In this document: piece by piece, positions 1 through 53,740 of the stretch | Layout of the letters: every line of letters starts with the position of its first letter | Position numbering within the stretch: position 1 is the stretch's first letter | Assembly (NCBI GenBank): GCA_029571985.1 | Contig: JAKQVC010000130.1 | Span: 1 to 53,740 of the forward strand | From: Bacteroidota bacterium | GTDB taxonomy: Bacteria > Bacteroidota > Bacteroidia > Chitinophagales > BACL12 | DNA: 53,740 nt | Direction: 5' to 3' | Program-made: the position numbers and the translations under genes | The notes under the pieces: model-generated | Told to the model about the DNA's origin: nothing | Databases searched by the model: none | What the model saw: the letters and a program-made list of their open reading frames with translations, nothing else

Positions 1-2
1 CG

Positions 3-452
3 GTAAAACATTATAGAACCGGTAAATGCAAAACCTGTCCGGTTCGCGAACAATGCACCACAAATCCAAACGGCCGCATTATTGAACGAAGCAAATATAC
101 CGAAGCCGCACAGGCTAATGCTGAACGAATTAAAACCCAAAAACACATCTATCAAAAGCGTCAACAAATCGTTGAACATGTCTTTGGCACCATAAAACGG
201 CAATGGGGCTTTGATCATATACTGCTTAAAGGCCTCGAAAAAAATCACGGAGAACTCGGATTGATATATTTAACCTACAATCTGAGGAGGGTATTAAATA
301 TAATTGGCGCTAAAGAGCTCATAAACCGCCTGAAAATGGTGTATTCATCTGCATTTACCCTATCCATACCTATACGTTGTAATAGAACGGAAAAATTATA
401 CGAGCGCCTACGATTGCAATTAGGATTTTACAATGTCATGCTTGTTTTGTAA
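3..452 (+). CDS. IS1182-like transposase, 3' part only
   Basis: The frame is open from base 3 and ends at 452, so the 5' part lies outside the window. The visible 149 residues begin with a cysteine-rich motif (KCKTCPVREQCT) followed by RIIERSKYTEAAQ and EHVFGTIKRQWGFDHILLKG. This is the C-terminal part of DDE transposases of the IS1182/DDE_Tnp_1_6 type; the Glu of EHVFG is the likely third catalytic acid. The gene carries on past the usual tail with about 60 residues. I could not pick out the terminal inverted repeat of the insertion sequence. The half of an inverted repeat that follows at 475-483 suggests the element landed in or beside a structured spacer. Assignment to the DDE superfamily is firm; the exact IS family is inferred. 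Confidence 0.75.
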   Translation, partial: VKHYRTGKCKTCPVREQCTTNPNGRIIERSKYTEAAQANAERIKTQKHIYQKRQQIVEHVFGTIKRQWGFDHILLKGLEKNHGELGLIYLTYNLRRVLNIIGAKELINRLKMVYSSAFTLSIPIRCNRTEKLYERLRLQLGFYNVMLVL

Positions 453-474
453 CTTAGTTTTTGCACGAACTGCC

Positions 475-483
475 GTTAGCTGC
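475..483. repeat. Left arm of inverted repeat flanking Crp/MBL module
   Basis: GTTAGCTGC here is the exact reverse complement of GCAGCTAAC at 2097-2105, and the match extends to CCC with two mismatches. The pair brackets the Crp/Fnr and MBL genes like the ends of a cassette. Confidence 0.55.
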
Positions 484-509
484 AACCCGACCGAACCCGA
501 CAGCAAGAA

Positions 510-1088
510 ATGACTGAACAAGAAAAAATAGAAATTTTTAGGCAATTTGCTGACTTCAACGACAGTGAATTGAAAATAATTATGCCCTATTTTGAACACA
601 AGAAGTTCAAGAAAAAAACGACACTTTTAGACATTGGAAAAGTATCAAACGAAGTTTTTTATTTAATCAAAGGTTGCATTAGACTTTACTGTGAAAAAGA
701 CGGAGAAGAACTTTCAACTTACTTTTTTACCGAAAATATGTTTGCTGGTTCGTATGACAGTTTTTTATCTCGAAAACCAAGCAAAGTTGCCATCGAAACT
801 TTGGAAGAATGCGAAGTTTTAGTGCTTACGCACAAAGGACAGGAAAAGTTGTATGAGATATTTCCAAAAATGAACGAATTTATAAGAAAGGCTATTGAGC
901 AAAGATTTGTATTGCTTCACGATTTATTTATTTCATATTTATTGAACAGTCCAGAAGAAAGATATTTAATGCTTCTCAACGAAAGACCAGAACTATTGCA
1001 ACGCATCCCACAACACCAAATCGCCTCTTTTCTTGGCGTTACACGAGTTTCTTTAAGCCGAATTAGAAACCGGGTCGCAAAAAAATAA
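510..1088 (+). CDS. Crp/Fnr family transcriptional regulator
   Basis: A 192-residue protein of the usual size. Residues about 10-115 form a cyclic-nucleotide-binding-like beta roll (ExxxLIKGCIRLYCEKDGEE...TYFFTENMFAGSYDSF), and residues about 165-190 form a winged helix-turn-helix (PQHQIASFLGVTRVSLSRIRNRV). Bacteroidota have many such short Crp paralogues whose effector is unknown; the sequence does not show the full cAMP-binding signature, so the ligand is open. It lies 83 bp upstream of an MBL-fold hydrolase in the same direction, which suggests it controls that gene. No Shine-Dalgarno is visible; the start fits the family N terminus. The pair is bracketed by a short inverted repeat. Confidence 0.85.
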   Translation: MTEQEKIEIFRQFADFNDSELKIIMPYFEHKKFKKKTTLLDIGKVSNEVFYLIKGCIRLYCEKDGEELSTYFFTENMFAGSYDSFLSRKPSKVAIETLEECEVLVLTHKGQEKLYEIFPKMNEFIRKAIEQRFVLLHDLFISYLLNSPEERYLMLLNERPELLQRIPQHQIASFLGVTRVSLSRIRNRVAKK

Positions 1089-1171
1089 GCCTTTCAGTTA
1101 TGTATCTTTTGTTATCGTTTTAGTGGTTTAAGCTAATGTAATTTTGTTCCGTAAATTTTAAATTCAAAAAA

Positions 1172-2074
1172 ATGGAACATCGAAAAGATATTATCAATCC
1201 AAGCCCGATTTATGAAAATGTAACCACTACTGTAAAACTAAAAGGGAAAGATGTAAAAATTCACGGTTTGTGTGTTGGAACAGTAGCCGTAAAAACCACT
1301 TTCAAAACTAAGAGAGGAAATGGCTTTTTATCAAAAATTAATATTTTGCTTGCCAAATATTATACAGAATATATGCCTATTTGGGTTTGGGTAATTGAGC
1401 ATCCTGAAGGATTGATTATTGTGGATACAGGGGAAAATTCAGATAGTATGGAGGTTGACAAATATTTGAGCAAGGAAAGTTGGTATGCCCGTTATCAATT
1501 CAAAAACGCTTGTACTGTTAAAATCGGCAGAGAAAGTGAAATTAATAAACAACTTCAAAAAATAAATCTGAAACCCGAAGATGTAAAATTAGTTGTGCTT
1601 ACACATATGTATTTGGATCATATTGACGGATTAAAATATTTTCCTAAACAAGAAATAATGGTTGGTGATTTTGAATATATTCATCCCGATAATGTGTTTA
1701 AAAGCATTTTGCCAAGTTGGTTCAAACCTAATAAGCTAATATATAAAGCAGATAAAATTGAAGTGTTTAATGAAGCATTCCCGATAACACAAGCTGAAGA
1801 TTTGCTTTATGTGCCAACACCAGGTCACACATTGGGACACAGTTCATTGATATTTAAAACTGAAGATTTTGATATTATTTTTGCGGGAGATTCATCTTAC
1901 GACCAACAACAAGTATTAAGTGGGGAATTGCCAGGAGCAAATACTGATTACATAAAAACCGCAGAAACTTATCAGAAACTTTTAGCCTACGCCAAACTTC
2001 GGAAATCAATTTATTTGCCAACACACGATGCTAATTCAGGACAGCGTCTGTTAAACAAGTCATTTCTAATTTAA
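1172..2074 (+). CDS. MBL-fold hydrolase, AHL-lactonase-like, variant metal site
   Basis: A 300-residue metallo-beta-lactamase-fold protein. It has VDTGEN (residues about 85-90), the metal motif THMYLDHIDGL, then PTPGHTLGHSS, FAGDSSYDQQ and LPTHDANSG, in the order seen in N-acyl-homoserine lactonases and related hydrolases. The canonical HxHxDH reads HMYLDH here: the second histidine, normally a zinc ligand, is a tyrosine (TAT codon). Other ligands (His, Asp-His, His, Asp, His) are in place. The substrate is not predictable: it could be a lactonase, another MBL hydrolase, or a protein with altered metal use. Its likely partner is the Crp/Fnr gene just upstream. No signal peptide is seen, so it is probably cytoplasmic. 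Confidence 0.8.
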   Translation: MEHRKDIINPSPIYENVTTTVKLKGKDVKIHGLCVGTVAVKTTFKTKRGNGFLSKINILLAKYYTEYMPIWVWVIEHPEGLIIVDTGENSDSMEVDKYLSKESWYARYQFKNACTVKIGRESEINKQLQKINLKPEDVKLVVLTHMYLDHIDGLKYFPKQEIMVGDFEYIHPDNVFKSILPSWFKPNKLIYKADKIEVFNEAFPITQAEDLLYVPTPGHTLGHSSLIFKTEDFDIIFAGDSSYDQQQVLSGELPGANTDYIKTAETYQKLLAYAKLRKSIYLPTHDANSGQRLLNKSFLI

Positions 2075-2096
2075 ACTTAAAGCATAAAAACGGGCA

Positions 2097-2105
2097 GCAG
2101 CTAAC
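2097..2105. repeat. Right arm of inverted repeat flanking Crp/MBL module
   Basis: GCAGCTAAC, exact inverse of 475-483. It is followed by AAGGTATTGGC, which has the look of the left half of an attC-like spacer whose other half is missing. Confidence 0.55.
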
Positions 2106-2134
2106 AAGGTATTGGCCATTTTAGGGACGACCAA

Positions 2135-2641
2135 ATGACACTAGAAGAACATATAGGTAATTTACCAAAAAACAAGCGTTGTGACATTGCAGTCCGTTTG
2201 ACAAGGTTGGCTTTGCCAATTTGGGACAAATACGCTGAAAAAAACGAACTGACTTATCGTGACACGGTCGTTGGACTTCAACATTCGGTAAACAGAGCCC
2301 TACTGAAGAACACAATAGACGCAGTCGAGAAATATATTTCGACAAATTTCATTGGCAAAGCAATTATCAAAAACACTGCCCTCTTATCTTTAAGTAGACA
2401 GTTTTCTGACCCTATTGTGGCGTTGCAAGACCTTGACTGGAAATTGCCGTACGAAGTAGAACGAACTTTTTATTCAGTTTACAATCTTTTGGACTCAACC
2501 CTTGGCAAGGAAAAGACGGCGTTTTATGAGAAAACAATTTACGTAACTATTAATCAGGCAATAGACGCACTATCAAGTTCAAATTTAATGAACGAAAAAG
2601 AAATAAGGGAAATACTTTATGGCAATAAAAGCGGTTTATAA
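2135..2641 (+). CDS. Hypothetical protein (168 aa)
   Basis: I do not recognise a family. The product is a soluble, mostly helical, acidic-basic balanced protein with no signal peptide or membrane segment. It starts 60 bp after the MBL gene, just beyond the GCAGCTAAC repeat. Its last codons (GNKSGL and the stop) lie inside the left arm of the foldable element at 2633-2770, the way integron cassette genes often end in their recombination site. Codon use is ordinary for a coding frame, with no internal stops and a plain ATG. It could be a cassette-borne protein of unknown role. Confidence 0.6.
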   Translation: MTLEEHIGNLPKNKRCDIAVRLTRLALPIWDKYAEKNELTYRDTVVGLQHSVNRALLKNTIDAVEKYISTNFIGKAIIKNTALLSLSRQFSDPIVALQDLDWKLPYEVERTFYSVYNLLDSTLGKEKTAFYEKTIYVTINQAIDALSSSNLMNEKEIREILYGNKSGL

Positions 2642-2770
2642 CAACACCTATCTCAAAGTGGCGTTTCAATGGTTAAATCAAGCTTTATGCAGCTATCATA
2701 GTTTCTGCTTGGTTGACACTGAAGTGCTCCTAAATCGCCAACTTCTTGTAGCCCGAAACCATTATAAACC
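2633..2770. repeat. attC-like foldable intergenic element, copy A
   Basis: The outer arms GGTTTATAA (2633-2641) and TTATAAACC (2762-2770) are perfect inverses. The inner arms AAGTGGCGTTT (2656-2666) and AAATCGCCAACTT (2732-2744) pair over 11 bp with extra unpaired bases on one side. Two paired boxes, a spacer and an extra-helical base resemble an integron attC site, though the canonical GTTRRRY box is not clear. About 100 bases align well with copy B at 17216-17336 (TAACAA...CTA.CTC.AAGT.GG.TTTC.ATGGTTAAAT.AAG.TTTAT). A short ORF reading through the element is not a gene. Confidence 0.6.
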
Positions 2771-2797
2771 ACTGTATCACAACCAAAGTTCAACAAT

Positions 2798-4450
2798 ATG
2801 AAAAAAGCAATCTCAATAATAACCCTTGTTTTATTTTCATTCTCGACCTATTCCCAGACAACGGCTCAGGAATCTGAAAAAATTGCGACCTTCTGTAAAG
2901 TATGGGGGTTTCTTAAATATTATCATCCGACCGTTGCGAAGGGAAAACTTGACTGGGATAATGAATTTACAACCCGGATTAAAGTGGTGTCTGCCTTAAA
3001 TACAAAACAAGAAATTAATGATTATTATTCAGAATGGATCAATAGTTTAGGCAAAGTAAATGCTTGCAAAAAATGTAATAATGAAATCCCGGATAGTCTT
3101 CAGTTTAACCTGGATTTAGCCTGGTTAAGCGATTCCACTGTCTTCACACAAACCTTGATAGATCAACTTCAATTCATTCAGCATAACAGAAATCAAGACG
3201 ACAATTACTACGTCCAACAATACAAATTTGTGGGAAACACCAAATATGATAATGAGAAGCCTTATGTAGACTCTATTTATCCTTCATACGAAATGCGTTT
3301 ATTGGGCCTGTCTCGTTATTGGAATATTATTAATTATTTCTTCCCGTATAAATATAGGATCGGACAAAGCTGGGATGAAGTGCTTGTTGACATGATTCCA
3401 AAGTTTAAGGATGCAAGTGATACTATTGCTTATCACCTTGCGATGCTCGAATTGACCGCTAAAATACATGACAGCCATGCTGCGTTTAATACTAAATACA
3501 CGAATCAATATTTTGGTGAACGGTGGGCGCCTTTCAGATTTAAGATCATTGATAACAAAGCAATAGTTACCGGCTTTTATAATGATTCATTATGTAAAAT
3601 AAATGACATTCAGTATGGTGATGTTTTTTTAAAAGTGGGCAATGCGACTATTGAAGACATCATCAAGGAGAATTCAACATATATTGGTGCATCCAACGAA
3701 GCGACTAAATTGCGTAATATGTACTATGTCATTTTTAACGGAAAGACAGATTCGGTTACTGTGACTTTTGAAAGGAATGGTGTGATTGGAGAAAAAACTT
3801 TATACAGATACCCCTTCAAGGATTTTGCATTTAGTTGGTCTGGCGTTGATAAAAAGGACACCTGCAAAATATTAGAAGGAAATATCGGATATGTTGACTT
3901 GGGACTTCTGCAACCAAAGCAAACGGAAGCGTATTTGAATAAACTGAAGAATACCAAAGCGATAATATTTGATGTAAGAAATTATCCAAATGGAACGATG
4001 TATAACATTGCTTACTTCCTGAATCCAGACAAAAAACCATTTGCGAAGTTCACTTATCCAGATATGTCATATCCGGGTGTTTTTCAATACACAGCTCCAT
4101 ATTCTTGTGGGGCGAAGAATGATTCACCTTATGCTGGAAAGGTTGTTTTACTTTTTAACGAAACTTCACAGAGTCACGCAGAATTTACTTTAATGGCTTT
4201 ACAAACTGCCCCCAATGTTATAGGTGTCGGCAGTCAGACAGCAGGTGCAGATGGAAATGTATCATTGATTACCTTTCCGGGAAATTACCAAACGTATATG
4301 ACAGGTATTGGTGTTTACTATCCTGATGGCAAAGAAACCCAAAGGATTGGCATTGTTCCAGACGTTGAAGTTAAGCCGACTATTGAAGGACTTAGATTGA
4401 AAAGGGATGAAGTATTGGAAAAGGCTATTGAAATAATCTATGAGAACTAA
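2798..4450 (+). CDS. Secreted S41-family peptidase
   Basis: A 550-residue protein with a signal peptide (MKKAISIITLVLFSFSTYSQ). Residues about 26-200 form an N-terminal helical region with KVWGFLKYYHPTV, typical of Bacteroidota S41 proteins. A PDZ-like stretch follows (YGDVFLKVGNATIEDI, residues about 270-300). The C-terminal processing-protease domain holds AIIFDVRNYPNGT and FNETSQSHAEF; the Ser near residue 459 is the expected nucleophile. The end (GIVPDVEVKPTIEGL...RDEVLEKAIE) is the usual S41 tail. It should act in the periplasm or outside the cell as a serine endopeptidase; the substrate is unknown. It starts 27 bp after the foldable element and ends before a fragment of the same element. 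Confidence 0.85.
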   Translation: MKKAISIITLVLFSFSTYSQTTAQESEKIATFCKVWGFLKYYHPTVAKGKLDWDNEFTTRIKVVSALNTKQEINDYYSEWINSLGKVNACKKCNNEIPDSLQFNLDLAWLSDSTVFTQTLIDQLQFIQHNRNQDDNYYVQQYKFVGNTKYDNEKPYVDSIYPSYEMRLLGLSRYWNIINYFFPYKYRIGQSWDEVLVDMIPKFKDASDTIAYHLAMLELTAKIHDSHAAFNTKYTNQYFGERWAPFRFKIIDNKAIVTGFYNDSLCKINDIQYGDVFLKVGNATIEDIIKENSTYIGASNEATKLRNMYYVIFNGKTDSVTVTFERNGVIGEKTLYRYPFKDFAFSWSGVDKKDTCKILEGNIGYVDLGLLQPKQTEAYLNKLKNTKAIIFDVRNYPNGTMYNIAYFLNPDKKPFAKFTYPDMSYPGVFQYTAPYSCGAKNDSPYAGKVVLLFNETSQSHAEFTLMALQTAPNVIGVGSQTAGADGNVSLITFPGNYQTYMTGIGVYYPDGKETQRIGIVPDVEVKPTIEGLRLKRDEVLEKAIEIIYEN

Positions 4451-4456
4451 AAAGGC

Positions 4457-4485
4457 AAATTACAACACCTACCAAAAAGTATCGG
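4457..4485. repeat. Truncated copy of the attC-like element (left end)
   Basis: TTACAACACCTACC followed by AAAAAGTATCGG matches the left end of copy A (TAACAACACCTATC, CAAAGTGGCG), 7 bp past the S41 stop. No right half was found. Confidence 0.4.
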
Positions 4486-4512
4486 TTGAGTAGCAGCAAA
4501 TCATATAAAAAC

Positions 4513-5145
4513 ATGCATAAAATACTCCAACTGATCATCTGTGTTTGCTTCATCCACGCCGCACAATCACAAACTGCGGTTTGGGGTTTATATCAATTTG
4601 CATTTTCGAATAACAGCACACTAGACCTCAGGCCGGATTCAACCTATATATTCCAATCATTTCCCCGCTGCGGTTTAGTTGAAAATGGTATTGACTCAGG
4701 AACATTTGAAATTAATGTCGACACGATTACTTTGTATTCCAATACATCCAATACAGCGCCTCAGAGATATCTATACATTTCACGGCAACTCAGCCATCCC
4801 GCCTCCGGCGCATTTTTCCCGATTGGAACAATTGCTGATATACATACAAAAGACAGCCTGATCCCTGATTCACATATTGGACGTATCTCCGATTATCAAG
4901 TGCTGTCGTATAGCGATTGCTCAAAATTAAAAGGGTATTACAGCAATGGTAAAACACAATTTGAAACCCAGGTGATTGACAAATACATCATTACAACGAA
5001 GTATTATCCTACGGGACAAGTGCAAGAAATAACACGCTATAAAAAGACCAAAAAAACAGGCGACTGGCTCTACTTCAACGAATCCGGCGCAATAACCAAA
5101 ATCGAAACTTACAAACACAACAAACTAAAAAAGACGGTGCAATAA
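4513..5145 (+). CDS. Secreted protein with C-terminal MORN_2/YwqK-like repeats
   Basis: A TTG further upstream is in frame, but the ATG at 4513 gives a clean signal peptide (MHKILQLIICVCFIHAAQSQ) and is preferred, making 210 residues. The middle carries a beta-rich region with LDLRPDSTYIF, of the kind found in Bacteroidota secreted proteins. The end has two or three repeats of the form YSNGKTQFE..., YYPTGQVQEITRYKKTKKTGDW, YFNESGAITKIETYK, matching MORN_2 repeats of the YwqK group. These proteins are often labelled antitoxins, but for secreted Bacteroidota members that label has no support here. It follows the S41 gene by 62 bp in the same direction. Function unknown; probably periplasmic or surface located. 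Confidence 0.65.
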   Translation: MHKILQLIICVCFIHAAQSQTAVWGLYQFAFSNNSTLDLRPDSTYIFQSFPRCGLVENGIDSGTFEINVDTITLYSNTSNTAPQRYLYISRQLSHPASGAFFPIGTIADIHTKDSLIPDSHIGRISDYQVLSYSDCSKLKGYYSNGKTQFETQVIDKYIITTKYYPTGQVQEITRYKKTKKTGDWLYFNESGAITKIETYKHNKLKKTVQ

Positions 5146-5159
5146 ACACAAACCCCACT

Positions 5160-5560
5160 TACCAAACTCTCCTCCACCGCACGGCAAACCTCACTTTCAC
5201 ATTTGCATTATCATCCCGAGTACTCGTGACTCCGATGCACTGCATCGGTTATCAATCAAATCTGTATTCATCAGCTAATTGGCACATCGGCTAATCGGCT
5301 AATCACTTTCACACTTGCATTTCACGTCGACACGTCGGAACGTCGACACGTCGACACCTCTGTCTTTTATCAGCATCCTCCTGCCTCACCCCCCGCCCCA
5401 CCCCTCCTCCGTCGGTGCGGCAGGCTCTCCATTCGTGCCTCATAGAGAGGGAGCTTATTTTTTGATACTAATGGAATAATGGGTTGAATCGTAAGTCATC
5501 GGTGAAATATTGTGTTTCACACACCACACGCTCCCTTCGAATCTCGATGTTACGGTATTT
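5160..5560. repeat. Mosaic intergenic repeat (inverted copy near 49.2 kb)
   Basis: Noncoding. It holds short repeated phrases (CGGCTAATCGGCTAATC, CACTTGCATTTCAC), a cluster of GTCGAC/ACGTCG units at 5326-5357, a GC-rich tract, then CCTCATAGAGAGGGAGC and TTATTTTTTGATACTAATG. From about 5317 to 5500 it is closely matched by the reverse complement of about 49105-49290. No ORF here is credible. Confidence 0.7.
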
Positions 5561-5650
5561 GATTGTTCTACCTCGGCTAATTGGCACATCGGCTAATCGG
5601 CTAATCATTTTCACACTTGCATTCCATCCCGAGTAATCGGAACTCCGCTG

Positions 5651-5884
5651 CATTCCATCCCGAGTACTCGGGACTCCGCTGCGCTACGTCGGCTAATTTT
5701 ATCTGCATTTCATTTTCACACTTCCACACGCAAATCCGCCGCACAGCGGACCTCACTTGCACATTTGCATTCCATCCCGAGTACTCGGGACTCCGCTGCG
5801 CTACGTCGGCTAATTTTATCTGCATTTCATTTTCACACTTCCACACACAAATCCGCCGCACGGCGGACCTCACTTGCACATTTG
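5651..5884. repeat. 117-bp tandem duplication with 14-bp palindromes
   Basis: Two head-to-tail copies, 5651-5767 and 5768-5884, nearly identical. Each begins CATTCCATCCCGAGTACTCG. The perfect palindrome CCCGAGTACTCGGG lies at 5659-5672 and 5776-5789, and each copy also has a CCGCCGCRCGGCGG near-palindrome. As 117 is a multiple of three, repeated open frames cross it on both strands; they are artefacts. The rest of 5885-6070 is AT-rich and shows nothing more. Confidence 0.85.
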
Positions 5885-6070
5885 CATTTCACGTCCGCAC
5901 GTCAACACCTCCGCACGTCCGCACTCCAGTCTTTTATCAACATCACCCGCCCTCTCCCACACACATCATTATTCAAAATATCCCCCAAAATCCTACCTGC
6001 GTTTAATTAAACAAACCATTGTATATTTATTGTTTCTTTATCCTTAATCACTCAGCACATTATATGCTCC

Positions 6071-7891
6071 ATGCGAATCATGCCAATTAAATTTCAAATA
6101 CACTTGAGCATCTATATGCTTATCTGTTTGCTTGTGATTACACACATAGGCTTTGCACAACCAACAGATAACTACGAAACCATTGGCGATTCCCTGGTTC
6201 AAACCGGCAATGCAGAGGCGCTGGTAACATATTTCGAGAACGAATTAAAGTCGCATCCCAATGATGAATCCATATTGCGTTGGTTGGGGTTTGGGCATTT
6301 GGCGTTGAATAATCTGGATAAGGCAGAGGCGTTTTATATGCAGGCATTGCAAGTAAATCCCGCCTGCGCGAGATGTTATAAAAATATCGGCTGGGTATAT
6401 TTCAATAGGGGCGACACTAAACTCGCCCTGCAAAATTTTGATAAAGCCGTTGCGCTTGATCCTAAGGATGTTTATATACTTGCCGACCGTGCCAACATGC
6501 TGGAAATGTTGGGCGATGAGTTTGGTGCACTGCGTGATTATGATAAGACAATTCAATTAGACCCGCAAAATCCTGAACTCTATAATATGCGGGGCGAATA
6601 TAACGACCGGTTCGGCTATACATCTCTTGCCCTGAATGATTATTCGAAGGCGATTCAATTAAACCCGCAATTTCAGTTAGCATATTTTAATCGCGCAAAC
6701 GACTATTTTTCACTCAACAGGTTAACCGAAGCGCTAACGGATATTAATATCGCCATTTCAATTGATAGTGCTAATTATTTATGCTATTCAGGTAGAGGAG
6801 CCATTTTAGAAATGATGGGCGAAAAGCAAAAAGCCATGGATGATTATAATAAGGCGATAACTATTAATCCCGATGATCCATACAGCTATTTGAATCGCGC
6901 CCGATTATTCTATCAGATGGAAGAACTCGATGCCGCCTGCACCGATTACACGAAACTTAAACTCGATGTCGACAAGGGCCTGATTACCGACCCGGCGGTT
7001 ATGGATGAAATCAAAGGTGCATTGCCTGATTTTTGTGATAGCACAAGGGCTAGTTATTATTATCAAAGAGGAGTTGCTTATTATAATCTAGAGCAATATC
7101 AAAAAGCAGTTGATATATATAAAATAGGGTTAACCTATTTTCCGAATAATGCGATTTCACAATCATTCCTGGGCAATGCATATATGGCGCTCAACCAGTA
7201 TCAACTCGCGCTGGAATATTATTACCTCGCACTGGAGAACATCGCATCCATCCGGCAGGAGGTAGAACTCAACCCAAGATTTAAACAAGCTACGCGACAG
7301 GAAATAGACATGTTTTACAATGGCACGATTGCTTCTACTTATGCCAGTATGGCGGAATGTCTGATTAATCTGGGACAACTGGATGAGGCGCTGTTGAAAA
7401 TAAACAAAGCCATAGAATCCGCACCGCAACTAGATGAAATTGGTGTGCAGGCTTTTTATAATACCAGAGGGTATATTTACCTGCTGAAAGGCGACTATAA
7501 TCCGGCTATCGCTGATTTTGATAAAACCATATCAATAGACCCGACGTTTACCCTCGCTTATGTGAATCGTGCCGTTGCAAAAGTAAGTTTAGCTGAACAG
7601 ATAAAGATTAAATCTTTTTCACTTAGTAGTGAAATCAATACACAACCCATTCAATTGAGTTGGGATATTCCATCAAAATCATCCATTAAAAATTCAGAAA
7701 TCAAATTGTTGTCGGCGCTTGCCGATTGTAATACAGCAATTGAATTGGATCCAAAATTGGGATATGGGTATTATATACGCGGACAAATAAAATTAATGCT
7801 GCATTACGAAGATAATTGCACCGATTTATACCTGGCAAAAGATTTGGGCATGGTTATAGAGAAAGAATTATTTAAGCAGTGTGATGAATAA
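6071..7891 (+). CDS. Secreted/periplasmic tetratricopeptide-repeat protein
   Basis: A 606-residue protein with a signal peptide ending near residue 29 (ICLLVITHIGFAQ). Residues about 45-290 hold at least seven TPR units in tandem (for example GWVYFNRGDTKLALQNFDKA, RANDYFSLNRLTEALTDINI), and residues about 325-590 hold several more, interrupted by a linker rich in Ser/Glu. TPR arrays are protein-binding scaffolds, here probably in the periplasm. No enzymatic domain is seen. It has no close partner: repeats lie upstream and a DUF1801 gene downstream. A second ATG three codons in could also serve as the start. A shorter TPR protein at 27290 has a similar architecture. Confidence 0.8.
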   Translation: MRIMPIKFQIHLSIYMLICLLVITHIGFAQPTDNYETIGDSLVQTGNAEALVTYFENELKSHPNDESILRWLGFGHLALNNLDKAEAFYMQALQVNPACARCYKNIGWVYFNRGDTKLALQNFDKAVALDPKDVYILADRANMLEMLGDEFGALRDYDKTIQLDPQNPELYNMRGEYNDRFGYTSLALNDYSKAIQLNPQFQLAYFNRANDYFSLNRLTEALTDINIAISIDSANYLCYSGRGAILEMMGEKQKAMDDYNKAITINPDDPYSYLNRARLFYQMEELDAACTDYTKLKLDVDKGLITDPAVMDEIKGALPDFCDSTRASYYYQRGVAYYNLEQYQKAVDIYKIGLTYFPNNAISQSFLGNAYMALNQYQLALEYYYLALENIASIRQEVELNPRFKQATRQEIDMFYNGTIASTYASMAECLINLGQLDEALLKINKAIESAPQLDEIGVQAFYNTRGYIYLLKGDYNPAIADFDKTISIDPTFTLAYVNRAVAKVSLAEQIKIKSFSLSSEINTQPIQLSWDIPSKSSIKNSEIKLLSALADCNTAIELDPKLGYGYYIRGQIKLMLHYEDNCTDLYLAKDLGMVIEKELFKQCDE

Positions 7892-8014
7892 AGCCCACAA
7901 AAATTTTCGAACACATTAAATACCAGTTAGAAGTCATGGTGATATTGAATTATGAATGGACTGCGTCTGAATAAACAAACTCATGGTTGCATTAAAAATA
8001 TACACGCATTTCAA

Positions 8015-8443
8015 ATGAACATCGCATTACAAATCACGCACTATATCAACAGTTTACCTGCGGCTAAAAGTGGCGAAATGCTTGCCTTACACAACCGTAT
8101 ACTGCAATTATTACCTGATGCCCGCTTGTGGTTTCTGGATGGTAAAGATGCATCTGGTAAAGTCGTTTCAAATCCCAATATTGGTTACGGCATGCAGAAA
8201 ATGCAATATGCTGATGGAAAAACAAAAGACTTCTATCAGATTGGATTGAGTGCAAATACAACCGGTATTTCTGTGTATATCATGGGGTTAGCAAACAAAA
8301 AATACTTACCCGAAACATATGGACAAACCATAGGCAAAGCGAGTGTTACAGGATATTGCATTAAATTTAAATCGTTGAAAGATATTGATCTACAAGTGTT
8401 GGAATCAGCAATTTTAGACGGTATAAAACAAATACACGAATAA
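8015..8443 (+). CDS. DUF1801 (YdhG-like) domain protein
   Basis: The reading frame opens at 7952, but the family start is at the internal ATG 8015 (MNIALQITHYINSLPAAKSGEM), giving 142 residues. Family features are WFLDGKD, the central NPNIGYG, and the end YLPETYGQTIGKASVTGYCIKFKSLKDIDLQ, which matches the DUF1801 C-terminal signature (KASVGKxCIRFKxLxDID). Small cytoplasmic proteins of this fold resemble the iron-chaperone frataxin in structure; the biochemical role is not established. Nothing in the neighbourhood (TPR protein upstream, repeats downstream) narrows the role. Confidence 0.75.
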   Translation: MNIALQITHYINSLPAAKSGEMLALHNRILQLLPDARLWFLDGKDASGKVVSNPNIGYGMQKMQYADGKTKDFYQIGLSANTTGISVYIMGLANKKYLPETYGQTIGKASVTGYCIKFKSLKDIDLQVLESAILDGIKQIHE

Positions 8444-8509
8444 ACCGACACATACGGAATTAATACATGCAAGTTGCATTATAACCTACTACTTAATAGA
8501 GCACTAACC

Positions 8510-8752
8510 ACCACTCGAAACTCCGCTACGCTACGCCGGCTATCAATCAAATCTGTGTTCATCAGCTAATCCCGAGTACTCGGGACTCCGCTGCGCTGCG
8601 TCGGCTAATTGGCACATCGGCTAATCATTTGCACACTTGCATTCTATCGGCTAATCCCGAGTACTCGGGACTCCGCTGCGCTACGTCGGCTAATCATCAC
8701 ATCTGCATTCATCGGCTAATCGGCTAATTGGCTAATTGGCTAATCAGAAAAC
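8510..8752. repeat. Mosaic GGCTAAT / CCCGAGTACTCGGG repeat cluster
   Basis: Noncoding cluster with two perfect CCCGAGTACTCGGG palindromes (8571-8584 and 8656-8669), each followed by GACTCCGCTGCGCTRCGTCG, and runs of CGGCTAAT or TGGCTAAT. Same family as 5160-5884 and 48938-49010. It separates the DUF1801 gene from T9SS cargo. Confidence 0.8.
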
Positions 8753-8812
8753 CCTCTCTTAGAATTAGAATTCTATTATCAGGCAGCATAGTCTTTTCCG
8801 CCCGCAAAACCC

Positions 8813-9089
8813 TCCTCTCCCGCTATCCGCTGCAACTCCTCGCCGCCCGTTGGTTGGCTGTGGGGTTTTCGCTTCTATCGGGGCTGAGAGAAAAAGTTGC
8901 GTTACGTTTGGCCTTTTGTGACATGGTAATTGACTGGCAAAGTTTACTTGAACAAGCCGAACAGTCCAAATACCAATGCCCTGGTATTTCTTTCCCGCAT
9001 TATTTTGTGACATTGCAAGACCAACGACTTTCCGTGAATGGAATGCCCAAACACAATGCTATATTTGTTATATCCAACCCAGAAAACAC
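8813..9089. repeat. ~280-bp diverged repeat with outward promoter, copy 1
   Basis: Matches 15380-15657: both carry CGCTGCAACTCCTCGCCGCC CGTTGGTTGGCTG, then CGCTTCTATCG, a TTTTGTGACA box, CGACTTTC.GTGAATGGA and a TATATTTGTTATA box (9060-9067 here), with an ATG about 23 bp beyond it. TATATTTG fits the Bacteroidota -7 consensus TAnnTTTG. This copy is open in one frame, which extends the next gene upstream, but the match with copy 2, which has stops, argues that it is noncoding. Confidence 0.6.
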
Positions 9090-9609
9090 GATGAAACACA
9101 TCCAACTCTATCCGAATATAACCCGAAACAATTATATCATTTGCCTTAGCTATACAGCCTATGATCATCCGTTTGAAATTACCTCAGCTACAGAAGCAGG
9201 GATACTACCGGCAATAATCACAGAGGACAATGATCCGCAAGGTAGCGGGGGAGATTTTCCTAATGGTATCCTTACTGCACTTCCGTATACACTAGGGTAT
9301 TTTAAAGTTCCAATCTATCCTGTTGAAGACCCGTTTAAAACAACAAATAACTCCGATCCATATCAATTAGAAATTTACCCAAATCCTTCTGCAATTACAA
9401 TACAGGTAATGCACAACGGAATTTCGGTAAATTTTGATGAACTGCTGCAGATCACAATCCTGGATATGGAAGGAGACATGATTCAGACTACACAAATAAA
9501 TCTGAATGAAACACTGGATAATTCTCATCTTGCAGCTGGATGTTATTTAATTAAGATCACGGATAAAAATCAAACATCCTATAACAAAAAACTCATTAAA
9601 ACAAAATAA
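9090..9609 (+). CDS. Small protein with T9SS sorting domain, possibly a remnant
   Basis: The frame is open from 8728, but 8728-9089 is repeat sequence, so the ATG at 9090, 23 bp past a TATATTTG promoter element, is preferred (172 residues). The C terminus, from about residue 95 (LEIYPNPSAITIQVMHN... LAAGCYLIKITDKNQ...KKLIKTK), is a type A T9SS sorting domain. The N terminus lacks a good signal peptide, which a T9SS cargo needs, and there is no recognisable passenger domain. It may be the tail of a larger cargo gene captured behind the repeat's promoter. Only 3 bp separate it from the next gene, so the two may be co-transcribed. Confidence 0.5.
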
Positions 9610-9612
9610 GAA

Positions 9613-10536
9613 ATGAAAAAAAGCAGGAAAAGTTCTTATACCTTTTCTTTAAGCGCTTATGCAGCTGTTGCTGTCAGTTTCCTGCACACAAAGGAAACTG
9701 ACAGCCAGGTTGTTTACATTGATATTGATCCGGATATAATATTAGATGAAGCGCTTGAAAGCACAGGCCTTGACATTGACAATAACGGAACCATTGACTT
9801 TGCATTATTAAATTCATCATTTACATTTTTCAGCGAGAGTTTTTCTTCATATTTTACGAGGCAGGATATTCTTGCAGGGCCTTATATTCCCGGAAATGCA
9901 ATTGCAGGAATCTCCGAGTATTTTTCATCTCCATATGGTGGAGGTTTTACACTTTATTACCCTTTTGCGTTATCACAAGGAAGTATAATTAATAATGTGT
10001 TATCATGGCAGAATAATGGTCAACAGATAATGGGTATCAGAACATTTGTCAACTACGCAATGCCTAACACATGGCAATGTGCAAATTGTTATTGGTATGG
10101 ATATTTCAATCCAGAAACAATTGACCGTTTTCTAGGCATTCGATTTATAGGTGATTTCGGGGAAAACCATTATGGATGGATCCGCTGTGATGTTAAAGAT
10201 GAAGGCCGGACATTGGTGATTAAGGATTATGCGTACGAAACTCAACCCGATAATGCAATACTTGCCGGCGACACATTGCATTATGTTGATATAATTCAAT
10301 CTGAGAACGATATAGGTGCAACAATTTATAGCTTTGGATTTAATATTTATGTTTACCTGAATGACACAAAAGGGATGTTACTGAAAATTCATGATATAAA
10401 TGGAAAAGAATTGATAAATAAAAATTTATTTGAGGACAATACAATAATAAATATGAATGGTTATGCGACCGGCTTTTATATTTTAACTTTAAATTATAAC
10501 CATCAGACATGTGCACAAATGATCATGCTTTATTAG
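9613..10536 (+). CDS. Secreted protein, probable T9SS cargo
   Basis: A 307-residue protein. The N terminus (MKKSRKSSYTFSLSAYAAVAVSFLH) is a plausible though unusual signal peptide. The body is beta-rich, with VVYIDIDPDIILDE and DIDNNGTIDFALLN near the start, then FLGIRFIGDFGENHYGWIRC and LVIKDYAYETQPDNAILAGD, a pattern I know from uncharacterised secreted Bacteroidota proteins. The last 75 residues (LLKIHDINGKELINKNLF... GYATGFYILTLNY) look like a sorting domain, although the usual YPNP is missing. Function unknown. It follows the preceding gene by 3 bp and precedes a large cruciform. Confidence 0.65.
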   Translation: MKKSRKSSYTFSLSAYAAVAVSFLHTKETDSQVVYIDIDPDIILDEALESTGLDIDNNGTIDFALLNSSFTFFSESFSSYFTRQDILAGPYIPGNAIAGISEYFSSPYGGGFTLYYPFALSQGSIINNVLSWQNNGQQIMGIRTFVNYAMPNTWQCANCYWYGYFNPETIDRFLGIRFIGDFGENHYGWIRCDVKDEGRTLVIKDYAYETQPDNAILAGDTLHYVDIIQSENDIGATIYSFGFNIYVYLNDTKGMLLKIHDINGKELINKNLFEDNTIINMNGYATGFYILTLNYNHQTCAQMIMLY

Positions 10537-10565
10537 CTCCAGATAAACCACTGGCTATAACATGA

Positions 10566-10687
10566 GGTTTGCAAAATTTGTTTTTGTGGGGGTGACAATA
10601 TAATTCGAAGTTTATTTTGTTTAATAAGCTTTGAATTATAAGTTATATTTTCGTTCTCAAACCCCACAAAAACAAACTTCGCAAACC
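10566..10687. repeat. Large two-level cruciform (attC-like or MITE-like)
   Basis: The outer arms 10566-10591 and 10662-10687 are inverted repeats: 7 bp, a 4-base bubble with two mismatches, then 15 bp perfect (TTTGTTTTTGTGGGG with CCCCACAAAAACAAA). Inside, TATAATTCGAAG (10599-10610) pairs with CTTTGAATTATA (10629-10640). GTTAAAC, which fits the integron GTTRRRY box, follows at 10695-10701. There is no poly-T, so this is not a simple terminator. Confidence 0.75.
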
Positions 10688-10768
10688 CCCGGCCGTTAAA
10701 CGCAACCCCAACACACGTCCAATTATCAAAAATAAATAGAAAAAATTATAAAGCATTTCGACAAATAC

Positions 10769-11056
10769 TTGCCACTTTGTGGAAGCGAAAAAGAAGAGAT
10801 ACTATATTACAAAAATGGATACTTAAAAAGAAAAGTTGTAACTGTCACGCTTTCACAGAATGAATGCCTAACCCTTTGTACTTTTTATCATGAAACCGGA
10901 TTTATTTCATCACAAGGATTTAATGATCTGAATGGGAAGACTAGATTGTGGGAGTATTTTGACGCTGACGGTGTTAAAATTATGGAGGAAATCTATGAAG
11001 ACGGAAAACTCATTTCAAACAAAAATTATTTAAGTATGGATAAATACGAGGAATAA
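10769..11056 (+). pseudogene. MORN_2/YwqK-like fragment without ATG
   Basis: A 95-codon frame that can only begin at TTG (10769); no in-frame ATG exists before the last few codons. Upstream the frame stays open for about 125 bases without a start. The product has the YwqK-type pattern: YYKNGYLKRKV, FYHETGFISSQGFNDLNGKT, WEYFDADGVKIMEEIYEDGKL. It is likely the 3' remains of a MORN_2 repeat gene cut off near the cruciform, or a short gene with a TTG start. No signal peptide. Confidence 0.45.
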
Positions 11057-11204
11057 CAAGGCATCTGACGCCGATCGACATCATCGGTAAGAGAAAGAAA
11101 AAGTAATTATACTTGATTGCGGAGTTCAAAAGTCATCGAGCAGCACATATACATCTGTAATATTATTCCCTACCATCGTCACAACACCCAGCCTATTAAC
11201 ACAT

Positions 11205-11732
11205 ATGAATGACCCGCAAGAATCAATTATCATACCGACTAGCAAAAAAAATATTGTAGTCATACTGTTGGGTTCAATACTATTTATAGTTATCGGTATT
11301 CTGATGTTTAAGGCAGAACCAAGTAGAAAATACCCTTCCGCATATTTACATACTTGGGGCTCGATTGGGATAGCCTTCTTCAGCCTGGCAGCCTTGTATT
11401 GCGTGAAGAAGTTACTGGACAATAAACCGGGACTTATTATAGACAAAAATGGAATCTGGAATAATACATCCATTATTTCCAAACATACTATACACTGGCA
11501 TGAACTGAGTGGTGTGGGTTTGACAAAAATTGGTAAAGAAAAAATTCTGTTTCTCTACTTTAAAGACGACGATGGCTTTATCCGGAAATTCAATTTCTTT
11601 GAACGCTTCCTCATGAAACTGAACGTATCAATGTACGAATCGCCGATAGGAATCTCAACAAGATCAGTAAAGTATGACATTGAAAAATTACACCGACAAA
11701 TACAATACAGAATAAAAAACTGGGCAGAATAG
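11205..11732 (+). CDS. Membrane protein, STM3941-like
   Basis: A 175-residue protein. Two transmembrane helices lie near residues 17-35 (IVVILLGSILFIVIGILMF) and 50-68 (SIGIAFFSLAALYCVKKLL). A soluble PH-like C-terminal half follows (GLIIDKNGIWNNTS... IHWHELSGVGL). This layout matches the STM3941 family of small bacterial inner-membrane proteins. Role unknown. It stands alone; an antisense frame on the minus strand at 11126-11482 is a shadow. The spacer 11733-11931 shows no signal I can support. Confidence 0.65.
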   Translation: MNDPQESIIIPTSKKNIVVILLGSILFIVIGILMFKAEPSRKYPSAYLHTWGSIGIAFFSLAALYCVKKLLDNKPGLIIDKNGIWNNTSIISKHTIHWHELSGVGLTKIGKEKILFLYFKDDDGFIRKFNFFERFLMKLNVSMYESPIGISTRSVKYDIEKLHRQIQYRIKNWAE

Positions 11733-11931
11733 CAACTTTTCAATAAACAAGATTTCACGCTCCAAAGACGTTTCCAATAGCCGTAATCCCGTTCTTCGAA
11801 TAAGCCTTGTGGCTAGCCCAGTCGCAACAATTCTGCAAAACGTTGTACCTTTCACACTTGCGCCGTCAATAACAGGACCACCACTCAATAACTTTACATC
11901 CCACATCGTTAATTAGCAAAACCCCGCCCGC

Positions 11932-12996
11932 ATGCTCCCCGCCGCTCAACCCCGCCTCTCTATCATAATAAAAACAACAAGCCTGCTTACCCTGGCCTTG
12001 ATGCTTAGCTCATGCGCCCGCCGCCAACCCGACGAAGTCCAACACGCCATCTACTATTGGAAATCCGCCGATTATATGTCGGATACAGAGGAGGCGTATG
12101 TCGATTCGCTGCAAATTACAAAGCTGTATATGAAGTTTTTTGAAGTGAATTACAGTGCCGAACTCAGCAATTATCCTGAATCAAAAATGGATTGGTGGCG
12201 TGCGGATATACCGGATAATATCCAGGAAGTAGTGCCAATCGTTTACCTGCGCAATGTGGTGTTTTTGAAATCGACAAAGGAAGAGCTGGATAATCTGGCT
12301 GATAACGTGTATTTCCTGATTAATAAATTTGCCGACGATAAATTCAGGGGGCGTATCACGGTTAATGAAATGCAAATGGACTGCGATTGGACCCCGACAT
12401 CAAAAGATAATTATTTTTATTTCCTCGAAAAACTTAAGGCAATTTCAGGGAAACATATCAGTTGCACTTTACGGTTGTATCCATATAAATATAGGGAAAC
12501 CATGGGCATTCCGCCGGTCGACAAAGTGACGCTCATGTGTTATAACCTGCTGAATCCGTTTGAAAACCCAAACAAAGTTTCTATTCTCGACACGGAAGAA
12601 CTGGAAGCGTATCTGCGCGCAACAAAACAATATCCGATACATATAGATGTGGTGCTGCCGGTATATTCCTGGGCGCAGGTGTATCACAACGAAAAATTCT
12701 CTGAAGTGATGTATCCCGATACCACGCAATTTCAAAATTTCTGGAATCGCGATAAACCTTTATGGTATACCATTACACAGGATACCATCATCGATAATGT
12801 GTACCTCCGCGAAGGCGATAAAATCAAATATGAAGAAATAAGTGAAGAAACTTTACAACGCGCCATAACCATTCTAAAAAAATATATCGACTTCGACGAT
12901 CAAACAACCGTTGCACTGTATCATCTCGATGAAACCCAACTAAAACATTACTCCTATGAAGACCTATCTTCTTTTTATAGTCGTTTTAGCGAGTAA
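11932..12996 (+). CDS. Putative lipoprotein, TIM-barrel-like (DUF3142-like)
   Basis: A 354-residue protein with a lipoprotein signal: hydrophobic LTLALMLSSCARR, with Cys near residue 28 as the lipidation site. The family pattern includes AIYYWKSADYMSDTEE, VNEMQMDCDWTPTSKDNYFYFL, RLYPYKYRETMGIPPVDKVTLMCYNL and VVLPVYSWA. I associate this with a Bacteroidota family resembling DUF3142 and glycosidase-like barrels, but no catalytic residue can be named. Its last 41 bases overlap the start of the next gene in another frame, indicating tight coupling. Probably anchored to the inner or outer membrane, facing the periplasm. Confidence 0.65.
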   Translation: MLPAAQPRLSIIIKTTSLLTLALMLSSCARRQPDEVQHAIYYWKSADYMSDTEEAYVDSLQITKLYMKFFEVNYSAELSNYPESKMDWWRADIPDNIQEVVPIVYLRNVVFLKSTKEELDNLADNVYFLINKFADDKFRGRITVNEMQMDCDWTPTSKDNYFYFLEKLKAISGKHISCTLRLYPYKYRETMGIPPVDKVTLMCYNLLNPFENPNKVSILDTEELEAYLRATKQYPIHIDVVLPVYSWAQVYHNEKFSEVMYPDTTQFQNFWNRDKPLWYTITQDTIIDNVYLREGDKIKYEEISEETLQRAITILKKYIDFDDQTTVALYHLDETQLKHYSYEDLSSFYSRFSE

Positions 12997-15301
12997 GACC
13001 CTCAACGCCTGTGGCTTTTATCCCTATGGGGAAGAAGTGCGCTATATGTTTTTTAATCCGAACCTATATGGTCTCGACTATTATAGCGACTTTTTTTATT
13101 CAGCTAACAATTTCTATTGGTCGGAGGAAATTGACTTCACCGTGCGAAAAATAAATGCCGATCCCAACACCATGCTTTGGTATCAGTATTGCCAAAAACA
13201 GGTGGATACATTCGATATCCAAATAGCAGTGTATGATTTACGTGCGGATGATATACAGCCGAATTGGGATAATGACATGGTGCAATACCTCTTTCAAAAA
13301 AAGGATACGGCAGCCATTCAATATCTGCAGTTTGCAAAAAATTGTGAGCATTTAAATTCCACGAATCGTACACTTTGGGAACGAAATACCGACGCGCTCG
13401 ATTTCAAGCGTCTGGAAATGATAAAAATTGCCCGCACGCGCTCTAAACAGATATCGAATACACAATTAAAAAGACGATATGCTTTCCTCGCCATTCGATT
13501 AGCTTATTATGCCAGCGAACCGGAAATCATACAATCCGTTTTCAATACCTATTTCGAAAATAAAGCCGAAAAAGATATCCTCTATTACTGGAGTGTATAT
13601 TTTAAAAGTTTCCAGGAAAAAGATAAAGCTTATCGAAGCTTCCTGATGGCACAAGTGTTTGCACATGCGCCCGATAAAAGACCAACCGCGCACCTGCTCT
13701 ATAACAACAAACTGTCGGTTGACGAGATACTCGCCTATGCCACTACTGCGGAAGAAACAGCAAACGTGTATCTGCTTGCTGCTGTTCAAAAATATGATCC
13801 CGCCTTGTCCTATATGCAAGCCGTTTATGCCAACAATCCCACAACGGATGGTCTGGCTTTTTTATTGATGCGTGAAATCAGCAAAATTGAAGATTACGTA
13901 TATACCCCGTATTACACCATGTTCGAACCATCGGTGCCCCGTCGCCGAAATTATAATGAGTACCCCTCCATTTCAGTCATCTTAAACCGTTCAGAAAAGG
14001 ACAGGGCCTATGCGCAGGAGGTGTTGCATTTTGTGCAATCCGTTAATCTGAAAAAAGTGTCCAATCCCATTTTTTGGAAGAGTGCACAGGCTTATTTGCA
14101 ATTGATTACGCGCAATTATACCGCTTGCATAAGCACCATTAATCAATTGGAAAAGAGCACACTATCTGATGAACAACGCAATCAACTGCAGATGATCAAA
14201 GCGCTGGCACTTACGGCAAAGCAGAAAAAAGATGCCGCCATTATTCCGGCGGAAATACAAAACACGATTCTGGCCAATCAGCGTAACGTGCAATTTATTT
14301 TTGCCTTAAGTAAAGAATTAGAATATCTGAATAACACCACCGATGCCGCCCTGCTCCTAACAGCCATTACCCCACCCTGGAACGAAAGAACAGAATATAT
14401 AGGCCAGGATGAACGCCAGAGCAGAAATTATATGTCCTGGAAATCCAAAAAGAACAAGGTGCGCACCCTCACCGATTTTTTTTCTGAAGGATTTGATTAC
14501 ATTGATGCCGTTTATACACCTGAACAAATTGAGAGCATAATTGAAAAATTGAAACAGCAGACTGACGCGACCGATGCCTTCTCTGTTTTTTTGTTGAAGG
14601 GATTAAGTCAACAAACACCCCGACTCTATGATTTATTGGGAACCAAATACATCCGTCAAAATAAACTAGACAGCGCACTGAACGCCTATGCGCAAATAGA
14701 AAATAAATATTGGTCGCGCAACTACACCTTATGGGATGATTTGCCTAAGAATTTTGACAAAAATCCATTCTATCATATTAAGTACACGCCACAGTTTATC
14801 GAAATGCACGACACCATTCGATTAAACAAATACACTATTACGGCAAAGCTGATTGAATATCTGCACAAAGCAGAAAATCCGGCCGAACCCGATCGCGATT
14901 ATTATTATTTTTTGGTAGCCAATGCCTATTACAATATGGGCATTAACGGCTACACCTGGATGATGCGGCGCATGGATGGCTACACCTTATATTCAACCGT
15001 TTTCGAAGACGACGCCGAATTTCGCACCACACGATTGGCCAAACACTATTATTTACAAGCAAAAGAACACGCCCAAACCGACAAATTCGAGGCGCTATGC
15101 GTATTGATGTCGCTACGCAGTGAAGAAAACGAACGCACCTACCAAGACATCATCCACGACCGAGAACACGAGCCCGGCTTATACAACAAAGCCGCCTTCT
15201 ACAAACACTACAACACCCTCCTCACCCAATATCCCGCCTACGCCAACGACCTCCTCTCCAACTGCGAAAATTTGGATATGTATTTTGATGCGAGGAGATA
15301 A
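12956..15301 (+). CDS. Large secreted helical-repeat protein of unknown function
   Basis: A 781-residue protein. The start inside the previous gene is supported by the signal peptide (MKTYLLFIVVLASKTLNACG) and the conserved-looking mature N terminus CGFYPYGEEVRYMFFNP. The rest is rich in helical pairs resembling TPR or Sel1-like repeats, such as YDLLGTKYIRQNKLDSALNAY and YYYFLVANAYYNMGINGY. The 41-bp overlap with the lipoprotein gene and shared direction suggest the two products work together at the cell envelope. I know this lipoprotein-plus-large-protein arrangement as recurring in Bacteroidota, but not its function. The 3' end is C-rich and produces spurious frames on both strands. Confidence 0.7.
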   Translation: MKTYLLFIVVLASKTLNACGFYPYGEEVRYMFFNPNLYGLDYYSDFFYSANNFYWSEEIDFTVRKINADPNTMLWYQYCQKQVDTFDIQIAVYDLRADDIQPNWDNDMVQYLFQKKDTAAIQYLQFAKNCEHLNSTNRTLWERNTDALDFKRLEMIKIARTRSKQISNTQLKRRYAFLAIRLAYYASEPEIIQSVFNTYFENKAEKDILYYWSVYFKSFQEKDKAYRSFLMAQVFAHAPDKRPTAHLLYNNKLSVDEILAYATTAEETANVYLLAAVQKYDPALSYMQAVYANNPTTDGLAFLLMREISKIEDYVYTPYYTMFEPSVPRRRNYNEYPSISVILNRSEKDRAYAQEVLHFVQSVNLKKVSNPIFWKSAQAYLQLITRNYTACISTINQLEKSTLSDEQRNQLQMIKALALTAKQKKDAAIIPAEIQNTILANQRNVQFIFALSKELEYLNNTTDAALLLTAITPPWNERTEYIGQDERQSRNYMSWKSKKNKVRTLTDFFSEGFDYIDAVYTPEQIESIIEKLKQQTDATDAFSVFLLKGLSQQTPRLYDLLGTKYIRQNKLDSALNAYAQIENKYWSRNYTLWDDLPKNFDKNPFYHIKYTPQFIEMHDTIRLNKYTITAKLIEYLHKAENPAEPDRDYYYFLVANAYYNMGINGYTWMMRRMDGYTLYSTVFEDDAEFRTTRLAKHYYLQAKEHAQTDKFEALCVLMSLRSEENERTYQDIIHDREHEPGLYNKAAFYKHYNTLLTQYPAYANDLLSNCENLDMYFDARR

Positions 15302-15379
15302 ATCTATACAATAAGCCTTAAGCAAATAATCAGCGAATAACTTCGCAGCAGGATATTTTCCCACCGCATCAGCTGGCTC

Positions 15380-15657
15380 GCCCGCTATTCGCTGCAACTC
15401 CTCGCCGCCCGTTGGTTGGCTGCGTGGTTTGCGCTTCTATCGATGCAGGGAGGAAATTTATTGTCACGCTGAAGGCATTTTGTGACAGGGCAAGACAGTC
15501 AAAAATGATAATAAACCTTGCTAAAACACAAGAGTAGTAGATGTTTCAAGACTTCTAGGAAAAATTTTTGTGATAAAGCTAGAATAACGACTTTCTGTGA
15601 ATGGAGAGTAGAAGCTATGTATTATATTTGTTATACCCAAAAAAATCAGAAAACAAC
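15380..15657. repeat. ~280-bp diverged repeat with outward promoter, copy 2
   Basis: Counterpart of 8813-9089, same orientation. It keeps CGCTGCAACTCCTCGCCGCC, CGTTGGTTGGCTG, CGCTTCTATCG, TTTTGTGACA and the TATATTTG box (15623-15630), then an ATG at 15658. Multiple stops show this copy is not coding. Nothing else is visible in 15302-15657. Confidence 0.6.
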
Positions 15658-15801
15658 ATGAATAACCCCAAATAAAGCCAAAAACAACTCGAGACAGTTC
15701 AAATATTTATTGCGAATAAACCGACCAATTTAATGGGATTGGCGCTATTGGGTGGCGTATCTAATGAAGTTATAGGACATTTTAAAAAAAGAAAAACATG
15801 A
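15658..15801 (+). pseudogene. Small ORF upstream of fic, with an in-frame TAA
   Basis: ATG at 15658, 27 bp past a TATATTTG promoter element, opens a 47-codon frame interrupted once by TAA at codon 6 (15673-15675, one change from CAA Gln). After it comes SQKQLETVQIFIANKPTNLM, then GLALLGGVSNEVIGHFKKRK and T. The final TGA overlaps the fic ATG as ATGA (15798-15801), typical of coupled genes. It may be a disabled small partner of Fic, or may be used from the internal ATG (15733, 22 residues). It does not contain the (S/T)xxxE(G/N) motif of class I Fic antitoxins. Confidence 0.4.
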
Positions 15802-17240
15802 GATATAAAATACCGAACATATCAGCGAGCTTAGATTTAAATGAGAATCTTAAGAATATTGATAAAATAATTGACAACCTAAATAAACGGCGAGATAATG
15901 GCCTTGATAAGGATCTTGAAGAAAGACTTAAAAAACATTTGCTTATTTCCTCAGTTTACAATTCAAATGCAATAGAAGGGAACAAATTGTCATTAAGAGA
16001 AACAGAAATTATCCTAAATGGAATGGTTGTTAATGAAAGACCCCTGAAGGATGAAATTGAGGCAAGATCATTGGCAAATGCAACTGAATATCTGTATAGA
16101 CTAATTGATGGTAGAGAACCGCTAACTCAACGGACTTTACTTGAACTTCATAATCTATTAATGAATAATATTCCAAATATCGAAGGCGGAAAATTTAGGA
16201 CAGAGGAAGTTTCAATAAAAAATTCTGAGCATAAACCAATTTACTGGACTGATGTTCCATCTGAAGTGGACGAACTTTTCAAATGGATGAACAGAAATAT
16301 GCACAAGTACAGTCCGATTATAATGTGCTCAATTCTTCATCATTGGCTAGCATGGATTCATCCATTTAGTGATGGTAATGGCAGGGTTTCAAGACTTTTT
16401 TCAAATTTCTTCCTTCTTCAAAAAGGGTTTCCTGAAATTGTGGTGAAAATTGGTGACAGAGATAGATATTACAACGCACTTATCGAGGCCGACAATGGCG
16501 ATATAACAAACTTAGTTGAACTTTTCTCGGACAAAATAAGGCAGACTGTAAATGTTTATGAGGAATTCTTAAATGAACATGAAAGGCAATTGCAATGGCA
16601 AAGAAAATACAAGCAGATTGGAACTGAGGAGTATTCAAAAGCAAAAGAGACCTTTAGTTATGAATATGAAGTTTGGCAAAATCAAATAAATGTTTTTAAA
16701 GCATTGTTTCTAAAAAATATTAGTAGCCTAAGTGAATTGCTTCCTCTTATTACGTTTTATACAAAGGAATACGACATCCTTTCTTATAGTCAATATTTGG
16801 ACATAATGGAAGACAGAAAGGTCTCCAATACTTGGTATATTGTATTGTCAATTCATAATAAAGAGAATGATAAGAGTATGGGCTTTGTTTTCTTTTTCGA
16901 AAGATTTCGGCCAACTGGGAAAGCAGATATAGTAGAAAAGTCAACCAAAAAGCGGCCCCCAAATATTAAACTATTTGTTACAGCTAGAAAGGACCAGCAA
17001 TCTATCCGGCTAGATCGGTGTGTTGATTTGGTTAATGTCGGAACTCACGGAGATCAACTTTCCTTCGGTGTCCATAACAGAAATTGGGATCCGAAACTAA
17101 AAGACAAAAACAGCCAAGCATCAATTATCACTATAAAGGAAAATCCAAGTAAAATAATAAGAGCATTTCTTGACCAAATTTTGTTTAACTATTTTGACGT
17201 TGGAAAAAAACGTCCCATAACAAAATCTACTCGCAAGTAG
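15798..17240 (+). CDS. Class II Fic family protein (AMP-transferase-like)
   Basis: A 480-residue protein. Residues 56-62 (SNAIEGN) form the inhibitory (S/T)xxxE(G/N) motif of class II Fic proteins, in the N-terminal helical part. The active site HPFSDGNGRVSR is at residues about 188-199 and matches HxFx(D/E)GNGRxxR, so nucleotidyl transfer to a hydroxyl side chain (usually AMPylation) is expected, held in check intramolecularly. Residues about 250-480 form an extra domain I do not recognise. It is coupled by ATGA to a small broken ORF. The last codons (PITKSTRK, stop) are encoded inside the foldable element copy B. Lower GC than the T9SS genes suggests transfer. Confidence 0.9.
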   Translation: MRYKIPNISASLDLNENLKNIDKIIDNLNKRRDNGLDKDLEERLKKHLLISSVYNSNAIEGNKLSLRETEIILNGMVVNERPLKDEIEARSLANATEYLYRLIDGREPLTQRTLLELHNLLMNNIPNIEGGKFRTEEVSIKNSEHKPIYWTDVPSEVDELFKWMNRNMHKYSPIIMCSILHHWLAWIHPFSDGNGRVSRLFSNFFLLQKGFPEIVVKIGDRDRYYNALIEADNGDITNLVELFSDKIRQTVNVYEEFLNEHERQLQWQRKYKQIGTEEYSKAKETFSYEYEVWQNQINVFKALFLKNISSLSELLPLITFYTKEYDILSYSQYLDIMEDRKVSNTWYIVLSIHNKENDKSMGFVFFFERFRPTGKADIVEKSTKKRPPNIKLFVTARKDQQSIRLDRCVDLVNVGTHGDQLSFGVHNRNWDPKLKDKNSQASIITIKENPSKIIRAFLDQILFNYFDVGKKRPITKSTRK

Positions 17241-17340
17241 GGTTTTCATGGTTAAATGAAGTTTTATACTTTTATCGAAGTTACTGTTTGACCGACAACG
17301 AGTCGCATCGAAACCGCAACCGCAACCCGCAAGTAGCTTC
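17216..17340. repeat. attC-like foldable intergenic element, copy B
   Basis: Aligns with copy A (2639-2760). CTACTCGC (17227-17234) pairs with GCAAGTAG (17329-17336) with one mismatch, and GGGTT (17240-17244) with AACCC (17324-17328). It overlaps the 3' end of fic including its stop codon (17238-17240). It is followed by TATATAGG and CATAACGACAG, with no gene until 17558. Confidence 0.6.
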
Positions 17341-17420
17341 CAACCTATATAGGTCATGTCATAACGACAGTGGAAACATTAAACATTATTGCCCAAAATC
17401 GACACGATAAGGAATAAGAT

Positions 17421-17479
17421 ATAGCCGTGTTTGCCATACTTTGCGTAGCAAAGGTAAAGCAACTCCATCCTTAGGCTAT
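17421..17479. repeat. Nested hairpin in fic-kinase spacer
   Basis: ATAGCC (17421-17426) pairs with GGCTAT (17474-17479). Inside, CTTTGC-GTA-GCAAAG forms a 6-bp stem with a 3-base loop, extended by GTTTGCC/GGTAAAGC pairing with bulges. There is no T tract, so it is more like a recombination-site or MITE fold than a terminator. Confidence 0.5.
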
Positions 17480-17501
17480 TTGAACTTTCTTCACATTTGA
17501 T

Positions 17502-17531
17502 TTTGCCCTACCCGCCAGAATCGCTATTTTG
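17502..17531 (+). promoter_or_regulatory. Promoter of the five-gene operon
   Basis: TTTG (17502-17505), exactly 19 bases, then TATTTTG (17525-17531), one base short of the Bacteroidota -7 consensus TAnnTTTG. It lies 26 bp before the first ATG, with no Shine-Dalgarno. Confidence 0.6.
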
Positions 17532-17557
17532 CAACCCAAATTTAACAAAACAAAAAA

Positions 17558-18187
17558 ATGACTGAATTCAAAATTACAACAATTGATAAAGGGGCGTCAA
17601 CAGAAATTACAAAAGAGAAATTTGCACTTGACCAACACGGAATTACAGAATGGTTGAAAAGCAAAAGTATTATTACTGACAACGAAATCCTTTCTAATTT
17701 CCATGACATCATGCCATGGACAAGGACAGGTGGAGAAACCTTTGGCACCACATTTGAGTTCAGCACAAACAAACAAACAAAACTAATTTTAATCAAAGCA
17801 ATTGCTACAACAACTCCAGATAAAAGCATGAATGATTGGGCAAGGAGAAGAGAAATCCTAAAACGAAACGGTATAACTGTTTCTTTTTGGTATCATCATT
17901 CTGCAGCTTTAATCATTGAGGATTTCTATCCAAGGACCTCAGCCAAGGTATCCTTTGATAAGATTCTTAAAATCGGGCACCGACTTGACCAACTTGGCTT
18001 TTACACTCTCAAGTTTACTGAGGACATAAGAGCAGATAATATCGGCAATCCTTATTACGTTGACTTTGGTTTTGACTTAGGTGAACCTTCTGACAACACC
18101 AAGACCACCGCAAAAGAATATTTGTTAAAGCAATATCCCGAAAAAGAGGCAATAATTATTCAATTTTACAAGGAAAAGTTGCATTAA
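17558..18187 (+). CDS. Kinase-fold protein (first gene of nucleotide-themed operon)
   Basis: A 209-residue protein with the sparse landmarks of a protein-kinase/aminoglycoside-phosphotransferase fold: a Gly-rich stretch GGETFGTTF (residues 58-66), Lys80 in LILIKA, a possible alpha-C Glu99 in WARRREIL, a catalytic-loop-like D156xxxxN161 (DIRADN) and D169-F-G (VDFGFDLG). The spacing fits HxDxxxxN...DFG, although the His before Asp is absent. It is short for a kinase, so it may be a minimal or pseudo-kinase. It heads the run of same-strand genes 17558-21924 behind a good promoter. Phosphorylation of a protein or small molecule is inferred, not shown. Confidence 0.55.
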   Translation: MTEFKITTIDKGASTEITKEKFALDQHGITEWLKSKSIITDNEILSNFHDIMPWTRTGGETFGTTFEFSTNKQTKLILIKAIATTTPDKSMNDWARRREILKRNGITVSFWYHHSAALIIEDFYPRTSAKVSFDKILKIGHRLDQLGFYTLKFTEDIRADNIGNPYYVDFGFDLGEPSDNTKTTAKEYLLKQYPEKEAIIIQFYKEKLH

Positions 18188-18203
18188 AATCAACGATTAG
18201 GCC

Positions 18204-18211
18204 TATCTTTG
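18204..18211 (+). promoter_or_regulatory. Possible internal promoter (-7 element)
   Basis: TATCTTTG is a perfect TAnnTTTG match, 33 bp before the next ATG. No TTTG lies at the expected -33 position, so support is partial. Confidence 0.35.
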
Positions 18212-18244
18212 CGACATAATATAATTTAAGAACTTTATAATACA

Positions 18245-19261
18245 ATGGCACTAACTGACAACTTGACAACAATTATCTCTGAAAATATAAGGAAAGCTCA
18301 ACGAGAAGAAATCTTTTTTGAAGAAATTTATAACAACCCAAATTTGCCGATTGGCAACAACGAGTTTCTGTTTTTCATCAAGCCTGAAATAACAGTTCCT
18401 TCAAAAAGCATTCGTCTTGAAAATATTTTAAACTTAGTTCGAGAGAAGATTAAAGAATTTGGATTAAGCATTCACAATGTGAAAATACTTTCTGCAAAGT
18501 ATCTTGAGCAATACAACATCATTGCACAGCATTATGGAGTGATAAATAAGATTTCCTCAAACGCTGTGCAGAACATATCTGATCATGCAAAGGAAAAATT
18601 CAAAGAAATTTACGGCAAATCCGTTAATGAAGTTAAAGTTTTAGGCGGTTTAGAATTACTAGAGCAATACCCAAACTTCAACGCCTACGTGGCAGATTAT
18701 CTTTGGCAAAATTTAGAGAATAAAAAGTTGGCGGGTGGCACATATTGCGAAATGATAAAAGTTGATGACGAAACTATTTACCTAATTAATGGTTTTCACC
18801 CAAGACAACTTAAGCACTTTACAGAAAAAGGCAGAAGTATTGCCGTAATGACACTTTCTGGAGACCTGTCATGGAGTGATGCAAGAAATAATTTCATCGG
18901 CGCTACAAATCCCTCCAATGCAAACAAGGGAAGTTTGAGGAGAGAATTCTTAGATAATAAAGCCGCTTTAGGATTATCAGAAGTTTCGCAAGGTGTAAAC
19001 GGAGTTCATCTATCGGCTGGTCCTGTGGAGGCCTTAATTGAATTAAAAAGGTACAATTCGAATTTTGCAGTTCCAAACGGAATAAAAGATTTCTCCGAAT
19101 TTAGTTTCGGTAAAATATTGAAAGAAAACTTTGGCCAAGAATTTGATAAGATTGTTGAAAATTCTAATGTACACATTAATGGCAGGTCCATATCTATTTT
19201 TGATTTAACAGAGGAAAAGAATAGCCTTGAAGTTATAGATTTATTAAAATCCGTTATTTAG
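18245..19261 (+). CDS. Nucleoside-diphosphate-kinase-like protein, enlarged
   Basis: A 338-residue protein, more than twice the usual 140-150 of NDPK. The NDPK catalytic set can be traced: Lys46 (FFIKPE), Arg214 and the loop IGATNPSNANKGSLR (218-232, supplying Thr221 and Arg232), then Asn252 and His255 in NGVHLSAGPVEAL, corresponding to the NxxH phosphohistidine motif. Insertions of about 80 residues after the first half (residues 100-180) and 10 between Arg232 and Asn252, plus a C-terminal extension of about 70 residues, set it apart. It could transfer phosphate between nucleotides or onto another substrate. It is gene 2 of the operon, 57 bp after the kinase-fold gene and 13 bp before the GNAT gene. 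Confidence 0.7.
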   Translation: MALTDNLTTIISENIRKAQREEIFFEEIYNNPNLPIGNNEFLFFIKPEITVPSKSIRLENILNLVREKIKEFGLSIHNVKILSAKYLEQYNIIAQHYGVINKISSNAVQNISDHAKEKFKEIYGKSVNEVKVLGGLELLEQYPNFNAYVADYLWQNLENKKLAGGTYCEMIKVDDETIYLINGFHPRQLKHFTEKGRSIAVMTLSGDLSWSDARNNFIGATNPSNANKGSLRREFLDNKAALGLSEVSQGVNGVHLSAGPVEALIELKRYNSNFAVPNGIKDFSEFSFGKILKENFGQEFDKIVENSNVHINGRSISIFDLTEEKNSLEVIDLLKSVI

Positions 19262-19274
19262 CAAATTGCCAACT

Positions 19275-20249
19275 ATGAATGAACAGGTTTTAATTAGGGA
19301 GGCGACAATCGAAGACGCTCAATTCCTTTCGGAATTGATGGAAAACACTTTAAATACTTATTACACAGAAGATCATAAAGAGAAAGCTTTAAAAATCCTT
19401 GATGCTCACTTAAACAAAACAGATAAAAATTTTGGATTGTTGACCTTGGAACAAAAAGTTTTTATTATAACTTTAAACGGGATTCAAATTGGAATGGCCG
19501 ACCTTGTTACCAAGCGTCAGAATACATTCAAGATAAGTCCAATAATTATTAAATCTGAATTTAGAAATAAAGGATATGGCACCTTACTTTTTGATTACAT
19601 TGAAAAATACGTCAACAGCAAAAATGGTCGACAAATATTTTGCACCGTCTCCGAAGAAAGCGGCAGAACTTTGAATTTCTTTTTTAAAAACAACTTTAGT
19701 GTTGCGGGGAAATGTATTGGCTATCATAAGAAAAATGTGACTGAGTTTCTTCTTTATAAAGATTTACATTTTTACGAACAAGAAAAAACAATAAGAGGTA
19801 ATTATCATATAGTTTTAGCAGAGGAAAAAGATAAGGAGCTTGTAACTGCTGCATTTGGTAAATATTTTTCTAATATAGTGGAATCTATTGATGAAAAATT
19901 GTATGAAAAATTGTTTAAGACAACTAACAATTCTAAAAAGAATGAAATTTACATTTCTGCAACTAAAGATTCCGAAATAGTGGGTTTAGCTGTAGCTTCA
20001 AAAAAGAAAAGTGGGATAATAAAAGTTTTACCAATAATTCATCAAGACCAAGAAGTGTTTTCACAACTTATTCAATTTTTACCAGCGACATTTCTGGGTA
20101 GAGGTTTTCGGAAAATTTACCTTCAAACATTTACCGATGCTTCCAATGTTATTTTGCTTCAAAAATTTCAGTGGACTTTAGAAGGTGTGTTACCTAACTC
20201 CTATAAAGACAATTCAGTCACATTGCTTTGGACAAAAGAATTAGTATAG
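19275..20249 (+). CDS. Tandem double GNAT acetyltransferase-like protein
   Basis: A TTG at 19266 is in frame, but the ATG at 19275 (MNEQVLIREATIEDAQFLSELM) is the natural start of a GNAT fold; 324 residues. The first domain (about 1-165) has VLIREATIEDA, KISPIIIKSEFRNKGYGTLL (the acetyl-CoA-binding R/QxxGxG/A motif as RNKGYG) and FFKNNFSVAGKC. The second (about 175-324) repeats the pattern with SEIVGLAVASKKK, FLGRGFRKIYLQ and LLQKFQWTLEGVL, but its P-loop is degenerate, so it may be inactive. Acetylation of a small molecule or protein is inferred. It ends 2 bp before the membrane-protein gene. Confidence 0.75.
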   Translation: MNEQVLIREATIEDAQFLSELMENTLNTYYTEDHKEKALKILDAHLNKTDKNFGLLTLEQKVFIITLNGIQIGMADLVTKRQNTFKISPIIIKSEFRNKGYGTLLFDYIEKYVNSKNGRQIFCTVSEESGRTLNFFFKNNFSVAGKCIGYHKKNVTEFLLYKDLHFYEQEKTIRGNYHIVLAEEKDKELVTAAFGKYFSNIVESIDEKLYEKLFKTTNNSKKNEIYISATKDSEIVGLAVASKKKSGIIKVLPIIHQDQEVFSQLIQFLPATFLGRGFRKIYLQTFTDASNVILLQKFQWTLEGVLPNSYKDNSVTLLWTKELV

Positions 20250-20251
20250 GA

Positions 20252-21562
20252 ATGACGCTATTTAAACGAAAAATTAAAACAGACAGTAACGACGCTAATA
20301 AGCAGCCCAAGTCGTTTCTTTTTGCCACCTCTGACAATAAAAGAAGGTCACATTATCAAATCCAATCTTTTGATTTAAACCTTTGGCACTTAAACGAAGA
20401 AGAAACGAATATTGATGTTGGATTAAAAATAGAATTCAACAATATTGATGGTTTCATTAACGAAAGCAATTTAGAGCCATACGAAATAAAAATACTCACT
20501 CCATTCCCAATTTCAGGTGAAATAGATAACTTTTATCAGAAACTACTCCGCCCAAACATACTACAACTTCTTTTTAATGCCTCATATAAAGAGACAATTG
20601 ATATAAGTAAAGAGGAGACGAATCCTAATTCGGATGCGAAGTTAATTAAATTCCTGAGTGACGAAGATGATTTTGTGCTAATTCCCTTTAGTATTGAAAA
20701 AGGCGTTAATGATAACCAACTATTGCTAAAATTCTCTGGCAGCAAATACATTGATGCCACTAAACTCAAAAGTCAATTACCGCAAAGCTCTGAACATACC
20801 AATAGCGTAAGTATTCAATTTGAGATTAATGAGGTAAATGGCAAGAAAGAATTAAGTATAGAGCAAGGACGTTTAGAGAATTTTAGAAACATAATTTATA
20901 AAAATTCGAAACCAAAAACTCAAAGCAAGTGCTCATTATATTTTAGGTTTAGCTTTATCACGTATAACGCAAAAAGCGATAATATAGAATCTGTGCCATT
21001 AAGTCTTTTCTCGCGACAAGTTTATTATGATATACGAGTAAATGAGAAGAGGCAAGACTATTCAACACTTTTAAGTTTTGATCCGGCAGATTTTTTGAAG
21101 GTGGGTCAGTTTAGAACCTTTATCATCCTTCCAAATAATTATCAGTTATCTACAGCTTCAACAAGTCGGTCAACAAGATATATTCGAATTTTAGAAAAAT
21201 CTGAATGGCGAGAATATTTAGAATATTTAGGCAATGAGAAGAAAACCTTATTCGTTTATTATTGGAAGTATATTTTTGAAAACCCATTAAATTCTTCATA
21301 TAGCATGATAGCTTCATACGTTGGCGAGCACAAAACAAAAATTAAAATTTCGCAAAGCTTAATGTTGACTCTACTTTATCTATTAGGCTTTTATTTGGCA
21401 TATAATTTTATTGTTGTTCCTCTGAAAAACCAATTTTTTTTAGATGATGAACTCAGAAAAGGTTATTATGTTGAATTCACTTCTGCTTTAATTAATTCAG
21501 CGATTCCCTCGCTATTGGCATTGCTTGGGGGTAAATATTTAATTAAAAAAATAAACAAATGA
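20252..21562 (+). CDS. Membrane protein with large soluble N-terminal domain, unknown family
   Basis: A 436-residue product if the ATG at 20252 is used (an earlier non-ATG start would overlap the GNAT gene). Residues 1-350 are soluble and beta-rich, without a signal peptide. Two transmembrane helices lie at the C terminus: SLMLTLLYLLGFYLAYNFIVV and INSAIPSLLALLGGKYLI, followed by KKINK. A cytosolic sensor or substrate domain tethered to the inner membrane by a C-terminal hairpin is a common shape for membrane effectors of defence systems; that role here is inference. The stop overlaps the ATG of the MazG-like gene (ATGA), so they are coupled. Confidence 0.65.
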   Translation: MTLFKRKIKTDSNDANKQPKSFLFATSDNKRRSHYQIQSFDLNLWHLNEEETNIDVGLKIEFNNIDGFINESNLEPYEIKILTPFPISGEIDNFYQKLLRPNILQLLFNASYKETIDISKEETNPNSDAKLIKFLSDEDDFVLIPFSIEKGVNDNQLLLKFSGSKYIDATKLKSQLPQSSEHTNSVSIQFEINEVNGKKELSIEQGRLENFRNIIYKNSKPKTQSKCSLYFRFSFITYNAKSDNIESVPLSLFSRQVYYDIRVNEKRQDYSTLLSFDPADFLKVGQFRTFIILPNNYQLSTASTSRSTRYIRILEKSEWREYLEYLGNEKKTLFVYYWKYIFENPLNSSYSMIASYVGEHKTKIKISQSLMLTLLYLLGFYLAYNFIVVPLKNQFFLDDELRKGYYVEFTSALINSAIPSLLALLGGKYLIKKINK

Positions 21563-21924
21563 AATCATTAAAAGAACTTCAAAACCATATAGCCGAATTC
21601 GATATAAAGAGAGAATGGGATGGATTTTATCCTTATGATATTCTTTTAAATATAAACGAAGAAGTAGGCGAGATGTGGCACAGAATGGCATGGGTTGATG
21701 AAGCAAAAAAAAGAGAACTTATTAAGAAGTATCACGGAAAATTTGAAAACGACGTTGCAGATATTATATACTTAGCTCTTAAGCTAGCCAATCAATTGGG
21801 TGTTGATGCTGAGAAGGGAATTTTAGATGTTTTTCAAGAATATGAAAAGCGTTTTCCAATAGCTGAAACAAAGGGAAAGACAGCAAATAAAGATTTTGGA
21901 ATAGATAATAAAGACCCCGAATAA
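21559..21924 (+). CDS. MazG-like NTP pyrophosphohydrolase
   Basis: A 121-residue all-alpha protein with the MazG/dCTPase-type metal motifs NEEVGEM (EExxE, residues 34-38) and FENDVADIIYLALKLANQLG (ExxxxD, residues 63-68), then ILDVFQEYEKRFP. Proteins of this fold hydrolyse (deoxy)nucleoside triphosphates to the monophosphate and pyrophosphate. It is the last gene of the operon, starting inside the stop codon of the membrane-protein gene. Paired with an NDPK-like protein in one operon, it suggests the system acts on a nucleotide or nucleotide-like signal. Confidence 0.8.
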   Translation: MKSLKELQNHIAEFDIKREWDGFYPYDILLNINEEVGEMWHRMAWVDEAKKRELIKKYHGKFENDVADIIYLALKLANQLGVDAEKGILDVFQEYEKRFPIAETKGKTANKDFGIDNKDPE

Positions 21925-21998
21925 ATTAGCCAACTCGTATGCACTCAATTTTAACCCTATAGCATTACACGAAATAATCTCTAAAAATTAATAAAAGG

Positions 21999-22061
21999 GT
22001 GTAAACTATCGCAATTTACACTGCATAGTTAACACGCTTTTGCTATGGTCAGATAGCAGTG
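21999..22061. repeat. Structured spacer between convergent operons
   Basis: GTGTAAA (21999-22005) pairs with TTTACAC (22015-22021). Next, CACTGC (22019-22024) pairs with GCAGTG (22056-22061), enclosing GCTAT/ATAGC (22042-22046, 22053-22057). There is no clear U tract. It could stop transcription from both sides or be another recombination-like fold. Nothing else is seen in 21925-22136. Confidence 0.45.
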
Positions 22062-22136
22062 CATAACGTCAACCCTGGGTTTTTAGATGTTGATAGTAAA
22101 CTACAAATGCTTTTCGACCTCTGGCGCATCATAAAT

Positions 22137-22805
22137 TTAGGTAGCTTCCAATTTAGGGATAACCTTAACTTTCACTTCTTCAAAAAAATCGTTTAGACTA
22201 CAATTGTAGCTTAAAAAATTTCCTTGCCTAATCTCTTTTTCTTTAGAAAGAGGTTTACTGATAACAAGAAAGTTATCATAGTTTGAAGTGGAATTTATTC
22301 CCTTTTTGCCCAATATTCGACTTAATTTTTCCTTTGGCTTTGCAGAGGCGGTGGAATCATTTTGATCATAGATAGTAAGTATCCACGCATCAATTTCTTC
22401 TATTGCAACTGCATATAAAATTTGATCAGACATTTCCATCTTAAGCCAAGTGTTGATTTGCTTTACTACCAACTCCCGCAATTCTTCACAATAAGTAGCG
22501 GACTTTTTATCGGGTCTTTTAATCCCATACATTTCTGCTTCAGCTGTGTCAATGTGAATTACAACAAAATTCTGACCTTCGAATGCAAGAAATCCATCAA
22601 TTAACTCACGCTTTTCGCATTCTTCTTTAACCACAGACCAAGTGCTAAATGCTTTGGCGCTTATAAGCGCCTTATCCGTTTCATCGTAATTGTAGATTGG
22701 TCTTATAGCCTCTATATTACTTCGATCAATGCCAGTTAGACCTGTAATTATATTTGTAATAACCGCCCTATCGGCATGTCCTTCAGAAATTACTCCAATT
22801 TTCAT
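22137..22805 (-). CDS. Stand-alone Toprim-like protein (DUF4276-like), putative nuclease
   Basis: The start at 22805 (MKIGVISEGHADRAV) is chosen because it puts the Toprim motif at the N terminus and follows the ATPase stop by 1 bp; a longer in-frame start at 22832 would overlap the ATPase. 222 residues. Toprim landmarks are the Glu in ISEGHADRAVI (Glu8) and the acidic strand VVIHIDTAEAE (Asp86), then AIEEIDAWILT, which resembles the EhEAWLLA box of DUF4276 proteins. Toprim domains of OLD-type systems cleave DNA or RNA with Mg ions. Here it is separate from the ATPase, as in two-gene ATPase-plus-Toprim defence systems, and is the last gene of the minus-strand operon. Confidence 0.75.
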   Translation of the reverse strand: MKIGVISEGHADRAVITNIITGLTGIDRSNIEAIRPIYNYDETDKALISAKAFSTWSVVKEECEKRELIDGFLAFEGQNFVVIHIDTAEAEMYGIKRPDKKSATYCEELRELVVKQINTWLKMEMSDQILYAVAIEEIDAWILTIYDQNDSTASAKPKEKLSRILGKKGINSTSNYDNFLVISKPLSKEKEIRQGNFLSYNCSLNDFFEEVKVKVIPKLEAT

Positions 22806-22806
22806 A

Positions 22807-24432
22807 TCAGAAATTTTTGGGTACAGCTCCAAGCAATCCTTTTAACCACATTTCTGATAGTTTAAAATTTTTATCGCTTAAGTTCTCTTTAAATTTTATC
22901 CTTCTGGTTTTCGTTTTTCCATCACTATCTCTATAGACTTCAAATAATCTTTGTTCCTCATCTAATAAATTCAATCCATCTAAGATAGCTGGATTATGAG
23001 TTGTTATTAATACTTGTTTTTCTGTCTGTTTAGTAATTTTAACCAACTCCGATACCAATGTTTGACATAATCTAGGATTTAACGCTGTCTCTATGTTGTC
23101 AATTGCAAACAACTTTGGTGTCTTAGAACTTATAAAGAGAGCTAGATAGAACAGGACGTGTAATACTCCCTCATTTGAATTTTCTGCAGAAAAAGTATTA
23201 TTATTCTTTTTCATAAATTTGTCCTTGAAATATAAAGTAGATATACTTCGTCCCGGCTTTAAGCCCATAACCTTAAACTTATCTTCCTTATCAGCGATTA
23301 TCTCCCCTAGCCAGTCAAAGAAGACAAGGCACTTGTTAAGCTGAGTTCGTTCTGCGCTATTAAAGCTCGCGATTAACAGGTCAAGTCCTTCTCCATTAAT
23401 TCCCAATGGGGTTTTCTTACTATCCGCGGGTGTTATCCCTCTTAATGATTTCGTACTTAAATCATAAATCGAATATTCTGATAAAAGGTCATCAAAATTT
23501 CGATCGCGTTTTAAACCTTTGGCCGCTATCAACTCGTTCGCTCTATTTAACAATTCATCTCCAGAAATCCCAGGATTCTTTTTAGTTATCAGATTGAAAT
23601 AATCCAAAAGAACATCAGTATAGAGTTCTTCTTCAGCGAGATTAATCCATTTTGTATAGATGTCGTTAAGATTTGCAGGTGAGAGTGAGCATTTGTAATC
23701 CTCTTGACCAGTTTTGCTTTCTAAAGTAAGACTGATGTCAATACTACTTTTTTGACTACTATCTAAAAATGAACTTAAAATTAAATCAGGACGCGCTATG
23801 CGAACTCCACGACTATAAAGACCGTCAAAAGACAAATCATTTCCCCGCTCCGCACCAACTGTTGCAAGTGCCTCAAGTATGTTCGTTTTTCCACATCCAT
23901 TCACACCAATGAAAACATTGAATCTTCCTAATTCAATTTTATCATTAACTATTGATTTATAGCTACTGATATCCATAGTTTTTATAAAAACAGATGGCTT
24001 AGAATCTCTTGGGATTTGACTCTTGTACTTTATGTAGTTTTCTAGTGCCAATTCCCAATCAGGAGTATTATATTTTTTTATTGTATTCAGGGCCAAAAAA
24101 GAAATTGCGTAATGTGTGTTTGGGCTTGTTGGTGCCAAGTCAGGATTGTCCGGATTCTTATCTATAAGACCATACTCCACAAAAGGATTTAAAGCTTCTT
24201 TTCGAAAAGATTCTCTTGAACCTGACTTATATTCAATGTTGTAGTAGCTGCTAACAAATTCCATTATATCCGTAGAAAGAATCATGCTCTTTCTTTCTGC
24301 ATTCTTCCATTCGTCATTTGGTTTTATGTTGCAAAGCGCTAGCAGCGTTAATGCCGATATCTGATTCTGCTGACCCTGTGGCAATTCAAATCCCTTTAAG
24401 ATTTCCTGCGCTTCAATTATTTTATTTTCCAT
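22807..24432 (-). CDS. BsuBI/PstI-type DNA-binding domain fused to OLD/ABC-type ATPase
   Basis: A 541-residue fusion. Residues 1-140 match the N-terminal helical domain of PstI/BsuBI restriction endonucleases: EAQEILKGFELPQGQQNQIS, LALCNIKPNDEWKNA, STDIMEF, SRESFRKEALNPFVEYGLID, then the Tyr and Trp of THYAI and PDWELAL. Residues about 147-541 are an ABC/OLD-type ATPase: FNVFIGVNGCGKTN (Walker A, 176-183), LFAIDNIETALNP (Walker B, Asp445/Glu448) and VLITTHNP (His479). The PstI catalytic domain is absent and the ATPase sits in its place. It overlaps the methyltransferase by 11 bp and the Toprim gene follows after 1 bp. I infer recognition of a PstI-like unmodified site by an ATP-driven complex. 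Confidence 0.85.
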   Translation of the reverse strand: MENKIIEAQEILKGFELPQGQQNQISALTLLALCNIKPNDEWKNAERKSMILSTDIMEFVSSYYNIEYKSGSRESFRKEALNPFVEYGLIDKNPDNPDLAPTSPNTHYAISFLALNTIKKYNTPDWELALENYIKYKSQIPRDSKPSVFIKTMDISSYKSIVNDKIELGRFNVFIGVNGCGKTNILEALATVGAERGNDLSFDGLYSRGVRIARPDLILSSFLDSSQKSSIDISLTLESKTGQEDYKCSLSPANLNDIYTKWINLAEEELYTDVLLDYFNLITKKNPGISGDELLNRANELIAAKGLKRDRNFDDLLSEYSIYDLSTKSLRGITPADSKKTPLGINGEGLDLLIASFNSAERTQLNKCLVFFDWLGEIIADKEDKFKVMGLKPGRSISTLYFKDKFMKKNNNTFSAENSNEGVLHVLFYLALFISSKTPKLFAIDNIETALNPRLCQTLVSELVKITKQTEKQVLITTHNPAILDGLNLLDEEQRLFEVYRDSDGKTKTRRIKFKENLSDKNFKLSEMWLKGLLGAVPKNF

Positions 24433-26044
24433 ATTCTATAGATAAATCAATTGATAAATTAAATATTTCTGATACCAAAGCATCAATATTATATAACCTT
24501 TTCGCTTTGATAGCCTTGTTCATTTTCTTACCCAATGTTTCGATTAGATGAAAATCTGGCAAAGGGAATTCCCTCAATTCGGTTGCACTTACGTTAATGT
24601 TTCCATTAAACGTTCTAAAATACAAATCGAATAGACGACTATTTAAAATAGCCGCTAGACCAATAGTTTGTTCAACCGTCAATTCATGCTTCTTATGGTA
24701 GATATAATTTAGGTGGTTTTCTATACCGATCATTTCAATATCTGAGTTGTTACGGCTAAAATATGGTGCGGCTACTAATCGCCTATCATCATCCTTTGTA
24801 CTAAACCTTCTAACCAACACATAGTTCCTATTTTTGACCAGCCTAGAAAGGGATTTTTTTTCATAAGTAATATACTGTCCCTTGGGTTTCCCCTTATAAC
24901 CACTATTTCTTGGCCATATAACATTCATCGATTCAACGTTGTGGAGCCATATAAGAGGGACGGTAGTTTTGGTTGGTTTAGATTTGATCATAGAAATACT
25001 TCTAAAATCAACGACTGGTCCTGTAGATATTTCTAAATTGTATAATTTCAAAGAACCGGTCCAAGTTCTAAAAATTTCAATAATTTTCTCATCTGTGTCT
25101 GAAGTAGGCAGGTGCAGTATTTTCTGGTAAGAATCTAAATTTATTAAATTATGATATTTATATTTTTTTATCCGTCTCTTATCAATGTCGCTTATCCCAG
25201 AAGAAGCTGATATTGTTAAATCCTTTCCAGTACATGTGTTATTAGATTCAGTTCTATTCCTTTTGTTGGCTTTAATGATAATGTTCTCTTGAAGTACTTT
25301 ATCCTTTTTAAAGGCTGACTTCCTAGAATTAAAAAGGTGTATTTCCTGCAAATCTACAACTGAAAAGAATATTTCTCGAAACAATCTAAAATAACTCCCG
25401 GAACAGAAACTTCTAGGAGTTATGAAGATCAAATGTCCATCTTCCTTTAAGAGTTTAGCAGCAATTAAAAGAAAAATAGTGTAAATATTAGTTTGACCAT
25501 GGATGACTGATTTTGCCGCTACAGCCCTCTCGTCATCACTCGGTAATTTAAAATAGGGTGGATTTGAAATTACGATATCATAAGCTTCATATGAGTTTTT
25601 TACATTGTTTAAAACTATAGAGTTGTGTAAGATGAAATCATTCTTGCACAAAAATATTGTAAAATCAATAGTTCTTTCATTTAGCCAAATTCTCAAATAT
25701 TCAAAACAGTTTTCAGCAAATGGAAGAATATTAACATCTGTTTCAAATACGACCAATTCAATTCTTTTTATTTTTTTCTTGCTTATGACCAGTTGTTCAA
25801 TAAGGGTAATGGACAATATTCCTAAACCGCATCCAGGATCCAAAATTCGAAGGTTCTCCTTTTCTACTTTGCCAATAGAAGCCATGAAAAGGGCAATTTC
25901 AAGCGGAGTAAAAAATTGACCATTATCCTTTTTATGTGCATTGGTAACAGTTGAAGCATAATAAATCCCCACCCTTTCCGCGTACGCAGATGGGGTTTCC
26001 TTACCTAATGGTATAATGCGAAAATCATACACGCCTTTTTTCAT
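24422..26044 (-). CDS. N6-adenine DNA methyltransferase (Eco57I/PstI type)
   Basis: A 540-residue enzyme. Its N-terminal part carries NGQFFTPLEIALFM (residues about 41-54), the hallmark QFFTP of gamma-class adenine methyltransferases. Motif I is ILDPGCGLGILS (AdoMet binding, DPGCGLG at 69-75) and motif IV is ISNPPYF (NPPY, 161-164). Later segments (LLKEDGHLIFITPRSF, then a specificity-like C-terminal half ending EFPLPDF) fit methyltransferases paired with BsuBI/PstI-type enzymes. It would methylate adenine in the recognition site and protect host DNA. It is 45 bp downstream of a small HTH gene and overlaps the ATPase start by 11 bp, so all four genes probably form one operon. Confidence 0.88.
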   Translation of the reverse strand: MKKGVYDFRIIPLGKETPSAYAERVGIYYASTVTNAHKKDNGQFFTPLEIALFMASIGKVEKENLRILDPGCGLGILSITLIEQLVISKKKIKRIELVVFETDVNILPFAENCFEYLRIWLNERTIDFTIFLCKNDFILHNSIVLNNVKNSYEAYDIVISNPPYFKLPSDDERAVAAKSVIHGQTNIYTIFLLIAAKLLKEDGHLIFITPRSFCSGSYFRLFREIFFSVVDLQEIHLFNSRKSAFKKDKVLQENIIIKANKRNRTESNNTCTGKDLTISASSGISDIDKRRIKKYKYHNLINLDSYQKILHLPTSDTDEKIIEIFRTWTGSLKLYNLEISTGPVVDFRSISMIKSKPTKTTVPLIWLHNVESMNVIWPRNSGYKGKPKGQYITYEKKSLSRLVKNRNYVLVRRFSTKDDDRRLVAAPYFSRNNSDIEMIGIENHLNYIYHKKHELTVEQTIGLAAILNSRLFDLYFRTFNGNINVSATELREFPLPDFHLIETLGKKMNKAIKAKRLYNIDALVSEIFNLSIDLSIEYGK

Positions 26045-26089
26045 CTTCTACCTTAATAGGTGTCGCTTTCATATGAAATTTATTGAATT

Positions 26090-26302
26090 TTAATCCTTCG
26101 TAGATATTAACAATTCTCTAATATCTACATTTAAAGCAATAGCTATTTCTCGCAGCAACTTTAAAGTTGGCTGACTATCATTATTGCATATTCGTGTAAT
26201 AGTGTTAGGCGTCCTTTTCACCTTTTTTGCTAAATCCTTCTGCGCAATATCCTTTTCAACTAAGACACTCTTAATTCGATTGATTTTGATTTTACCCGCC
26301 AT
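26090..26302 (-). CDS. XRE-family regulator, restriction-control-protein-like
   Basis: A 70-residue protein that is almost entirely an XRE helix-turn-helix: DIAQKDLAKKVKRTPNTITR as the HTH core, then QPTLKLLREIAIALNVDIRELL. Size, position and family fit controller (C) proteins of restriction-modification operons, which time expression of modification before restriction. It is the first gene of the minus-strand operon. The AT-rich spacer upstream contains a 9-bp inverted repeat that could be its operator. Confidence 0.85.
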   Translation of the reverse strand: MAGKIKINRIKSVLVEKDIAQKDLAKKVKRTPNTITRICNNDSQPTLKLLREIAIALNVDIRELLISTKD

Positions 26303-26399
26303 TGATTCAGATTTTATGTGAAAGTATCCAAAATTTAGCTGAAAATAACCCTTAAAAGGTGGTTAATCAACTATTAATCATACATTTGGGCAATTGTAA

Positions 26400-26418
26400 T
26401 AATTCATATTATGAATTA
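26400..26418. promoter_or_regulatory. Candidate operator: 9-bp inverted repeat
   Basis: TAATTCATA-T-TATGAATTA is a perfect inverted repeat with one central base, in the 200-bp spacer between the divergent XRE gene and the gene at 26503. Size and position suit binding of the XRE dimer and control of both directions. Inference only. Confidence 0.4.
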
Positions 26419-26502
26419 AAATAACTATAAAATTAGTATAAATAAACATAAAATGAATGTTTGAGGTGTAAATAACTTTTTACCATGAGCAAATATTAAA
26501 TT

Positions 26503-26787
26503 ATGATAAAACTCATTATCTCGTTATTAAAGGACGATCTTATTAATTCAAAGCTAGTAAATGGCCTGAGCGATATAGGTATAAATGCTGATGAATATTT
26601 ATTGCATCTTAGTGACACGATTTTTAACCCCATGGCAATAACAGACAAACGTTCAAATGAGTTTATCTTTAAAAGCTACCTTGACATTGTGAAAAGGGCA
26701 AAGTATATAGATATTGCCAATGGACATGACAACCTTGTCAAAGAATTATATTTCTACTTGCTCCATGAAAAATCTAAACTAAATTGA
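26503..26787 (+). CDS. Hypothetical small protein divergent from the RM-like operon
   Basis: A 94-residue protein (MIKLIISLLKDDLINSKLVN), helical, no signal peptide, no family recognised. AT-rich like the neighbouring operon and transcribed away from it across a shared regulatory spacer. It could be an accessory or immunity gene of the system, or unrelated. The start ATG is preceded by TAAATT without a Shine-Dalgarno. Confidence 0.5.
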   Translation: MIKLIISLLKDDLINSKLVNGLSDIGINADEYLLHLSDTIFNPMAITDKRSNEFIFKSYLDIVKRAKYIDIANGHDNLVKELYFYLLHEKSKLN

Positions 26788-26895
26788 AAATTCTAACTAC
26801 CACAATAGTAATCAGACAGAGACTTCGAGCAAAAAAAAAGAAGACAAAACCGCCCTACCTGTAACAGCGATAGCTGTTTCACAACTCCATAAACT

Positions 26896-27279
26896 TCAAC
26901 GAACACCGCATCCATAATCAAACTCTAAGTTTTCGATTTCTATTTTAAGAGCATTATATATATTCTTGTAATGCCGAAACCGGTGTGCTATATCGCCCAA
27001 AGAAGAAAACAAGCCCATTTTTACTTGTTTCACCTGCAAAACAGGCATCTGACTCGCTCCGATTTTCCTTTTGGCCGACATGTGGTGCTTGAACTTATTC
27101 AGGTTAAACAATAAGGCAACATCGCATAGCACATTAAAATCTGCAGGGTAAAATTTCCCCAATACTTGCATCTCACTCCGATTTTGTAGTTTAGCTAACA
27201 AATCCCAAGAACCGATTTTAATTGATTTGGGCGCCTTACAAAGTGCCTTTATCTCAATCACCCAAAAAGCATCATTCAT
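26896..27279 (-). CDS. Hypothetical protein (127 aa), uncertain
   Basis: A minus-strand frame of 127 residues with reasonable amino-acid composition and a helical, basic middle (NLNKFKHHMSAKRKIGASQM). The end is NALKIEIENLEFDYGCGV. I do not recognise a family. Its ATG (27277-27279) almost coincides with an ATG on the other strand (27278) that could start the TPR gene, so at least one start is misplaced or the genes share an extremely tight divergent region. If it is not real, 26788-27289 holds nothing else I can support. Confidence 0.4.
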   Translation of the reverse strand: MNDAFWVIEIKALCKAPKSIKIGSWDLLAKLQNRSEMQVLGKFYPADFNVLCDVALLFNLNKFKHHMSAKRKIGASQMPVLQVKQVKMGLFSSLGDIAHRFRHYKNIYNALKIEIENLEFDYGCGVR

Positions 27280-27289
27280 GATCCCAAAT

Positions 27290-28192
27290 ATGGTAAGGAG
27301 CGTTTTGTATATATTGGCCTTTATCCTGTTTTACACCTCCCTACAAGCTCAAACTATTCCCATCGATAACAAGATCGAGGTTTTCAGAGATAGCATCCAA
27401 TATTACCTCCAAAAGGAAGCACCAAAGGATAGTAGTTATTTGGTAGCATTCTCGATTGGCAAATATTATTATTTGCTGGCAGAACAATATGCACTCAATT
27501 ACACGCAATTAGACACAGCGTCAGGTAAAATTTCGCCCTTAGTGTATTATGATTCGGCAATGCAGTATTTAAAACTCAGTACGAAAAAAAATAAATCCTT
27601 TGCTCCGGCTTATTATTACCTGGGAGTTATGTTAAGTCAGTCCAACGACGACTACAAAAACGTAAGTAAGTATTTTTACAGCGCAATCAAATTGGATCCC
27701 GACAATTTCGAGTATTGGCTGACAAGCGCCAACTATACAAGTTTCTTTAAACAGGAAGCCGCTATCAGTCAATACACAAAAGCAATTGAGCTCAACCCGT
27801 CCGACTATAGAGCCTATATGGGTAGAGCCGCCGCCAGGTCGCATCCCACGCAATTTGCTGGTGATCCGCAAATAAGACTCATTGAAGAGGATTTTGCCAA
27901 GGCACTTTCATTAGACTGCGATTCAGCAGAGGTGCTACTGAAAAGAGGTTGGTCCCGACTTCATAATGCCAGAAACTATGATGACGCCATTCTCGACTAT
28001 ACGGTTGTTATAAAATTAGCCCCGGATAGAATTGAAGCCTACTACTTTCGTGCTCAGTCATTTTACCTCAATGGTCAATTAACTGAAGCTTGTGCGGATT
28101 ACACCAGATGGAAAGAACTTGGCGGCACCGGATGGATATATTATATCAAAGAAGCATGCGGCATAAGTTATGAAGATTGGTATAAAAAATAA
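27290..28192 (+). CDS. Secreted tetratricopeptide-repeat protein
   Basis: The ATG at 27290 gives the neatest signal peptide (MVRSVLYILAFILFYTSLQAQ); 27278 (MIPNMVRS) is also possible, while the in-frame 27227 start would put extra residues before the signal. 301 residues. TPR units include FAPAYYYLGVMLSQSNDDYK, VSKYFYSAIKLDPDNFEYW, AISQYTKAIELNPSDYRAY, AILDYTVVIKLAPDRIEAYY and AQSFYLNGQLTEACADYTRW. The last unit, with Cys and TRW, resembles that of the larger TPR protein at 6071, suggesting the two are related. Likely a periplasmic scaffold; no enzyme domain. Confidence 0.75.
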   Translation: MVRSVLYILAFILFYTSLQAQTIPIDNKIEVFRDSIQYYLQKEAPKDSSYLVAFSIGKYYYLLAEQYALNYTQLDTASGKISPLVYYDSAMQYLKLSTKKNKSFAPAYYYLGVMLSQSNDDYKNVSKYFYSAIKLDPDNFEYWLTSANYTSFFKQEAAISQYTKAIELNPSDYRAYMGRAAARSHPTQFAGDPQIRLIEEDFAKALSLDCDSAEVLLKRGWSRLHNARNYDDAILDYTVVIKLAPDRIEAYYFRAQSFYLNGQLTEACADYTRWKELGGTGWIYYIKEACGISYEDWYKK

Positions 28193-28369
28193 ACAATCCT
28201 ACCCGTCACACAACACCCCAATAAGGGTTCGATACAAATAATGACATTAGCCGTTTCAACAAAAACTGGATATTGCCATAATATCATGCTCAATGCCTAT
28301 CTTCACTTAAATTAGAGCTGAGCGCAATTCGCAAAAAAAAACCTTTTAATAAAAATCCAATCAACTTAA

Positions 28370-29023
28370 ATGGGCTCCATCGCACAACCCTTCGCCGTCA
28401 ACATCACTCAAGTCCGCCAAGCTTTCGGTTCTAAAGACTTGGCGCTTTTGGAAAAAGTTAAACAGTCAAACCTTTACGAAAATTATGCTGAAGGGGCAGA
28501 GGACTGTGATTTTGATGCGGTTTTGGAAGATATTATTGTTCGGTATATCAAGCCGGAAGACAGACAGAAAACCGGTGGGTTGCTGGGATTGTTTAAATCG
28601 AATCCCGGCTCCGGGCTTAATCCTAAGTTGGCGCATCACTATGGTTATGCCCTGATTGTTATTTGCGATACGTTAGGTACCTTCCTGTCGAAAGGTGGCG
28701 ATATTTTCTATTCGGGTGATGTGTGGAAGGAGGCAAATAAGTGGTTAAAAAGCAAGGGTATTACCATCGACCTCGACCGCATGTGGCAAACGGAAAAATT
28801 GTTCGACATCCCAAAAATTGCCGACTTCCCTGTAATTAGTCACTATGCGAATCAGGAAGTAAGCTACCTACTCCAGGCATTAAATAAGCATGATTTGAAC
28901 GACATCACCACCAACAACGATAATGTGCAACCGGAGGAGTTGCAAGAGTTACTCCTCACGTTCAGAAATGGTCTGCAAATTTGTAGCGATAAACAGGTTG
29001 AGTGGGTTTCGTTTTTGCATTGA
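28370..29023 (+). CDS. DUF7691-like protein
   Basis: A 217-residue soluble protein. It starts MGSIAQPFAVNITQVRQAFGSKDLALLEKV and contains HHYGYALIVICDTLG and LFDIPKIADFPVISHYANQE, which fit my memory of DUF7691 proteins (start with a residue-conserved VDL..V..GSxD..L, then a PxIPxxxDFPxIG box). A glycine-rich loop (KTGGLLGLFKSNPGSG) interrupts the middle. Function unknown, cytoplasmic. It stands alone between the TPR gene and a 1.3-kb repeat-rich spacer. Confidence 0.55.
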   Translation: MGSIAQPFAVNITQVRQAFGSKDLALLEKVKQSNLYENYAEGAEDCDFDAVLEDIIVRYIKPEDRQKTGGLLGLFKSNPGSGLNPKLAHHYGYALIVICDTLGTFLSKGGDIFYSGDVWKEANKWLKSKGITIDLDRMWQTEKLFDIPKIADFPVISHYANQEVSYLLQALNKHDLNDITTNNDNVQPEELQELLLTFRNGLQICSDKQVEWVSFLH

Positions 29024-29139
29024 AAGCATTGCAGTAATTCAAAAAATAGAAAGGGGCTGTTTTAGCATTTTCTGGAGCGCAGCAGAGAAAAAGTTCTACT
29101 ATAGAGGAGAATAAAAGGAATAAGGATTTTTGTTTTGAA

Positions 29140-29760
29140 TGGGCGGGTAGTGAGTAGTGGGTAGTGAGTAGTGAGACAAATGCAATAAGGCCTGCGGCCT
29201 TTCAATGCAGCTTTTTCTTATGATAATATTGACCGAAAGTATAATCTCATGCTCCACCAAAATCCCTGCATTGTCCCACTACTCACTACCTTTTAATAGA
29301 GGAATAAGGAATGAGGAATAAGGAATAATGCCTAATTACATTCCGCTCTTGCGTATCAGCCAGATTGCTCCACCACACACACCCTCGACGAAGTCGATTT
29401 GCATTCGTCTGACTACTCACTTCATAGCAGGCACTACTCACTACTTTTTAATAGAGGAATAAGGAATGAAGAATAAGAAATGCAGAGTCAGTGGGTGAGT
29501 GGGTCAGTGGGTGAGTAGTCAGTGGGTGAGTGGTGAATGGTGAGTGGTAAGTGGAAAAAATGGAATGAGGCCTTCGGCCTTAGTATACAGTCGTTTCTTT
29601 CGAAAATTAATAACCAAGCGTAAAATATTGTGCTCCAACTAAATCCCTGCATTGTCTCACTACTCACTACCCACTACTCACTACCTTTTAATAGAATGAG
29701 AAATGAGGGGGTGAGTGGGTCAGTGGGTGAGTGGGTCAGTGGGTGAGTTTGGCGCGGAAT
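29140..29760. repeat. Simple-sequence and diverged direct repeats in a 1.3-kb spacer
   Basis: Runs of GTGAGTGGGTCAGTGGGTGA and GTAGTGAGTAGTG, with the reverse-strand form CACTACTCACTACC, and three copies of TTTTAATAGA followed by GGAATAAGGAAT-like sequence. Two longer units align: 29185-29300 and 29565-29690 both have GGCCT(G/T)CGGCCTT, a GTATAA or GTAAAAT stretch, TGCTCCA, and AATCCCTGCATTGTC. The rest (29761-30369) holds a short GCCC-GAA-GGGC hairpin near 30028 and no gene I can support. Confidence 0.65.
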
Positions 29761-30369
29761 TTACATTTACCCTACCGCAAAAAACATCAAATTGACCATT
29801 GCGTGTATCTCCGCTCCTAAGCCAACCAACTTTCGTATCATAATCGTCTCTAGTCGTATCATTTCGTATCATAGTTACGGTTTTCATTATCAAAAACGTC
29901 AACCTGCATGTCATAGCATGGCAATAGGTTCATCATAATGTATAAGGCTAATCTGCATTTGGAATGGAAAATTGAAAAGACCTGAGTTACCCGGACAGGT
30001 GAAACTTTCCAGGAAGAGCGTGGCGCCCGAAGGGCTACATGACAGAAGCCAGTAGTTGCACAATGACCATGATGCAAACCATTACCGCTATCTGTATAGA
30101 AAATCTTGAATGCCTACATCATAAAACAGAAATCCCTTTTGAAGTTTTCTACGTAAGAAGCTCAGAAACCCTGATACTATGGAAAGAATATTGGATGGAA
30201 GATGAATAATCACGCACCGGGTTTGCATAAGCAAACCGATAAATAGTGACTGTACGATTACATGCCTACCAGAATCCCTCAAATAATTATCCCGCATATC
30301 CGTTATTGTGCAGTCGGGTGCGCATACATTCAAGCGTCCAGATATCACAAAACCAACAAACACCAACAA

Positions 30370-31215
30370 GTGAAACACCTATACTATTGCTGCATTGGGC
30401 TTCTGTTGGGGGTTACCGGTTGTCAGGGACAGTCGGCATCATTACCTACATCAGAAACAAATGACAGTACCACCATTCAAGCTGCAGTGCCAGCGCCGTT
30501 AGTGTATGACACTAGCTCAAAAGTCATTCATATCTTTGTCGCCCTATGCGATAATACATATCAGGGCATTGTTCCGGTGCCTGCAAAAATTGGAAATGGT
30601 CAGGACCCAAACAACAATTTATACTGGGGATGTGGATATGGTATTCGCACCTATTTTAAAAAGAGCGCAGAGTGGAAATTATTATCTACCCATAAAATAG
30701 ATTCAACCATTTTAGAACGCGTGGTATTTAAGCACACACAAAAAAATATCTACCTCATTGCAGATGCCTGGAATGGAAAATATATAGAAGCATGCACAGA
30801 TGCTTTTTTATCCGGGAGTTGCGGAAAGATGAAAGATACAGTCCACGTCGGACAAACCATTATTGGCGCTGCCGGAAATGCACAGATGCTGGCGTATATT
30901 GGTCATGATGGATTAATGGATTTTCAACTGCCGGATACGTATCGGAATACGGATAGTATTACTCGGGATATTATTATTTTGGCCTGCTACAGTAAAAGTT
31001 ATTTCTCTCCTTTATTACAAGATGCAGGTGTGCGACCCTTGGTGTGGACCACCGGTCTCATGGCACCGGAAGCCTACACTGTGCACGATGCGATTTCGGG
31101 ATATGTAAAAAATGAATCCGTAGAAAGCATCCGCAGCAAAGCAGCTTTAGCCTATTCCCAATATCAAAAATGCAGTGAAAAGGCTGCACGTAATTTGCTG
31201 GTGAGTGGTTTTTAG
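30370..31215 (+). CDS. Putative lipoprotein of unknown function
   Basis: The frame is open from an ATG at 30262, but the GTG at 30370 gives a proper lipoprotein signal (VKHLYYCCIGLLLGVTGC, Cys18 as lipidation site), so it is preferred; 281 residues. The mature part starts with a Ser/Thr-rich linker, then a globular domain: HIFVALCDNTYQGIVPVPAK, NNNLYWGCGYGIRTYFKKS, NIYLIADAWNGKY, AYIGHDGLMDFQLP and IIILACYSKSYF. The pattern of GHDG plus ACYSKSYF near conserved His and Cys positions could be a peptidase-like dyad of caspase type, but this is a guess. I know the LCDN/NLYWG pattern only from uncharacterised proteins. Confidence 0.6.
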   Translation: MKHLYYCCIGLLLGVTGCQGQSASLPTSETNDSTTIQAAVPAPLVYDTSSKVIHIFVALCDNTYQGIVPVPAKIGNGQDPNNNLYWGCGYGIRTYFKKSAEWKLLSTHKIDSTILERVVFKHTQKNIYLIADAWNGKYIEACTDAFLSGSCGKMKDTVHVGQTIIGAAGNAQMLAYIGHDGLMDFQLPDTYRNTDSITRDIIILACYSKSYFSPLLQDAGVRPLVWTTGLMAPEAYTVHDAISGYVKNESVESIRSKAALAYSQYQKCSEKAARNLLVSGF

Positions 31216-31289
31216 AACGGATATAGTTAAACTTTTGTCTAAGCGCGGTTCATGCACGTAATTTGTGGTTGAAAAGAAGTCAACACAAC

Positions 31290-31721
31290 ATGTCCGAAAA
31301 AAAGAATCAGGCCACCCCATTTGCACAAACGTATTTCCACGGTACAAAAGCGGATTTAAAACCGGGTGATATTATTGCACCCGGATATCAATCCAATTAT
31401 GGCGAGCGAAAGGAGGCGCGCTATATTTTTCTGACTGCTACATTAGATGCCGCGATCTGGGGCGCAGAGTTAGCGCAGGGCGATGGACCCGAACGCATTT
31501 ATCTGGTGGAGCCCACAGGTGCTATTGAAAATGATCCGGATTTAACGGATAAAAAATTTCCGGGCAACCCCACACAATCATTTCGCTCAACGGAGCCATT
31601 CAGGGTTGTGGGTGAAGTAATGAATTGGCAAAGCCACCCTGCTGAGCAGGTGCAAACCATGAAAGCGCATCTTGAAACTTTGAAACAACAAGGTATTCAA
31701 TCACTGAATGATGCAGAGTAA
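31290..31721 (+). CDS. arr: NAD+-rifampin ADP-ribosyltransferase (Arr)
   Basis: A 143-residue protein with the full-length Arr pattern: TYFHGTKADLKPGDIIAPGY, SNYGERKEARYIFLTATLDA, AIWGAELAQGDGPERIYLVE, PTGAIENDPDLTDKKFPGNP, SFRSTEPFRVVGEV. The start at 31290 (MSEKKNQATPF) suits the family; an upstream in-frame ATG adds nine residues. Arr transfers ADP-ribose from NAD+ to the C23 hydroxyl of rifamycins and so inactivates them. Such genes are common on the chromosomes of environmental bacteria. There is no mobile context here apart from ordinary neighbours. Confidence 0.93.
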   Translation: MSEKKNQATPFAQTYFHGTKADLKPGDIIAPGYQSNYGERKEARYIFLTATLDAAIWGAELAQGDGPERIYLVEPTGAIENDPDLTDKKFPGNPTQSFRSTEPFRVVGEVMNWQSHPAEQVQTMKAHLETLKQQGIQSLNDAE

Positions 31722-31789
31722 TTCGGTTAACGAAATTTTAAAACTGACAAAATATCAATTATTAAATACATATTATTATTGAATCGAGT

Positions 31790-32140
31790 ATGCTCAATCA
31801 AATACATCCTAAACTACCCATGCGCAATGTCGCAAAAACCAAAGACTATTATGTTAACCAATTAGGGTTCACTGAGATTGCTGATTATGGAAATTATTTA
31901 ATTGTAAAAAAAGATGATGTTGAGATGCATTTTTTTGAACATACAACTCTTATTCCAACAGAAAATTATGGTCAGGTTTATTTTAGAACGGATGCAATTG
32001 ATGTTTTGTATCAACAGTGGGTAAATTCAGGTGTTACTATTCATCCGGGCGGCTCACTCGAAACCAAGTCATGGGGACAAAAAGAATTCTCCCTCCTCGA
32101 CCCGGATCACAACTTACTTACATTTGGGCAAGGGGCGTGA
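31790..32140 (+). CDS. VOC-family protein, bleomycin-resistance-like
   Basis: A 116-residue single vicinal-oxygen-chelate domain pair: IHPKLPMRNVAKTKDYYVNQ, LGFTEIADYGNYLIVKKDDV, EMHFFEH, GQVYFRTDAIDVLYQQW, then KEFSLLDPDHNLLTFGQ. His and Glu at the classic VOC positions (IHPKLP, MHFFEH, LDPDHNLL) fit the bleomycin-binding or glyoxalase-like group. Next to arr, it could form a small drug-tolerance cluster, though VOC proteins have many roles. ATG at 31790, without a clear Shine-Dalgarno. Confidence 0.8.
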   Translation: MLNQIHPKLPMRNVAKTKDYYVNQLGFTEIADYGNYLIVKKDDVEMHFFEHTTLIPTENYGQVYFRTDAIDVLYQQWVNSGVTIHPGGSLETKSWGQKEFSLLDPDHNLLTFGQGA

Positions 32141-32154
32141 GTTTTTAATCGGTT

Positions 32155-32440
32155 TTTTCGAGGCCACGCCGAAATGCACGGAGGATGGGAAGACGGGAAG
32201 ACTGGAAGTTGGCGCTAACTTATAACTCGCATTTCTTACCGCCTTCCAGTCTTCCCGGCAAAAAAAATATTTATGTTACCAAAAAAGCCCATTCAACAAC
32301 CCCAAATCAACTCTGCGCCTCTGCGTCTCTGCGAGAAATAGAATTTTTTCACAACTCATGCAATTGTGCACCCAGGTCAAACCAAGAGGCGCGCAGGCTG
32401 GAAGACCGGGAGAGAGTGAATTGGGGTGGTGAATTTTGAT
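32155..32440. repeat. Dispersed intergenic repeat phrases
   Basis: TTTTCGAGGCCACGCCG, GGGAAGACGGGAAGACTGGA and GCGCCTCTGCGTCTCTGCGA. The first two recur inverted at 43880-43930 and a related phrase at 43975-44010. Noncoding. Confidence 0.55.
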
Positions 32441-32463
32441 TAATTTTGTATAAAATCAATTTT

Positions 32464-33156
32464 ATGAAATCCGTTTATACATTAGCCGCCCTGTTTATCG
32501 GTCTTGTGTTTACCGCATTTGCGCCAGGCGATAATTGTGAATCTTTTTTTGCCAACAAGGTGGGCACTACCTGGGAACAAACACATTATGATGCGAAAGA
32601 CAAGGTGACCGGCAAAACCAAAGGCCTTGTTAAATCTTATGATGCTATTGATAATGGATTTTCAGCAACCATGGAAATTGAAACACTGGATGATAAAGAT
32701 AAATCGCTCTCCAAAGGTGATATCATCATGAAATGTCAGGGAGATCAGTTTTATATGGATATGGGCAACATGTTTCCTTCAGAAATGGGCGAAATTGAAG
32801 GTGCTGAAATTATTATCGATAATGAGTTTTCTACCTTCCCTTCCAATCCTGTTGCCGGACAAACCCTTCCGGATGAAACCAGCACCATGACGGTTAAACT
32901 CAATGGCATGAATCTGATGACCATGACAATCAAAACCACAAACCGTAAAATTGAAGGTTATGAAAATGTTACCACACCTGCCGGAACATTTAATTGCATA
33001 AAATACACATCCAATTCTGAAGTAAAATCCATCATGACCATCAAAGGTCGCTCTGTAATGTATTTTGCTAAAAATGTGGGCGTTGTAAAAGTGGAAAGCT
33101 ATAATGAAAAAGACAAGCTGGAAGGCACACAAATCCTGACAAAATTTACTGAATAG
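32464..33156 (+). CDS. Secreted TapB/DUF3108-like protein
   Basis: The ATG at 32464 gives a signal peptide (MKSVYTLAALFIGLVFTAFA); an upstream TTG is in frame but unneeded. 230 residues. The mature part is a single beta-rich domain with NKVGTTWEQTHYDAKDKVTG, then TPAGTFNCIKYTSNSE and YFAKNVGVVKVESYNEKDKL. This PAGTF-C...K...Y / VGVVK arrangement matches TapB or DUF3108-like proteins of Bacteroidota. Function unknown, probably periplasmic. It faces the PLP-enzyme gene tail to tail, 25 bp apart; a 13-bp inverted repeat (33165-33179 with 33204-33216) lies there. Confidence 0.65.
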   Translation: MKSVYTLAALFIGLVFTAFAPGDNCESFFANKVGTTWEQTHYDAKDKVTGKTKGLVKSYDAIDNGFSATMEIETLDDKDKSLSKGDIIMKCQGDQFYMDMGNMFPSEMGEIEGAEIIIDNEFSTFPSNPVAGQTLPDETSTMTVKLNGMNLMTMTIKTTNRKIEGYENVTTPAGTFNCIKYTSNSEVKSIMTIKGRSVMYFAKNVGVVKVESYNEKDKLEGTQILTKFTE

Positions 33157-33181
33157 CAATAGCCTTTTTTTGATATCGGTA

Positions 33182-34429
33182 TTACACCTGTTCCAGGGCT
33201 CTGCCGATATCAAAAATCAAATCTTCATAATATTCAACCCCAACACTCAGGCGAATCAGTTTTTCTGAAATGCCTAGTTTCTGTTTGTCTTCAGGCGATA
33301 CATCCGCGTGCGTCATGGTAGCAGGATGTTCGGCCAGTGATTCGGTTGAGCCAAGCGATACAGCCAGCTTGATCAGTTTGAGGTTGTTCAAAAAAGTAAA
33401 GGCTTCTTTTTCTCCCCCCACAATATCAAAACTCACCATCGCACCCGGTGATAAATATTGGTTGCGATAAATCTGATATTCAGCTGTGCCTTCCGGAATT
33501 AATCCGAGGTAATATACTTTTTCAACCTTTGGATGCTCATTTAAATATTCAACCACTTTCATGGCGTTTTGTGCCTGCAGTTCCATACGTGGCTTCAGGG
33601 TTTCTAAACTGCGCATCAACAACCAACCGGTGTTCGGACTCATCATATTACCCATAAACGTGCGCATGGTTTTAATGCGTTGCATAATGCGACTATTACC
33701 TAAAACAGCTCCAGCAATCACATCACTGTGACCACCAATATATTTTGTGGCTGAATACATCACAATATCAGCTCCGTGTTTCAGGGGGTGACTCCACAAT
33801 GGTCCCATATAGGTATTATCAACCGCCAGATAAACCGGTTTCTCGTCGCTGTGATAGCTGCGCGCAATACGGGCACACATTTCCATATCAATAAGTGCAT
33901 TCGTTGGATTGGCAGGTGACTCCACATAAACCAATCCCAATTTATCTACACCTTTATTTTTTATAATCTGATGAATCTCTTCTTCGGAACTGTTAGCATC
34001 AAAACTCGCATGTTCAATTCCCCATTTAGGTAATACGTGTTTAATAAAGTGATCTGTTCCGCCATACACAGGTGCGCTGAATAAAACGAATTGTCCGGGT
34101 TGTAAAAATTCCAACAACACCGTGCTGATGGCACTCATACCACTGCTAAACACCGCACATGCCTCGGCGCCATCCCAAAGGGTCAGGCGATTTTCCAAAA
34201 TTTCTAAATCGGGATTGTTTAATCGCGAATAAATAAGTCCCTGTTCTTCTCCCGGATTTGCCGCACTCAATCCATAGGCCACCTCAAAAAATCGCTTGCC
34301 GGCTTCTGCATTTTTAAATACAAATGTGGAAGTTTGAAAAATCGGACATTTTACAGCGCCTTCGCTTAACTCAGGCTTGTAGCCATAACTCATCATTAAA
34401 CTCTCCGGACGAAAAGTATGTTGTTCCAT
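33182..34429 (-). CDS. Cys/Met-metabolism PLP-dependent enzyme (methionine gamma-lyase-like)
   Basis: A 415-residue enzyme of the trans-sulfuration family. Key segments are YSRLNNPDLEILENRL, SSGMSAISTVLLEFLQPGQF, YVESPANPTNALIDM, VDNTYMGP and SATKYIGGHSDVIAG, whose Lys (about 229) binds PLP. The C terminus has SLGSTESLAEHPATMTH and LIRLSVGVEYYEDLI, typical of methionine gamma-lyases and cystathionine gamma-synthases; the exact reaction cannot be fixed by eye. The ATG at 34429 is chosen over a TTG two codons upstream. On the minus strand TACGTTTG (34440-34433), a perfect -7 element, ends only 3 bp before the ATG, which would give an almost leaderless mRNA. Confidence 0.85.
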   Translation of the reverse strand: MEQHTFRPESLMMSYGYKPELSEGAVKCPIFQTSTFVFKNAEAGKRFFEVAYGLSAANPGEEQGLIYSRLNNPDLEILENRLTLWDGAEACAVFSSGMSAISTVLLEFLQPGQFVLFSAPVYGGTDHFIKHVLPKWGIEHASFDANSSEEEIHQIIKNKGVDKLGLVYVESPANPTNALIDMEMCARIARSYHSDEKPVYLAVDNTYMGPLWSHPLKHGADIVMYSATKYIGGHSDVIAGAVLGNSRIMQRIKTMRTFMGNMMSPNTGWLLMRSLETLKPRMELQAQNAMKVVEYLNEHPKVEKVYYLGLIPEGTAEYQIYRNQYLSPGAMVSFDIVGGEKEAFTFLNNLKLIKLAVSLGSTESLAEHPATMTHADVSPEDKQKLGISEKLIRLSVGVEYYEDLIFDIGRALEQV

Positions 34430-34703
34430 ATGCAAACGTATTTGTGTTGTAAAATTAGCATTATTCGCTACCGGACATAGTGATGAATGTCACTCTGAAC
34501 TAGATGGAAAATTTATTTGCAGGTTTTTTGACAACAAGCTCCATTATTTGGAGCGTCGTGTATAAACAGCTGTAAATTTTTGAGGTTTTAGCACTAAGTG
34601 TTGAAGAAAAGAATTTTGCTAACATATTTTTATATTCAGATCATGCAGGACAAGCAAAATCAGATGTAATGTAAGTGTCGGGCAAATATTTTGTGTTAAA
34701 TCA

Positions 34704-34735
34704 TTGCTTCAGAGCTGTATTTTGAAATACATTTG
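34704..34735 (+). promoter_or_regulatory. Promoter of the DUF2200 gene
   Basis: TACATTTG (34728-34735) is a perfect TAnnTTTG match, with TTGC (34704-34707) 20 bp upstream, and lies 17 bp before the ATG. The rest of 34436-34703 shows nothing else. Confidence 0.5.
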
Positions 34736-34752
34736 TAGTTCAGCCAAAGCAC

Positions 34753-35103
34753 ATGAGCAACGAACGCGTGTTTAATTATACATTTTCTTCCATCTACAAC
34801 CTCTATCTGACCAAGGTTACCAAAAAAGCCAGAACAGAAGAAGAATTAATTACGGTTATCTGCTGGCTCACCGGTTATTCGCATGCGGGTTTGAACAAAC
34901 AAATAGAGGCCAAGGTCAGTCTGGCTGAGTTTTTTAACCAGGCTCCGGGCTTACATCCAAACACATCCATGATTACCGGACTTATTTGTGGCTACCGCGT
35001 AGAAGACATTGAAGACCCCATGATGCAGAAAATCCGATATATGGATAAGCTGGTGGATGAGTTGGCCAAAGGGAAGAAATTGGAGAAGATTTTGCGTGCG
35101 TAA
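34753..35103 (+). CDS. DUF2200 family protein
   Basis: A 116-residue protein that matches DUF2200 over its whole length: RVFNYTFSSIYNLYLTKVTK, ICWLTGYSHAGLNKQ, SLAEFFNQAPGLHPNTSMIT, GLICGYRVEDIEDPMMQKIR, YMDKLVDELAKGKKLEKILR. The family is small, cytoplasmic and of unknown function, and length here is normal. Single-gene transcript behind a good promoter; a 6-bp hairpin follows the stop. Confidence 0.88.
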   Translation: MSNERVFNYTFSSIYNLYLTKVTKKARTEEELITVICWLTGYSHAGLNKQIEAKVSLAEFFNQAPGLHPNTSMITGLICGYRVEDIEDPMMQKIRYMDKLVDELAKGKKLEKILRA

Positions 35104-35485
35104 ACGGGCATTCGATTGACAAATTGAGAATAGGCTATACTTACACATTTTCAATAGGCATCGCTTTTTGACAGGATGCCTTGTCAGATTTTACACTTCA
35201 GCAAATTGTAATCCATTGATTTTTAAGGCATTGGATTTAATTGTGTGGACGCATTCGCTAAAATTGTGACACACCTTAAACCTATCCTTTGACAAAAACA
35301 GCGATTACAAGGTTGTGTGTTCAATTAGAATGCTTAATTTCAGAACATACTTGGTAAATCCTTAATTCTTTCTACCTAAGTTGGCCTTCCCCACGCAAAG
35401 CACCATGTAGAATTTACATGGGATTGCTATTTATTGAACTGTATTTCCGGAAAACACAATTTTTTCACTTTTTTAATTTTCCATT
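35104..35485. other. Noncoding spacer with a weak hairpin
   Basis: GGCATC (35157-35162) pairs with GATGCC (35175-35180), a possible weak terminator of the DUF2200 gene without a true T tract. I see no other feature. Confidence 0.35.
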
Positions 35486-37033
35486 ATGAAAAACAAAATT
35501 GCTTTTATTGTAATGAGTGTGTTTGTGGTATCACTGCATGCTCAACCAACGCTAGCTGATTACTGCACGTATTATGGATCAGCGAAGTATCCGGATTATA
35601 GCGTGGAGAAATGTAATCCCATAATAGATATGGGAGATGTTGATTTGTGTGGTGAATCAGGATATAGTCCGAGCGATTTTACTGATTATTTTGGTCGCAA
35701 CGGAGGATTATATCCCGATTATGATAATTTCCCACCGGCCACTTATGCGGCAGCATTTCCTGATTTAAATAGTGAATTTCCAATTGTTATGGTTGGTGTT
35801 GGACCTTCCATTCCGGAAAGCATCATTGAAAGACTTCAATCGATGATGCCTGCTTGTCAGCTCGATAGTGTTGTGCTTATAAATGCCGGATTACCCGGAA
35901 TGGATTTCTATGATGCGAATATTGGGTTTGTAAAGATTACTACTGATATTCTTCCAATTGACGAATCAGATGATTCTTATTGGGCAATGGTAGATCCGCC
36001 TTATGAAAGTGACTTTGATGATGGTGATATGGATGATGCCGGCAGGCCAAATATTGTAACAAATGCCCATATTCCTTATTGGGATTGTGTTGAGTTTCTG
36101 ATTTATAAAGCCGGATATACTCCTGAGGATGTTGATGTGCTGTGGGCAATGCAGGGTTTAATTGGTAAAAACAGTAATACCGGGTACCAATATTATAATG
36201 ATGATGAAGAAGAATGGCAGAATTTTTTTGTGCAGGATGTTGGAATTGTAGTTGATGGTAGCGGTCATAAGGACTTTGATGTAGATGTTTATAATAGTGA
36301 GTACTTTGAAGATTACATATATGTATTCAATCAAGCCTATCGTGATTTTTTAGATGGTAGTCGAGCTGATGGTGAAATGTCCGAACTAAAAGCTGTTTAT
36401 TTATCAGATGTGCCTTATTCAGGTTACGCCATAGATAATGGGAAGCATGAATTATTGCCACCATATGATTATTGGAATGGTTGGGGTGTTAAGCAAGTTG
36501 TTGAAGATTATATTAATGGCGATTTTTGGTCAGACACCGGTGATCCATACATTACCTGGGGGCCATATTTTTGGAGACGTTCATATAAAGAATCTTATTT
36601 CGATGGATATCAAACAGATTTTAGTTATGTATGTGAAGACTTTTTTGAAGATGAAGGGTTTCATTTAAGTAATTCCGGAAAAAACAAGACAGCTGCTTTT
36701 GCTAAGTATTATTTCAGACAGACGAATTGGTATTATCCTGACGATTGCCCGGCTTTGGTTATAGACTGTCCTGAACGACTTGGCCAGAGTGCATCCAACC
36801 TGAATGTCCTCTGCACCCAATCCGGAGATGCCCTTGAAATTTTTGTATTAAATGGCTCATCTACTGATACTTATCAGTTTGCCCTGTATAATCTGATGGG
36901 TCAACAGGTGTTTGAACAGCATGGTGGCACAGAAGCAGTTGTTTCTGGCTTACCTGCAGGCCAGTATTTTTATGCGGTTACGAATAATTATCATGCACAA
37001 CTGGCAACGGGCGCAGCCGTGTATGTAAAATAG
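35486..37033 (+). CDS. Secreted T9SS cargo, possibly SGNH-hydrolase-like
   Basis: A 515-residue protein with a signal peptide (MKNKIAFIVMSVFVVSLHAQ). The passenger (about 25-440) is acidic and aromatic-rich. VWFPIVMVGVGPSIPES-like and VVLINAGLPGMDFYD strands occur early, and DEGFHLSNSGKNKTAAFAKY near residue 395 resembles the DxxH block of SGNH/GDSL esterases, although no clear GDS motif is seen. The last 75 residues (LNVLCTQSGDALEIFVLNGS, FALYNLMGQQVFEQHGG, GLPAGQYFYAVTNN) form a T9SS type A sorting domain. Exported through the outer membrane. It stands alone and is followed by a strong terminator. Confidence 0.7.
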   Translation: MKNKIAFIVMSVFVVSLHAQPTLADYCTYYGSAKYPDYSVEKCNPIIDMGDVDLCGESGYSPSDFTDYFGRNGGLYPDYDNFPPATYAAAFPDLNSEFPIVMVGVGPSIPESIIERLQSMMPACQLDSVVLINAGLPGMDFYDANIGFVKITTDILPIDESDDSYWAMVDPPYESDFDDGDMDDAGRPNIVTNAHIPYWDCVEFLIYKAGYTPEDVDVLWAMQGLIGKNSNTGYQYYNDDEEEWQNFFVQDVGIVVDGSGHKDFDVDVYNSEYFEDYIYVFNQAYRDFLDGSRADGEMSELKAVYLSDVPYSGYAIDNGKHELLPPYDYWNGWGVKQVVEDYINGDFWSDTGDPYITWGPYFWRRSYKESYFDGYQTDFSYVCEDFFEDEGFHLSNSGKNKTAAFAKYYFRQTNWYYPDDCPALVIDCPERLGQSASNLNVLCTQSGDALEIFVLNGSSTDTYQFALYNLMGQQVFEQHGGTEAVVSGLPAGQYFYAVTNNYHAQLATGAAVYVK

Positions 37034-37071
37034 CGCTTGTTTAATAGGCCAACTTATTTAGTAGTTGATAT

Positions 37072-37107
37072 AAGGAGGGGATTACATTTGGTAGTCCCTT
37101 CTTTTTT
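37072..37107 (+). terminator. Intrinsic terminator after T9SS cargo gene
   Basis: A 14-bp stem with G-U pairs (AAGGAGGGGATTAC with GTAGTCCCTTCTT), 5-base loop, then CTTTTTT. It also lies 14 bp beyond the stop of the convergent gene at 37121. Confidence 0.75.
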
Positions 37108-37120
37108 ATGACACTTTGCT

Positions 37121-38560
37121 TTATTTCGGCATGACCTGCTCTATCATCCCCATCAACCAATTCTTATTCGCAATTAACTCATGTGCCTGAACGGTAGTGT
37201 GGAGTTGATCAAATTGCTTTTGCCATTTTTGTGCGTCAACGGCTCCTTTGTCCAGACGTAATTTGTATAGTTTCAACGTAAACCAAAACAGGTTTTTATA
37301 TAACATCTGCTGACTCCGGCTTAACACTCTATCGCGCAGCAAATAAATTTTTACTGTGTCGCGCAGAGATATTAATGCTTCGTACTCATTGTGCTCATAG
37401 TAAATTTTAAGCAGCATGGTTTTGGCATCCAGATAATAATTCGGATCGGAAAAATGGACTTTGTTTAATAAACGCATCGTGCGACTATAATCATGCTGTT
37501 CATAATACAACACGGCTAAATTGTACTGATAAGCATTTTCACGTTCGTCGGGCGATAATTGTGTATGATATTGTTCGATAAAGGTTTCTGTCCACGAAAA
37601 TTCGCGCATGCGCACACCGGCGGTTACAATGTTTTTAAATGTCCACTGTGAAATAAATTGCCCTTCATGCAAAATATGTAAAGGCAACACGAATTGCGCA
37701 ATTTCGAGCCACACCGATAAATATTCGTTGCGACCCTGGTTAATACGGCGCACACAATAATTCTGCACGTATGCAATAATATCTCTGGCCTCCTGCTCCG
37801 GAAATTCCCGGATATGCAACAACAATTTTTCCTTAAACCCTATGAACCAGGTATCATCATCCTGATTTAACAACCACTGCAAAATTGGATAATAAATACT
37901 GATGGTTGGATAGTGCGCATACGCACCTATGCGTGAACGCAGATACTGGTCGAATGCTTCAAATTGCACCGTATCATAAGCAAGCGATAATATATTTGAA
38001 CGGCTCACTAATTCGCACCAGATGCGCAGTTGATTACTCAGGAAATATAATTCTAACGCTTGTTGACCTTGTATTAAATACCGATTATCTCCTTTACGTG
38101 AACGCAGAAAAAAATGCTGATCCGCTAATTGATTAAACCGGTATTGCGCAAAGGCATCGGTTAATCCGGCCTGTTCGGTTTTCCGGATTACCTTATCTGC
38201 CTGATTTAACATCGACGAAGAAATCAGTTGTTCAATCAACAACACATCTTTCCATTCGCGTTGTTGTGCAAATTGTTGCCATGCTAAAAAATCTTCCATC
38301 AACTGGTATAAATCGCTTACCAGATTGTTGAGTTGTAGCTCATCAAATGATTGTCCCGCTTCTGTATACACAAATTGATAGGCGGCGTTTTTATCCCAAT
38401 CATAATCAACCCATTCAGCATACAAGGATTCTATATAGCCAATCAGGCGAATGAGCTTTTCCCGTCGGTTGTGAAAAGGACTCCGCACAAAATCGCCAAA
38501 CCTTTCCCGGTCTTTCGGCTCCAGGGCCTGATAAATTTGCATCAGTTTGGGTTGTGCCAT
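37121..38560 (-). CDS. Helical-repeat protein of unknown function
   Basis: A 479-residue cytoplasmic protein, nearly all helix, with no signal peptide. The N terminus (MAQPKLMQIYQALEPKDRER, FVRSPFHNRREKLIRLIGYI) matches a family I have seen widely in Saprospiria and Chitinophagales, marked by FxxxxRSPxxNxxxxL. The rest contains TPR-like pairs such as NAYQYNLAVLYYEQHDYSRT and MLLKIYYEHNEYEALI. It probably acts as a scaffold or regulator; nothing more can be said. Its 3' end faces the terminator of the neighbouring T9SS gene. Confidence 0.7.
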   Translation of the reverse strand: MAQPKLMQIYQALEPKDRERFGDFVRSPFHNRREKLIRLIGYIESLYAEWVDYDWDKNAAYQFVYTEAGQSFDELQLNNLVSDLYQLMEDFLAWQQFAQQREWKDVLLIEQLISSSMLNQADKVIRKTEQAGLTDAFAQYRFNQLADQHFFLRSRKGDNRYLIQGQQALELYFLSNQLRIWCELVSRSNILSLAYDTVQFEAFDQYLRSRIGAYAHYPTISIYYPILQWLLNQDDDTWFIGFKEKLLLHIREFPEQEARDIIAYVQNYCVRRINQGRNEYLSVWLEIAQFVLPLHILHEGQFISQWTFKNIVTAGVRMREFSWTETFIEQYHTQLSPDERENAYQYNLAVLYYEQHDYSRTMRLLNKVHFSDPNYYLDAKTMLLKIYYEHNEYEALISLRDTVKIYLLRDRVLSRSQQMLYKNLFWFTLKLYKLRLDKGAVDAQKWQKQFDQLHTTVQAHELIANKNWLMGMIEQVMPK

Positions 38561-38727
38561 GTCTATAAAGTGACTTACAATTATAATCTAAACTATTGAT
38601 AATCAGTCAAATAGTATACAATACTACCTATATTTCGATTATAAATATAGTGAAAAAGTAGTTGTCGGATGGTTCGGGTTACTGCATTTTTGCATCAGTT
38701 ACATCCAAAAAGCTTAAATTTATAGTT

Positions 38728-40926
38728 ATGAAAAACATCCTCACTGGTATTTGCATCCTTTGTGCAGTCGGCCTTTCAGCCCAGACACCCTGGAGTTATG
38801 TGCAGCAGGGAACGCCCGATTGGCCGGGTGCCGCAACAAAAGACCTGGTTGTTTCAGGCGATGATATCTATGCCTACGGCGATATTGGTTTAATCGATAT
38901 AGAACAAGGCGCCCGCATCCTCACCCACCTGTTGCCTGATGGTACGGTGGATTGGACATTTCAATACGACAAGGCAGATGTGCTGGAAATAGCCCAACGC
39001 ATTACTGTGCATCCCGATTATGGATTACTTACATCCAGCATTTTAGTGCCGGGTTATCGTCCGTATTTTGCCTGTGTAGGCTGGGATGGTACAGAAATCT
39101 GGAACTCGGCCTCCTGGAGTGATGCCTTACCTGAAAATTCCGCATCTCAAACGTATGCGTTTGCATTAGCCTCCGGTGATGTTTCATGTGTGGTAGCAGA
39201 TGATGATGCCCGCACCGTCACCCGGTATTTGGTTGATGGAGCAACAGGCGATTTAATGTCTACTTCAGTAGAGGTACTAGATGATATATTGTGGGCATAT
39301 GATCCGGCTGATATTATTTCCGGAACATCAATTGATTTTACACATAATGGCGATGGTGAATGTTTTATGATTACCTCATTCAACATTGCTGGTACTGATA
39401 CAACAGATTTTATTTTCAGGTTCGGAGAAGATTTTGATTATGCCTACTATTTTGGGCTTGCTAATATGTATCCTAACCTTAGCCCGAATAGTATCATCAT
39501 TAATCAGGCGGGTCACTTTATCATAACGGGAACAATTACGGAAGGCGCATTTTTTGAAACCTATTCTCCAGTGGTGATTAAGATTAATGCTATATGGTTT
39601 TATGATACAACCGTTGAGTTTGTTCATCCACTTACACATGCAACAGCCGGTTCCATAACACAAACTCCGGATGGTAATTATAAATGGATATGGTATAATT
39701 TTTCCGGCGGATTTTATGATCCTGCAGTGGGTGATTACATGACTGTAAACACCATGGATAATTCATTTACCATTACGGATGAGCAGATTATACAATACGC
39801 ACCATATGATGTCATTGAATGTATTGTATCCGCACCGTCAGCTCCGGCGGTGGATGATGCCTATATTATGGGCGGTATGTCTTGGGACATTGGAGTGCCG
39901 GCGTATGCAACTGTGATTAGTTCAGGTGCTGCAGATGCGCTTCCGGAATGTATATTTAATTGTGTATGGCCGGGCGATGCCGATAATTCGGGTTTGGTGG
40001 ATATGGATGATTTATTATCTATCGGCTTAGGTTATGGCACAAGCGGACCGGCACGCGATGCTGTAGATATTTTTTGGGAAGCACATCAGGCCGATGCTTG
40101 GGCAACTGCATTACCTGCCGGCATAAATCATAAATACACCGATTGCAATGGCGACGGTATGATAGATGCGACTGATGAAGAAGCGGTTGATGCAAATTAT
40201 TCGTTCGAACATCCACTCTATAATTTACGCACAACAGAAGGCGAGGTGCCATTATATTATAGTATGGATGCACCAATTTCCATTGGCGAAAATAGTGTGC
40301 CTATTTATTTAGGTGATGCTGCTAATATGGTGGATGCTATTTATGGTATCCGGTTTACGGCAACAGCAAGTGGTGAAGTGATTGAACCGGCATCTGTGTA
40401 TGTCACATTTGAAGATTCATGGTTTGGCGATGCAGGTGATATGCTGCAATTATCAAAATCAAAAACAGCTGCTGCAGATGCGGGGTTAGTAAAAACAGAT
40501 CATACAAATTCAGATGGTTACGGACAAATTGGTACACTGCATTTTGTTGTTATCGATAATATCGCTGGAAAAGTGACTGCTGATGAAATTACACTCGGAT
40601 TTGAATCTGCGCGCGCGATTGATGTAACCGGTACCGAATTATCGCTTGAAGCAATAGAATCAGTTGTGGATATTACCTTAAATGCGGATGCACAGTCATC
40701 CCCACAATTCGTGATTTACCCGAATCCGGTTTCTGAACAGGTGCTATTTGTAACCACACCTTTACAGGCAGCCACTGTTACATTAGTAGATATTACAGGC
40801 AAAACCGTTTTGGAAGCACAGGTATCCGGACAGCGCATTAACCTCCCCGAACTGCCGGCTGGTCAATATATTTTACGCATCGTGCAGGATGGATTATCCC
40901 ATAACCAATCTATCTGCCTGCAATAA
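38728..40926 (+). CDS. T9SS cargo with dockerin-like calcium loops (paralogue 1)
   Basis: The ATG at 38728 gives a signal peptide (MKNILTGICILCAVGLSAQ); the frame opens upstream at 38662. 732 residues. Residues about 20-400 form a repeat-containing beta region (probable propeller, with PDGTVDW and GDIGLIDI-type strands). Residues about 405-500 hold two dockerin-like loops (PGDADNSGLVDMDDL and TDCNGDGMIDATDEEAVDAN). A cohesin-like beta domain follows (IGENSVPIYLGDAA, QIGTLHFVVIDNIAGKVTAD). The last 70 residues (FVIYPNPVSEQVLF, LPAGQYILRIVQDG) are a T9SS sorting domain. The same architecture recurs in the next gene. An intrinsic terminator follows. Confidence 0.85.
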   Translation: MKNILTGICILCAVGLSAQTPWSYVQQGTPDWPGAATKDLVVSGDDIYAYGDIGLIDIEQGARILTHLLPDGTVDWTFQYDKADVLEIAQRITVHPDYGLLTSSILVPGYRPYFACVGWDGTEIWNSASWSDALPENSASQTYAFALASGDVSCVVADDDARTVTRYLVDGATGDLMSTSVEVLDDILWAYDPADIISGTSIDFTHNGDGECFMITSFNIAGTDTTDFIFRFGEDFDYAYYFGLANMYPNLSPNSIIINQAGHFIITGTITEGAFFETYSPVVIKINAIWFYDTTVEFVHPLTHATAGSITQTPDGNYKWIWYNFSGGFYDPAVGDYMTVNTMDNSFTITDEQIIQYAPYDVIECIVSAPSAPAVDDAYIMGGMSWDIGVPAYATVISSGAADALPECIFNCVWPGDADNSGLVDMDDLLSIGLGYGTSGPARDAVDIFWEAHQADAWATALPAGINHKYTDCNGDGMIDATDEEAVDANYSFEHPLYNLRTTEGEVPLYYSMDAPISIGENSVPIYLGDAANMVDAIYGIRFTATASGEVIEPASVYVTFEDSWFGDAGDMLQLSKSKTAAADAGLVKTDHTNSDGYGQIGTLHFVVIDNIAGKVTADEITLGFESARAIDVTGTELSLEAIESVVDITLNADAQSSPQFVIYPNPVSEQVLFVTTPLQAATVTLVDITGKTVLEAQVSGQRINLPELPAGQYILRIVQDGLSHNQSICLQ

Positions 40927-40957
40927 AAACCTGTTGCGTTTTGGAGACAATGCAGGT

Positions 40958-40987
40958 GCCCGTATCTTTTTAGATACGGGCTTTTTT
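40958..40987 (+). terminator. Intrinsic terminator
   Basis: GCCCGTATC/GATACGGGC, 9-bp perfect stem, 6-base loop TTTTTA, then TTTTTT. It separates the two paralogues into different transcripts. Confidence 0.9.
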
Positions 40988-41157
40988 ATGTCGGCACTAA
41001 AAAAAACACCGTAAAATGTTGAAAATCAACGTTTTATCAAATTGCCCTTGGTAGACACCCTGGCTATAATGCCATTTTTTTGTTCTTTTTTTATGGCTTA
41101 AGGGTATAGATATTTGTATCTGTAAAATTGTCTCCAAAACTTCGTAAATTGCCGATT

Positions 41158-43341
41158 ATGCAACTTAAGTCTACTCTCTTAACCGGTCTGCTTGCCATAA
41201 GCACTGCCGTAACTGTTCAGGCTCAATCATGGGGCTACACCAATCTTGGCTACTTCTGTATGGATATTGCCCTCGCTGACGATGGCTCTACCTGGGTAGT
41301 TGGCTATGGTGGTGACGATCCGGATTGGATGGATGTTTCCCCAAATTATGTAGCTAAAATAGATGCCGACGGCAATAAGTTGTTTGGCTTAACACCGGAT
41401 GTAGGTATGCCTTATGCCTACGGATATTCAGTTATGCCTGGAACAGATGGTGGTGCAACTGTATATGGTACCAGTGATATGGGCCTTCCTTTTACCTATA
41501 AACTGGATGCCGACGGCACAGTAGAATGGGTAAGTGATGAATATGGTAGTGAAGGATATTTTTATGGTGGATCTGCCGTATGTCTGAACGATGGCAGAAT
41601 CATCATAGCCGGACTTACAAATTTCGAACATACTTTATATGAAGTTGCCGCTGATGGCGCTTTATTAAATACATATACCATTGCGCCTGATACCGGATTG
41701 GCTTGGGGATGGTCTTATTTTGAATATAAAGAATGTGGTTTGCTGGCTACTGCCGATGGTGGATTTGCCTATGCAACCGGAAATGCCGGAAATAAAATTG
41801 TGTATAAATACGATAGCGATATTGATATAGAATGGTCAGGCTATTACCCATGGGATAATGCCTGGGAATATGGTTTTGAAAATGGAATCAAGCCGCTTTC
41901 AACAGGAGGTTATTTATTGGCCGGTTCAGGAGCAGATGCACTTGGAAATTATAACGGTACACTGCGTCGCATTGATGCCGACGGTAACCTCTTATGGGTG
42001 AATAACTATTTCCATGGTGCCTATGGTGAAGAAGGTGCATGGGCAACTGAATTAGGTGATGGTAATTATGTTATATGGACACAAAACTCCGGCGATCAAA
42101 GTACGCATGGTTGGATTGTTGATCCGGCAACAGGTGTTGAAACCGGTGAATTATTTATCCCGGTGATGAGCGCCGAAGGTTATTATGCAGGAACAGGTAT
42201 TGAAGTGCACGACGTAGAAGCATCTGCTGACGGTGGTTATACGATTGCCGGTCGTATGTATCTGGAAAATGTTGACCAGCGCGTTGTTGTTTTAAAATCA
42301 AATGCCGACGGTACTTTCCCTGATTGTATTTTCGATTGCGTATGGCCGGGTGATGCCAATAACGATGGTTATGCTACCGGCGATGATTTATTCGAAATCG
42401 GTATCAATTATGGCGCAACAGGTAACACACGTGATGATATGTCGATCGACTGGTCGCCAAAATTATCCGGCATGTGGTATGAAGAAGATACTTTATACTG
42501 GTATGTATGGAATGATTTGAAATTTACAGACTGTAACGGTAGTGGTGAAATTAATGATGATGATACTACCGCTGTTGTAAATAACCTTGGTTTAGATCAT
42601 CCATTGCATCCTGCACGTATGGGTGTTGGTGATGCACCATTATATTTTGCACCTGCATCAGATTATTTATCTATTGGATTAAATGAAATTCCAATTATGT
42701 TGGGAGATGAATTTACATCTGTAGATGAAATTTATGGATTAACATTTACCATTAATGTGGATGGAGAAAATATTGATGCCTCTAAATTGAAAGTGGTTTG
42801 GGATGATTCATGGATAGGTTCAGCCGGTGAAACACTTGCCTTTAATAAAACTTTTGGCGATACAAAACAGGTAGTAGGTGGTATCGTTCGTAAAACACGC
42901 ACGAATACTTCCGGTAGCGGACAGATTGGTACTTTACAAATCGTAGTTGTAGATAACATCAGTGGTAAAACAGAAGCATCAGAAGTAGAATTAAGCTTCA
43001 GCTATTCAAAAGCGGTATTACTGAACCGCGATGAATTAGCGCTTGCTGCTGAATCTAAAACAATGACTGCTGAAGAAGGTAGCACGGTTGAAAATACTAC
43101 GGAAGCACCTGTAATGGTGTATCCTAATCCTGTTGGTGATGTAATGTATTTCACATTCAATAACCAACAATTACCACAATCAATTACTATGGTAGATGTT
43201 ACGGGTCGCGTTGTTGCTGAATTATTAAATATCCAGGATTTAACCCAGGGTATGGATGTAAGCAACTTGCCTGCAGGCAACTATCTCGTACAATATAATT
43301 TCGGAACCTATATGCATACGGAAAAGGTAACTAAGCAATAA
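41158..43341 (+). CDS. T9SS cargo with dockerin-like calcium loops (paralogue 2)
   Basis: The ATG at 41158 starts the signal peptide (MQLKSTLLTGLLAISTAVTV then QAQ); an upstream in-frame start at 41128 is less likely. 727 residues. Residues 22-390 form repeated Gly/Asp-rich beta strands (LDADGTVEWVSDEYG, IDADGNLLWVNNY), probably a propeller. Residues about 393-480 have PGDANNDGYATGDDL and TDCNGSGEINDDDTTAVVNN dockerin-like loops. A cohesin-like domain (LNEIPIMLGDEFTSVDEIYG, GQIGTLQIVVVDNISGKTEA) and the sorting domain (MVYPNPVGDVMYFTF, LPAGNYLVQYNFG) follow. The order matches paralogue 1 throughout. A terminator follows. Confidence 0.88.
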   Translation: MQLKSTLLTGLLAISTAVTVQAQSWGYTNLGYFCMDIALADDGSTWVVGYGGDDPDWMDVSPNYVAKIDADGNKLFGLTPDVGMPYAYGYSVMPGTDGGATVYGTSDMGLPFTYKLDADGTVEWVSDEYGSEGYFYGGSAVCLNDGRIIIAGLTNFEHTLYEVAADGALLNTYTIAPDTGLAWGWSYFEYKECGLLATADGGFAYATGNAGNKIVYKYDSDIDIEWSGYYPWDNAWEYGFENGIKPLSTGGYLLAGSGADALGNYNGTLRRIDADGNLLWVNNYFHGAYGEEGAWATELGDGNYVIWTQNSGDQSTHGWIVDPATGVETGELFIPVMSAEGYYAGTGIEVHDVEASADGGYTIAGRMYLENVDQRVVVLKSNADGTFPDCIFDCVWPGDANNDGYATGDDLFEIGINYGATGNTRDDMSIDWSPKLSGMWYEEDTLYWYVWNDLKFTDCNGSGEINDDDTTAVVNNLGLDHPLHPARMGVGDAPLYFAPASDYLSIGLNEIPIMLGDEFTSVDEIYGLTFTINVDGENIDASKLKVVWDDSWIGSAGETLAFNKTFGDTKQVVGGIVRKTRTNTSGSGQIGTLQIVVVDNISGKTEASEVELSFSYSKAVLLNRDELALAAESKTMTAEEGSTVENTTEAPVMVYPNPVGDVMYFTFNNQQLPQSITMVDVTGRVVAELLNIQDLTQGMDVSNLPAGNYLVQYNFGTYMHTEKVTKQ

Positions 43342-43368
43342 TTCGCATAAGCAACGGTTCTTTTAAAG

Positions 43369-43399
43369 CCCCGCACTAACTCCTCTGTGCGGGGTTTTT
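43369..43399 (+). terminator. Intrinsic terminator
   Basis: CCCCGCAC/GTGCGGGG 8-bp stem with a 10-base loop, then TTTTT, 27 bp after the stop of paralogue 2. Confidence 0.9.
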
Positions 43400-43671
43400 C
43401 TTTGTACAGAGCTTTGCACATATCGCCATACTACCAGGCAATAACACCCAAGTAGCGCTACAAGCTGAACTAAAACACCACTAAAGCGCAGGATATCCCG
43501 GTATTTTAAAAAAAACTACGCGACCCTTCCGATACTTGTACCGAAGAATGGGGGTATAAATTACACCTAATTGCCTGAAAATCAGCAAATTGCGTGTTTT
43601 CAACCTTGAAATCCCATCAAATAAATGCAAATTTTTGTCTTGGGAGGATGTATGGATACCATGCATTTTTG

Positions 43672-43776
43672 TATCGGTAAGCAACTGGTTTACCCTAAGT
43701 GAAATACCTTCTTCTACTTAGTTCTCATATTTAGAGTCGCTTAAACCGCATCAGCTCCTCGATGCGGTTTTTTTTT
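43672..43776 (+). ncRNA. Candidate small RNA with three stem-loops
   Basis: In a gene-free stretch, GGTAA/TTACC (43676-43680, 43690-43694) and CTAAGT/ACTTAG (43695-43700, 43716-43721) lead straight into an intrinsic terminator at 43744-43776. The second loop is pyrimidine-rich (CCTTCTTCT). Upstream, ATTTTTG with a distant TTTG makes only a weak promoter. The ~105-nt size and architecture suit a trans-acting regulator; no known RNA family was recognised. Confidence 0.35.
43743..43776 (+). terminator. Intrinsic terminator without an upstream gene
   Basis: AACCGCATC/GATGCGGTT stem, 8-base loop, then T9. It lies 370 bp past the terminator of the preceding gene, so it should serve a separate transcript. 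Confidence 0.85.
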
Positions 43777-43808
43777 AATACTATATGAAAAGAAAGAATG
43801 GGCTCCGA

Positions 43809-43840
43809 AAAAAGGCTGTCTTGTAAGGACAGCCTTTTTT
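43809..43840 (+). terminator. Second orphan intrinsic terminator
   Basis: AAAGGCTGTC/GACAGCCTTT 10-bp stem, 7-base loop, then TTT. Confidence 0.75.
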
Positions 43841-43879
43841 ATTGAGTTTATTATAAGGAATGATCTAATTAAAATTCTT

Positions 43880-44085
43880 CCAGTCTCCCCGTCTTCCCGC
43901 CTGCGCGCCCCACGGCGTGGCCTCGAATAAATTTGATTAAATCGAAAACGCCTTTTAAAAAAACAGATGCATTAAATCTGCGCACATCTGCGTAATCTGC
44001 GGGAAAAAAATTGGGCGATATGCAAGTGCTTGCGTTGAACCTCACCCCCTGGCCCCTTCTCCATGAATGGAAGAGGGGGAATTAC
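43880..44085. repeat. Dispersed intergenic repeat phrases
   Basis: CTTCCAGTCTCCCCGTCTTC and CGGCGTGGCCTCGAA are inverse copies of phrases at 32150-32210. CTGCGCACATCTGCGTAATC (near 43978) and CCTCACCCCCTGGCCCCTTC (near 44040) are phrases commonly seen in Bacteroidota spacers. The remainder to 44221 shows no gene. Confidence 0.5.
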
Positions 44086-44221
44086 TCTTCAATAAAAAAA
44101 CCTTACCGCAACTTACCGACTTCCCGCCTTACCTGTTCAAAAAAATACAACATTCATACAGCGTACGAGAGATAGAGGCGCAGAGTATTGTATGCATTTG
44201 TATCAGGCCTCGAATTTTAAA

Positions 44222-45001
44222 TTACAAATCTCTTTTCTTCGTAATCATCCAACTAATACCCGCAAAAAGAACAGCATAAGCAAACCCCACACCAAGAGAC
44301 AACATTGTTGGTGCTGATGCAGTTGGTTCTTCTCCGTGACTCATTACGTGATCTAATGGGAAGGGCACTATTTTTAAAAAGTAAGTAGCCACCGGCATAT
44401 AATCTCCCGATCCATCAGGCAATATCCCCGCCCGCAAAATCACATCCACCGGAAATAAAAAAATCAGAAAAATAATAACCGCCAAACCCGTCCGCTTAAA
44501 CAAAGTCCCAAAAAACAACCCCATACTCATCATCCCCAGCGACTGTATAAAATACCCAAAAATAAATCCACCATGTTCAAGCATACGACCTTTATCAGCA
44601 TCAGCAGAATAAATAAGTCCGCCAATAACACCACTGATCGTTAATACGATAGTGCTGATGATGCTCAATGTAATAATCAACAACACCTTAGCCTGTACAG
44701 TTTCGGTGCGCTGTAGGCCATCGATAATATTTTGTCGCAGGGTGCGATACGTATATTCATTACCCGTAATAAATATAATCAGAATGGTGAGGATGATATT
44801 AAAATAGCACGCATACAAGGTGTAGTAATTCCAGATATTCGGATAACCTAAAACCTGTTCAGGCGTAAGGCCTAAAGTGTTTGCAATGCCTTTACCACCT
44901 ACCAGCCAGAGCACCATAAGCAGGAGATAAATCAGAAATAATATTTTGAACGTGCGATACGGAATCAGTTTCAGCAGTTCTATACGGAGTAATCGGAGCA
45001 T
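44222..45001 (-). CDS. ABC-2 type transporter permease
   Basis: A 259-residue integral membrane protein with about six hydrophobic segments (for example ILFLIYLLLMVLWLVGG, YFNIILTILIIFITGNEYTY, VLLIITLSIISTIVLTISGV, GLAVIIFLIFLFPVDVIL, AYAVLFAGISWMI). The EYTYRTLRQNIIDGLQR loop is typical of ABC-2 permeases in Bacteroidota. Together with the ATPase gene immediately upstream (1-bp gap) it forms an exporter; the cargo is unknown. An antibiotic-resistance or envelope role is possible but not shown. Confidence 0.85.
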   Translation of the reverse strand: MLRLLRIELLKLIPYRTFKILFLIYLLLMVLWLVGGKGIANTLGLTPEQVLGYPNIWNYYTLYACYFNIILTILIIFITGNEYTYRTLRQNIIDGLQRTETVQAKVLLIITLSIISTIVLTISGVIGGLIYSADADKGRMLEHGGFIFGYFIQSLGMMSMGLFFGTLFKRTGLAVIIFLIFLFPVDVILRAGILPDGSGDYMPVATYFLKIVPFPLDHVMSHGEEPTASAPTMLSLGVGFAYAVLFAGISWMITKKRDL

Positions 45002-45002
45002 G

Positions 45003-45893
45003 TTATTCAGCAGTTAGTTCAAGGAATTGTTCTTCAAGACGTTTTTTACGCGCAACCAGATGTGATAGGTGTATCTGTTTGTCGGAGAAATATTTATTGA
45101 GAGCGGCAGGATTAAATCCTTCTTCCACATGCAATAAAATATTACCCGATAATAATTCTGTGCGCTTAATGCCCGGGTAGTTGACAAGTTGTTCGGCAAG
45201 TGCAGCAAGATTATCTCCTGCAATTTCAACCTGATCTTCACCTTTCAATAAATCATTTACCGTGCCTTGCGCAAGCAGATTTCCTTTTTTGATTACGGAT
45301 ACATGCGTACACACTTTTTCTACTTCATCCAGAATATGGCTGGCCAAAATAATCGTGCGACCCTGTGCGCTTTGATTGCGGATAAAATCGCGCACTTCAG
45401 CAATACCCTGAGGGTCGAGACCATTAGTTGGTTCGTCGAGTAAAAGCACATCCGGATTACCCAACAAAGCAGAGGCCAATGCCAGGCGCTGACGCATACC
45501 TAAAGAATATGTACGTGCCTGACTTTTCTTGCGGTCGAGGAGATTTACGGCGCTGAGTACACCATCAATTTCTTTTTCATCGACACCTTTGATGAGGGCA
45601 ACAACTTTCAGGTTTTGTTCGCCGGTGAGGTATGGATAAAAATTCGGTTGTTCGAGCAGTGAGCCAATGCGTTTGCGGTTGTCGTCGATTTGCCCTTTAC
45701 CGAACCAGCTGAAACTGCCGGAGGTCGGGTTCGTGATACCGAGCAACATCCCCAGCGTGGTAGTTTTGCCACTGCCATTGGGGCCTAAGATGCCATAAAC
45801 GGAGCCTTTTTGCACCGCCAGATCCAGACCATTTACCGCCTGAATCGGACCGTAGTGTTTTTTCAACTGTACGGTTACTAATACTGGTTCCAA
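45003..45893 (-). CDS. ABC transporter ATP-binding protein
   Basis: A 296-residue ATPase with Walker A GPNGSGKTT (near residue 38), signature YSLGMRQR, Walker B VLLLDEPTNGLDP and switch His in ILASHILDEVEKV. The C-terminal extension of about 80 residues fits drug/lipid-exporter ATPases of the CcmA/BcrA kind. Operon: it precedes its permease with stop and start 1 bp apart. Divergent from rnhB across a 118-bp spacer. Confidence 0.93.
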   Translation of the reverse strand: MEPVLVTVQLKKHYGPIQAVNGLDLAVQKGSVYGILGPNGSGKTTTLGMLLGITNPTSGSFSWFGKGQIDDNRKRIGSLLEQPNFYPYLTGEQNLKVVALIKGVDEKEIDGVLSAVNLLDRKKSQARTYSLGMRQRLALASALLGNPDVLLLDEPTNGLDPQGIAEVRDFIRNQSAQGRTIILASHILDEVEKVCTHVSVIKKGNLLAQGTVNDLLKGEDQVEIAGDNLAALAEQLVNYPGIKRTELLSGNILLHVEEGFNPAALNKYFSDKQIHLSHLVARKKRLEEQFLELTAE

Positions 45894-46011
45894 ATTGTGT
45901 TAGGTTTGAGTGTAAAAATAGACATTCAAATTTGGTGCCGCTTTATGGAGATGTGAAAAAGTATGCACCATCCGATACAAGCAGTAGCTATATAACGTAT
46001 AATTGTTGCGG

Positions 46012-46611
46012 ATGTTACAGGGTCAATACCAAACCGAATTATTGGAAGCAGGCTGCGATGAGGCAGGACGTGGCTGCCTGGCCGGTCCGGTAGTAGCCGC
46101 TGCGGTGATACTGCCACCCGATTTTGCACACGCCTTGCTCAACGATTCAAAAAAATTATCCGAAAAATCTCGAGACACCTTAGCACCTGTTATTAAACAG
46201 GAAGCCATTGCCTGGGCTATAGGCATTTGCGATCATCAGGAAATTGATAAGTTAAATATTTTGCGCGCCAGTTTCGCAGCTATGCACAAAGCCATTCGCC
46301 AGCTCAGCACCCGACCGCAATTATTATTAATTGATGGTAATCGCTTTCATGCATATCCAGGCATCCCCCATATCACCGCTATAAAAGGAGATGCCACCTA
46401 CGCCCACATTGCAGCCGCCAGCATATTAGCCAAAACCCATCGCGACGCCCTGATGCTCGAATTACATCGGCAATATCCGGTATATCATTGGGATGCCAAT
46501 AAAGGATATCCAACTGCAGCCCACCGAGAAGCCATCCGCGCCTATGGTGAGAGTCCGGTGCATAGAAAAACATTTACCTTACTACCGGAAACACCTAAAA
46601 CATTATTTTAA
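46012..46611 (+). CDS. rnhB: Ribonuclease HII
   Basis: A 199-residue enzyme from the ATG at 46012 (a TTG nine bases earlier is in frame). It has the RNase HII active-site set: [19 protein letters not shown] (Asp16-Glu17), LLIDGN (Asp near 106), [20 protein letters not shown] (Asp in GDA), and the tail [19 protein letters not shown]. It removes ribonucleotides from DNA and degrades RNA in RNA/DNA hybrids. It starts a two-gene run with a Crp/Fnr regulator 2 bp downstream. Confidence 0.95.
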
Positions 46612-46613
46612 TT

Positions 46614-47213
46614 ATGCAGCAGGGCAATTTATCGCAAAAAGAAATGGCGGTCATTTTGAAGTCGGCATTTGATCCGTTTTATAATGCGCCATTAGAGCCC
46701 TGGATGGATTTTGCTGCCTGTTGTGTGCATGTGCTGGTAGAAAAGGATATGGTATTAAAACAGGCAGGCACTGCAGAGCAATACATGTATTTTATTGTGC
46801 AGGGTTGTGCCGGAATTTTTTTATGGAAAGAAAAAAATGATGTGTGCACTGATTTAGGTTTTGAAAATCATTTTTTTACCGATTATATGAGTTTACTCAC
46901 CGGCGCGCCGTCACCATTAGAAACGCGCACACTGGAACCAAGCAGTTTGCTGCGCATAACACGCGCCGATTATTTGCAATTAGGCAATACAGAAATGGGC
47001 ATGATACTTACCCGTGCAGCTGCAGAAGGTTCATATATTGGTAAGCAGCAGCAACAAATTAATTTGCTGACTAAAACAGCAGAGCAGCAATATCGCGAGT
47101 TATTGCAAACGAATCCGGATATTGTAGCAAGAGTGGCACAAAAGCATCTCGCCTCTTATTTAGGCATTACACCGCAGAGTTTTAGCCGAATCAGACGACT
47201 CGTTTCGAAATAA
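46614..47213 (+). CDS. Crp/Fnr family transcriptional regulator
   Basis: A 199-residue protein. Residues about 20-125 form the cNMP-binding-like domain (YMYFIVQGCAGIFLWKEKND, FFTDYMSLLTGAPSPLETRT) and residues about 175-197 the HTH (VAQKHLASYLGITPQSFSRI). Similar in size and build to the regulator at 510. It starts 2 bp after rnhB and is followed by an outer-membrane-like protein gene and a serine hydrolase, which may be its targets. The effector is unknown. Confidence 0.88.
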   Translation: MQQGNLSQKEMAVILKSAFDPFYNAPLEPWMDFAACCVHVLVEKDMVLKQAGTAEQYMYFIVQGCAGIFLWKEKNDVCTDLGFENHFFTDYMSLLTGAPSPLETRTLEPSSLLRITRADYLQLGNTEMGMILTRAAAEGSYIGKQQQQINLLTKTAEQQYRELLQTNPDIVARVAQKHLASYLGITPQSFSRIRRLVSK

Positions 47214-47288
47214 ACCTATTTCTCGGAAATTACCTTAGGGTAATATTTCCATCCGGCTGGGACTGCAACTTTGTAAAAAAAATAAAGT

Positions 47289-47831
47289 ATGCGGTTATTC
47301 ATTTTTGCCTGTTTGTGTCTACCGATATTTGTTCATGCACAAACACAATCACCCTGGATGTTCGGTGTTGGATTTGGGGGTGGGATAGATTTTGTGAGCA
47401 GCACAACGGATGCGCGGTATTCGAGGGTTAGTCTGCCGAATGTACAGGTGGGCTATCACCTGTCAGATGCGTGGACAATATTATTTTATGCGCCGGGTGG
47501 TGTTGACCGCATAACGCCTGAAAATAAAGCATTTGAAGCCCTCACCTTTTCGGCCAGGTATGCGATGAGTCCGAGATGGAACTGTCTGGCAGGTGCAGGT
47601 TTGGGATTAGATATCACACCATTTTATGCCGTTGATTATGCCGATGGACCGCCGCCCGTATATATTGGTCCGGCCGCAGTGGCCGAAATGGATTATCTCC
47701 TGCTTACCTTTGGAAAAAAATGGAGCTTGTGTGCGGGAGCACGCGTTTTGTATGCAAATATTCAACATACAACTGCAGAACAACATGTGGCAACCGATTT
47801 ACTTATTTCGATTAAATGGAATAATCAATAA
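47289..47831 (+). CDS. Secreted beta-barrel-like outer-membrane protein
   Basis: A 180-residue protein with a signal peptide (MRLFIFACLCLPIFVHAQ). The mature part alternates amphipathic strands and turns (MFGVGFGGGIDF, VQVGYHLSDAWTILFYAPG, FSARYAMSPRWNCLAGAGLG, KKWSLCAGARVLYANI), ending DLLISIKW, a pattern of small 8-stranded outer-membrane barrels. Role unknown. It is 3 bp before the serine-hydrolase gene, so the two are probably co-transcribed. Confidence 0.7.
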   Translation: MRLFIFACLCLPIFVHAQTQSPWMFGVGFGGGIDFVSSTTDARYSRVSLPNVQVGYHLSDAWTILFYAPGGVDRITPENKAFEALTFSARYAMSPRWNCLAGAGLGLDITPFYAVDYADGPPPVYIGPAAVAEMDYLLLTFGKKWSLCAGARVLYANIQHTTAEQHVATDLLISIKWNNQ

Positions 47832-47834
47832 TAT

Positions 47835-48932
47835 ATGATGCGCTACTTATTTCTATACCTATTTATTTTATCCACTACGCTTACTATCGCACAGGCACAA
47901 CAAACTCCAAATGCGATTGTAGAGGAAGAGGTAAATAAAATGCAGCAAAAAAAATGGCATCCTGATGTGGTGTTGATTGTTGATGATACGCAACAACAAT
48001 TTGCTCATGGTGTTGGTGCCTTACAAACAGAGACACCATATTTTATTGCCAGTACAACCAAATTATTTGTGGTTACTTTGATTTTGCAGTTAACAGATGA
48101 GCATGCGCTGCAACTCGATGATCCGATTTCGAAATATCTTTCAGCTGACATACTGAACGGTCTGCACATATATAAAGGAGTCGATTATGCATCTAGCATA
48201 ACGATCCGCCACTTGCTGGCTCAAACCAGTGGCTTACCCAATTATTTTTCCGATAAAGGTGCAAGTGGAAAATCTTTAGAGCACCAATTATTGCATGGAC
48301 ATGATCAGCAATGGACAGCAGAAGAAGCCATTGCTATCAGCAAAACCATGCAGCCAAAATTTGCACCCGGCACACCCGGCAAGGCATATTATAGCGACAC
48401 GAATTATCAATTACTTGGATTGATTTTGAAAGCGGTAACGCAAAAATCGTTCAACCAGTTAATTCAGGAACGCATTTGCGTACCCTTAAACATGCAGACT
48501 ACTTATGTATACAGCGACACGGCTGATCATAAGCCTTTGCCTCTGCGATATAAAAAAGATGTTTTGCAAATCCCACTCGCCATGACATCCGTAACAACAG
48601 ATGGAGGCATAGTTAGCACAGCTGCTGATATGCAACTTTTTTTACAGGCCTTTATGAAAGGAAAATTATTTAATGCTGGCCATCTATTCGAAATGATGCA
48701 ATGGAATCCGATATTTTCTCCATTTAATTATGGATTGGGATTGATGCAATTTACATTACCCAAAATAGCCACTCTGGGCGCTCATACACCCAAACTGATT
48801 GGACACAGCGGACTAAGCGGCGCATTCGCATTCTATGACGCCGATTCAGACACCTATTTAACCGGCACCGTCAACCAACTCGCCAAACGAAGTGATTTAT
48901 TTAAGTTGATGGTGAGGGTGATGATGAGGTAG
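47835..48932 (+). CDS. Serine hydrolase, beta-lactamase/D-alanyl-D-alanine carboxypeptidase family
   Basis: A 365-residue exported enzyme (signal peptide MMRYLFLYLFILSTTLTIAQ then AQ). It has IASTTKLFVV (SxxK, Ser73 and Lys76), YYSDTNYQLLG (the YxN-equivalent, here YSD) and the third motif GHSGLSGAF (HSG in place of KTG), all in family order. Members include class C beta-lactamases, carboxypeptidases and esterases, so the substrate is open. It is the last gene of the run rnhB, Crp, barrel protein, hydrolase. Confidence 0.87.
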   Translation: MMRYLFLYLFILSTTLTIAQAQQTPNAIVEEEVNKMQQKKWHPDVVLIVDDTQQQFAHGVGALQTETPYFIASTTKLFVVTLILQLTDEHALQLDDPISKYLSADILNGLHIYKGVDYASSITIRHLLAQTSGLPNYFSDKGASGKSLEHQLLHGHDQQWTAEEAIAISKTMQPKFAPGTPGKAYYSDTNYQLLGLILKAVTQKSFNQLIQERICVPLNMQTTYVYSDTADHKPLPLRYKKDVLQIPLAMTSVTTDGGIVSTAADMQLFLQAFMKGKLFNAGHLFEMMQWNPIFSPFNYGLGLMQFTLPKIATLGAHTPKLIGHSGLSGAFAFYDADSDTYLTGTVNQLAKRSDLFKLMVRVMMR

Positions 48933-48937
48933 GCTAA

Positions 48938-49500
48938 ACTAATTAGCCGACGTAGCGCAGCGAAGTCCCGAGTACTCGGGATTAGCCAATTAGCCGATTA
49001 GCCGATGTGGGGCAGCGGTGTTCTGAGAAATTGGAATTGGTTGATTTGAAAGGCAAATGTTTCTGCAGTGCAATGAATGGATGTGTGTGTTGAAATGTAA
49101 AGTTTTTATGATGACTTATGATTCAACCAATTATTCTATTAGCATCAACAAATAAGCTCCCTCTCTATGAGGCACGAAGCTTGCCGCTCCGACGCAGGAG
49201 GTGTGGGGAGAGGGCGGGGGGGTGAGGCAAGGAAGATGCTCATAAAATACAGAGGTGTCGACGTGTCGACGTTCCGACGTGTCGACGTGAAATGCAAGTG
49301 TGCAAGTGAGGTCCGCCGTACGGCGGATTTGCGTGTGGAAGTGTGAAAGGTGAAATGCAGAATTTTGGAGATGAATTGCAATTCAACAAATTATTCTATT
49401 AGAATCAAAAAATAAGCTCCCTCTCTACGACGGCAGGAGTGGAGAGCCTGCCGCACCGACGGAGGAGGGGTGGGGCGGGGGGTGAGGTTAAACGTGAACG
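48938..49500. repeat. Mosaic repeat cluster, inverted relative to 5.2-5.6 kb
   Basis: It holds the CCCGAGTACTCGGG palindrome (48967-48980) with TTAGCCGACGTAGCGCAGCG beside it, a long unit (about 49105-49290) that is the reverse complement of 5317-5500, and a second partial copy (49395-49485). CCGCCGTACGGCGG near 49311 is a further palindrome. No gene is credible in 48933-49524. Confidence 0.85.
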
Positions 49501-49524
49501 GTGATTAAACACGCATCACCTACA

Positions 49525-51093
49525 TCACATTTTTTCAACCCAACCACAATACATTACATCTCCCAGGGTAACCACCACCTGATACAATCCTGCTGGAAGT
49601 GATGCGATTTCAATAGTTGAATTGTTGCATGTGCCTGCAAGCATTTTGTTGCCGGTAAGATCGATGATTTGATAGCTGAAATGTTTTGCAATAGGAATAT
49701 TTAAGTGTATGGTGGAAGTAGTAGGGTTCGGATAAATGGTGATGGATTGCACCTTGTTTTCGGGCGTGATACTGCTTTCTAAATCACCTAATTGTGTTAT
49801 TTCAAGGTAATCTGTAAGAGCAGCATCTTTATGCATGGTTATGATATAGGCCATATTATCTGCACCGTAAAGTATATCATTAAATTGGGCTAAAGGAGTA
49901 TAATTATACGGGATAGTACATGTATCAGTAAGTCCATCTTCAACATCATATGATACAATTCCGGAACGATCAGGTATTGCAATGTCAGAAAGGGAAATGA
50001 TAATACGCTTTGTTGATGCATCGTAAGCGAGTGCCGGTTGGTGTTCTACAGGAAAGTAGTCTTGCAACAAGGTGGTGTGACTATCCAGAATTTCGCCGGA
50101 ATACTGAATGCGTTGCGTGATGATGTAGTTTAAACCATCTATGCTATAGGTATAACAATTCAGAAAAGTATCGTCATTGTATGGAAATAATTTCGCATAT
50201 AGCAGCACATCAGCATTTATTTCAGTTTCGGTTTTCCATAGCAGACTTCCGGAGGGGTCGATACAGGTGATTATTTGATAGTTGTGTCCGGACATATCTT
50301 TTTTGAAGCAACTGTATAGGCGATTATGTTCGTTGGTGTATAGCAGTTTAAAGTTATTATAGCCCGCAAAAACAGTTATTGGGGGTATGTCGTCGATATA
50401 AGTTTTTGTAAACAAGCAATCCGCATCCAGTGTATATACAAGCAGAGAGTCATACCATTCATTGAATATTGAAATAGCTCCGGTTTCGCTGTCGACACCC
50501 GAATAAGAAATGGTTGTACCATCCAGGTCGCCGGCGTTTTCGTGTGTAAAGCCGCATTCGTTGGTTAGCAGGCCATCGACATACGTGAGAACTTTAATTT
50601 CGTATGCAGAGGTGCCAATTACGTATACCTCATTATCGTTTTGTATAACCGAACCCGGGTGCAATCTGACGGAGTCGTTGTAGGTATGCATCCAGTCAAC
50701 TTCCATTTCCATATTCAGATGCGCTACAAAATAATAGTCGGGCACTGCTTCAAAATAGGAAAATCCCCAAACATAAACGCCTTGATTTTTATCAGATGCA
50801 AATCCGATCACTTCATCGAAATAATAGGAGTCTGCATAGGCAAGTGAATTTCTGCTGAAAAAATTTCCATCCACATCGATTATTTCATTATGAAAGGCAA
50901 CACCTGCTTCGTTATACATATTTTGTAAGTAGGTTTCCGTTGCATAGGTAACCACGCTGGATGTATTTGTCGGGTAAGTGGATAGGTAGTGCCAGTTGAT
51001 GGGGGCTTGGCTGAAACTATGCATAGCAAAAACCACACTTAAGCAGGTAAGAATCGGTTCTATTATTTTTCGGTGTGAATTTAGGTACAGCAA
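49525..51093 (-). CDS. T9SS cargo of unknown function
   Basis: A 522-residue secreted protein with an N-terminal signal (IEPILTCLSVVFAMHSFSQ). The passenger is beta-rich, with repeated GSVIQNDNEVYVIGTS-, NNFKLLYTNEHNRLYS- and PALAYDASTKRIIISLS-like strands typical of a beta-propeller. The C-terminal 75 residues (ITIYPNPTTSTIHLNIPI, YQIIDLTGNKMLAGTC, LPAGLYQVVVTLGD) are a T9SS type A sorting domain. It is convergent with no partner; repeats lie downstream. Confidence 0.82.
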   Translation of the reverse strand: MLYLNSHRKIIEPILTCLSVVFAMHSFSQAPINWHYLSTYPTNTSSVVTYATETYLQNMYNEAGVAFHNEIIDVDGNFFSRNSLAYADSYYFDEVIGFASDKNQGVYVWGFSYFEAVPDYYFVAHLNMEMEVDWMHTYNDSVRLHPGSVIQNDNEVYVIGTSAYEIKVLTYVDGLLTNECGFTHENAGDLDGTTISYSGVDSETGAISIFNEWYDSLLVYTLDADCLFTKTYIDDIPPITVFAGYNNFKLLYTNEHNRLYSCFKKDMSGHNYQIITCIDPSGSLLWKTETEINADVLLYAKLFPYNDDTFLNCYTYSIDGLNYIITQRIQYSGEILDSHTTLLQDYFPVEHQPALAYDASTKRIIISLSDIAIPDRSGIVSYDVEDGLTDTCTIPYNYTPLAQFNDILYGADNMAYIITMHKDAALTDYLEITQLGDLESSITPENKVQSITIYPNPTTSTIHLNIPIAKHFSYQIIDLTGNKMLAGTCNNSTIEIASLPAGLYQVVVTLGDVMYCGWVEKM

Positions 51094-51282
51094 TGAGTAT
51101 AAAATTCAATATGATACTTATTTACATGCAGTTTTGGCAGTTAATTACGCTTATCAAATATATGTAATAAACGGTTAGTCAACAATGTTCTTAGGATGCT
51201 TTGCGCTGACATATGACGGCAATTTTACTTTGTGTTGATTTATAATTGTTCGGAAACTTAATTGCCTAGCCAATACCAATTT

Positions 51283-51702
51283 TTATCTCACCGCAAACAC
51301 AACCCTACACCCATCCGGATCTGCAATCATAATACCGTTCTGTTGCCAATAAGGATTTTTAGGTTGTATAGTTTGTATCTGATTCTGTGCAAGTCGGGAC
51401 TTGATTGCGGTGAGTTCTTCGTCTGTGTCGACATAAAACACCAGAATATCATCCTCCTCAAATTGCGCAGGAGTTGCATCTGGTGATGTAGTAAGTTCCA
51501 AATGCCAATCGGCATCCTTAAACCCTAAAAACACACCATCATATTGGGCGTGTTGGGTAAACCCACCTAATCGTTGAAGGCCAACAATTTCAGTATAGAA
51601 TTCCTCAATTTTGTTCAGGTTTATGGTATGACGGGCGTATCTGAATTTCAATGGAATGAGGTATTGGTTGTGATGCGTATCCAGAATGTAATGTCGAAAC
51701 AA
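51283..51702 (-). CDS. VOC-family protein (glyoxalase-like)
   Basis: A 139-residue product. The conserved domain begins at LKFRYARHTINLNKIEEFYT, so a TTG start at 51651 (122 residues) may be the true one. It contains EIVGLQRLGGFTQHAQYDGV, WHLELTT (metal His/Glu), DDILVFYVDT and the closing MIADPDGCRVVFAVR. This fits single-domain VOC proteins with an unknown small-molecule substrate. No close partner gene. Confidence 0.78.
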   Translation of the reverse strand: MFRHYILDTHHNQYLIPLKFRYARHTINLNKIEEFYTEIVGLQRLGGFTQHAQYDGVFLGFKDADWHLELTTSPDATPAQFEEDDILVFYVDTDEELTAIKSRLAQNQIQTIQPKNPYWQQNGIMIADPDGCRVVFAVR

Positions 51703-52069
51703 AGCTACTTAATTATATGCTCTCGCAAAGCCATTTTTGGTGTGTGCAATTGAAACTTGATTTAGAAATTAAGGGGTAACATTCGGCTGTGTAAAAAAGA
51801 CGTCCGAGATTTTTTTTTCAATGGCTGAATACCAATCTATAAGATACTCAAGGTATTCTGGGAAACTTGAGTGGTTGTGGGCGCTTGTAAACTGGAGCTT
51901 ATCAAAATTTTCACCATAATTTATGCTCAAACCAGAGTAAACAATCATCCACTAATTGAATGGACTTCTATCGACTATGATTTTATTCACTCTCTATCGG
52001 AGCATGCAGTATATCAATATTGGATTATCTTAGAGCGGTTAATGTAATTTGTACACTTAGATATTTATT
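51703..52069. other. Noncoding spacer
   Basis: AT-rich. TAATTTG near 52045 resembles a -7 element one base short. Nothing else is seen. Confidence 0.3.
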
Positions 52070-53740
52070 ATGAAATTGATTTTTAATGTAAAATATGCAG
52101 TTGAAATAGTCGGCGTCTATATTTTCATGGTTTATTGTTTTTCATCCTGTGCAGTAGTGGTCGAAAACCAGGGTGAATTAATCGATCAGGGTCCTGGCCC
52201 ATTAATCAACGGGCAATGTGAAGGGATATTAGACAATCCGGTTGCGGGCGCTGTTACCTGTATTTTGCCGGATGCTAATGATGCCGGCACCGTTATATTA
52301 GGGACTACGAATGGTGGTATATGGATTTCAAATAATTTGTACACGTTTGAGCATAGCTGGACGCCTGTGGGCGACGATCTACCTTCTATGTCGATCACGA
52401 GTTTGATACGACCAGATGCGTTTAACGGAAATGTGATATACGCTGGTATAGGCAATGTTAGTTCATTTAATTCTAAAGGAGGAAGAAAGCTCGGTATTTT
52501 AAAATCTATTGACTCGGGGTTGACCTGGCAGCTTTTGCCAAGTAATCTTACCGGACGAAATGTATTCGATATTGGTTTTACATTTTATAATCCAACCTAT
52601 AATCCGGATTTAGTTAATGGCGAGTATGTCAACATGGGTAATTTTAAGGGAAGTTTATTTGCTGCCACAGACAATGGGTTGTATGTGTCTTACGACGAAG
52701 GCACGTTCAATCAGATAACGCAATTGCCTCAAAGTAGAGTGTCTGATGTATATAGTGAAGGAAAAGGCCCGGAGCTTTTTGTTGCTGTCCCGGGAGATAG
52801 CGTATATGTGAGTCAGGATTTTGGCCAAACTTTCCGTGGCCTAGACCTAGATGTATCGACGGCTATCAACATTAAAATTTCGTTGACATCTAAATTTCTT
52901 GTAGTTGCTCGTGCTGATACGACTAAGGGAGATACGTTTTGTAAAGTTGATATTTTGGATCGATTTACATTTGTAAACGTAGTTAGAAACAATAGAGGGC
53001 CATTTACAGATGAAGATTTATTTGCCGTCAGAGAGGTAGGTCCATTTACAGCTGAGCAAAAAGGAAATCACTTTAGTTTGGTAACATATGAACCTGGTGA
53101 CGGTACAACTGAAATTTTTATTGGTGGTGTATTGAATAAGGAATTAGTTTTTGGTTCAACGGGACAATCGAATTATACAGGAAGATTGTTTATCGGTTTG
53201 ATGGATGCAAATTTAAATATTAACTGGAAGCCAATTGTTGGGAATGGCGCCTATGGAACTGCACCGCATGCCGATTCAAGATGTATGGCTATAGATGCCA
53301 ATGGTGATCTATTACAAGGTTGTGATGGTGGAATTTATAGGTTTTATCGCACCAGTCCGGAAACGTCGAATATCAGAAAGTGGATTTCAATAAATTATAA
53401 TCTAAGAGTGAGTGAAGTTACCAGTGTGGGTTGGGATAGTAAAAATAATGTAGCTATTGCCGGATTGCAGGATAATGGGTCTGTTGAACAAATGGTGTCT
53501 GCTTTTAGCGATGATGAAAAAGTATGGACAGATGCCAGATTGTTTACTTTCTTTGGACTTAATTTAGCCACTGCGGTTGGTGATGGCTTTGCTGTTAATG
53601 TCGACAATCAACACGATCCTCCTGTGCGGTATATTATGACGAATCACTTTACAAAATTTTATAAACGGGAGTATAGTGAAATTAACCCTGCTTTTATTGC
53701 ACCATGGAGTGGTATATCATTTAATCAGAATTGTTCTCCA
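52070..53740 (+). CDS. Lipoprotein with BNR/sialidase-like beta-propeller, 3' end outside
   Basis: The ATG at 52070 opens a frame of 557 codons that is still open at the last base, so the C terminus is missing. The N terminus (MKLIFNVKYAVEIVGVYIFM then VYCFSSC) is a lipoprotein signal with lipidation Cys. The mature part has repeated propeller blades, including Asp-box-like SIDSGLTWQLLP and SQDFGQTFRG, GTTNGGIWISNNLY, FAATDNGLYVSYDEG, LQGCDGGIYRFY, and AIAGLQDNGSVEQM, as in BNR/VPS10-like proteins. The final blades may lead to a T9SS sorting domain in the missing part. It probably binds or acts on extracellular polymers; no catalytic residue can be assigned. Confidence 0.8.
   Translation, partial: MKLIFNVKYAVEIVGVYIFMVYCFSSCAVVVENQGELIDQGPGPLINGQCEGILDNPVAGAVTCILPDANDAGTVILGTTNGGIWISNNLYTFEHSWTPVGDDLPSMSITSLIRPDAFNGNVIYAGIGNVSSFNSKGGRKLGILKSIDSGLTWQLLPSNLTGRNVFDIGFTFYNPTYNPDLVNGEYVNMGNFKGSLFAATDNGLYVSYDEGTFNQITQLPQSRVSDVYSEGKGPELFVAVPGDSVYVSQDFGQTFRGLDLDVSTAINIKISLTSKFLVVARADTTKGDTFCKVDILDRFTFVNVVRNNRGPFTDEDLFAVREVGPFTAEQKGNHFSLVTYEPGDGTTEIFIGGVLNKELVFGSTGQSNYTGRLFIGLMDANLNINWKPIVGNGAYGTAPHADSRCMAIDANGDLLQGCDGGIYRFYRTSPETSNIRKWISINYNLRVSEVTSVGWDSKNNVAIAGLQDNGSVEQMVSAFSDDEKVWTDARLFTFFGLNLATAVGDGFAVNVDNQHDPPVRYIMTNHFTKFYKREYSEINPAFIAPWSGISFNQNCSP

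Follow-up and report, generated by a model that had tools for sequence, protein, structure and literature searches.

A PstI-type restriction reader fused in frame to a PDC-M31-type ATPase suggests a new wiring of DNA-methylation self-recognition to a predicted defence effector

In type II restriction-modification (RM) systems of the BsuBI/PstI/SdaI type an N6-adenine DNA methyltransferase (MTase) gene directly precedes a gene that starts with a winged-helix DNA-binding domain (RE_N), and in ordinary Bacteroidota operons of the same order the second product is a 311–323-aa enzyme composed of RE_N and a nuclease domain. SdaI acts at CCTGCAGG, and in the paper on its structure the reader and the cutter are reportedly separate domains, which makes a reader of this type portable. 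Association of Toprim proteins with ABC ATPases has also been noted (PMC12409363). In PARIS the two are encoded by separate genes and AriA holds AriB until triggered (PMC12409363), while in OLD systems of classes 1–3 they form one polypeptide; Toprims of OLD and Gabija cut DNA (PMC10568477, PMC6755086). One more publication notes reports of RM-like systems in which OLD-ABC ATPases are coupled to diverse nucleases (PMC12839542). A literature search on PDC-M31, a phage defence candidate of PADLOC where a B protein is encoded directly downstream of an A-type ATPase, found no paper, and a search on MADS (methylation-associated defence), in which an N6-MTase occurs together with an ABC-type ATPase (NCBIfam MAD2, MAD3), found no relevant one; an earlier description of the exact architecture considered here may exist.

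This architecture was found at positions 22137–26302 on the minus strand of a 53,740-nucleotide contig of a Bacteroidota genome, the whole of which is referred to below as the window. The locus contains, in order, genes of an XRE regulator, a PstI-type N6-adenine MTase, a 541-aa fusion protein and a Toprim-like protein. A sequence-only reading had described it as a four-gene minus-strand run with an adenine MTase, a PstI/BsuBI N-terminal domain deprived of its nuclease domain, an OLD/ABC-type ATPase and a Toprim; the gene layout was confirmed and these assignments were supported by the analyses presented here, the last one as a Toprim-like protein. The end of the MTase gene and the beginning of the fusion gene share 11 bp (ATGGAAAATAA), and the predicted ATG of the Toprim-like gene (22805) lies one base past the ATPase stop, which together imply one expression unit. 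GC content is uniform and low (0.33–0.36) over the MTase, RE_N, ATPase and Toprim coding parts, and the surroundings also form a low-GC stretch. Its members encode a Fic protein (15798–17240), a 338-aa NDK-like protein (gene at 18245), a GNAT protein (19266), a 444-aa protein without significant Pfam match (20228) and a MazG-like protein (21559), so that further accessory or defence genes are possible within 15798–21924. The XRE gene (26090–26302, minus strand; 70 aa, Pfam HTH_3, 3.1e-11) has a weak PADLOC match to Control_protein (0.0045) and possibly codes for a control protein; beside the ordinary PstI-type operons examined, XRE-like ORFs were not detected (phmmer, 1e-3). The hexamer CTGCAG is enriched in the whole window (18 copies against 7.7 expected, a number reached in 0 of 100 shuffles). 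Its avoidance, looked for across the window against shuffles, was not seen, which gives no support for chronic restriction.

The MTase (24422–26044, minus strand; 540 aa) is a PstI/BsuBI-type enzyme of the Eco57I family with motifs DPGCGLG and NPPY (Pfam Eco57I, 4.6e-16). It shares 40–51% identity with MTases that precede RE_N–PD-(D/E)XK enzymes in ordinary PstI-type operons and was placed by the tree within the Bacteroidota PstI-type clade (SH-aLRT 98). Conservation was estimated for columns invariant in 18 relatives, which were scored in the window and in 40 relatives. The MTase retained 108 of 111 clade-invariant columns, and its C-terminal specificity region 53 of 55. Judging from these columns the enzyme is intact and clearly stayed under selection, and it follows that selection on specific methylation persisted. 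When the window's MTase was sought in five genomes of the same family, it was absent. A 984-aa PstI-type MTase with about 450 additional N-terminal residues was met in another locus (L164:1727-4681), where an ordinary restriction enzyme gene is next.

The fusion protein, encoded at 24432–22807 of the minus strand, begins with a BsuBI/PstI restriction endonuclease winged-helix domain (residues 1–141, positions 24010–24432). PF17728 (BsuBI_PstI_RE_N) matches residues 3–136 with E = 2.4e-38 in Pfam; phmmer matches the domain to the sequence of the SdaI crystal structure (2ixs, 2.9e-18), its sole sequence relative in PDB; and in the AlphaFold2 (AF2) model of the fusion (pLDDT 88.4) residues 3–141 superimpose on SdaI residues 12–151 with Z = 20.2 and rmsd 2.4 over 138 residues at 34% identity. 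Taken together, the three values rule out a match by chance. The catalytic PD-(D/E)XK domain is absent: residues 141–541 gave no significant alignment with 13 restriction enzymes, and tblastn with the catalytic parts of such enzymes disclosed no hidden remnant in the window (best E 0.07). About 60 other places with RE_N were fetched, and they represent ordinary-length enzymes after an MTase, pieces cut by contig ends or MTase–enzyme fusions. Since all interpretable cases are thus restriction enzymes or their fusions with MTases, the domain fused here derives from an RM system.

The rest of the fusion (residues 147–541, positions 22807–23994 including the stop codon) is a PDC-M31A-type OLD/ABC ATPase (PF13304). 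PADLOC model PDC-M31A is matched end to end by residues 150–539 (model positions 2–394 of 395, E = 6.5e-86), the AAA_21 match in Pfam has E = 1e-21, and the AF2 model folds like the heads of PtuA, SMC and Rad50 (Z 17–19). Walker A (GVNGCGKTN, residues 176–184, positions 23881–23907) is evident in the sequence and occupies invariant alignment columns, Walker B (FAIDNIE, residues 442–448, positions 23089–23109) is defined by alignments, and the H-loop is present. In the AIDN segment of Walker B an Asn stands at the usual position of the catalytic Glu, as in aligned members of the PDC-M31A family, which suggests slow hydrolysis or a different base.

The Toprim-like protein (22137–22805, minus strand) comprises 222 aa if counted from ATG 22805. 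This start is likely because relatives start there, while the start at TTG 22832 was assigned mechanically. The protein matches PDC-M31B (4.8e-9) and gave no match in a Pfam search. Foldseek with the AF2 model of this protein alone (pLDDT 89.5) returned nothing at E ≤ 0.001, and a structural aligner applied to the same list placed Toprims of OLD proteins, including BpOLD and TsOLD, among the best matches with moderate scores (Z 6.6 for BpOLD, 6.3 for TsOLD, and 5.9). Conserved residues are E17, D21, D95, D148 and W150 (numbering of the 231-aa form), and acidic positions besides E17 and D95 fit the metal-B site of BpOLD (PMC6755086). E17 and D95 are present, yet the second Asp of the DxD motif is replaced at residue 97 (22542–22544) by Ala, followed by Glu (DTAE). 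The same DTAE is common to the Toprims of the window and of loci L046, L075, L165 and L170, while most relatives have DxD. BpOLD tolerated single substitutions (PMC6755086). Based on the PDC-M31B match, the conserved E/D motifs and the moderate structural similarity to OLD, the protein can be called Toprim-like.

Among 75 distinct ATPases of this family, the window's own included, 65 have a co-directional gene of 140–290 codons directly downstream, and the closest complete relatives (45–49% identity) belong to standalone pairs. The pair is commonly found without a methyltransferase, and a linked MTase was registered in only two of the 75, the window and L080. The sequence-only reading had made its interpretation dependent on homologues that keep company with both an MTase and a Toprim gene; the Toprim is indeed present in relatives, but the MTase almost never. 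It had also regarded the Toprim as a stand-in for the lost nuclease. This idea is not supported, since a gene of similar size partners the ATPase family in loci without RM genes, and as a standing partner the Toprim arrived with the ATPase rather than as a nuclease replacement. Locus L080 (1080–5947, Thiotrichaceae MAG) contains a 1395-aa ORF that joins in frame an ISP coupler, an N6-MTase, a type-ISP specificity part and the ATPase, with a Toprim gene next. A PD..ESK pattern at its N-terminus suggests that this protein kept its own nuclease. Like the window, L080 has an RM polypeptide fused to the same ATPase family and followed by a Toprim, but there the ATPase joins the C-terminus of an MTase/specificity protein with a PD..ExK-like N-terminus. 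By its domain composition L080 is an independent parallel RM fusion, and two independent events among 75 ATPases hint that RM modules readily recruit this ATPase.

A second copy of the window's fusion was found neither in 1,654 whole-genome slots (overlapping samples, most of them with the full fusion as a query), nor in viral contigs (ATPase and RE_N patterns), nor in plasmids and phages (tblastn), nor among the matches listed for GTDB contigs. Three candidates were considered and rejected. The nearest ATPase piece (L167:4749-5363) is 58% identical over the last 204 residues, and the contig end cuts off the rest; an RE_N match and a PstI-type MTase are absent in that genome and a Toprim is absent downstream. 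In Enterobacter plasmid pE5_001 upstream in-frame stops break what had looked like a fusion (query residues 48–538), and L256 (443 aa) has about 40 extra N-terminal residues without RE_N match. Thus, the fusion is known from a single draft genome of 282 contigs, and with partial coverage a second copy may exist elsewhere.

Compared with BsuBI/PstI/SdaI systems, the locus preserves an MTase of the same clade directly before a gene that starts with RE_N, but has an ATPase instead of PD-(D/E)XK, an extra Toprim and a diverged recognition helix. With PDC-M31 it shares the full-length A-type ATPase and the order of the two genes; what it adds is the linked MTase and the N-terminal RE_N. The statement of the sequence-only reading that no such gene set had been described holds, consequently, in part: the ATPase–Toprim pair is the PADLOC candidate PDC-M31, and OLD-ABC ATPases coupled to nucleases in an RM-like setting are described as a theme (PMC12839542), while the RE_N extension occurs in no relative. 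PARIS is similar in having an ABC-type ATPase and a Toprim in separate genes, and AriA models also match the window's ATPase, but PDC-M31A scores above AriA by 211 bits, the Toprim has no AriB match and PARIS lacks a restriction-enzyme DNA reader. PtuA of Septu and of retron-linked systems has the same ATPase fold (Z 18–19), whereas the partner in the window is Toprim-like rather than HNH PtuB (a Pfam match to HNH is absent), and a winged helix of RM origin, rather than RT/msDNA of the retron, is the putative sensor. Scores for MADS models are far below cut-offs (25 vs 720 bits for MAD2 and 40 vs 420 for MAD3), and these models do not contain RE_N. Unlike OLD of classes 1–3, the window keeps the ATPase and the Toprim in separate genes.

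The two parts inherited from the RM operon differ in their divergence: while columns of the MTase were kept, the recognition helix of the reader (residues 73–86 by the AF2 model, positions 24175–24216, minus strand) is rewritten in comparison with ordinary PstI-family enzymes. Within residues 68–88 only 5 of 13 invariant columns are kept against 19 of 23 outside (Fisher p = 0.011), so that the family-invariant pattern YA.N.RET.RRQ..HQF is largely lost. Retention of 12–13 of these 13 residues is typical for 36 of the 40 relatives, the other four have 9–10, and the 36 hold at least 12 even if their MTase has only about 65% of its columns. SdaI keeps 6 of 13, and G71, S72 and K78 of the window agree with SdaI. 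The branch of RE_N in the tree is long (1.78 vs a median of 0.2). A reader that checks the site of its MTase is expected to conserve the recognition helix as PstI-type enzymes do. With 5 of 13 residues kept, the reader need not recognise this site in the PstI manner, and one can assume that it either changed or extended its specificity or reads DNA less specifically. Preservation of the columns outside the helix speaks against decay. The methylation-sensitive nuclease proposed by the sequence-only reading is accordingly weakened by the divergence of the helix, though the MTase is intact; it may still hold.

With a probability of about 0.48 we consider the locus to be a defence system built from a PstI-type RM operon, in which methylation gates an ATPase–Toprim effector. 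According to this model the MTase gene of the operon would have been retained, while the PD-(D/E)XK domain of the restriction gene was exchanged in frame for the PDC-M31-type ATPase, with which the Toprim gene came along. The MTase would mark host DNA, and the ATPase assembly would use the winged helix to examine DNA. On meeting unmodified or otherwise foreign DNA the ATPase could then change its state, so that the Toprim nuclease is switched on or released and cleaves nucleic acid, presumably either DNA, for which OLD and Gabija are precedents, or RNA, which PARIS cuts. The sequence itself shows the fusion, the absence of the nuclease domain, an intact MTase, the coupling of the genes and the partnership with the Toprim, whereas the defensive role, the gating by methylation and the target of the Toprim are deduced. 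Several features count against this reading. The loss of helix residues and the long RE_N branch imply that the site of the MTase may escape the reader; the searches described above yielded no second fusion that would show co-selection; and the Toprim, like its clade, lacks the second Asp of DxD. Moreover, related pairs do without an MTase or RE_N, and the core mechanism therefore does not need methylation.

The same peculiarities may be interpreted otherwise. It is rather unlikely, but consistent with a rewritten helix on a preserved fold core, that the fused winged helix serves as bait for DNA in general or for phage DNA-mimic anti-restriction proteins, whereupon the ATPase and Toprim trigger abortive infection, as PARIS does on binding of Ocr to AriA; the MTase would then be a remnant, either protective or orphan. 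PARIS, also an ABC ATPase with a Toprim, responds to anti-restriction proteins by cutting tRNA (PMC12409363), and an RM-derived DNA-binding surface would be a plausible target of DNA mimics. Sensing of mimics by this locus is, for its part, conjectural, and the intact specificity region of the MTase suggests that methylation still matters. Another fairly improbable scenario is that the M31 pair was accidentally inserted in the restriction gene and works as elsewhere, RE_N being a tolerated remnant under relaxed constraint. The abundance of standalone pairs, the long branch of RE_N and the single known example are in line with this, but an ORF that stayed open at about 50% divergence, the 19 of 23 invariant columns outside the helix, the confident model with its close fit to SdaI (Z 20.2), the retained overlap with the MTase gene and the concentration of losses on the helix instead of their spread argue against it.

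Type II RM systems are known to cause post-segregational killing, and this precedent, together with the intact MTase and the coupled genes, would allow for an addiction module with the MTase as antitoxin: once methylation is lost or diluted, the reader would bind host sites and the Toprim would kill the cell. Such a function appears highly unlikely, since it suffers from the same uncertainty in the reader's specificity as the methylation-gated defence model, and a plasmid or other mobile context was not identified. Finally, a singleton in a draft of 282 contigs might be the product of an assembly in which a PstI-type operon and an M31 pair were wrongly put together. It is extremely unlikely, however, because such a misjoin would have to keep the frame and break exactly at the domain boundary in DNA of uniform composition (0.33–0.36), and both halves differ from every sequence fetched.

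Little is known of how OLD, PARIS, Septu, PDC-M31 and similar ATPase–nuclease systems recognise invaders. For the putative sensor described here both the fold and the ancestry are known and the MTase partner is intact, and self/non-self gating is therefore directly testable by toggling methylation. A tentative view, which goes beyond the defence model itself, is that the locus represents new immunity wiring: a type II reader would drive an ABC ATPase and, through it, a Toprim effector, self-recognition being provided by the cognate MTase and methylation-gated activation taking the place of site cutting. If this is true, the PDC-M31 ATPase, taken together with the L080 fusion, would be a plug-in effector repeatedly recruited by RM specificity modules. 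The fusion also shows that the modular PstI/SdaI reader can be separated from its nuclease and joined to a different machine. With the cutting domain of a PstI-type operon exchanged for the ATPase of a predicted two-gene anti-phage system, the locus suggests that a defence effector can be linked in a new manner to self-recognition by DNA methylation.
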